NCBI GenBank assembly: GCA_030530315.1
Contig: JAUMVG010000031.1
Span: 1 to 37,380, forward strand
Length of the DNA stretch: 37,380 nucleotides
Direction of reading: 5' to 3'
From: Clostridia bacterium
Lineage (GTDB): Bacteria; Bacillota; Clostridia; Christensenellales; Aristaeellaceae
Part shown: piece after piece, positions 1-37,380 of the stretch
Position numbering within the stretch: position 1 is the stretch's first letter
Layout: each line of letters opens with the position of its first letter
Notes under the pieces: model-generated
Told to the model about the DNA's origin: nothing
What the model saw: the letters and a program-made list of their open reading frames with translations, nothing else
The model's database searches: none
Program-made: the position numbers and the translations under genes

Positions 1-60
1 TTTCAACATAAATTCTCAATTCCCAATTCTCAATTCTCAATTAATTAAATTCCAAGTTGC
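1..60. repeat. End of a GAGAATT-type heptamer repeat element
   Basis: The 60 bases are a run of 7-bp units (CTCAATT/GAGAATT on the other strand) ended by TTAATTAAATTCCAAGTTG. The reverse complement is nearly identical to 9858-9917, so this is a second copy of that element in inverted orientation, cut by the window edge. It abuts the pyrC stop codon directly. Confidence 0.85.
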
Positions 61-1317
61 TTATGCCATCTGCCAGACGGTCTCGCCCCTGTACAGCGTT
101 TCGACGCATTTGCCGTTCACACGCCAGCCGGCGAAGGGCGTCGCCTTGCCCATGGACAGGAAGCTGTCGGGGTCGACGGCGTATTCGGTATTCAGGTCCC
201 AGAGGGCGAGGCTGGCGTCCGCGCCGGGCCGCAGGGATTCGACGGGCAGGCCGAAGCGCCGCGCCGGGGCGTCCGACATCAGCCGGACCAGCTGCTCCAG
301 CGTGAGCAGCTTCTGCTTTTTGACCAGGTGCGTGTACAGCAGCGGGAAGGCCGTCTCCAGCCCCACGATGCCCATGGCGCTGCCCCTGAGGCCTTTCGCC
401 TTCTCCTCGGCGGCGTGGGGGGCGTGGTCGGTGGCGATCATGTCGATGGTGCCGTCGACGAGGCCCTCCAGCAGCGCCTCCCGGTCGGCGGCGGAGCGCA
501 CCGGGGGATTCATCTTGAAGCGGCCCTCGTCCTGCAGGTCGTCCTCCGTCAGCAGCAGGTAGTGGGGGGCGGTCTCACAGGAGACGTCCAGGCCGTCCCG
601 CTTCGCCCGGCGGATCAGGTCCACGCTCTCCTTCGTGGAGATGTGGCAGACATGGTAGCCGCAGCCGGTTTCCCGCACCAGCTTCAGGTCCCGGGCGATC
701 TGGCCCCACTCGCTCTCAGAGCAGATGCCGGGGATGCCGTGCTCCCGGGCGTAACGGCCGTCGTGGATCACGCCGCCGTGGAGCAGGCGGTTGTCCTCGC
801 AGTGGGCGGCGATCAGCCTGCCCAGCGCTTTGGCCTTCCGCATGGCCGCGCGCATCATGTCGTCCGACTGCACGCCGCGGCCGTCGTCAGAGAAGGCGGC
901 CACGCGGGGGGCCAGGGCCTCCATGTCGGAGAGCTCCGCGCCGGCCTCGCCTCGGGTGATGGCCCCGTAGGGGTGAACGTCGATCGCCGCGTCCCGCTCG
1001 ATCTTCTCCAGCTGGGGAAGAAGGTGTTCCAGGCTGTCGGGCACGGGGTTCAGGTTTGGCATGGCGCACACGCGGACATAGCCGCCCCGGGCCGCCGCCC
1101 GCGTGCCGCTTTTCAGGGTCTCCTTATAGGAAAAGCCCGGCTCGCGCAGATGCACATGAACATCTGTGAAACCGGGCATTGCGTAGAGGGCATTTTCCTC
1201 GGAAACGGGCTTTGCGGCGGGCTCCACGGAAACAATCCGCCCGCCTTCGATGCGGATGTCCGAGGGAACAAACCGCCCGTTAACCAGTGCCATGACGCCT
1301 TCGATCAGTCTCTGCAA
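61..1317 (-). CDS. pyrC: Dihydroorotase (pyrimidine biosynthesis)
   Basis: Cytosolic amidohydrolase that interconverts carbamoyl-aspartate and dihydroorotate, the third step of de novo UMP synthesis. The class I zinc motif DVHVHLREPG lies near residue 55. Other hallmarks are AAHCEDN, CHISTKES and ATDHAPH, the last carrying the catalytic Asp. The ORF stays open upstream to an ATG at 1452, but that stretch is leader. TTG at 1317 has GAGGAGG eight bases before it and gives a normal-length protein of about 418 residues. ATG at 1293 is the other candidate but has a poor ribosome site. The gene is monocistronic here, has its own promoter at 1527-1555, and sits behind a leader with a terminator and PyrR-like loop, so UMP-responsive attenuation is likely. 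It is divergent from the LCP gene. Confidence 0.93.
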   Translation of the reverse strand: MQRLIEGVMALVNGRFVPSDIRIEGGRIVSVEPAAKPVSEENALYAMPGFTDVHVHLREPGFSYKETLKSGTRAAARGGYVRVCAMPNLNPVPDSLEHLLPQLEKIERDAAIDVHPYGAITRGEAGAELSDMEALAPRVAAFSDDGRGVQSDDMMRAAMRKAKALGRLIAAHCEDNRLLHGGVIHDGRYAREHGIPGICSESEWGQIARDLKLVRETGCGYHVCHISTKESVDLIRRAKRDGLDVSCETAPHYLLLTEDDLQDEGRFKMNPPVRSAADREALLEGLVDGTIDMIATDHAPHAAEEKAKGLRGSAMGIVGLETAFPLLYTHLVKKQKLLTLEQLVRLMSDAPARRFGLPVESLRPGADASLALWDLNTEYAVDPDSFLSMGKATPFAGWRVNGKCVETLYRGETVWQMA

Positions 1318-1399
1318 GCCGCGCGCCTCCTCGCTTCGGTGGGCAGTGCCGGGCGCCGCCGGTCTCCGGGCATTCGTCCCGGAATCGCGCCGTCGCCAA

Positions 1400-1425
1400 G
1401 AAAAAACCTGCCCCATTCCGGCAGG
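1400..1425 (-). terminator. Leader terminator (attenuator) before pyrC
   Basis: On the minus strand CCTGCC and GGCAGG form a six-pair GC-rich stem with a seven-base loop, followed directly by six T residues. It lies between the pyrC promoter and its start codon, so it would stop transcription before the gene unless prevented. Confidence 0.7.
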
Positions 1426-1473
1426 ACGCACATGCGCACAGGCGCGCCCCAAGGGGCCCGCGGGTCGCGTATG

Positions 1474-1513
1474 AATAATCTTGCCGGTCTCTCGTACCGA
1501 ATTAAAGATTATC
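1474..1513 (-). promoter_or_regulatory. Candidate PyrR-binding hairpin in the pyrC leader
   Basis: In the pyrC leader GATAATCTT pairs with AAGATTATT to make a nine-pair lower stem. Inside it, CGGT pairs with ACCG around an ACGAGAG loop. The inner sequence TTTAATTCGGT...ACCGGCAAG resembles the clear PyrR site at 29057-29085 (TTTAAGTCGAT...GGTCGCCAAGG) in order and spacing. The loop differs from the ARUCCNGNGAGGYU consensus, so this is a variant, not a textbook match. Confidence 0.55.
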
Positions 1514-1526
1514 TTTATCGTGGGGT

Positions 1527-1555
1527 ATTTTAGCCCTTTTGCGGGGAAATGTCAA
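1527..1555 (-). promoter_or_regulatory. Vegetative promoter for pyrC
   Basis: TTGACA at 1555-1550 and TAAAAT at 1532-1527 on the minus strand are separated by exactly 17 bases. Transcription would start near 1520, just upstream of the leader hairpin. Confidence 0.85.
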
Positions 1556-1678
1556 TTATGGGTGTGTGAATCACCGAATCTTATCAGAGATGGCGGGGGG
1601 CGAGGGAAAAAGACGCCAATTTGCCGCGAAAGTCAAGATATTGTCATCTTTCCGGGCGGGTTGACCGGTGATTTGCGA

Positions 1679-1707
1679 TTGCAGAAGGGCGCTTTTGCCG
1701 CTATAAT
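1679..1707 (+). promoter_or_regulatory. Vegetative promoter for the LCP gene
   Basis: TTGCAG at 1679-1684 and TATAAT at 1702-1707 are 17 bases apart. The predicted start near 1714 gives a short leader with AGGAGG at 1730-1735. Confidence 0.8.
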
Positions 1708-1746
1708 GTCATCATATATTATTATACTCAGGAGGAAGTCTGAAAA

Positions 1747-3195
1747 TTGGCATACGGAAATGATTACGACAGCGGCAGCCGCGTCGAGCCCGGCATCAGC
1801 CGCAGGCCCGCTTCTTCCGGGCAGCGCAGCGGCGGCGCGCGCCCCGCGGGATATACCTCCGGATCGCGCCAGCCCCAGCGCGGCACCTCCAGCCAGAGGT
1901 CCGCTTCAGGCCAGCGCGGCTATTCCAGCCGTCCCGCGTCCTCCGGCCAGCGCAGCGCCAGCCGCGGGACCTCCGGCCAGAGGTCCGCTTCAGGCCAGCG
2001 CGGCTATTCCAGCCGGCCCACGTCCGCCCGTCAGGGCTCCGGCGGCAGCCGCCGCAGCTCCGGCGGACGCAAGTCCCCGAACCGCTTCCCGCTGTTCGCG
2101 GTAGCGGCGGTGCTGGTGGTCGTGCTGATCCTGGTGATCGCCAAGCCCTTCGGCCGCCCGGCCCAGGATCCCGTGACAGACGGCCCCGCGGTGCCCGCCT
2201 CCAACGAGGTCCAGACCGCCAGCCCGGCGGCGCAGAGCGTTCCCGAGGACGACGTGCCCCAGTATGACAACCTGGAGGACCAGCTGGCCGACTCGGAGTA
2301 TGACGTGGGCAGCCTGTCCGCCGAGCAGATGGCGACGGTCACCGACCTGCGCATGAACACCAGCCTGCCCGGAGAGTGGATGAACGTGCTGCTGCTGGGC
2401 ACTGACGAGCGCACCCTGAGCGACAGCGCCCGCACCGACGCCATGCTGATCTGCTCCATCAACCGCAGTACCGGCGAGGTGAAGCTGGCGTCCATCATGC
2501 GCGACCTGGCTATCGAGTACACCGACATCGGCCAGTGGAACGGCACCTACCGCATCAACGCCGCCAACTACTTCGGCGGCCCCAACCTGGCCATGCGCAC
2601 CGTGAACGAGAAGTTCAACCTGAACATCCAGTACTACGCGATGGTCAACTTCTTCGGCTTCCAGAAGATCGCCCAGCGCCTCGGCGGCATCGACATCGAT
2701 ATCACCGAGGAGGAGATGAACAAGATCAACATCATGATCGTCCGGCAGGCCAAGGCCGCCGCCGCCGCGGGCATCGACGAGTCTGACCAGGAGAACGTGT
2801 ACCTGGAGACCTACGGCCCCAACACCCACCTGAACGGACGCCAGACCCTGGCCTATGCCCGCATCCGAAAGCTGAGCGGCGGCGACGCCATGCGCACCGA
2901 GCGCCAGCGCAAAGTGCTGCAGAAGCTGCTGGAGAAGATGAAGCAGCTGGACGCGATGCAGCTGGCCGCCCTTGCCACGGACATGTTCGACCAGGTCAAG
3001 ACCAACCTGCCCTTCGACGACATCTTCCAGATCGCCATGCAGGTCAGCACCAACGGCCTGCCCTCCATCAAGTCCATGTACCTGCCCATGTCCGGCACCT
3101 ACAAGGAGGAGACCCGGAACAACCAGTCCATGTTGTACGACTGCGACTTCGCCACCAACGCGCTGCAGCTGTACAACTTCATCTACGAGCAGTAA
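1747..3195 (+). CDS. LytR-CpsA-Psr (LCP) family cell-wall ligase
   Basis: LCP proteins move lipid-linked glycopolymers such as teichoic acid or capsule onto peptidoglycan at the outer membrane face. Residues 1-113 are a basic, Ser/Gly/Gln/Arg-rich cytoplasmic tail. Residues 114-132 are the single membrane anchor, followed by a low-complexity linker. The LCP domain starts near residue 212 with NVLLLGTDER, then RTDAMLI and IMRD, and later YARIRK...RTERQ. These supply the conserved Asp and Arg residues that bind the pyrophosphate lipid and metal. There is no LytR_C domain. The start is TTG with AGGAGG eleven bases upstream. The tail is much longer than usual and contains a DNA duplication (1885-2015). 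The exact polymer substrate cannot be told. Confidence 0.9.
   Translation: MAYGNDYDSGSRVEPGISRRPASSGQRSGGARPAGYTSGSRQPQRGTSSQRSASGQRGYSSRPASSGQRSASRGTSGQRSASGQRGYSSRPTSARQGSGGSRRSSGGRKSPNRFPLFAVAAVLVVVLILVIAKPFGRPAQDPVTDGPAVPASNEVQTASPAAQSVPEDDVPQYDNLEDQLADSEYDVGSLSAEQMATVTDLRMNTSLPGEWMNVLLLGTDERTLSDSARTDAMLICSINRSTGEVKLASIMRDLAIEYTDIGQWNGTYRINAANYFGGPNLAMRTVNEKFNLNIQYYAMVNFFGFQKIAQRLGGIDIDITEEEMNKINIMIVRQAKAAAAAGIDESDQENVYLETYGPNTHLNGRQTLAYARIRKLSGGDAMRTERQRKVLQKLLEKMKQLDAMQLAALATDMFDQVKTNLPFDDIFQIAMQVSTNGLPSIKSMYLPMSGTYKEETRNNQSMLYDCDFATNALQLYNFIYEQ
1885..2015 (+). repeat. Direct repeat inside the LCP cytoplasmic tail
   Basis: A 47-base segment at 1885-1931 recurs at 1969-2015 with one difference I can see. 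The period is 84 bases, which keeps frame and duplicates the peptide RSASGQRGYSSRP. Such a repeat can change copy number by slippage or recombination. Confidence 0.85.
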
Positions 3196-3220
3196 GCCGC
3201 CCTCGACCGCAGGGCAGGTA

Positions 3221-3305
3221 CTTCTTCGCTTCGCTCAGAATGGCGGTGAAGGCGTCGCCGTTCCGGGAGAAGACGTGGCGAAGCGCCGGACTGAGGCCGA
3301 AGGAT
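3221..3305. repeat. Imperfect inverted-repeat element
   Basis: CTTCTTCGCTTCGCTCAG at 3221-3238 is mirrored by CTGAGGCCGAAGGAT at 3291-3305 across about 50 bases. I recall TTCGCTTCGCTCAGAATG-like ends from dispersed intergenic repeats in gut Firmicutes, but that is from memory. With flanks it fills most of the gap between the LCP gene and the terminator at 3377. Confidence 0.4.
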
Positions 3306-3376
3306 CTCCGCAGCATTCATCATTGACAATTGCGCTGAAAAGAGAAGCGGGCCTGACCAAACCCGCGGAGCACGAA

Positions 3377-3424
3377 AAAGGGGACTGCCCGAGTGGCTGA
3401 TTTGCCGCCCGCGCAGTCCCTTTG
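3377..3424 (-). terminator. Bidirectional terminator between convergent genes
   Basis: GGGACTGC at 3381-3388 pairs with GCAGTCCC at 3413-3420 around a 24-base loop. Reading leftwards the stem is followed by CCTTTTTC, a good T tract for the minus-strand anti-sigma gene. Rightwards only TTTG follows, so it is weaker for the LCP gene. Confidence 0.75.
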
Positions 3425-3449
3425 TCGCGCTTATGTCGCCGCCCCTGCC

Positions 3450-4271
3450 TCACCAGCACACCGGGCAGCGCTGCTTGCCGAGCTTTTCACAGTACAGCAC
3501 GGTGTATACGCGCGCGTCCTTCATGGCCATGCACTCCTGCTCCTTGTGGTAATACTGGCCCATGGGCGTGGCCCAGCAGGGCTCAAAGGTGCTCGCGGGG
3601 ACACACACCGGGCAGGGCCCCTTGCCGGTGCCCTCCGCGACGGCGGGGGAGCAGCCCTCGGCGTTCAGCATGCCGGAGCAGTCCCGGACAAGGTGATAAT
3701 ACATTCCCTTCCCGGTGCAGTAGAACCAAAGGCGGGGGACCCGGTCGGCGTCCACACACACCGGACAGGGCAGCTTGCTGCTGATCCAGGCGTAGTCCCA
3801 CGACAGGGGATAGGCGTTGTGCATGCCGCCACAGTGCTCGTCGATGTGAAAGTATTTGCCTCCCTGGGTGGCGTAATAGACCTGATCCGCAGGGTATTCC
3901 TCCTGCCGGGAGCCGCCCGACCGGGTCTCCGAGAGCGCCTCCGCCGTTTCTGCCGGGGCCTCCTCCGGCCAGGGCAGATCCGTCTCTTCCACTGGGTTCT
4001 CCTGCGGGGCGGACGCCTCGCCGATGGCGCCGCCCCGGGGCGCGGTCGCCACGCGGTCCACCCTGGGGGCCAGCATTGTGCCGGCGGCCAGTGCGAGCGC
4101 GGCGAACAGCACGGTCACGGTCGCGGCTACGCACACTGCGGTCATTATCTTGTGTCTCTGTTTCACAGCCATGTCTCCTCTCCTGAAGGCCTGCTCGACG
4201 CGGGCCGTAAGTTCCGGGGGCGCTTCCGTGAACGCGCGGTCAAGGTGCTTCAAAGCGGCGTTGTCCTTCAT
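3450..4271 (-). CDS. Membrane anti-sigma-like protein with three extracytoplasmic His/Cys metal-site repeats
   Basis: Probable regulator of the ECF sigma factor encoded just upstream: its ATG overlaps the sigma stop codon as ATGA, a sign of translational coupling. Residues 1-41 are cytoplasmic and helix-prone. Residues 42-64 are one membrane segment, and 65-130 are an acidic, Pro-rich linker. The outer part holds three copies of a 41-residue module. Each has Tyr/Trp, Gly, Tyr-His and Cys, and ends in CPVC. The ligand pattern H-x4-C-x21-C-x2-C is identical in all three (H142/C147/C169/C172, H193/C198/C220/C223, H242/C247/C269/C272). This resembles Ada-type zinc sites found fused to various proteins. 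No ZAS motif (HxxxCxxC) occurs in the cytoplasmic part, so the sigma-binding mode is inferred from context. A metal, redox or thiol-reactive signal is plausible. Confidence 0.75.
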   Translation of the reverse strand: MKDNAALKHLDRAFTEAPPELTARVEQAFRRGDMAVKQRHKIMTAVCVAATVTVLFAALALAAGTMLAPRVDRVATAPRGGAIGEASAPQENPVEETDLPWPEEAPAETAEALSETRSGGSRQEEYPADQVYYATQGGKYFHIDEHCGGMHNAYPLSWDYAWISSKLPCPVCVDADRVPRLWFYCTGKGMYYHLVRDCSGMLNAEGCSPAVAEGTGKGPCPVCVPASTFEPCWATPMGQYYHKEQECMAMKDARVYTVLYCEKLGKQRCPVCW

Positions 4272-4741
4272 ACTCTGTCACCTCCGTCCAGCAGCTCGCG
4301 CAGGGCGCGCCGGGCCTGGTGCAGCCGGGATGTCACCAGCCCCGGCGGCAGCTTCAGCGTCAGGGCGATCTCCTTGATGGAGTAGCCCTCCAGGTGGTGC
4401 AGCACCAGCGGCAGCCGGTACTTCTCCGGCAGTCGCCGCAGGGCCAGGCGCAGCTGCAGGTCCTCGCAGAGCCGGTCTTCCTGGGCGATTTCGACGTCCA
4501 GGGGCAGCGGCCCGCGCCTTCGCCGGCGGATCGCGCTCCGGCATTCGTTCACCAGTATGCTCATGAGCCACGGCTCGAGCCGGTCCGGGTTGTTGAGCTG
4601 GTCCTTCTTCAGCCAGCCCCTGAACACCGCCTCCTGCACCGCGTCCAGGCTGTCCTCCTGCCGCCAAAGCATGGCTTGGGCCACGCGGTACAGCCGGCCC
4701 TCCAGGGCGCGCACGCGGCGGATGTACTCCTGGTCGTTCAT
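4268..4741 (-). CDS. ECF-family RNA polymerase sigma factor
   Basis: Small group IV sigma factor, 157 residues. Region 2 spans about residues 8-75 with DSLDAVQEAVFRGW and an Arg-rich end (AIRRRRRG). Region 4 spans about 95-150 with LPEKYRLPLVLHHLEGYSI, a helix-turn-helix and SRLHQARRAL. It would direct polymerase to its own regulon when released from the partner encoded immediately downstream. Only a short linker separates the two regions, as in SigW/SigV-like ECF factors. The ATG at 4741 has GGAG nine bases upstream. The target genes cannot be deduced, and no clear second copy of its own upstream region was seen in the window. Confidence 0.93.
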   Translation of the reverse strand: MNDQEYIRRVRALEGRLYRVAQAMLWRQEDSLDAVQEAVFRGWLKKDQLNNPDRLEPWLMSILVNECRSAIRRRRRGPLPLDVEIAQEDRLCEDLQLRLALRRLPEKYRLPLVLHHLEGYSIKEIALTLKLPPGLVTSRLHQARRALRELLDGGDRV

Positions 4742-4809
4742 GGAAACACGCTCCAGTATCGCAAAGTGACGCCACTCCCCGCCGGCTCGCGAGCCGACGG
4801 CGATCGATT

Positions 4810-4815
4810 GTTATA
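4810..4815 (-). promoter_or_regulatory. Possible extended -10 promoter for the sigma operon
   Basis: On the minus strand TGTTATAAC gives an extended -10 (TG-n-TATAAC) about 70 bases before the ECF start. No TTGACA-like -35 lies 17 bases upstream. An ECF-type autoregulatory promoter could also be present but was not recognised. Confidence 0.35.
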
Positions 4816-4893
4816 ACACCTGTAAGACGAACGGGAGAGGGGGAATATTGAAGGGGAATCGAGATTTAACATTGGCGCGGAACGGCCGTACCC

Positions 4894-4928
4894 AAAAAGA
4901 AAAGACCGCCCCGGGATCGGGACGGTCT
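4894..4928 (-). terminator. Intrinsic terminator of the zinc-ribbon gene
   Basis: AGACCG and CGGTCT, extended by four inner pairs, form a stem with a short GATCC loop at 4903-4928. On the minus strand it is followed by TTTTCTTTTT. It lies 20 bases past the stop of the 4948-5145 gene and insulates the sigma operon. Confidence 0.88.
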
Positions 4929-4947
4929 CCCCGCGCGAAGGCCGGCT

Positions 4948-5145
4948 TTACGCCTCCGCGGGTTTGCGGGGCTGGGGCGTCAGCTGCTCCTCGGCCTTGA
5001 ACACGTAGCCGCAGTCGCAGGCGGTGTCCTCGATGATGCGTCCGCGGCGGGTGAACACCTCCACCGTTTCGCCGCAGGCGGGGCAGGTCCGCTCCTCCAG
5101 GATGGGTGTCTTGTGCTTGGCCTCGCAGCCGTCCATGATCGCCAT
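4948..5145 (-). CDS. Small zinc-ribbon protein, function unknown
   Basis: A 65-residue protein with CPAC at residues 21-24 and CDC at 43-45, a spacing that fits one zinc ribbon, plus an extra Cys at position 7. No membrane segment or catalytic motif is seen. The reading frame is open further upstream to 5277, but ATG at 5145 has AAGGAGG eight bases before it and is clearly the start. The gene is monocistronic, divergent from the sugar transporter operon, and followed by a strong terminator. I do not recognise the family. It could be a small regulator or a metal-binding accessory protein. Confidence 0.8.
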   Translation of the reverse strand: MAIMDGCEAKHKTPILEERTCPACGETVEVFTRRGRIIEDTACDCGYVFKAEEQLTPQPRKPAEA

Positions 5146-5270
5146 GCTCACAACCTCCTTTTCATAATAGAGGATTTCAAAGAAATGATAGCATGATTCC
5201 CGGGGAAAGTCAAAGGGGAGGCGGGGAAACGTGCCGCAAGAAATAATAAATTTGTCAAATACTGTGCCTA

Positions 5271-5299
5271 TTGACAAACACGGACAAAAAAACTATAAT
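5271..5299 (+). promoter_or_regulatory. Strong vegetative promoter for the sugar transporter operon
   Basis: TTGACA at 5271-5276 and TATAAT at 5294-5299 match consensus exactly with a 17-base spacer. The predicted start is near 5306. No operator palindrome over the promoter was obvious. Confidence 0.92.
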
Positions 5300-5352
5300 G
5301 TCATTGGCTTATCTGACACATATATTATAAAGGATTGGCTTTGGATTACTGG

Positions 5353-5369
5353 CAGGCGCACCGCGCCTG
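5353..5369 (+). other. 5' UTR hairpin upstream of the binding-protein gene
   Basis: CAGGCGC-ACC-GCGCCTG is a perfect seven-pair stem with a three-base loop, ending about 11 bases before AGGAGG. It may stabilise the mRNA of this abundant protein or tune its translation. Confidence 0.6.
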
Positions 5370-5394
5370 TTGGAAATAAAAGGAGGTTTACCCC

Positions 5395-6315
5395 ATGAAG
5401 AAAGTTCTCGTTCTGGTCCTTGCTCTGGCCATGGTGCTGGGCTGCACCGCGGCGATGGCCGATAAGATCGGCTACACCTGCATGGACGGCACCAACCCCT
5501 TCTTTGTCGCGCTGGAAGGCTCCATCCGTGAGGTCGTTGAGGCCAACGGCGACGAGCTGATCTCCCTGGATCCCCAGAACAGCAATGAAAAGCAGCTGGC
5601 TCTGGTCGAGGACATGATCTCCCAGGGCATCGTGGCCATCTTCGTCAACCCCGTTGACCGCGACGGCATCACCCCCGCTCTGGACGCTCTGGAAGCCGCT
5701 GGCATCCCGATGTTCGGCTTCGACACTGAAGTGACCGACATGGACAAGCTGGTCACCTACGCGGGCTCCGATAACTACAACGCCGGCTATGTCTGCGGCG
5801 TGGACCTGGCTGAGAAGTGCCCCGATGGCGGCCCCATCATCGTTCTGGATTCCCCGACCATGCAGTCCGTCGTGGACCGCACCGACGGCTTCCTGGCCGC
5901 TATCGAAGAGAAGGCTCCCGGCAAGTTCGAGGTTGTCGCGCAGATCGACTGCATGGGCAACCAGGAGCAGGGCAACCTGAACGGCACCGACGCTCTGACC
6001 GCCCATCCCGACGCTGTCGCCATCTTCGGCGGCAACGATCCCACCGCTCTGGGTGCCCAGGCTGCTGCCGAAGCCGCTCAGTCCAGCGCTCTGATCTACG
6101 GCGTTGACGGCTCTCCCGACATCAAGGCTCTGATCGCCGAGGGCAAGGTCACCGGCACCGGCGCTCAGTCCCCCATGACCATCGGCAAGACCATCGCCGA
6201 GCTGTACTATCAGTGGAAGGCTGATCCCGACAGCGTCGAGGATCGCTATCCCATCGAGACCTTCATGATCAACAGCGACAACATCGACGAGTACAACAAC
6301 GGCGGCTGGCAATAA
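5395..6315 (+). CDS. Sugar ABC transporter substrate-binding protein (RbsB-like)
   Basis: Extracellular pentose/hexose-binding protein of the periplasmic-binding fold type I (Peripla_BP_4) that delivers sugar to the ATPase and permease encoded next. Residues 1-22 are a signal peptide. VLGC at 14-17 could be a lipobox, or AMA at 20-22 a signal peptidase I site. The mature start DKIGYTCMDGTNPFF and the segment NPVDRDGITPALDALEAAGIP are typical of the RbsB group. Later GGNDPTALGAQAAAEAA and GVDGSPDIKALIAEG form the second lobe. The length, 306 residues, is normal. The start has AGGAGG eight bases upstream and a consensus promoter. The adjacent lyxose isomerase suggests a pentose ligand. Codons differ slightly from the neighbours (more GCT), as expected for high expression. 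Confidence 0.92.
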   Translation: MKKVLVLVLALAMVLGCTAAMADKIGYTCMDGTNPFFVALEGSIREVVEANGDELISLDPQNSNEKQLALVEDMISQGIVAIFVNPVDRDGITPALDALEAAGIPMFGFDTEVTDMDKLVTYAGSDNYNAGYVCGVDLAEKCPDGGPIIVLDSPTMQSVVDRTDGFLAAIEEKAPGKFEVVAQIDCMGNQEQGNLNGTDALTAHPDAVAIFGGNDPTALGAQAAAEAAQSSALIYGVDGSPDIKALIAEGKVTGTGAQSPMTIGKTIAELYYQWKADPDSVEDRYPIETFMINSDNIDEYNNGGWQ

Positions 6316-6389
6316 GCCGAAGCCTGAGTTTACCGGCGCACTCGAACAGCTCCATCCCCCGGGACGGGCTGCTTGAGGTCGCCTGACGC

Positions 6390-6425
6390 AAAGGGCTTTG
6401 TTCTCAGCGAGGGCAAAGCCCTTTT
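6390..6425 (+). terminator. Intercistronic terminator/hairpin after the binding-protein gene
   Basis: AAAGGGCTTTG at 6390-6400 pairs perfectly with CAAAGCCCTTT at 6414-6424, followed by only a short T run. Partial termination here would make more binding protein than ATPase and permease, a common arrangement. Confidence 0.75.
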
Positions 6426-6448
6426 GCGAATGTCATGCTGCTGTTCCC

Positions 6449-6517
6449 GTAGGGGTGGCGATGCGCCGCCCGCCCGCCTCGGGCGTGGCGCGGCGGACGC
6501 CGGATCGGCGCCCCTAC
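6449..6517. repeat. GTAGGGG...CCCCTAC hairpin element
   Basis: GTAGGGGTGGCG at the left is mirrored by CGGCGCCCCTAC at the right, and the interior is GC-rich and self-complementary (GCGCCGCCCG / CGGGCGTGGCGC). The element lies between the binding-protein terminator and the ATPase gene. It looks like a mobile or dispersed hairpin repeat. No second copy is in this window. Confidence 0.6.
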
Positions 6518-6562
6518 ATCGTGGCTGATTCCAGTGAAAACAAGAAACGGTGGTGAAACCCA

Positions 6563-8092
6563 GTGAGCAATTTTCTGCTCGAAATGAAGAACATCTCCAA
6601 GTCGTTCCCCGGCGTCAAGGCGCTCCAGGGCGTGAACTTCCAGCTGCTGCCCGGTGAGATTCACGCGCTGCTGGGCGAAAACGGCGCGGGAAAATCCACC
6701 CTGATCAAGGTGCTGGGCGGCATCTACATCGCCGAAGAGGGAGAAATCTACATCGACGGCAAGCAGGTGGCCATCAACAGCGTCAATGCCGCCCGGGAAA
6801 ACGGCATCTCCATCATCCACCAGGAGCTGGTGCAGGTTCCCCACATGACCGTCGCGGAGAACATCTTCCTCGGCCGGGAGTACATGGGCAAGTTCGGCGT
6901 GGACACCCGCAGGATGATCGAAGAATCCCAGAAGATGCTGGACCGCTTCGGCCTCGGCATCGACGCCGCCTCCGAAATCTACGACCTGTCCATCGCCCAG
7001 CAGCAGATGGTCGAGATCGTCAAGGCGATCTCCTTCAACTGTCGCATACTGGTCATGGACGAGCCGACCTCCTCCATCTCCGACCGCGAGGTCGAGCAGC
7101 TGTTTGAGATCATGCGCAACCTGGCCAAGCAGGGCGTCGGCATCATCTACATCAGCCACAAGATGAGCGAACTGAACGAGGTCTGCGACCGCGTGACCGT
7201 GCTGCGCGACGGCACCTACGTGGGTACCCGCGTGGTGGCCGACACCCCCAGGGAGGACCTGATCGCCATGATGGTCGGCCGCGAGCTGGACCAGTATTAC
7301 ACCCGCGACCACGTGAAGAACACCCCCGTGTTCTTCAAGGCGGAGCACATCGACGACGGCAAGAAGCACCACAAGCGCGTCAACGACGTCACCTTCGAGG
7401 TGCGCCAGGGCGAGATCGTGGGCTTTGCCGGCCTGGTCGGCGCGGGCCGCAGCGAGACCATGCAGTGCATTTTCGGCCTGACCCGCGGCTCCAAGGGCAC
7501 CGTGACCCTGGACGGCAAGAAGCTGAACATCCGCAACGCCGTGGACGCGATGAAGTACGGCATCTCCCTGGTGCCGGAAAACCGCAAGGTGGAGGGCCTG
7601 TACCACGTGCAGTCCGTCAGCTTCAACTCCACCATAGAGGTGCTGCATGAGTTCATCAGGAACCTGATGGTCAACAGCAAGCGGGAGCACGAGATCACCC
7701 AGGAGTTCATCGACAAGATGAACACCAAGACCCCCTCCCATGAGCAGGCCGTCACGAACCTGTCCGGCGGCAACCAGCAGAAGGTCATGATCGGCCGCTG
7801 GCTGGCCACGAATCCCAAGATCCTGATCCTGGACGAGCCCACCCGCGGCGTGGACGTCGGCGCGAAGGCGGAGATCTACGAGATCATGAACGAGCTGACC
7901 AAGCAGGGCGTCTCGATCATCATGATCTCCTCGGAGCTCCCGGAGATTATCAACATGGCGGACCGCGTGTACGTCATGTGCGATGGCCGGATCACCGGCT
8001 GCATCGACTACGAGGACGTCAGCCAGGAGGCGATCATGCACCTCGCCACCCTGGAATCCGCGGACAGCGCCCGCGATAATACCGCACACTAA
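6563..8092 (+). CDS. Sugar ABC transporter ATP-binding protein (RbsA/MglA type)
   Basis: Duplicated ATPase that energises import through the permease encoded next. The first nucleotide-binding domain has Walker A GENGAGKST at residues 38-46 and Walker B ILVMDEPTSS. The second has the usual degenerate P-loop GLVGAGRSE, signature LSGGNQQKV near residue 400 and Walker B ILILDEPTRGVDVG. A length of 509 residues is standard. The start is GTG with a GGTGGTG ribosome site. The RbsA-type double ATPase goes with monosaccharide substrates such as ribose, xylose, allose or galactose. The specific sugar is not readable from this subunit. Confidence 0.95.
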   Translation: MSNFLLEMKNISKSFPGVKALQGVNFQLLPGEIHALLGENGAGKSTLIKVLGGIYIAEEGEIYIDGKQVAINSVNAARENGISIIHQELVQVPHMTVAENIFLGREYMGKFGVDTRRMIEESQKMLDRFGLGIDAASEIYDLSIAQQQMVEIVKAISFNCRILVMDEPTSSISDREVEQLFEIMRNLAKQGVGIIYISHKMSELNEVCDRVTVLRDGTYVGTRVVADTPREDLIAMMVGRELDQYYTRDHVKNTPVFFKAEHIDDGKKHHKRVNDVTFEVRQGEIVGFAGLVGAGRSETMQCIFGLTRGSKGTVTLDGKKLNIRNAVDAMKYGISLVPENRKVEGLYHVQSVSFNSTIEVLHEFIRNLMVNSKREHEITQEFIDKMNTKTPSHEQAVTNLSGGNQQKVMIGRWLATNPKILILDEPTRGVDVGAKAEIYEIMNELTKQGVSIIMISSELPEIINMADRVYVMCDGRITGCIDYEDVSQEAIMHLATLESADSARDNTAH

Positions 8093-8113
8093 GAAGTCAG
8101 GAGGCATTTCACC

Positions 8114-9070
8114 ATGACCAAGGTAAAGCGCTATTTTAAGGACAATCTGGGCATTATCGCGGCTCTGGCCGTCATGATCCTGTTCCTTTATATCTTCCCC
8201 AGGACCCATAGCACGTTCCTGACCAAGACCAACATCTTCAACGTGCTGCGCCAGTCTTCCACGAACCTGATGCTGGCCTGCGGCATGACGATGGTCATCA
8301 TCCTGGGCGGCATCGACCTGTCCGTCGGCTCCATCATCGCCATGTCCGGCGTGCTGGGCGCGGCCGCGGTGGTCTGGCACGGCATGCCCGAGATCGTGGG
8401 CATCCTCATCGCCGTGCTCTCCGGCGTCATCTTCGGCCTGCTGAACGGCCTGGTGATCGCCAAGACGCAGATCCCGCCCTTCATCGTCACGCTGGCGTCC
8501 ATGAACATCGCCAAGGGCATCGCCTACGTGTACTCCGGCGGCAAGCCCATTCGCTGCATGACCGATGCCTGGAAGTTCCTGGGCGCCGGCAACGTGGCGG
8601 GCGTGCCCACCCCGGTCATCACCATGACGGTGGTGTTCATCGTGGCGGTGCTGTTCCTGAACCGGACCCGCATCGGCCGGCACATCTACGCCGTGGGCGG
8701 CAATGACACCGCCGCCAAGTTCTCCGGTATCGACACCGCCAAGGTCAAGTTCGTGGTGTTCTCCTTCAGCGGCCTGATGGCCGGCCTGGCGGGCATCACC
8801 ATCGCCTCCCGCCTGTACTCCGGCACCTGCACCTCCGGCGACGGCGCCGAGATGGACGCCATCGCCGCGGTTGTGGTCGGCGGCACCTCCATGTCCGGCG
8901 GCTCCGGCAAGCTGGGCGGCACGCTGATCGGCGTGCTGATCATCGGCATCCTGAACAACGGCCTGAACCTGATGGGCGTCAACTCCGACTGGCAGTACAT
9001 CATCAAGGGCGCGGTCATCCTGCTGGCCGTCTACACCGACTTCCTGCGCAACCGCAAGAAGGGCGCGTAA
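8114..9070 (+). CDS. Sugar ABC transporter permease (RbsC type)
   Basis: Integral membrane channel subunit of the BPD_transp_2 family, 318 residues with eight or more hydrophobic segments. The conserved GGIDLSVGSI segment lies near residue 70, and AVGGNDTAAKFSGID with the following loop is typical of RbsC/XylH/AlsC and contacts the ATPase. C-terminal GLNLMGVNSDWQYIIKGAVI is also characteristic. ATG follows AGGAGG with good spacing, 21 bases after the ATPase stop, so the two are co-translated. A hairpin at 9089 follows. Confidence 0.95.
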   Translation: MTKVKRYFKDNLGIIAALAVMILFLYIFPRTHSTFLTKTNIFNVLRQSSTNLMLACGMTMVIILGGIDLSVGSIIAMSGVLGAAAVVWHGMPEIVGILIAVLSGVIFGLLNGLVIAKTQIPPFIVTLASMNIAKGIAYVYSGGKPIRCMTDAWKFLGAGNVAGVPTPVITMTVVFIVAVLFLNRTRIGRHIYAVGGNDTAAKFSGIDTAKVKFVVFSFSGLMAGLAGITIASRLYSGTCTSGDGAEMDAIAAVVVGGTSMSGGSGKLGGTLIGVLIIGILNNGLNLMGVNSDWQYIIKGAVILLAVYTDFLRNRKKGA

Positions 9071-9088
9071 CCGGCATATGCGTTCAAC

Positions 9089-9123
9089 ATGGGGCTTGAC
9101 TATGCGGTTGAGCCCCATTTCCT
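9089..9123 (+). terminator. Hairpin terminator between permease and lyxose isomerase genes
   Basis: ATGGGGCT at 9089-9096 pairs with AGCCCCAT at 9111-9118, followed by TTTCCTT. The T tract is modest, so read-through into the isomerase gene 25 bases later is likely. Confidence 0.65.
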
Positions 9124-9147
9124 TAGCTTGACAAAGGAGAGGATTCC

Positions 9148-9828
9148 ATGAAGCGTTCGGAAATCAACGCCGCGATCCGCTGGGCCGAGGACCTGCTCAG
9201 GGCCCACCACATCTCCCTGCCCCTGTACGCCGCCTGGTCCCCGGAGGACTGGCGGGCCCACGCGGGGGAGATCGACGCCGTCAAGCGGCTCATGCTGGGC
9301 TGGGACATCACCGACTACGGCTGCGGCGACTTCCAGAAGATCGGCACCGTGCTGTACACCGTGCGCAACGGCCTCCAGGACGACCCGACCGTGGGCGTGC
9401 CCTACTGCGAGAAGTACCTGCTGATGCGGGAGGGGCAGCGCCTGCCGAAGCACTACCACGTCAGCAAGACCGAGGACATCATCAACCGCGCCGGCGGCGT
9501 GCTGCAGCTGTTCCTGTGGAACGCCGACCCTGCCACGGGCGAGCAGCTGGAGACCGACGTGGTGGTCTGGCAGGACGGCATCCGCCACGTGTATGGCCCC
9601 GGCGAGGAAATCCTGCTGAACCCGGGCAACAGCATCTCGCTGACGCCCTACATGGCCCACATCTTCGGGGCCAAGCCCGGCACCGGCGACGTGATCTGCG
9701 GCGAGGTCTCCAAGGTCAACGATGACCTGACCGACAACTACTTCCTGGAGCGTACCGCCCGGTTCCCCACCATCGAGGAGGACGAGGCCGCGGTGCACCC
9801 GATGTGCAACGAGTACGGCAGGGTGTGA
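9148..9828 (+). CDS. D-lyxose ketol-isomerase
   Basis: Metal-dependent cupin isomerase converting D-lyxose to D-xylulose, and in some members D-mannose to D-fructose. The 226-residue length and sequence match the lyxose isomerase (YdaE-like) family. The manganese ligands appear as His102, His104 and Glu109 in KHYHVSKTED and His171 in YMAHIFG. ATG follows AAAGGAGAGG. It is the last gene of the transporter cluster, which points to lyxose or a related pentose as the imported sugar. The product D-xylulose would feed the xylulokinase encoded at 33533-35068. Confidence 0.9.
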   Translation: MKRSEINAAIRWAEDLLRAHHISLPLYAAWSPEDWRAHAGEIDAVKRLMLGWDITDYGCGDFQKIGTVLYTVRNGLQDDPTVGVPYCEKYLLMREGQRLPKHYHVSKTEDIINRAGGVLQLFLWNADPATGEQLETDVVVWQDGIRHVYGPGEEILLNPGNSISLTPYMAHIFGAKPGTGDVICGEVSKVNDDLTDNYFLERTARFPTIEEDEAAVHPMCNEYGRV

Positions 9829-9857
9829 CGCGTTGCAGTAAGTTTCAGCCGAAGCGG

Positions 9858-12178
<2,321 letters not shown>

Positions 12179-12222
12179 CGGGCCTTGGCGTGAATTCCGC
12201 TCCGCAGGCCCATATTTAAATT
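12179..12222 (+). terminator. Possible terminator after ligA
   Basis: GGGCCT at 12180-12185 pairs with AGGCCC at 12206-12211, and the loop contains a further small palindrome around GAATTC. ATATTTAAATTT follows instead of a pure T tract, so the call is tentative. Confidence 0.45.
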
Positions 12223-12234
12223 TCTGGTACGCCG

Positions 12235-12263
12235 TAGGCAAGCCCCGGCGGATGTGATATAAT
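12235..12263 (+). promoter_or_regulatory. Promoter for the yicC-gmk-rpoZ operon
   Basis: TATAAT at 12258-12263 has an extended TG (TGATATAAT). TAGGCA at 12235-12240 is a 4/6 -35 match at 17 bases. The leader then forms a stable hairpin TGCCGCC-TTTG-GGGCGGCGGCA near 12284-12306, just before the ribosome site. Confidence 0.75.
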
Positions 12264-12324
12264 ATCTTCGGGAGTCTATCATCTGCCGCCTTTGGGGCGG
12301 CGGCAATACGGGAGAGTATTCGCA

Positions 12325-13194
12325 ATGCTCAGCATGACAGGCTATGGCCGCGCGTTCCGGGAGGTCGACGGCCGCCAGATGACGGTGGAGGTCAAGAGCG
12401 TCAACCACCGCTTCCTGGACATCTCCTTCCGGATGCCCCGGAACCTGCTGTTCCTGGAGGATTCGGCCCGCAAGGCCATCGGCGCGAAGCTGGCCCGGGG
12501 ACACGTGGACATGTTCGTGACCTACCGCAACCTGCGCACCGACGCGCGGAAGGTGACGGTGGACCGGGCGCTGTTCGAAGCCTACGCCGGAGCGCTGGAG
12601 AGCGTCGCCGACCTGGGGCTTGAGGACGACCGGACGCTGATGGGCATCGCCCGGATGCCGGACGTGATGACCGTCGTGGAGGCGGAGGAGGACCAGCAGG
12701 CCGTGCAGGCGCTGCTGGAAGCCACGCTGAACGAGGCGCTGGACCAGCTGCTGGCCATGCGCCGCCGGGAGGGCGAAGCCATGAAGCGCGACCTCTCCGG
12801 CCGGGTGGACGCCATCGAGCGGATGACCGCGGCGGTGGAGGCCCGCTATCCCGAGACCGTGGCGGAGTACACCCAACGGCTGCGGGACGCGGTGCTGGAG
12901 CTGACCGGCAGCGCCATCGACGAGGGACGTTTGGTGATGGAGGTGGCCATCATGGCCGACCGCAGCGCCATCGCCGAGGAGATCGTGCGCCTGAACAGCC
13001 ACGTGCAGCAGCTGCGCGCGCTGTTCGAGTCGCCGGAGCCCATCGGCCGGCGCATCGATTTCATCGTCCAGGAGCTGAACCGGGAGGTCAACACCATCTC
13101 CTCCAAATCCCAGGACATCCCCATCACCCAGCTGACGGTGGATCTGAAATCCGAGATCGAAAAGCTGCGGGAGCAGCTTCAAAACGTGGAATAG
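12325..13194 (+). CDS. yicC: YicC family endoribonuclease
   Basis: YicC/YloC proteins are conserved RNases of the stress-response type, and the gene classically precedes gmk. The N-terminus MLSMTGYGRA is the family signature. Around residues 17-45 VEVKSVNHRFLDISFRMP is highly conserved. The C-terminal domain carries RLNSHVQQLRALFE, GRRIDFIVQELNREVNTISSK and KSEIEKLREQLQNVE. The length of 289 residues is normal. ATG at 12325 has GGAGAG nine bases before it. The frame extends back to 12292, but that is leader hairpin. It is probably cotranscribed with gmk 70 bases on. The remA gene often found between them is absent. Confidence 0.92.
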   Translation: MLSMTGYGRAFREVDGRQMTVEVKSVNHRFLDISFRMPRNLLFLEDSARKAIGAKLARGHVDMFVTYRNLRTDARKVTVDRALFEAYAGALESVADLGLEDDRTLMGIARMPDVMTVVEAEEDQQAVQALLEATLNEALDQLLAMRRREGEAMKRDLSGRVDAIERMTAAVEARYPETVAEYTQRLRDAVLELTGSAIDEGRLVMEVAIMADRSAIAEEIVRLNSHVQQLRALFESPEPIGRRIDFIVQELNREVNTISSKSQDIPITQLTVDLKSEIEKLREQLQNVE

Positions 13195-13265
13195 GAGGCC
13201 CTCCGGCGCGAGGCATACCCGATCCACGAAGGGAGAAGATTACACGAGAAGGAGAGATGCGCACC

Positions 13266-13904
13266 ATGGCGAATCGCGGCAGGTTGTTTGTCGTCTCGGG
13301 CCCGGCGGGCGCGGGAAAGACCGAAATCGTCAAGAGGCTCATTGAAACCCATCCCGATGTGAAGCTGTCGGTGTCCTGCACCACCCGCGCGCCCCGCCCC
13401 GGCGAGGTGAACGGCGTCAACTATCACTTCGTGACCGAGGAGCGCTTTGACGAGCTGGTCGCCCAGGACGCCTTCTACGAGTGGGCCCACGTGCACCAGA
13501 ACCGCTATGGCACCCTGAAATCCACCGTGCAGAAGGAGCTGGCCGAGGGCCACGACCTGATCCTGGAGATCGACGTGCAGGGCTGCCTGCAGGCCATGGC
13601 CCAGGACCCCACCGTGACGGGCATATTTGTCAGCCCGCCCAGCCGGGAAAACCTGGAGCAGCGGCTGCGCCGCCGGGGCACCGAGACCGAGGAGTCCATC
13701 CGCGTGCGGCTGAACAACGTGGCCTCCGAAGTGGCCACCGCCTACCGGTACCACTATGTGATCATCCACCAGGACTGGGGCATCGTGCCCAACGCCCTGG
13801 AGATCGCGACGGAGGAGGTCTACGCCATCATCGCCGCGCGCAGGCTGGAGCTGGAGAACCGCAGGGATTTCCTGGACGCGCTGAGCGCTTCCCTCAAGGC
13901 ATAA
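13266..13904 (+). CDS. gmk: Guanylate kinase
   Basis: Phosphorylates GMP to GDP with ATP. The P-loop at the N-terminus reads SGPAGAGKTE, a variant of the usual GPSGxGKGT form with Ala for Ser and Thr-Glu after the Lys. The GMP-binding segment SVSCTTRAPRPGEVNGVNYHFV is shown in part by TTRAPRPGEVNG. LEIDVQG, the family's Walker B-like Asp motif, is present, and RLRRRGTETEE forms the lid. The 212-residue length is standard. ATG at 13266 lies nine bases after GGAGAG. An in-frame ATG at 13257 touches that site and is unlikely. It lies between yicC and rpoZ. Confidence 0.95.
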   Translation: MANRGRLFVVSGPAGAGKTEIVKRLIETHPDVKLSVSCTTRAPRPGEVNGVNYHFVTEERFDELVAQDAFYEWAHVHQNRYGTLKSTVQKELAEGHDLILEIDVQGCLQAMAQDPTVTGIFVSPPSRENLEQRLRRRGTETEESIRVRLNNVASEVATAYRYHYVIIHQDWGIVPNALEIATEEVYAIIAARRLELENRRDFLDALSASLKA

Positions 13905-13968
13905 ACGACCCTGACCCTGGGGCGGCACGCTTCGCCCCGAACCCAACATAAACAGGAGGAACCTTATC

Positions 13969-14184
13969 ATGATGACCGAACCCCCCATTGGCGAGCTGCT
14001 TGAGAAGGTGGACTGCCGCTACACCCTGGCGGTGGAGGCGTCCAAGCGCGCCCGCGAGATCATCGGCGGCAGCCTGCCCCTGATCGACACCAAGGAGACC
14101 AAGCCGCTGTCCATCGCCATCGAGGAGATCAACCGCAGGCTGATCACCTACAGCCGCGACGAGAAGGCGGAGACCGAGGAATAA
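13969..14184 (+). CDS. rpoZ: RNA polymerase omega subunit
   Basis: Small RNA polymerase assembly subunit, 71 residues. It begins MTEPPIGELLEKVDCRYTLAV and contains the hallmark ASKRAREI, followed by KPLSIAIEEI. The usual omega sequence has KPVxxAxEEI at the same place. ATG-ATG at 13969/13972 follows AGGAGG. The first ATG has the better spacing of nine bases. It sits directly after gmk as in most Firmicutes. A hairpin downstream at 14226 may end the transcript. Confidence 0.92.
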   Translation: MMTEPPIGELLEKVDCRYTLAVEASKRAREIIGGSLPLIDTKETKPLSIAIEEINRRLITYSRDEKAETEE

Positions 14185-14225
14185 ATCGCGCCGTGAAGGC
14201 CAGCGATTCATAGGAGACCCCGACG

Positions 14226-14339
14226 GCGAAACCCGATTGCGATCGGTTTCGCTTGTTTGGGTTAATCATGTAGTCGCCTCGAAACACCTCAACGGATGGC
14301 ACTGATGCTGTGGCATCGATGCCGATGGAAAAGGTGTTC
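14226..14339 (+). other. Structured intergenic region with two hairpins before coaBC
   Basis: GCGAAACC at 14226-14233 pairs with GGTTTCGC at 14245-14252 and is followed by TTGTTTGG, a possible terminator for rpoZ. A second nested structure joins AACACCT near 14283 to AGGTGTT near 14332 and encloses GGCATCGATGCC, a 12-base palindrome. CGCGTTTTTTTC occurs at about 14360. No gene is seen in this 247-base gap. Confidence 0.5.
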
Positions 14340-14431
14340 CCGCAATGGGTTTTGCGTTCTCGCGTTTTTTTCAACATAGCTTCTTGGACGGACGCAGCCA
14401 GACATTACTTTTCAAAAGGAGCGTGGCGGAC

Positions 14432-15631
14432 ATGCTGAAGGACAGGCACATCGTGCTGGGCGTGACGGGCGGCATTGCGGCCTACAAGGCCTGTGATCTG
14501 ACCAGCCGGCTGGTGAAGGCGGGCGCCCGGGTGCGGGTGGTGCTGACGGAGCACGCCTGCCACTTCGTGCCGCCGCTGACCTTCGAGACCCTCAGCGGCA
14601 GCCCTGCCTATACGGATACCTTCGCTCCCCGGGCGGAGATGGAGCACATCTCCCTGGCGAAGTGGGCTGACGCCTTCGTCGTCGCTCCGGCCACGGCCAA
14701 CTGCCTGGCGAAGCTGGCGAACGGCATCGCCGACGACCTGCTCTCCACCACGGCGCTGGCCATGACCGCGCCAGTGCTCATCGCCCCGGCGATGAACGCC
14801 AACATGTGGCGGCATCCCACCACCCAGGCCAATTTCAGCACCCTGCTGGCCCGGGGCGTCCGGGCGGTGGGCCCCGCCTCCGGCCGGCTGGCCTGCGGGG
14901 ACGACGACGTGGGGCGCATGGCCGAGCCCGCGGAGATCATCGAGGCGCTGGACGCGCTGCTCGATCCCCGGCATGATTTTGCGGGCCTTCGCGTGATGGT
15001 CACGGCGGGCCCCACGGTGGAGCGCATCGACCCGGTGCGCTACATCACCAACCGCTCCACCGGCAAGATGGGCTACGCCATCGCCGAGGCGGCCCGGGAT
15101 CGCGGCGCCGAGGTGGTGCTGGTCTCCGGCCCGGTGGCCCTGGACGCGCCCGCGGGCGTGGAGAGGGTGTCGGTGGAATCCAGCGCCCAGCTGTGCGACG
15201 CGGTGCTGGAGCGGGGCGCCTGGGCGGATGTGGTCATCCAGGCCGCTGCGCCGGCGGACTTCCGCCCGGTCAGCGTGGCGGACCACAAGATCAAGAAGGA
15301 CGGCGCGGGCATGACCCTCGCCCTCGAAAACACCACCGACATCGCGGCGGAGCTGGGACGGCGCAAGCGCGACGGCCAGCTGCTGGTGGCCTTCGCGGCG
15401 GAGACCGACGACATGCTGGAGAACGCCCGGGGCAAGCTCGTCCGCAAGAACGCCGACCTGATCGTGGCCAACGACGTGACCCGCACGGACGCGGGCTTCG
15501 GCGCGAATACCAACGCGGTGACGCTGATCACCCGCGAGGATATGCGCGCGCTGCCGCTGATGTCCAAGCGGGACGTTGCCGACGGCATACTGGATCGGAT
15601 CGCCGAGCTGCGGGGAGGCGACGGGGCATAG
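14432..15631 (+). CDS. coaBC: Bifunctional phosphopantothenoylcysteine synthetase/decarboxylase
   Basis: Two consecutive steps of coenzyme A synthesis. The N-terminal flavin-dependent CoaC decarboxylase domain has LGVTGGIAAYKA, the FMN/active-site motif PAMNANMW, and ACGDDDVGRMAEP, which carries the redox Cys and is slightly unlike the usual ACGxxGxGRM. The C-terminal CoaB ligase has VTAGPTVERIDPVRYITNRS, KMGYAIAE, QAAAPADFRP, HKIKKDG and NDVTR. The total is 399 residues, as expected. ATG at 14432 follows AAAGGAG by ten bases. The frame opens at 14345, but that part is not conserved. The stop is one base from the priA start, so the two are coupled. Confidence 0.95.
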   Translation: MLKDRHIVLGVTGGIAAYKACDLTSRLVKAGARVRVVLTEHACHFVPPLTFETLSGSPAYTDTFAPRAEMEHISLAKWADAFVVAPATANCLAKLANGIADDLLSTTALAMTAPVLIAPAMNANMWRHPTTQANFSTLLARGVRAVGPASGRLACGDDDVGRMAEPAEIIEALDALLDPRHDFAGLRVMVTAGPTVERIDPVRYITNRSTGKMGYAIAEAARDRGAEVVLVSGPVALDAPAGVERVSVESSAQLCDAVLERGAWADVVIQAAAPADFRPVSVADHKIKKDGAGMTLALENTTDIAAELGRRKRDGQLLVAFAAETDDMLENARGKLVRKNADLIVANDVTRTDAGFGANTNAVTLITREDMRALPLMSKRDVADGILDRIAELRGGDGA

Positions 15632-15632
15632 C

Positions 15633-17855
15633 ATGTACGCGCAAGTGATCGTCGATCTCTCCGCCGAGGCGGTGGATCGCCTGTTTACCTATGCCGTGCC
15701 CGGAGACGTGGACCTCGCGCCGGGCATGCTGGTGCAGGTGCCCTTCGGCCCCCGAAGGCTGGACGGCTTCGTGGTCTCCCTGTCCGAGACCTGCGACCTG
15801 GACCCGGAGCGGGTGAAGCCCATACTGGGCCTGTCCCGGCTGGAGCCGGTGGTGCTGCCGGATTTGATGGAGCTGGCGGAGTGGATGCACCTGCGCTACC
15901 TGTGCAACCTGGTGGACGCGCTGCGGCTGATGATCCCCGCTGAGATGCGGGGCGGACGGGTGCGGGAGCTGACCCGCCGCTTCGTCCGGCTGAACCTGAC
16001 CGACGCGGAGCTGGCGGCCTTTGCGGAGAAGCACCGGCGCGCGCCGAAGCAGCTGGAGACCCTCCGGATGCTCCAGGAGGGAGACCTTCCCGCCGCGCGG
16101 CTGGACGCCTCCGCCCTGAAGGCGCTGGAAAAGAAGGGCGCGGTGACCGTCTACGACGAGGAGCAGCGCCGAAAGCCCCTGGCCCTGGCCGGCGAGGCGC
16201 GGACCCCGGACCCGGAGCTGATGCCGGAGCAGAGGGCCGCGGCGGCGCGGCTGACCGAGGCGCTGGAGGACGGCGGCGGGCGCTTTCTGCTCCACGGCGT
16301 GACCGGCAGCGGCAAGACGGAGGTCTACATCCGGCTGATCCGCAGGGCGCTGGAGCTGGGCCGGACGGCCATCGTGCTGGTGCCGGAGATCGCGCTGACG
16401 CCCCAGATGGTGAGCTGGTTCCACGGGCGCTTCGGCGGCGACGCGGCGGTGCTCCATTCGGCGCTCTCCGCCGGGGAGCGCTTCGACGAGTGGCGGCGCA
16501 TCCGCAGCGGCGAGGCCCGGGTGGTCATCGGCGCGCGCAGCGCCGTGTTCGCACCGCTTCAGAACATCGGCGCGATCATCGTGGACGAGGAGCACGAGAG
16601 CACCTACCAGTCCGACCACCGCCCCCGCTATGACGCCCGGGAGGTGGCCTGGAAGCGGGCGGCCCAGCACGGGGCCGTGCTGCTGCTGGGCAGCGCCACG
16701 CCTGCCATCTCCACCTACATGCGGGCCATGCCCGGGGTGCGGCCGGAAAACCGGCTGGAGCTGATCGAGCTGCGCCGGCGGGTGAAGGGACGCCCCCTGC
16801 CCGAGGTCGAGGTGGTGGACATGCGGGGCGAGCTGGAGCGGGGGAACCACTCCCTGTTCAGCGCGCGGCTGTCCGGCGAGCTTCGGCGGTGCCTGGACGG
16901 CGGCCACCAGGCCATGCTGTTCATCAACCGGCGGGGCCACTCCACCTTCGTGTCCTGCCGCGCCTGCGGCTATGTGGTGCGCTGCGACCAGTGCGACGTC
17001 TCCATGACCTGGCACCAGGCGGAGAACGCCCTGCGGTGCCATTACTGCGGCAAGACCCTGCCGCCGCCGAAGAAGTGCCCCCAGTGCGGCAGCGGCTACA
17101 TCAAGTATTTTGGCGCGGGCACCCAGAAGGTGCAGGAGGAGGTGTGCCGCCTGTTTCCCGACGCCCGCGTGGCGCGGATGGACGTGGACACCACCCGGGA
17201 GAAGGACGCCCACACCCGCATCCTGGAGCGCTTCCGCAGCGGCGACGCCAACGTGCTGGTGGGTACCCAGATGATCGCCAAGGGGCTGGACTTTCCCAAC
17301 GTGGCCCTGGTGGGCGTGGTGGCGGCGGACATGTCGCTGAACCTGCCGGACTACCGCAGCGTGGAGCGCACCTTCCAGCTGATCACCCAGGTGGCGGGTC
17401 GCGCCGGCCGGGCGGAGGTGCCCGGGCGCGTGGTGGTGCAGACCTACGACCCCGATCACTACTGCATCCGGATGGCGGCGGCCCAGGATTACCGGGCCTT
17501 CTACACCCGGGAGAGCGCCCACCGCCGGGCGGCCCTGCACCCGCCCTTCACCGTCATCGCCAGGATCGTGTTCAGCGCCAAGGCGCCGGAGGACGCGAAG
17601 GCGGCGGCGGAATCGGCCGCGGCGCAGCTGGGCGAGTTCCTGGACGCGCGGGACATGCGCCGGGACGCGGTGCAGCTGTGCGCCGCGGAGGCCCCGATCA
17701 AGCTGCTCCGGGGTGAGGCCCGCTGGCAGCTGTTCCTGAAGATGTACTTCAAGGCGGACATGGAGGCGGTGGCCGGGCGCATGCAGGCCCTGGCCGACGC
17801 CGCCCCGGAGGGCGTGCGCGCGGAGCTGGAGATCAACCCGAGCAATCTGTTCTGA
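15633..17855 (+). CDS. priA: Primosomal replication restart helicase PriA
   Basis: Superfamily 2 helicase that recognises stalled forks and reloads the replisome. The N-terminal 3'-DNA-binding domain occupies about residues 1-100. Walker A GVTGSGKTEVY lies near residue 228 and Walker B is VDEEHE. The zinc-binding domain has the family's paired CxxC motifs (CRACGYVVRCDQCD, CHYCG, CPQCGS). Helicase motifs MDVDTTREKD, GTQMIAKGLDFPNV and QVAGRAGR follow. The length of 740 residues is normal. ATG at 15633 has GGGGAGG and GGGG upstream and comes one base after the coaBC stop. Confidence 0.95.
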   Translation: MYAQVIVDLSAEAVDRLFTYAVPGDVDLAPGMLVQVPFGPRRLDGFVVSLSETCDLDPERVKPILGLSRLEPVVLPDLMELAEWMHLRYLCNLVDALRLMIPAEMRGGRVRELTRRFVRLNLTDAELAAFAEKHRRAPKQLETLRMLQEGDLPAARLDASALKALEKKGAVTVYDEEQRRKPLALAGEARTPDPELMPEQRAAAARLTEALEDGGGRFLLHGVTGSGKTEVYIRLIRRALELGRTAIVLVPEIALTPQMVSWFHGRFGGDAAVLHSALSAGERFDEWRRIRSGEARVVIGARSAVFAPLQNIGAIIVDEEHESTYQSDHRPRYDAREVAWKRAAQHGAVLLLGSATPAISTYMRAMPGVRPENRLELIELRRRVKGRPLPEVEVVDMRGELERGNHSLFSARLSGELRRCLDGGHQAMLFINRRGHSTFVSCRACGYVVRCDQCDVSMTWHQAENALRCHYCGKTLPPPKKCPQCGSGYIKYFGAGTQKVQEEVCRLFPDARVARMDVDTTREKDAHTRILERFRSGDANVLVGTQMIAKGLDFPNVALVGVVAADMSLNLPDYRSVERTFQLITQVAGRAGRAEVPGRVVVQTYDPDHYCIRMAAAQDYRAFYTRESAHRRAALHPPFTVIARIVFSAKAPEDAKAAAESAAAQLGEFLDARDMRRDAVQLCAAEAPIKLLRGEARWQLFLKMYFKADMEAVAGRMQALADAAPEGVRAELEINPSNLF

Positions 17856-17937
17856 ATGGGAATGTCGCGATGCCGCGCCGGCGGCACGACCGTATAAAGC
17901 ATAAGAGATAATCGCGCAGACCGCGTGGAGGTATAGT

Positions 17938-18417
17938 ATGGCAATTCGCAAGATCGTTGAAATGGGCAAGGACGAAATACTGCGCAAGCATTCCCGCAAG
18001 GTGGTCAAGTTCGACCACAGACTGGGCGTGCTGCTGGACGACATGGCGGACACCATGTATGAGGCGGACGGCGTCGGCCTGGCCGCGCCCCAGGTGGGCG
18101 TGCTGAAGCGCGTCGTGGTCATCGACGTGGGCGAGGGCCTGATCGAGCTGGTGAACCCGGAGATCCTCTGGAGCGAGGGCGAGGTCATCGGCGCGGAGGG
18201 CTGCCTGTCCGTGCCGGGCCGCCGGGGCACCGTGAAGCGCCCGGAGAAGGTGCGCGTGCACGCGCAGGACCGCAAGGGCAACCACATCGAGGTGGAGGGC
18301 GAGGGCCTGCTGGCCGTGTGCCTGTGCCACGAGCTGGACCACCTGGACGGCGTGCTGTATGTGGACAAGATGATCGAGGACGTCACCGACCAGATGCAGG
18401 AAGAGGAAGAAGAATAG
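17938..18417 (+). CDS. def: Peptide deformylase
   Basis: Metalloenzyme that removes the N-formyl group from nascent proteins. All three motifs are present: [10 protein letters not shown] at 46-54, EGCLSVPG with metal ligand Cys89, and HELDH at 131-135 giving two His ligands and catalytic Glu132. The length of 159 residues suits a compact bacterial enzyme. ATG follows GGAGG by eight bases. The 82-base gap after priA contains TATAAA- and GATAAT-like sequences, so a promoter of its own is possible. The gene is separated from fmt, its functional partner, by a heptamer-repeat element. Confidence 0.95.
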
Positions 18418-18564
18418 AGTTGAGAGTTAAGAGTTGAGAGTTTAGAGTTGGTTTGCCGCGCTCAAAAGCATTGCGGCAAAGCGGCGTTTCGCTCCCGCGA
18501 AGCAATGGGGCGGCACTTTCGGGCAATTCAATCTTAACTCTCAACTCTAAACTCTAAACTCTCC
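18418..18564. repeat. GAGAGTT heptamer-bounded intergenic element between def and fmt
   Basis: The left arm is four 7-bp units of the form nAGAGTT (GAGAGTT, AAGAGTT, GAGAGTT, TAGAGTT). The right arm at 18533-18564 is the same in inverted order. The roughly 80-base core starts TTTGCCGCGC and can pair CATTGC with GCAATG. The element begins right after the def stop and ends 20 bases before the fmt start. Confidence 0.85.
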
Positions 18565-18583
18565 AATCAAAGGAAGTCGCGTT

Positions 18584-19558
18584 ATGAACAACATTTCTCA
18601 GAAATACAGGCTTGTATTCATGGGCACGCCGGAATTTGCCGTGCCGTCGCTGGCGGCGCTGGCGGCGGACGCGCGCTACGAGATCGTCGGCGTGTTCACC
18701 CAGCCGGACCGGCCCGCGGGCCGGGGCAAGAAGCTGACGGCCTGCCCGGTGAAGCAGTTTGCCCTGGAGAAGGGGCTGCCCGTCTACCAGTTTGAGCGGG
18801 TGCGCCGGCCGGAGGGCGTGGCGCAGCTGAAGGCGCTGGCCCCCGACGTGATGGTCACCGCGGCCTTCGGCCAGATCCTGACCCGGGAGCTGCTGGACAT
18901 CCCCGTCCGGGGCACCGTGAACGTGCATGCCTCGCTGCTGCCCGGGTATCGGGGCTCCGCGCCTATCAACTGGTGCATCCTGAACGGGGAGACCCAGGCG
19001 GGCGTGACGCTGATGCTCACCGACGAGGGCATCGATACCGGCGACATGCTTCGCGCCGCGCGCGTGGACATCGGCGAGCTCGAGACCGCCGGGGAACTGA
19101 CCGAGCGGCTTTCGAAGGTCGGCGCGGAGCTCCTGGCGCGGACCCTGCCGGAGTATCTGGCGGGGGCGCTGATGCCCGTACCCCAGGACCCGGAGCAGGC
19201 CAGCTACCAGCCGATGCTGGACAAGGCCATGGGCGAGATCGACTGGACGCGCTCCGCCCGGGAGATCGCCTGCCGGGTGCGGGGGCTGAACCCCTGGCCC
19301 TGCGCCTACACCGACATGCCGGAGGGACGGCTGAAGGTGTGGCTGGCGCGGCCCGTGGAGCGCGAGAGCGACGCCCTGCCGGGAACGGTGATCGCCTCCG
19401 GACCCAAGGAGGGGCTGGTGGTACGCTGCGGCGAGGGTTCCCTGGAAATACTGGAGCTGCAGGCCCCCGGTGGCAAGCGCATGGACGCGAAGGCGTATCT
19501 GGCGGGCAAGCGAATCGAGGCCGGCACGCGGCTGGGAAGGACATCCGATGAGCAGTGA
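18584..19558 (+). CDS. fmt: Methionyl-tRNA formyltransferase
   Basis: Formylates initiator Met-tRNA with 10-formyl-tetrahydrofolate. The N-terminal hydrolase fold begins LVFMGTPEFAVPSL. The folate-site motif SLLPGYRGSAPINW starts at residue 117, with catalytic Asn113, His115 and Asp151 (in EGIDTGD). A C-terminal OB-like domain with RGLNPWPCAYT follows. A length of 324 residues is normal. ATG follows AAAGGAAG. The gene overlaps rsmB by 11 bases, indicating coupled translation. Confidence 0.95.
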   Translation: MNNISQKYRLVFMGTPEFAVPSLAALAADARYEIVGVFTQPDRPAGRGKKLTACPVKQFALEKGLPVYQFERVRRPEGVAQLKALAPDVMVTAAFGQILTRELLDIPVRGTVNVHASLLPGYRGSAPINWCILNGETQAGVTLMLTDEGIDTGDMLRAARVDIGELETAGELTERLSKVGAELLARTLPEYLAGALMPVPQDPEQASYQPMLDKAMGEIDWTRSAREIACRVRGLNPWPCAYTDMPEGRLKVWLARPVERESDALPGTVIASGPKEGLVVRCGEGSLEILELQAPGGKRMDAKAYLAGKRIEAGTRLGRTSDEQ

Positions 19559-21248
19559 GGACAGGCGCCGGGAAGGCGCGCGGCAGGGCGAACACAGGGG
19601 TGGCTCCAACGACCGCGCCTTTGGCGAGCGCAAGGGCGGCTCATACAGCCGTGCCGAGGGCGAACAAAGGGGCGGCACATACAACCGGGCCGAGGGTCGG
19701 CACAATGGCGGCGCTTACAGGCGCGGCGATGACGGGCACGGTGGCGGTTCCTTCAATCGCGGCGGCAGAGGCCCCGTCAAGGAGGGGGCTCCCCGCGGGG
19801 AAGGCGACCGGCCCGCAGGTCGCACGGCCCTTCCCGGACACGGCGGCGTGCGGCCGAGGGCGGAGCGTGCCACACGCAGGGAGATCCCCGGCGGCAGGAA
19901 GCCCGCAGGCCCCTCGGCCCGGGACGCGGCCCTCAGGGCGCTGCAGGACGTGGTCCGGGGCGACGCCTACGCCTCCCAGGCACTGGATCGCCGCCTGGAG
20001 GAGGCGCGGCTGCGGGAGGATGACCGGCGGCTGGCCGCGGGCATGTTCTACGCGGCGGTGGAGAACCGCCTGTACATAGAGTACCAGCTGGACCGCTTCC
20101 TGGACCAGCGGCCGGAGCCGGTGGTCAACGACATATTGCACATCGCGGCGGCGCAGCTGCTGTTCATGGACCGGGTGCCGGACCACGCGGCAGTGGACGA
20201 GGCCGTCAAGCAGGTGCGCGCCGCCCGGAGGGAGGGCTTCACCGGCCTGGTCAACGGCGTGCTGCGCAACCTGATCCGCGCCCGTGACGGCGACGGGCTG
20301 GCGCTGCCGGACCCCGGGGAGGACCCGGTGGGCTGGCTGTCCGTGCGCCATTCCCTGGCCAGGTCCGCCGCCCGGCGGCTGATCGACGCCTACGGCCTGG
20401 AGCAGGCCGGGGCCATCGCCGCCTGGACGCCGCAGCGCAGGCGCGAGACGGTGCGCCCGAACCGCCTGCGGATGGACGGGGCTCAATTCGAGGCGTGGCT
20501 GGACGGCCAGAAGCTGAACTGGCGACGCGGGGCCGTTGAGGATGCCTACGTCATCGAGGACGGCGGCAACCTGGCGGCCACGGAGGGCTATCGCAAGGGA
20601 CTGTTCTCCATCCAGGGCGAGAGCGCCATGCTGGCGGCCCTGGCTGTGGAGGCCCGCCCGGGCATGCAGATCCTGGACGCCTGCGCGGCCCCCGGCGGCA
20701 AGACCTGCCTGATGGCGGAGCGCATGGGTACCTCCGGGCGGGTGTACGCCTGGGACGTGCATCCCCACCGCGTGGAGTTGATCCGCGCGGCGGCCCGGCG
20801 GCTGGGCCTTGAGAACGTGCGGCCCGTGGAGCGGGACGCCCGCAAGAGCGCGGACGGCCTGGCACTGTCCATGGACGCCGTGCTGGTGGACGCGCCCTGC
20901 TCCGGGCTGGGCGTGATCGCCGACAAGCCGGACATCAAGTACCGCCAGACCGAGGAGAGCCTCGCGGCGCTGCCCCGGGTCCAGGAGGAGATCCTGGACG
21001 CCTGCGCCGGCGCGGTGAAGCCGGGCGGGCTGCTGGTGTATGCCACATGCACGATCCTGCCGGAGGAAAACGAGGGGCAGGTCCGCGCGTTCCTCGCGCG
21101 GCACCCGGAGTTTGAGCCGGACGACGGCTGCGGCTGGCTGCCGGAGGCGCTCAGGCCCAACTGGTCTGAGGGCAGGGTGCAGATCCTGCCGAACCGGGAT
21201 GGCCTGGAGGGCTTCTTCATCGCGCGCATGCGCAGAAAGGGCGTATAA
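19548..21248 (+). CDS. rsmB: 16S rRNA (cytosine-967-C5)-methyltransferase with a repeat-rich N-terminal tail
   Basis: Methylates C967 of 16S rRNA. Residues 123-260 are the NusB-like RNA-binding domain, and about 300-566 are the SAM-dependent methyltransferase. Motif I is LDACAAPGGKT near residue 375. The Cys of DAPCSGLGV near 450 releases the product, and the catalytic Cys sits in YATCTILPEENEG near 500. Usual RsmB is about 430-450 residues, whereas this one is 566 because of a Gly/Arg-rich tail over residues 1-122. The tail has five exact 12-residue repeats (residues 18-77). ATG at 19548 lies inside fmt and has GGGAAGGA before it. Later starts inside the tail would shorten it, so the true N-terminus needs direct evidence. 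Confidence 0.92.
   Translation: MSSEDRRREGARQGEHRGGSNDRAFGERKGGSYSRAEGEQRGGTYNRAEGRHNGGAYRRGDDGHGGGSFNRGGRGPVKEGAPRGEGDRPAGRTALPGHGGVRPRAERATRREIPGGRKPAGPSARDAALRALQDVVRGDAYASQALDRRLEEARLREDDRRLAAGMFYAAVENRLYIEYQLDRFLDQRPEPVVNDILHIAAAQLLFMDRVPDHAAVDEAVKQVRAARREGFTGLVNGVLRNLIRARDGDGLALPDPGEDPVGWLSVRHSLARSAARRLIDAYGLEQAGAIAAWTPQRRRETVRPNRLRMDGAQFEAWLDGQKLNWRRGAVEDAYVIEDGGNLAATEGYRKGLFSIQGESAMLAALAVEARPGMQILDACAAPGGKTCLMAERMGTSGRVYAWDVHPHRVELIRAAARRLGLENVRPVERDARKSADGLALSMDAVLVDAPCSGLGVIADKPDIKYRQTEESLAALPRVQEEILDACAGAVKPGGLLVYATCTILPEENEGQVRAFLARHPEFEPDDGCGWLPEALRPNWSEGRVQILPNRDGLEGFFIARMRRKGV
19599..19775 (+). repeat. 36-bp tandem repeats coding the RsmB tail
   Basis: Five consecutive 12-codon units begin with Gly-Gly at residues 18, 30, 42, 54 and 66. 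The consensus is GG-[STA]-[YFN]-x-R-[AG]-x-G-x-x-[KRNG]. DNA similarity between units is obvious (for example GGCGGC followed by TCATACAGCCGTGCCGAGGG or ACATACAACCGGGCCGAGGG). Confidence 0.88.
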
Positions 21249-21249
21249 A

Positions 21250-22314
21250 TTGGACAAGGTACAGCTTTTGGGCATGGATGGCGGGGAGCTGGAGCGCTTC
21301 GTCGTGGAGGAGCTGAAGGAGAGCCGCTTCCGGGCCGGGCAGATCGGCCAGTGGCTCGCCAGAGGCGCGGACATCGACGGGATGACCAACCTGTCCGCCG
21401 CGCTGCGCCAGCGGCTCTCGGAGGTGGCGGTGGCTAACCCCGTGCGCATCCTGGAGAGCTATAAATCCAGGCTGGACGAGACGGAGAAGTTCCTCTACGC
21501 CCTGCCGGACGGCAACCTGATCGAGGGTGTGCTGATGCGCTACCACCACGGCGACACGCTGTGCGTGTCCACCCAGGTGGGCTGCCGGATGGGCTGCGCC
21601 TTCTGTGCCAGCACGCTGGACGGCCGGGTGCGGAACCTGACGCCGGGGGAGATCCTGGGCCAGGTGGCGGCGGCCAACCGGCACATCCAGGCGGAGGATC
21701 CCCAGCGGCGGGTGCACAACATCGTGCTGATGGGCAGCGGCGAGCCGCTGGACAACTACGACAACGTGGTGCGCTTTTTGAAGCTGGTGAACGCGCCGGA
21801 GGGGCTGAACATCTCCCTGCGGAACATCTCCCTGTCCACCTGCGGGCTGGTGCCCCGGATGTACGACTTCGCCAACGAGGGCCTGCCGGTGACGCTGAGC
21901 CTGTCGCTGCACGCGCCCAACGACGAGATCCGCCGCAGGATCATGCCCGTGGCCCACGCCTACACCATCGACCAGGTGCTGGCGGCCTGCAAGAACTACA
22001 TCGACAAGACCGGGCGGCGGGTGATCTTTGAATACGCGCTGATCCGGGATTTGAACAGCGACGTGCGCCATGCCGAGGAGCTGGCCCGCCGGCTCCGGGG
22101 CCTGCGGTGCCACGTGAACCTGATCCCGCTGAACGACGTGAAGGAGCGGAACCTGGCCGCGCCGGACAAGCGGACCGTGGACGCCTTTTTGAAGCGGTTG
22201 GAGCTGAAGCACATCTCCGCCACCGTCCGCCGGGAGATGGGCGCGGACATCGAGGGCGCCTGCGGCCAGCTGCGCCGCAAGGTGCTGGACGAGGCGAAAG
22301 CCGCGAAGGATTGA
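21250..22314 (+). CDS. rlmN: Dual-specificity 23S rRNA/tRNA adenine-C2 methyltransferase RlmN
   Basis: Radical SAM enzyme methylating A2503 of 23S rRNA and A37 of certain tRNAs. The iron-sulfur ligands are Cys112, Cys116 and Cys119 in CRMGCAFC. GSGEPLDNYDNV binds SAM, and the C-terminal Cys in IEGACGQLR forms the covalent RNA adduct. The length of 354 residues is normal. The start is TTG at 21250, nine bases after AAAGG and two bases past the rsmB stop. It gives MDKVQLLGMD, which fits the family N-terminus. The frame is open back into rsmB but is not homologous there. Confidence 0.95.
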   Translation: MDKVQLLGMDGGELERFVVEELKESRFRAGQIGQWLARGADIDGMTNLSAALRQRLSEVAVANPVRILESYKSRLDETEKFLYALPDGNLIEGVLMRYHHGDTLCVSTQVGCRMGCAFCASTLDGRVRNLTPGEILGQVAAANRHIQAEDPQRRVHNIVLMGSGEPLDNYDNVVRFLKLVNAPEGLNISLRNISLSTCGLVPRMYDFANEGLPVTLSLSLHAPNDEIRRRIMPVAHAYTIDQVLAACKNYIDKTGRRVIFEYALIRDLNSDVRHAEELARRLRGLRCHVNLIPLNDVKERNLAAPDKRTVDAFLKRLELKHISATVRREMGADIEGACGQLRRKVLDEAKAAKD

Positions 22315-22362
22315 TATCTGCCTGAAACTGACTGTAGGACACCGAATCGGAGGATAATGCCC

Positions 22363-23088
22363 ATGAAGGTCTATGCTGTTACGGATGTTGGCCGGGTTCG
22401 CCCCATCAACGAGGACTCCTTCTATGCCCCGGCGGAGGGCGAGCGCTTTTGCGCCGTGGCCGACGGCATGGGCGGGCACAACGCCGGAGAGGTTGCCAGC
22501 GCCCTGGCGGTGCAGGTATTCTCCAGGAGCATGCGCGACGTGGAGCGCATCACCGCGGAGGCGCTGCGCGCGGCGGTGGAGCGGGCCAACGACGAGGTGT
22601 ACTACGCGGCCATGGAAAACGCCGGCATGAGCGGCATGGGCACCACCTTCTCCGCCCTGGCGGTGCAGGACGACACGGTGTTCCTGGCCCACGTGGGCGA
22701 CAGCCGGATCTACCTGGTCCGGCGCGGCGCGATCATGCAGATCACCACCGACCACACCCTGGTGGAGGAGATGGTGCAGCGCGGCATGATCACCCCCCGG
22801 GAGGCGCGGGTCCATCCCAAGCGCAACATCATCACCCGGGCGCTGGGCACCGAGGCCCGGGTGGAGATCGACGTGATGCAGATGTCCCTGCGGGAGGGCG
22901 ACGCCTTCTTCCTGTGCAGCGACGGCATGTCCAACTACGTCGAGGAGCGGGACATCCTCCGGGCCGTCGAATCCGGGGCGGACTGGCAGGCCAAGCTGGA
23001 GCGCCTGCTGACCCTGGCCCTGGAAAACGGCGGCAGCGACAACATCACCGGCATGTTCGCGGTGTTTGAGGAGGCTGCCGATCGATGA
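22363..23088 (+). CDS. prpC: PP2C-type Ser/Thr protein phosphatase (Stp/PrpC)
   Basis: Manganese-dependent phosphatase that reverses PrkC phosphorylation. It has the PP2C motifs RPINEDS near residue 13, ADGMGGH at 33-39, GMGTTFSALAV, HVGDSRIYLVR, SDGMSNYV and GGSDNITGM, with the metal-binding Asp residues in place. The length of 241 residues matches bacterial Stp. The better start is ATG at 22363, nine bases after CGGAGG. ATG at 22357 is only three bases from it. The stop overlaps the prkC start as ATGA. Confidence 0.95.
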   Translation: MKVYAVTDVGRVRPINEDSFYAPAEGERFCAVADGMGGHNAGEVASALAVQVFSRSMRDVERITAEALRAAVERANDEVYYAAMENAGMSGMGTTFSALAVQDDTVFLAHVGDSRIYLVRRGAIMQITTDHTLVEEMVQRGMITPREARVHPKRNIITRALGTEARVEIDVMQMSLREGDAFFLCSDGMSNYVEERDILRAVESGADWQAKLERLLTLALENGGSDNITGMFAVFEEAADR

Positions 23089-24920
23089 TAGGACACGTCA
23101 TATCGGGCCGGTATGTCGTGCAAGCCGTTGTCGGGACAGGCGGCATGGCCGTCGTTTATCGCGCCTTTGATCAAAAGAAGAACCGGATCGTGGCCATCAA
23201 GGTGCTGCGCCCGGAGTATGAATCGGACGAGGAATTCGTGCGCCGGTTCAGCCGGGAGGCCGAGGCCGCGAGCAAGGTGTCCCACGAAAACATCGTGAAC
23301 ATGCTGGACGTGGGCATCGACGGGGACATGCGCTACATCGTCATGGAGTACGTGGACGGCCAGACCCTGAAGGAGATGATCCGCCAGCAGGGCACCATCC
23401 ACCCGGACACGGCGATCCGCATGACGATCCGCATACTGGCGGCGGTGGATCACGCCCATCGCAACGGCATCGTGCACCGGGACATCAAGCCCCAGAACAT
23501 ATTGGTGGACAGCCAGGGCCGGGTAAAGGTGGCCGACTTCGGCATCGCCCGGCTGAAGGCCGCCCAGACCACCACCGTGGAGGAGGGCAGCACCGGCTCA
23601 GCGCTGGGCAGCGTGCACTACTTCTCCCCGGAGCAGGCCCGCGGCGAGGTGGCCGACGAGAAGAGCGACCTGTATTCCGTGGGCGTGGTGATGTACGAAA
23701 TGCTCACCGGCCAGGTGCCCTTCGACGGGGATACCTCCGTGTCGGTGGCCCTCAAGCACGTGAACGAGGAGCCCAAGTCCATGCGCGACCACCAGGAGGG
23801 CATCTCCAAGGCGTTGGACGAGGTGGTGATGCGGGCGCTGTGCAAGGACGCCTCCAAGCGCTACCAGACCGCCGCCGAGATGGCCGCCGATCTGCGCAAG
23901 TCCATCTCCCATCCCCAGGGGGGCTTTGTGAAGTACCCCAAGGACGAGGCGGAGGTGGAGCGGGAGAAGGAGGAGCGCCGCCACAAGCGCCAGCAGGACC
24001 GCAAGCGCCTGCGCTTCACGATGATCGCCTGCATCGTCATCGGCGTGCTGCTGATGTCCGGGGCGGGCGCCTGGTACCTCTCCAAGACCGTGAACACCTA
24101 TGTGATGCCCGATCTCGTCGGGCAGGAGCAGCTGCTGGCCCAGGACGCCCTGGAGCAGATGAACGGCCAGGTGGAGCTGGACTACAGCTACAGCGAGGAC
24201 TTCGAGGAGGGCATCGTCATCGCCCAGTCCCGCCGCGTGGGCGCGCGGGTGAAGTACGCCGCGCCGGTGGTCCTCACCGTCAGCCGGGGCACCCGCTGGT
24301 ACTACCTGGAGGACTGCGCCGGGCAGCCGGCGGAGGACGCCCAGGAGGCCCTGCGCGCGCTGGGGGTGGAGTCCGTCAGCGTGATCTACGTGCAGTCTGA
24401 CGCGCCGGTGGGCACGGTGGTGGCTGTGACGCCGGAGCCCGGAACCCAGGCCAAGGACACCCCGGTGATGCTGACCGTCAGCGGCCAGAGGATACTGATG
24501 CCCTCGCTGACCGGCATGACCCTGGAGGACGCCCGGGTGCTGATCGAGGCCGAGGGGCTGGTGCTGGGGAACGTGACCGAGGCCTACGCCGCGGACGCCG
24601 CGCCCTATGCCGTGGTGGCCCAGAGCGAGCCGGCCAACGCCGAGCTGCTGGCCGGGGCGGTGGTGGACGTCACCGTCAGCCAGCCGCAGCCCGCGCAGTA
24701 CTTCCCGTCCTCGAAGCTGTCCGTGGTGGTGCCGCTGAACGGCAGCAGCGTGCAGCTGGTGATGCATTCGCCCACGGAGGACGTGGAGGAGGTCTACCAC
24801 GGCGTGCTGAACGCGGGCACCTATCGCATCGCGCTGTCCAGCGACGAGCCGGGGACCCACACCGTGAACATCTACATGGACGGCGTGCTGATGGAGAGTC
24901 AGCAGGTCAACTTTGAATAA
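23085..24920 (+). CDS. prkC: PASTA-domain Ser/Thr protein kinase (PrkC/Stk1)
   Basis: Membrane kinase that senses muropeptides or lipid II and controls cell-wall, growth and germination functions. The kinase domain covers residues 8-270: GTGGMAVVYRA glycine loop, Lys39 in VAIKVL, HRDIKPQN at 131-138, DFGIAR at 151-156 and SPEQARGE. A basic juxtamembrane stretch precedes the membrane segment at 311-333. Three PASTA repeats follow (337-401, 402-467, 468-533), the first starting VMPDLVGQ. A C-terminal beta-rich tail of about 75 residues is outside the repeats. Translation is coupled to prpC by a four-base overlap. The next gene encodes a secreted sensor-like fusion and may share its signalling context. 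Confidence 0.96.
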   Translation: MIGHVISGRYVVQAVVGTGGMAVVYRAFDQKKNRIVAIKVLRPEYESDEEFVRRFSREAEAASKVSHENIVNMLDVGIDGDMRYIVMEYVDGQTLKEMIRQQGTIHPDTAIRMTIRILAAVDHAHRNGIVHRDIKPQNILVDSQGRVKVADFGIARLKAAQTTTVEEGSTGSALGSVHYFSPEQARGEVADEKSDLYSVGVVMYEMLTGQVPFDGDTSVSVALKHVNEEPKSMRDHQEGISKALDEVVMRALCKDASKRYQTAAEMAADLRKSISHPQGGFVKYPKDEAEVEREKEERRHKRQQDRKRLRFTMIACIVIGVLLMSGAGAWYLSKTVNTYVMPDLVGQEQLLAQDALEQMNGQVELDYSYSEDFEEGIVIAQSRRVGARVKYAAPVVLTVSRGTRWYYLEDCAGQPAEDAQEALRALGVESVSVIYVQSDAPVGTVVAVTPEPGTQAKDTPVMLTVSGQRILMPSLTGMTLEDARVLIEAEGLVLGNVTEAYAADAAPYAVVAQSEPANAELLAGAVVDVTVSQPQPAQYFPSSKLSVVVPLNGSSVQLVMHSPTEDVEEVYHGVLNAGTYRIALSSDEPGTHTVNIYMDGVLMESQQVNFE

Positions 24921-24950
24921 ACCGCGAACCAGAATGAAGGACTTGTTTCG

Positions 24951-27200
24951 ATGAAAAAACTCAGTCTGTTTCTGGCGCTGATCCTGGCGCTGGCCTGCCT
25001 GCCCGCGTTCGCCGCGGAGGGCGACCTGATCCTGGGCCGGGAGGAGGGCCAGGAGATCCGCTTCGACAGCGCCTTTACCGACGGCGAGACGCTGTACCTT
25101 TCCAACGGCGGCATGATGTACACCTGGCGGCCCGGCGACGCGGAGCTGACGGAGTACACATACAACTTCGGGGACGCGGAGGGCACCATCACGGCCAGGC
25201 CGTTCATCGGCGACGGGCAGCTGTACGCCTTCACGTTGAAGATGAGCTACGGCGCCCACACCGACCTGGAAGAGGCCGCGCTGAACAGGATCACGCTGGA
25301 GGCGGACAATACCGTCAGCTTTGAGCAGGTGACGACCCTGGACTGGAGCGCCCTGCTGGAGTACTACGACGGCGACGTCTACGCCAACATGCCCCTGGAC
25401 GTGGTGGTCTGCGGCGGCAAGGCGTACCTGCGGCACTACAACGACCAGTACGACTTCGTGCTCTCCGTCCTCGACCTGGAGACCGGCAGGATGGAGGAGA
25501 ACGACGAGCTGCAGGACGTCTACGCGTTGCTACCCTATCAGGAGGGCACGCTGCTGGTGGAGCAGTACTCCTACAGGAACCCCGAGACGGCCCGGCTCCT
25601 GATTTACGACTGCGATTCCGAAAGCGTTCAGCCGCTCTGCGAGCTCGAGGTCCAGTCCTACACGGCCCTCAACGGCCTGGCCTATGACGAGGCCTCGGAC
25701 ACCGTCTACTGCCTCAAGGGCGGCGAAATCTGCCCGTTGGATCCCCGAACCGGTGAGGTGGGCGCGGGCGTGGCCGATATGCCCCTGGAATCCTATGGCA
25801 CGAGCCACGCGGTGCTGATGAACGGCATCTACGCCTACGCGGGCACGGGCCTGGCGATCCGCGACCTGGTCGCCGGCAGCCAGGTGGCCTTCCGGCTGAA
25901 GGTGGTGGACAGCAACTATTGCACCGCCGTCACCACGGCCACCACCCGCTTCGGTGCGGAGCACACCGACGTGGGCGTGACCCTGTCCAGGGATTTCCGC
26001 GGCGCGGACAACCTGGTGGAGAGCATGATGAACCGGGACGACAGCGTGGACATCTACACGGTGAGCACCTCCTCGGCCGCGTTCGACGCGGTGTACCAGC
26101 GGGGCTACATGATGGAGCTGGACCGCAGCGAGGCGCTTGCCGACCTGGCGGAGCGCATGTATCCCTCCCTGAGGGAGCGCCTGTCCGCCTACGACCACTT
26201 CGTGGCGCTGCCCCTGGAGACCTACTGCTGGGGCCCCGGCTTCAACGAAAAGGCGCTGGAGGCCCTGGGCCTGACGCTGGAGGACGTGCCGGACAACTGG
26301 TGGGATCTGCTGGACTTCCTGCCCACCCTGGAGGGCCCCCTGGCGGAGCACGAGAACGTGCGGCTGACCTATCAGGGCATGACCGTCTCCAGCATGCGCA
26401 GCGACCTGTTCTTTACCATCTTCAACAGCTACCAGCAGTATGTGAACGCGGTGGACCCCAACATGGGCTACAACACCCCGCTGCTCCGCGGCCTGCTGGA
26501 GAAGGTGGAGCGCATCGACTTCGAGGCCCTGGGCTGCGAGGAGGACTACGGCGAGGACGGCGGCATGGGCGGCATCGTGATCGACATGGGCGGCGAGACG
26601 ATGACGCTGTTCGAGACGGCCACAAACTATTGCATCGGTGAATCGTATTCCGATGCCACGCCCGTGATGCTGGGCCTGGACGCGAACACCCGCGCGCCGA
26701 TGATCCTGGATACCGTGGTGGCCTTCGTCAACCCCTTCACCCGGCACCCGGACGAGGCGCTGGCCTATATGGAGACGCTGGCGGCGAGCATGCCCAACAC
26801 CGCGCGCTACAACATCGATCCTGCGCTGGACGAGCCCATTCGGGGCGCCCGGAACGAGGAGCTGCTGGAGGAATCCCGCCGCAACCTGGAGCAGCTGCGC
26901 GCGCAGCTGGAGAGCGCCGATCCCTCCGAGGCCCAGCTGCTGGAGGAGAGCGTGGCCGAGGCCGAGGAGCACCTGGCGCAAATGGAACAATTCTGGTGGG
27001 AGATTCCCGAAAGCAGCATCGAGTGGTACCGCGCCCACGCGGAGGGCGTCGTCACCGCGCCGGTGAACTGGCTGTATGCCAACAACGGTGGCGAGGGCTA
27101 TGAACTGATCAGCCAGTACCTCGCCGGGGGCATAAGCCTGGACGAGCTGCTCCGCGAGATCGACCACAAGGTGCAGATGATGATGATGGAGGGCAACTGA
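24951..27200 (+). CDS. Secreted two-domain protein: propeller-like N-terminus fused to a family 1 solute-binding-like domain
   Basis: A 749-residue exported protein of unknown role. Residues 1-21 are a signal peptide ending AFA. Residues 25-305 consist of short beta-strand repeats (GETLYLSNGGMMYTW, NGLAYDEASDTVYCL, NGIYAYAGTGLAIRD) that suggest a beta-propeller. From about 312 on it resembles extracellular solute-binding proteins, with FALPLETY-like and GLTLEDVPDNWWDLLDFLP segments and a family-like FVNPFTRHPDEALAYMETL. A strongly charged helical insert at about 634-683 looks like a coiled coil. No transporter genes adjoin it. It follows prkC by 30 bases and precedes rsgA, an unusual place for such a gene. 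It may be a cell-surface sensor or a receptor for PrkC, but that is inference. Confidence 0.7.
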   Translation: MKKLSLFLALILALACLPAFAAEGDLILGREEGQEIRFDSAFTDGETLYLSNGGMMYTWRPGDAELTEYTYNFGDAEGTITARPFIGDGQLYAFTLKMSYGAHTDLEEAALNRITLEADNTVSFEQVTTLDWSALLEYYDGDVYANMPLDVVVCGGKAYLRHYNDQYDFVLSVLDLETGRMEENDELQDVYALLPYQEGTLLVEQYSYRNPETARLLIYDCDSESVQPLCELEVQSYTALNGLAYDEASDTVYCLKGGEICPLDPRTGEVGAGVADMPLESYGTSHAVLMNGIYAYAGTGLAIRDLVAGSQVAFRLKVVDSNYCTAVTTATTRFGAEHTDVGVTLSRDFRGADNLVESMMNRDDSVDIYTVSTSSAAFDAVYQRGYMMELDRSEALADLAERMYPSLRERLSAYDHFVALPLETYCWGPGFNEKALEALGLTLEDVPDNWWDLLDFLPTLEGPLAEHENVRLTYQGMTVSSMRSDLFFTIFNSYQQYVNAVDPNMGYNTPLLRGLLEKVERIDFEALGCEEDYGEDGGMGGIVIDMGGETMTLFETATNYCIGESYSDATPVMLGLDANTRAPMILDTVVAFVNPFTRHPDEALAYMETLAASMPNTARYNIDPALDEPIRGARNEELLEESRRNLEQLRAQLESADPSEAQLLEESVAEAEEHLAQMEQFWWEIPESSIEWYRAHAEGVVTAPVNWLYANNGGEGYELISQYLAGGISLDELLREIDHKVQMMMMEGN

Positions 27201-27274
27201 CCGCTTCATCGCGCGGCGCCGGGAGGTTTTTCCCTTCCGGCGCGGCGAGGGATTCTGTTTGGATGGAGGCAGGC

Positions 27275-28153
27275 ATGCAGGGCGTCATATTGCAGGGCAT
27301 CGGCGGTTTCTACACCGCCCGGGACGACGGCGGCGCGGAGTACACGCTGCGGGCCCAGGGAAAGCTGCGCCGGGAGCGCACGAAGCCCAAGGTGGGCGAC
27401 CGGGTGGAGCTCAGCCCCGGGGAGGGCGAGGAGCATGGCTGGATCCTGCGGGTGCTGCCCCGGCGCAACGAGCTGGTGCGGCCGCCGGTGGCGAACATCG
27501 ACGTGATCGTGATCGTGGTGGCGGCGACGACGCCGGACCCGGACCTGCTGATGGCCGACCGGCTGATGCTGAATGCCCGGCGCGCCGGCATCGACGTGCA
27601 GCTGGTGATCAACAAGTGCGACCTGGACCCCGACCGCGTGGAGGCCATCGCGCGGCAGTACCGGGGCGCGGAGGTTTCGACGATGCGGGTGTCCGCTGGG
27701 ACCGGCGTGGGCCTGGATGAACTCAGGCAGCGGCTGCGGGGGAAGGTGCATGCCCTGGCGGGGCAGTCCGGCGCGGGCAAGTCCACGATGATCAACGCGC
27801 TGTACGGCCTGGAGCTGGAGACCGGGGACCTGTCCCGGAAGATCGAGCGGGGCAAGAACACCACCCGGCACTGCCAGCTGATCCCCGTGGAGGGGGGCGG
27901 CATGGTGCTGGACACGCCGGGGTTCAGCCTGCTGGAGACGGAGTTGTTCGACCCGGTGGAGCTGAAGGACTGCTGGCCGGAATTCGCCCGGTTCGAGGGG
28001 CAGTGCTACTTCCAGCCCTGCTACCACGCCTCGGAGCCCCGGTGCGCGGTGCGGGACGCCGTGGCGGCGGGGGAAATCGATGACGAGCGCCACGGGCGCT
28101 ATGTGGAACTGTTGGAGGAAATGAGACAGAGGTGGAGGGATCGCTATGATTAA
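27275..28153 (+). CDS. rsgA: Ribosome small subunit-dependent GTPase RsgA
   Basis: Circularly permuted GTPase for late 30S ribosome maturation. An N-terminal OB domain spans residues 1-70. The G motifs occur in permuted order: NKCD at 113-116, GQSGAGKST at 163-171 and DTPG at 213-216. The C-terminal zinc site is Cys244, Cys249, His251 and Cys257. ATG at 27275 gives MQGVILQGIGGFY, the family-like start, with GGAGG five bases before it. ATG at 27263 is an alternative adding four residues. It overlaps rpe by eight bases. The position after prkC is conserved in Firmicutes except for the inserted secreted gene. Confidence 0.95.
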   Translation: MQGVILQGIGGFYTARDDGGAEYTLRAQGKLRRERTKPKVGDRVELSPGEGEEHGWILRVLPRRNELVRPPVANIDVIVIVVAATTPDPDLLMADRLMLNARRAGIDVQLVINKCDLDPDRVEAIARQYRGAEVSTMRVSAGTGVGLDELRQRLRGKVHALAGQSGAGKSTMINALYGLELETGDLSRKIERGKNTTRHCQLIPVEGGGMVLDTPGFSLLETELFDPVELKDCWPEFARFEGQCYFQPCYHASEPRCAVRDAVAAGEIDDERHGRYVELLEEMRQRWRDRYD

Positions 28154-28802
28154 GGTCGCGCCTTCGCTGCTGGCCGCGGACTACATGCGGCTGGGAGAGG
28201 AGATTCGGCGGGTGGCAGAGGCCGGCGCCGACTACCTGCACTTTGACGTGATGGATGGCAGCTTCGTGCCGAACATCAGCTTTGGACCGGAGCTGCTGCG
28301 CCAGGCGGCGGCCTGCGGGCTGCCCGTGGACGCCCACCTGATGATCGTGAACCCGGAGAAGTACATCGACGCCTTCGCCAAGGCGGGGGCGGAGATCATC
28401 ACCGTGCACGCCGAGGCCGCGACGCACCTGCACCGCTGCCTGCAGCAGATCCGCGCGGCGGGCTGCCTGGCGGGCGTAGCGCTGAACCCGGCGACCTCGC
28501 CGGAGTGTCTGCGCTATGTGATGGGCGACTTTGACCTCGCCCTGGTGATGACCGTCAACCCCGGCTACGGCGGGCAGCGGCTGATCCCCGCCTGCATTCG
28601 CAAGGTGGGGGAGGTGCGCAGCATGCTGTGGGAGGCGGGCTGCGACGCCATCGTGGAGGTGGATGGCGGCGTGAACCTGGCCACCGCGCCCCGGCTGGTG
28701 GAGGCCGGCGCGGACATGCTGGTGGCTGGCAGCGCGCTGTACGGCGCGGAGGACGTCCAGGCCTTCATCGAGGCGTTGAAGGGCGCCGAGGAGCAGTTTT
28801 AA
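28146..28802 (+). CDS. rpe: Ribulose-phosphate 3-epimerase
   Basis: TIM-barrel enzyme interconverting D-ribulose-5-P and D-xylulose-5-P in the pentose phosphate pathway. It begins APSLLAADYMRLGEEI and contains the metal/active-site motifs HFDVMDGSFVPN, VDAHLMI, MTVNPGYGGQ and VEVDGGVN. The length of 218 residues is standard. The ATG lies within the end of rsgA. The product joins xylulose-5-P made by the xylulokinase (33533-35068) to the pentose pathway. thiN, often the next gene in Firmicutes, is not present. Confidence 0.96.
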   Translation: MIKVAPSLLAADYMRLGEEIRRVAEAGADYLHFDVMDGSFVPNISFGPELLRQAAACGLPVDAHLMIVNPEKYIDAFAKAGAEIITVHAEAATHLHRCLQQIRAAGCLAGVALNPATSPECLRYVMGDFDLALVMTVNPGYGGQRLIPACIRKVGEVRSMLWEAGCDAIVEVDGGVNLATAPRLVEAGADMLVAGSALYGAEDVQAFIEALKGAEEQF

Positions 28803-28823
28803 GGAGGTCCGGGACCCCGTTGA

Positions 28824-29720
<897 letters not shown>

Positions 29721-29765
29721 TTTACAGGTAGCAATACATTGATTGGAAGTTGGCGGGCTGAGCAC

Positions 29766-29942
29766 GAGAGTTGAGAGTTGAGAGTTAAGAGTTAAGAGTT
29801 TAGAGTTTAGATGAAGAATGCATAGGAACGAAGCGATGCTGCCTGCAAGGCAAAACCGACTATCTTTGCGGGAACAAGAGCGTTGTTTCGCATTTGGTTC
29901 GTGCGCGGCTGACTCTATCTCAACTCTTCACTCTAAACTCTC
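29766..29942. repeat. GAGAGTT heptamer-bounded intergenic element between pyrR and uraA
   Basis: The left arm at 29766-29813 is six clean 7-bp units (GAGAGTT three times, AAGAGTT twice, TAGAGTT) plus a degenerate one. The right arm at 29917-29942 is inverted (CAACTCT, TCACTCT, AAACTCT). The core of about 100 bases has no coding potential. A small GGCGGC-TGT-GCCGCC hairpin lies further on at 29997-30011. Confidence 0.85.
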
Positions 29943-30054
29943 GGACAAATCCCCAAAGCGTTGATTCCGGGCCCCATCGGGCGCCGTGATCATACAGGCG
30001 GCTGTGCCGCCGAAGCGCCGAATGGCGCGACAAAAGAAAGGTGGATGGATATCT

Positions 30055-31410
30055 ATGTCTGAACAGGGTATTCGTGACGTGAGATCTCTGGGCATGCCCA
30101 AGATGCTGCTGCTGGGCTTCCAGCACATGTTCGCCATGTTTGGCGCGACCGTGCTGGTGCCGGTGCTGACCGGCCTGCCGGTTTCTACGACGCTGCTGTT
30201 TGCCGGCCTCGGCACGCTGCTGTTCCACTTCCTGACCAAGGGCAAGGTTCCCGCGTTCCTGGGCTCCTCCTTCGCGTTTATCGGCGGCTACGCCGCCGTG
30301 GCGGACCTGTTCAAGAACACCGAGGCGATCAGCTGGATCCCCTACGCCGGCGTGGGCGTCGCCTGCGCGGGCCTGCTGTACGGCCTGCTCTCCGCGCTGT
30401 TCAAGGCCTTCGGCGCCAAGCGCGTCATGCGCTTCTTCCCGCCCATCGTCACTGGCCCGGTCATCATCTGCATCGGCCTGTGCCTGGCCTCCTCCGCCAT
30501 CAACAACTGCGAGGCCAACTGGTGGATCGCCCTGCTGGCCATCGCCATCGTGGTGGTGTGCAACATCTGGGGCAAGGGCATGATCAAGATCATCCCCATC
30601 CTGCTGGGCGTGGTCGGCAGCTATGTGATCGCCGCCATCTTCGGCCAGGTGAACTTCCAGGCCGTGGCCGACGCCAAGTGGCTGGGCTTCCCGATCCAGT
30701 TCAACAACACCGTGTTCAGCCTGTTCAAGGGCTGTGACGGCGGCAAGCTGGTGAGCGCCATCGTCATCATGGTGCCCATCGCCCTGGCGACGATGATCGA
30801 GCACATCGGCGACGTCTGCGCCATCTCCTCCACCGTGGGCGAGAACTTCGTGGCCGACCCCGGCCTGCACCGCACCCTGCTGGGTGACGGCTCCGCCACC
30901 GCGCTGGCCGCGCTGTTCGGCGCTCCGGCCAACACCACCTACGGCGAGAACACCGGCGTTCTGGCCCTGACCAAGGTCTACGACCCCAACGTCATCCGCA
31001 TCGCTGCCGTGCTGGCCGTGATCTTCGCCTTCTGCCCCAAGTTTGAGGCGCTGATCGCCGCCATGCCCACCGCCACCATCGGCGGCGTCAGCCTGATCCT
31101 GTACGGCATGATCTCCGCCGTCGGCGTGCGCAACGTGGTTGAGAACCAGGTGGACTTCACCAAGAGCCGCAACATCATCATCGCGGCCCTGATCATGGGC
31201 CTGAGCCTGGGCATCAACTTCTCCAACGCGGGCGCCATCGTGCTGGGCCCCGTCAGCCTGTCCGGCCTGGCCGTGGGCGCTCTGGTGGGCATCCTGCTCA
31301 ACGCCGTCCTGCCCGGCAACGATTATCAGTTCGGCACCAACCAGCTGGGCGACACCTCCGTCAACTTCCAGCAGGGCATCGACCGCGCCGGCACCGGCAA
31401 GAAGAAGTAA
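30055..31410 (+). CDS. uraA: Uracil permease (NCS2 family)
   Basis: Proton-coupled importer of uracil across the membrane. The 451-residue protein has 12-14 hydrophobic segments. MIEHIGDVCAISS carries the conserved Glu of the substrate site, and NTTYGENTGVLALT is the hallmark of the uracil branch rather than the xanthine/urate branch. ATG at 30055 follows AAAGGTGG. The open frame from 29986 is not conserved. No second PyrR loop is seen in its own leader, so control by read-through from the pyrR attenuator, across the heptamer element, is the simplest model. A strong terminator follows. Confidence 0.93.
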   Translation: MSEQGIRDVRSLGMPKMLLLGFQHMFAMFGATVLVPVLTGLPVSTTLLFAGLGTLLFHFLTKGKVPAFLGSSFAFIGGYAAVADLFKNTEAISWIPYAGVGVACAGLLYGLLSALFKAFGAKRVMRFFPPIVTGPVIICIGLCLASSAINNCEANWWIALLAIAIVVVCNIWGKGMIKIIPILLGVVGSYVIAAIFGQVNFQAVADAKWLGFPIQFNNTVFSLFKGCDGGKLVSAIVIMVPIALATMIEHIGDVCAISSTVGENFVADPGLHRTLLGDGSATALAALFGAPANTTYGENTGVLALTKVYDPNVIRIAAVLAVIFAFCPKFEALIAAMPTATIGGVSLILYGMISAVGVRNVVENQVDFTKSRNIIIAALIMGLSLGINFSNAGAIVLGPVSLSGLAVGALVGILLNAVLPGNDYQFGTNQLGDTSVNFQQGIDRAGTGKKK

Positions 31411-31448
31411 GTAAGGCTACAGTCAACAGGCAACAATCGAATAGCGAA

Positions 31449-31485
31449 GCCCCCGCTTCCGGGTTCGGAAGCGGGGGCGGTTTGT
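31449..31485 (+). terminator. Strong terminator after uraA
   Basis: GCCCCCGCTTCC and GGAAGCGGGGGC form a perfect 12-pair stem with a GGGTTC loop, then GGTTTGTTTTC. It separates uraA from the convergent peptidase gene. Confidence 0.92.
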
Positions 31486-31493
31486 TTTCGGTT

Positions 31494-32213
31494 TTATAGT
31501 CGAATGCTCATTCCTGCTTTGCAGAGGGGACGCAGCGCGCCGTCCTCGACGGCGTAGGCCTCGCCGCACAGCTCCTCCCGCCCGTCCTGGAGGCGTATGT
31601 AACTGCCGTCTGGCAGCAGGTAGAAGCGGCGGCCGTGGCTGTCCGGGAAGGTGACGTCGCCGTAGATGCGCAGGCCGTCCAGCTCCGCGAACAGGTTGCC
31701 GTCGAAGTGGGGGATGACCATGGCACGGGTCAGCCCTAGCCCCGGCAGGAAGCGTCGGTAATCCGGCGAGAGGGCTTCGCCCTCCAGCTCTGGCTGGGCG
31801 TACACCGTTTCGGCGGCGTTCATCGTGCCCGCGCTGATGCCGATGACGACGCCGGTGTAACCGGCCAGGAGGGCTTTCAGATCGATGTCCGCGAAAAAGG
31901 CGTTCTGGGTGGGCACGTGGCCCCCGGCGAGGATCACCAATCCGGCATCGGCCAGCACTTCCGAGGCGCGGTCGGCGTTCCGGCGATCCAATACCCCGAA
32001 GGCGCTGAAGCTGAACCCCGAGGCTTCGAAGCCGATGCGGGTCAGACCCGCGTAGTAGTCATTCTTCTCCGCTTCGTCCGGCGAGGAGGCTACGAACACG
32101 GCGCGAACAGGCGCCGCAGGCAGGCTTGCCCGCAGCGCCTTCGCAAACCCGTTGGCCGGGTTCAGGGCGTTCTCGTCGGGCAGGAAGGGGCTGCTGGTCA
32201 AAAAGCAGATCAT
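31494..32213 (-). CDS. Peptidase E-like protein (family S51, class I glutamine amidotransferase fold)
   Basis: Probable cytosolic dipeptidase or related hydrolase. The nucleophile elbow is GISAGT with Ser127. Upstream AGGHVPTQNAFF resembles the S51 GGNT/N-F motif, and the His of VIPHFDGN near 169 is the likely partner. The C-terminal part has YLLPDGSYIRL. The length of 239 residues is normal. ATG at 32213 lies seven bases after GGAGGG. The frame is open ten codons further but has no ribosome site there. It stands alone between uraA and a repeat-rich gap. Activity on Asp-X dipeptides versus another substrate cannot be told. Confidence 0.85.
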   Translation of the reverse strand: MICFLTSSPFLPDENALNPANGFAKALRASLPAAPVRAVFVASSPDEAEKNDYYAGLTRIGFEASGFSFSAFGVLDRRNADRASEVLADAGLVILAGGHVPTQNAFFADIDLKALLAGYTGVVIGISAGTMNAAETVYAQPELEGEALSPDYRRFLPGLGLTRAMVIPHFDGNLFAELDGLRIYGDVTFPDSHGRRFYLLPDGSYIRLQDGREELCGEAYAVEDGALRPLCKAGMSIRL

Positions 32214-32313
32214 GGGACATCCCTCCAAAGCGATAATAACCAATAAAGCGGAGGAGTTGCCTCAAACAAGCAGCATTGCATCATCCGTTCGCGGGGACGG
32301 CAGAAATGCCTCT

Positions 32314-32369
32314 GGGAGCGGACCTTCCGCCCGGGAGCGGCCCCTCCGCTTGGGAGCGGACCTTCCGCC
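32314..32369. repeat. Three tandem 19-bp hairpin repeats
   Basis: GGGAGCGGACCTTCCGCC begins at 32314, 32333 (variant GGGAGCGGCCCCTCCGCTT) and 32352, an exact 19-base period. Each unit can fold as a GCGGA/TCCGC mini-hairpin. It lies in the 436-base gap between the peptidase and the 32650 gene. Confidence 0.8.
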
Positions 32370-32402
32370 GTGGCGGCAATTATGGCGCCGCTGAGGGGTT
32401 TT

Positions 32403-32450
32403 GAATCATCGCCCGATGATTCTATCGCAATACGCTGTTTTGAGGCAGCC
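32403..32450. repeat. 48-bp dispersed repeat, copy 2
   Basis: It contains the perfect inverted repeat AATCATCG-CC-CGATGATT at 32404-32421 and continues with similarity to 28895-28942. The remaining part of the gap, 32451-32649, has short self-complementary runs such as GGGGAATACCCC but no gene I can support. Confidence 0.65.
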
Positions 32451-32649
32451 CGGTTTTGATTGGGGAAGCGGGACGTTTTCCGGCTCTTCACGTTTCCTGG
32501 GGGAATACCCCTCGCAGTCAGCCTGCGGCCTCCTGCGCACAGGGGCCTACCGGTCCCCGTTGGGTGGCCGAAGGGCGGAGAAGGGATTCCTCAATTCCCC
32601 GAGTTTCGCGATGCGCCTGTTTTATGCGTGTTTTGCCAACCTTTGCGCT

Positions 32650-33129
32650 TCAATCAATGGGTCTAAGCCTCACGCCGATCGCAACAAATGAGTCCAATTC
32701 CCGGTGATCATAGATCTTTTCCGACTCGGATATCCTGATCTTATTCGTCGCGTCTGTGAAGGAAAGATAATGATATGTGGGGGCAGCGATGCTATGGTCA
32801 TGCGAGACGAGGAGGCCGATGGGCTGCTCGTTGGCGTCCACCACAACGGCGGCATGAGCGGTTACAAGGGGGATTTTTTTCTTGTCTGTTACGAGATCGG
32901 GCAGAGAAACGACATGGCGTTTCTCCTCAAAGCTATCGTCGTCGGGGTCATAGCCGGTGTAAGAGGATTGCGTATCCATGTTCACTTCCCATGCTTCCAG
33001 CGCGTGGAGCAGCGCGGTAAGGGCTTCATTCGGAAGATCAGCAGGGACCATCGGGAAATTGAGATGATTCCACTCGGTCTCTGAAAAAGTTCCGGCCGGA
33101 TGGCGGTAGACGAGGTGTCTATTGATCAT
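32650..33129 (-). CDS. Hypothetical protein, family not recognised
   Basis: A 159-residue, probably cytosolic protein with no signal peptide, membrane segment or Cys pairs. It has an acidic central stretch (TGYDPDDDSFEEKRH) and a mixed alpha/beta character, with VTAHAAVVVDANEQPIGLLV and YHYLSF as likely strands. ATG at 33129 has AAGGAGG nine bases upstream, which strongly supports translation. It has visibly lower GC than its neighbours, sits alone between two repeat-rich gaps, and its stop codon overlaps a 16-base sequence repeated at 33240-33255. Recent acquisition is possible. Confidence 0.75.
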   Translation of the reverse strand: MINRHLVYRHPAGTFSETEWNHLNFPMVPADLPNEALTALLHALEAWEVNMDTQSSYTGYDPDDDSFEEKRHVVSLPDLVTDKKKIPLVTAHAAVVVDANEQPIGLLVSHDHSIAAPTYHYLSFTDATNKIRISESEKIYDHRELDSFVAIGVRLRPID

Positions 33130-33230
33130 ATCGGGGCGCCTCCTTAGCGGGGTTGTTTTGCTTCATTTGTCCTATGAAAGCGAGCAGATCGTGGGATTAC
33201 CCCCAAATGATAGATTGCCAACAACGCAGA

Positions 33231-33531
33231 TTCCCCGACCTTGAATCAGTGGGTCGGGGAATCGTCGTCAGGAACGCGGCAGCAGATGGTTGCCGCCTCC
33301 GCCGTTTCCCCGCGCTCGGATCAGTGGCGCGGGGAAACGGGAACGGGAACGCGGCAGCAGATGGCCGCCGGCCCTGCCGGCTTTCCGCGATTGAATCAGT
33401 GGCGCGGGGAGACGGGTACAGAAACGCGGCAGCAAACGGTTGCCGCCTCCGCCGTTTTCCCGCGCTTGGATCAGTGGCGCGGGGAAACGGGAATAGGAAC
33501 GCGGCAGCAAATGGCCGCCGGCCCTGCCGGC
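33231..33531. repeat. ABAB tandem array of about 75-bp hairpin units
   Basis: Four units lie at 33231-33304, 33305-33381, 33382-33454 and 33455-33531. Each has a first stem-loop (loop TGAATCAGTGG or TGGATCAGTGG) followed by AACGCGGCAGCA and a second GC-rich hairpin. Units 1 and 3 end GGTTGCCGCCTCCGCCG, and units 2 and 4 end GCCGCCGGCCCTGCCGGC, so a roughly 151-bp pair is duplicated. In unit 1 the stem is CCCCGACC/GGTCGGGG, and in unit 2 it is CCCCGCGC/GCGCGGGG. The array ends one base before the xylulokinase stop. 33130-33230 shows only a ribosome site and no gene. Confidence 0.88.
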
Positions 33532-33532
33532 C

Positions 33533-35068
33533 TTAGTAGCCCAGCTCCGCGGACTTGTCGTACACGGGCTTCAGGGCGTGATACAGCATGTCGTAGACCT
33601 TGAAGGTCTTCTCGTAGGCGGGCTGGTTGGCGGGATCGGGCAGGGTCTCGGTCTCGGCCTTGATGACCTTCACGGCCTCGCCCAGGTCCTTCCAGACGCC
33701 GGCGCCGACGCCCGCGACCATCACGGCGCCGTAGGCGCCGCCCTCGCTGGCGGCGGACATGGTGTACACCGGCAGGTTGAAGATGTCGGCCTGCATCTGG
33801 CGCCACAGCGCGCTGACGCTGCCGCCGCCGGAGGCATAGACCTTCTCATTCTGCGCGAAGGAGCCGAAGATGTCCACCAGCTGCTTCAGGGAGTAGGTGA
33901 CGCCCTCCATGACGGAGCGGGTGATGTCCGCCTTCTTGGTGCCCAGGGTCAGGCCGTAGAAGCTGGCGCGGGCGTTGGGGTCCGGATAGGGGCAGCGCTC
34001 GCCGGTCAGGTAGGGGGTGAACACCACGCCGTTGGCGCCGGGCACGGACTGCTCGGCGATCTCGCCCATCACGTCGAACACGTTGCGGCCCTCGGCCTTG
34101 GCCTTCATGGACTCCTCGCCGCACAGCTCGTCCTTGTACCAGCGGTAGGCGCCGCCGGAGGTCAGCGTGCAGCCGAAGGCCAGCCACAGGCCGGGCTCAT
34201 TGCCGCAGAACATCTGCAAATCGCCGTTCGGGTTGTTCTCGAAGTGATCCAGGGCCATGGACACGTTGCCGGAGGTGCCGATCACCACGCCCAGGATGCC
34301 CTGCTTCACCAGGCCCGCGCCGGTGGTCTGGATGACCGCGTCGCCGCCGCCGTAGTAGCAGTTCAGGCCCTCGGGCAGGCCGGTCTCCGCCGCCGCGGCC
34401 GCCGTGACGGTGCCCGCCAGCTCGATGGACTCGTGGGTCTCGGGGAAGAGGGCCTTGTCCAGGCCGGCGATCTCGATCAGCGCGTCGGACCAGCAGCGGT
34501 TCTTCGTGTCGAAGAAGCCCGTGCCGGAGGCCTCGGACACGTCCATGCCCAGCTTGCCGGTCATCTTGAAGCGGATGTAGTCCTTCGGGCACACGAACAG
34601 CTTCATGCGCTTGAAGTTCTCGGGCTCCTCGTCCCGCAGCCACAGGATCTTGCCGCCGGTGTAGCCGGTGAGCATGCGGTTGTTGGTGTAGGTGAGCAGC
34701 TTCTCCAGGCCGCCCGCGCGCTCGGTGATCCAGTCGCACTGGGCCTGGGTGCGCTGGTCGCACCACAGGATGGAGGGCCGGATGACCTCGCAGTTTTCAT
34801 CCAGGGCCACCAGGCCGTGCATCTGGCCGGAATAGCTGAGGCCGACGATGTCCGCGGGATCGACCTTGGACTTCTCCAGGATGACCTTCAGGCCGCGCAC
34901 CACGGCGTCCCACCAGTCCTTGGGGTCCTGTTCCGCCCAGCCTGGCTTGGGGGTGTAGAGCGGGTATTCCTGGGTGGAGGAGGCGACCACGGTGCCTTCG
35001 CTGTCCGAGATGATGCACTTCGCGCCGGAGGTGCCAACGTCCAAACCGATCAGGTACTTCTTGCTCAT
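33533..35068 (-). CDS. xylB: Xylulokinase
   Basis: FGGY-family kinase that phosphorylates D-xylulose to D-xylulose-5-P. The N-terminal ATPase motif is GLDVGTSGAKCII at residues 8-20. SGQMHGLVALD near 80 is the xylulokinase hallmark, followed by CDQRTQ. GGGDAVIQTTGAG near 240 holds the catalytic Asp, with LTGERCPYPDPNARA and ASGGGSVSALWRQMQAD toward the C-terminus. The 511-residue length is normal. ATG follows GGAAG. It lies 69 bases after plsY in the same direction. Its substrate would be supplied by the D-lyxose isomerase (9148-9828) or by a xylose isomerase elsewhere. Confidence 0.93.
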   Translation of the reverse strand: MSKKYLIGLDVGTSGAKCIISDSEGTVVASSTQEYPLYTPKPGWAEQDPKDWWDAVVRGLKVILEKSKVDPADIVGLSYSGQMHGLVALDENCEVIRPSILWCDQRTQAQCDWITERAGGLEKLLTYTNNRMLTGYTGGKILWLRDEEPENFKRMKLFVCPKDYIRFKMTGKLGMDVSEASGTGFFDTKNRCWSDALIEIAGLDKALFPETHESIELAGTVTAAAAAETGLPEGLNCYYGGGDAVIQTTGAGLVKQGILGVVIGTSGNVSMALDHFENNPNGDLQMFCGNEPGLWLAFGCTLTSGGAYRWYKDELCGEESMKAKAEGRNVFDVMGEIAEQSVPGANGVVFTPYLTGERCPYPDPNARASFYGLTLGTKKADITRSVMEGVTYSLKQLVDIFGSFAQNEKVYASGGGSVSALWRQMQADIFNLPVYTMSAASEGGAYGAVMVAGVGAGVWKDLGEAVKVIKAETETLPDPANQPAYEKTFKVYDMLYHALKPVYDKSAELGY

Positions 35069-35137
35069 GGGGATCGACTTCCTTTCGCTTTGTTGGGGTT
35101 TGTTGTATCACAAGGCGGGGGAGCGGGCTGTTTCCCG

Positions 35138-35797
35138 TCACCGCCCCTGTTTGCGCTTCATCTTGTCCATGACCTTCTTGGAGACCTGGGAGATCTTGTC
35201 GAAGTCCAGCCGGTTCTCCTCGCCCCGGATCAGCCGCTGGATGTTGCCGCGGTGGCCGAACAGCGACAGCGCCGCCGCCACGCAGGCCGCGCCCAGGAAC
35301 AGGCCGTAGTTCTCACGGCCCCGGCAGAGGATGCCGGTGACCACCGGGAACGCCACGGTGGTGATCAGCGAGGCGATGGACATGTAGCGGGTCAGCGCCA
35401 CGGCGACGATCTGCACCAGCAGCTCGCCCAGCGCGATCCAGGGATTGATGGCGATGATCAGGCCCAGGGAGGTGGCGATGCCCTTGCCACCCTTGAAACC
35501 CAGCGACGCCGGGAAATCATGGCCCAGTATGGCGCCCAGGCCGGCGATCAGCATGCCCGGGTCGCCCGCGATGCGCGCGCCGATCAGGCAGGCCCCGTAG
35601 CCCTTCAGACAGTCCAGCACCAGCGTCAGCACGCTGGGCAGCCAGCCCAGGGTGCGCAGCACGTTGGTGGTGCCGGTGTTGCCGCTGCCGTGCTTTCGGA
35701 TGTCGCGGATGCCGTAGATCTTCGAGATCAGCACGCCCGAGGGGATGTTGCCCAGGGCATAGCCGATCACCGCGCAGAGAATACACTTGAGAACCAT
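35138..35797 (-). CDS. plsY: Acyl-phosphate glycerol-3-phosphate acyltransferase PlsY
   Basis: Membrane enzyme that makes lysophosphatidic acid from acyl-phosphate and glycerol-3-P, the first step of phospholipid synthesis. The conserved cytoplasmic loops are SGNTGTTNVLRTLG, LDCLKG and GHDFPASLGFKGGKG. The family's third loop, near FGHRGNIQRLIRGEE, is also recognisable. There are about six hydrophobic segments in 219 residues. ATG at 35797 lies eight bases after GGAGG. The GTG at 35806 overlaps the ribosome site. der upstream and plsY are commonly adjacent in Firmicutes. Confidence 0.95.
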   Translation of the reverse strand: MVLKCILCAVIGYALGNIPSGVLISKIYGIRDIRKHGSGNTGTTNVLRTLGWLPSVLTLVLDCLKGYGACLIGARIAGDPGMLIAGLGAILGHDFPASLGFKGGKGIATSLGLIIAINPWIALGELLVQIVAVALTRYMSIASLITTVAFPVVTGILCRGRENYGLFLGAACVAAALSLFGHRGNIQRLIRGEENRLDFDKISQVSKKVMDKMKRKQGR

Positions 35798-35816
35798 CGT
35801 TTTCACCTCCAGCTTA

Positions 35817-35997
35817 AGGTGAGAGTCAGAGTTGAGAGTTGAGAGTTAAGAGTTGAGATGGAGTTTGCCGCGCGCATATCGGGTTCGAAGCAGGACGCCT
35901 TTTCCCACGAAGTGACCTGAATTGCCTTGCGAGCGACACGGCTTCGTTCTTCGGCACCCTTTATCTTAACTCTGAACTCTTAACCCTAAACTCTTAT
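35817..35997. repeat. GAGAGTT heptamer-bounded intergenic element between der and plsY
   Basis: The left arm from 35819 has units GAGAGTC, AGAGTT, GAGAGTT twice, AAGAGTT and GAGATGG. The inverted right arm at 35963-35995 has TTAACTC, TGAACTC, TTAACCC and TAAACTC. The core begins TTTGCCGCGC like the copy at 18418. The right arm touches the der stop codon. Confidence 0.83.
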
Positions 35998-37326
35998 CTA
36001 TTCGTCCTTCTTCTTCCGCTCCCGCAGGATGAACCTCAGCGGGGTCCCCTCGAACCCGAAGGCCCGGCGGAACTGCTTTTCCAGGTAGCGCTCATAGGAG
36101 AAATGCATCAGGGTCTGGTCGTTGACGAACATCACGAAGGTGGGGGGCTGCACGCCCTGCTGGGTGGCGTAGTAGATCTTGAGCCTGCGGCCGGAGGTGG
36201 CCGGCGGCTGCAGCGCCGCTTGAGCGTCGGCCAGTATGTCGTTCAGCAGGCCGGTGGTCACGCGCCGGGTGGCCTCGGCGTGGGCGGCGCGGACGGCCTC
36301 CAGCACCTTGTTCACCCGCTGGCCGGTGAGGGCGGAGATGAACAGCACCGGGGCGTAGGCCATGAACTTCAGGTTCTCGCGGACCTCTTTGACGAACTTG
36401 TCCATGGTCTTGGTGTCCTTTTCCACGGCGTCCCACTTGTTGATGACGATGATGGCGGCCTTGCCCTGCTCGTCCACGTAGCCGGCGATCTTGCTGTCCT
36501 GCTCGGTGACGCCCTGGGTGGCGTCGATCAGCATCAGCGCCACGTCGCAACGGTCGATGGCCGCCAGCGCCCGCACGATGGAGAAGCGCTCCAGGGACTG
36601 GTACTCAATGGCGCGCTTGCGGCGGATGCCCGCGGTGTCGATGATGACGAAGTCCTGGCCGTCGTCGGTGAAGCGGGTGTCGATGGCGTCCCGGGTGGTG
36701 CCCGCGATGTCCGAGACCATCACCCGGTCCTCGCCCAGGATGCGGTTCACCAGGCTGGACTTGCCCACGTTGGGCTTGCCCACCACGGCGATCTGGATTG
36801 CGCCGACGTCCTCCTCCGCGGCGTCGGGGTCCGGGAAGTGGCTGCACAGGGCCTCCAGCAGGTCGCCGAAGTTCAAAAGGTTCACGCTGGACACGCCGAT
36901 GGGGTCACCGATGCCCAGGTTGTAGAACTCGTAGATGTTGTCCATGTGCTTGATGTTGTCGATCTTGTTGACCACCAGCATCACGGGCTTTCCGGACTTG
37001 CGCAGCATGTCCGCCACGTCCTCGTCGTCGGCGGTGAGGCCCGCCTTACCGTCCACGAAGAACAGGATCACGTCGCAGGTCTCGATGGCGATTTCTGCCT
37101 GGCGGCGCATCTGGGAAAGCAGCGGGTCGTCGCTGTTGGGGTCGATGCCGCCGGTGTCGATCAGGGTGAATTTGTAGTTCTGCCATTCGCAGTCGGCGTA
37201 CACGCGGTCCCGGGTCACGCCGGGGGTGTCCTCCACGATGGCGATGCGCTTGCCCACCATCTGGTTGAAGAACGTGGACTTGCCGACGTTCGGCCTTCCG
37301 ACGACGGCAACGAGGGGCTTGGACAT
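35998..37326 (-). CDS. der: Ribosome biogenesis GTPase Der (EngA)
   Basis: Double-GTPase needed for 50S subunit assembly. The first G domain has GRPNVGKS at 10-17, DTGG at 57-60 and NKID at 120-123. The second has GKPNVGKS at 183-190, DTAG and NKWD. A C-terminal KH-like domain carries RRLKIYYATQQGVQPPTFV and ends with a basic tail. The 442-residue length is normal. ATG at 37326 has GGAGG eight bases upstream. A TTG seven codons earlier has no ribosome site. The upstream gene lies outside the window. The last 54 bases hold no gene. Confidence 0.97.
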   Translation of the reverse strand: MSKPLVAVVGRPNVGKSTFFNQMVGKRIAIVEDTPGVTRDRVYADCEWQNYKFTLIDTGGIDPNSDDPLLSQMRRQAEIAIETCDVILFFVDGKAGLTADDEDVADMLRKSGKPVMLVVNKIDNIKHMDNIYEFYNLGIGDPIGVSSVNLLNFGDLLEALCSHFPDPDAAEEDVGAIQIAVVGKPNVGKSSLVNRILGEDRVMVSDIAGTTRDAIDTRFTDDGQDFVIIDTAGIRRKRAIEYQSLERFSIVRALAAIDRCDVALMLIDATQGVTEQDSKIAGYVDEQGKAAIIVINKWDAVEKDTKTMDKFVKEVRENLKFMAYAPVLFISALTGQRVNKVLEAVRAAHAEATRRVTTGLLNDILADAQAALQPPATSGRRLKIYYATQQGVQPPTFVMFVNDQTLMHFSYERYLEKQFRRAFGFEGTPLRFILRERKKKDE

Positions 37327-37380
37327 ATGATAAACCTCCAATTTCAAGCGAAGATGAACACAGATGAATTCAGAGTTCAG

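Follow-up and report, generated by a model that had tools for sequence, protein, structure and literature searches.

Among the anti-sigma partners of ECF sigma factors, those of the RsiV/DUF4179 type are well known, RsiV itself being of the ECF30 group (PMC6066255). As described there, binding of lysozyme to RsiV is followed by a signal peptidase cut just outside the membrane and then by a RasP cut. RsiP, which is without DUF4179, is also reported to be cut by signal peptidase (PMC8844934). According to PMC7406223, some 44% of anti-sigma domains of class I are without a ZAS motif, classes II and III also exist, and CnrY is a class II anti-sigma factor. CnrY is described as gripping its sigma factor by two helices, and CnrX/CnrY/CnrH as an ECF system with outside metal sensing (PMC4598750).

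The locus described here was compared with these systems. It lies in the window, that is, the whole 37,380-nucleotide stretch of DNA that was analysed, whose host is a gut bacterium. The following features of the locus are referred to below.

4268..4741, minus strand: ECF sigma factor gene, 157 aa (Pfam matches, orthologues)
3450..4271, minus strand: membrane protein gene, 273 aa, probable anti-sigma factor (orthologues adjacent to sigma)
4268-4271, minus strand: ATGA overlap of the sigma gene and the membrane protein gene
4146..4271, minus strand: residues 1-42, conserved cytoplasmic segment, putative sigma-binding part (orthologue alignments, model, weak profile match)
4074..4145, minus strand: residues 43-66, membrane segment (hydropathy, model)
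4086..4094, minus strand: residues 60-62, Ala-Leu-Ala, candidate signal-peptidase site where the membrane segment ends on the outer side (by eye)
3882..4055, minus strand: residues 73-130, linker rich in acidic residues and Pro, modelled as largely disordered (pLDDT)
3753..3881, minus strand: module 1, H142, C147, C169, C172 (pattern and profile)
3600..3728, minus strand: module 2, H193, C198, C220, C223 (pattern and profile, Ada superposition)
3453..3578, minus strand: module 3, H242, C247, C269, C272 (pattern and profile)
4825..4850, minus strand: CAAT-N17-CGTCT, a promoter-like site that precedes the sigma gene (orthologous operons)
3365..3425: likely terminator for both directions, an inverted repeat flanked by A/T runs that follows the pair (read from sequence, unscored)

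The sigma factor and its partner

The preliminary description of this DNA had named an ECF sigma factor gene with an ATGA overlap, and both were confirmed. The sigma protein (P0002) matched Pfam Sigma70_r2 (PF04542) with 41.9 bits and Sigma70_r4_2 (PF08281) with 55.8 bits, both above the cut-off. It has sigma-70 regions 2 and 4 only and is shorter than about 200 residues, which fits the ECF definition.

A sigma orthologue was found in 16 of the 28 genomes of the genus, each with at least 214 bits, the best full-length paralogue reaching 116 bits. A search with the partner's conserved N-terminal 81 residues gave matches with E < 1e-10 in the same 16 of these genomes. Thus, the partner was present in all 16 genomes with the sigma orthologue and in none of the 12 without it, and the two genes were adjacent in each of the 16. 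Beyond those genomes, the partner N-terminus gave matches in two others (E 0.004 and 0.009), the first of which fell on the N-terminal part of another kind of partner, a DUF4179-like one adjoining another ECF gene. Considering this co-occurrence and adjacency, and considering that elsewhere in the family, in other genera, ECF genes also have module-bearing membrane proteins next to them, the membrane protein is probably the anti-sigma factor of the adjacent ECF sigma factor, as had been proposed for the downstream partner. An orphan repeat protein with no link to the sigma factor was rejected on account of the co-occurrence.

In G008, which has no intact pair, the start of the sigma gene was found beside uvrA, followed by a stretch that by eye resembles the end of the partner gene. 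This stretch (L206:4137-4650), which keeps a promoter-like site, is, judging by these remains, a relic of the pair from which the middle of the operon has gone, sigma factor and partner having been lost together.

The neighbourhood of 18 loci was compared. A convergent gene, uvrA by eye, recurred in 9 of them, a small gene in 7, a third gene in 6 and the rest in at most 4; in the window, none of these recurrent neighbour clusters lay close to the pair. Named relatives of the window protein came from 12 loci in MAGs of uncultured Clostridia or Clostridiales, some of which were labelled sheep duodenum or roe deer rumen. A small CxxC-rich (zinc-ribbon-like) protein was seen by eye upstream of the pair (window 4948-5148, minus strand). 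Contig C9 of the same genome carries a sister ECF pair (L114:246-1463); its partner resembles the window protein in N-terminal layout and, in place of modules, gives a weak SH3-like match. At L024:1-585 and L038:4210-5064, the membrane protein gene is followed by a third frame, which also has one module.

The N-terminal segment and membrane helix

The cytoplasmic segment and the membrane helix were the constant region of the orthologues, and the alignments gave the segment the consensus L-x-RAFTEAPxEL-x3-VE-x-AF-x2-GE-x-AMK-x-RHK. Hydropathy, calculated on a frame begun two residues early, revealed one hydrophobic stretch at about residues 41-69, and the structure model had a helix at residues 4-15 and then one long helix at 19-66 running into the membrane; the single membrane segment noticed earlier was therefore borne out. 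At residues 73-123, the pLDDT was below 50. By eye, A-x-A was found at the outer membrane end in 15 of the 16 orthologues and G-x-A in the remaining one, L026.

Of possible ZAS ligands, residues 1-42 contain no Cys, and H9 and H40 are the only His. The absence of a ZAS motif had been called unusual, a view contradicted by the proportion of class I domains without it and by the existence of classes II and III (PMC7406223). When residues 1-42 were aligned with DUF4179-type partners by hhalign, a short match with a score of 21.5 and a probability of 57% was obtained, and the maximum in 200 column shuffles was 16.0. DUF4179 itself (PF13786) had no match in the window membrane protein (P0001) at E up to 5, with HMMER filters dropping most matches above 0.1. 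Searches of this protein against Pfam, NCBIfam and PDB sequences gave no match above the cut-off; below it, Pfam gave DUF3040 (E 0.0027, residues 3-63, that is, the N-terminus and the membrane helix) and DUF677 (E 0.37).

These data are best read, with somewhat better than even confidence, as a probably self-regulating pair of an ECF sigma factor and a membrane anti-sigma factor, in which residues 1-42 would hold the sigma factor, proteolysis would release it and an array of structural-zinc modules would be the receptor. The analysis itself shows the operon, its co-occurrence, the promoter-like site, the conservation of ligands, the variability of the ectodomain and the predicted Ada-like fold; binding of the sigma factor, the zinc, the proteolysis and the nature of the signal are the parts that we infer. 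Sequestration by residues 1-42 and release by proteolysis are suggested by the helices of CnrY, the cutting of RsiV and RsiP, the kept A-x-A and the weak DUF4179-type similarity. The two predicted helices of residues 1-42 would sequester the sigma factor in the cytoplasm, like the non-ZAS segments of the RsiV/DUF4179 type, and might also be akin to class II (CnrY-like) domains, in which a closed sigma factor is wrapped by two helices. Signal peptidase would cut at Ala-x-Ala and site-2 proteolysis would follow, as in RsiV. Outside, a flexible linker would bear the array of Ada-type His-Cys3 zinc modules, and ligand binding or the mechanical state of the modules would control cutting of the membrane-proximal site.

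Promoter-like site and leader

The pattern CAAY-N17-CGTC(T/C) was found upstream of 14 of the 16 orthologous operons, the same upstream sequences from which it had been derived; in 300 sets of shuffled sequences, a mean of 0.07 and a maximum of 2 of 16 contained it. The usual ECF promoter has CGTC in its -10 element. The resemblance of the site to this promoter suggests autoregulation of the pair.

The strict pattern with GTG gave two sites in the genome of the window, one of which was the pair's own. CAATAT-N15-CGTCT gave 47 sites in 22 of the 28 genomes, versus 10 for the backward control; nine of the 47 were the pair's own promoters and one was that of the G008 relic. The remaining sites were inspected by eye, the C13 and C64 sites of the own genome being left out, and several repeated ones looked like conserved coding sequence. 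From this site search, no regulon is claimed.

Two palindromes recur by eye between promoter and start codon in the sigma leader (window 4809-4818 and 4766-4775, minus strand). The first is of the type TGTTATAACA or TGTAATTACA, and the second, which is imperfect in the window, is TGACGTCA or TGACGGCCGTCA; at the place of the first, GTACCGGTAC or GAAATCGCGATTTC stands in other ECF operons of the family (by eye). These palindromes may be operators or leader structures. A dispersed element like CTGAGCG(A/G)AGCGAAGGATCT was also seen by eye upstream of the sigma genes of L012, L019, L020, L025 and L082, and parts of it seem present at window 3220-3310. An Rfam search of 3100-5400 gave no match at E up to 1.

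The modules and their proposed metal

All twelve His and Cys residues named in the preliminary description were present with the exact spacing, and H-x4-C-x21-C-x2-C was found exactly three times in the window membrane protein. When the ectodomain was shuffled 20,000 times with its composition preserved, 22 of the shuffled sequences contained one such pattern and none contained two. The modules had been called identical, which holds for ligand spacing and not for sequence, since modules 2 and 3 are 44% and 33% identical to module 1; by this comparison, they are homologous repeats identical in ligand spacing only. A genome search with a profile of 30 modules, which itself includes the three from the window, matched these with E 3e-20, 2e-17 and 3e-18. 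In the 16 orthologues, H-C-C-C ligands were found in all 42 recognised modules and the exact x4-x21-x2 spacing in 35 of them. Because the ligands are invariant in the profile, decayed copies would be missed.

Among the PDB matches listed for the modelled modules, all were E. coli Ada, with weak scores, and the model of module 2 was superposed on Ada residues 27-73. Profile intermediates linked the module to Ada (the Ada profile was built from two of the five strong Ada matches), and related single modules elsewhere exceeded the cut-off of PF02805 (Ada_Zn_binding). PF02805 itself had no match in P0001 at E up to 5 and none in the genome of the window, and in the proteins tested the module was not recognised above the cut-off by Pfam or NCBIfam. 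The predicted fold and the profile links make it probable that the module is a diverged metal domain of the Ada type. The module profile also gave two weak matches to PDB sequences, one to ribosomal protein eL43 (E 0.02, covering the CPxC half) and the other to an antibody chain (E 0.55); both were taken as chance or common zinc-ribbon features.

The genome of the window contains 27 matches to the module profile. Among them are those in a membrane protein of 513 residues, which carries 5 recognised modules and has no ECF gene within 2.8 kb upstream (L009, G000:C10:54100-55700), and in a 968-residue membrane protein with 11-12 recognised modules whose upstream side is at the contig edge (L010, G000:C79:48100-51111); many genomes of the genus have similar long module proteins, with lengths of about 1100 and 520 aa. 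Contig C64 of the same genome has two more ECF operons, whose partners have weak DUF4179 matches and end in one module.

Modules were matched in 99 of the 150 genomes of the family. Outside the genus, 31 of the 35 loci among the matches listed were considered (G076:C29, G145:C182, G162:C84 and G144:C121 were left out). The search with the repeat profile that had been proposed earlier did reveal module-bearing membrane partners beside ECF genes in other genera: an ECF gene stood directly before a membrane partner at five of the 31 loci, namely, L054 (with a split partner frame), L057, L062, L064 and L066. At a sixth, L047:152-1351, a secreted four-module protein, possibly a separate receptor, is encoded immediately before an ECF gene whose place in the tree is with the window sigma factor. 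No ECF gene was found directly upstream at the other 25, some of which have little upstream sequence; several family loci with at least 2 kb upstream have the module without an upstream ECF gene. In a scan of 398 genomes of the phylum, at least 16 matched, the own genome included; the matches outside it were weak (E 5e-7 to 1e-3) and lay in nuclease, TadE-type, ChW-repeat and small secreted or membrane proteins, with no ECF gene near 16 such loci with short flanks. The preliminary description had set homologues without a sigma gene nearby against its proposal, and such homologues were found for the module and not for the N-terminal segment.

The occurrence of the same module in unrelated outer proteins, together with its absence or decay in one orthologue, suggests that the zinc would most likely be structural, making the modules compact, easily duplicated recognition domains. 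It is rather unlikely that the array is instead a direct metal sensor, in which loading with zinc (or copper or cobalt) would switch proteolysis and the sigma factor would answer metal shortage or excess. Such a role would agree with the presence of the four ligands in every recognised module, with a copy number that varies as a dose-tuning device might, and with the existence of outside metal sensing in CnrX/CnrY/CnrH (PMC4598750). However, structural zinc better fits the modules of large membrane proteins without an upstream ECF gene and of nuclease, TadE-type and ChW-repeat proteins, as well as the orthologue without a recognised module (L025), and no metal transporter gene was recognised by eye beside the pair in the window.

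Less probable still is a role of the Cys residues as thiols, with electrophiles, alkylating agents or disulfide stress modifying the modules and releasing the sigma factor. Ada senses alkylation through the same fold and is a precedent for this, and 13 Cys lie outside the membrane, four of which (C185, C207, C232 and C261) are not module ligands. Against it, the spacing and conservation of the ligands look like a metal site. Moreover, Ada has four Cys ligands, the first of which is the methyl acceptor, whereas the position that, by superposition and profile alignment, would correspond to this acceptor is His in 42 of 42 recognised modules. Ada-type alkyl transfer looks unlikely for this reason, and Ada-type DNA repair and alkylation sensing were rejected with it.

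Variation of the ectodomain

The number of recognised modules was 0 in L025, where a remnant is possible by eye, 1 in L021, 2 in eight genomes, 3 in the window and L012, 4 in three genomes and 7 in L032 (the same gene as L013). Several ectodomains had an additional unrelated stretch. In the sigma tree, partners with and without modules were intermixed, and well-supported branches forced at least three gains or losses of modules, with long branches leaving the details unsure. Since the number and content of modules vary while the cytoplasmic segment and helix remain constant, these alignments suggest that the array is an exchangeable receptor and that what stays constant belongs with the sigma factor. 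That the membrane protein is a surface protein without an anti-sigma role, which either shares a transcript with the sigma factor or is one of its targets, is the least probable reading, for although module proteins without an ECF neighbour are common and the secreted protein of L047 precedes an ECF gene, the segment and helix are the constant part and follow the sigma factor through the genus, and L025 keeps them without a recognised module.

According to the preferred reading, an anti-sigma factor with a structural-zinc array, ectodomain content (0-7 modules, sometimes another domain) would be exchanged on a fixed sigma-holding part. Sister species would thus have the same sigma-holding part and a changed receptor only, with 0, 1, 2, 3, 4 or 7 modules, so that the contribution of the receptor is directly testable in this series.

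Comparison with known systems

As a whole, the interpretation in the preliminary description was partly supported. Among the titles and abstracts that the literature searches gave, there was no account of an Ada-type module array on an ECF anti-sigma partner; the papers found to name Ada_Zn_binding dealt, judging by their entries, with other subjects.

The Ada N-terminal domain (PF02805) resembles the window modules in predicted fold, ligand order and approximate ligand spacing. The window modules differ from it in having His as the first ligand, x4-x21-x2 spacing and a tandem arrangement; they are also extracytoplasmic and have neither an attached repair enzyme nor a PF02805 match. The single YH-C-CxxC modules of secreted and membrane proteins of Bacillota are of the same type, some of them exceeding the PF02805 cut-off, but they occur in one or two copies, with no ECF gene in 16 short-flank loci. 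CnrY/CnrX/CnrH, likened here by description only, likewise combines an ECF sigma factor, an anti-sigma segment of two helices and sensing on the outside (PMC4598750), although its sensor is a separate protein, CnrX.

The closest layout is that of RsiV/DUF4179 (ECF30). Here too, the gene follows an ECF gene and encodes a short N-terminal cytoplasmic segment without ZAS and one membrane helix with a possible signal-peptidase site, followed by an outer receptor domain. In contrast, the window protein has no DUF4179 match, an ectodomain of Ada-type modules and no known link to lysozyme. The new element is thus most likely an array of Ada-type modules on an RsiV-type ECF/anti-sigma layout without DUF4179, by which a small metal-type module missed by Pfam and NCBIfam in the window protein is now linked to sigma signalling.
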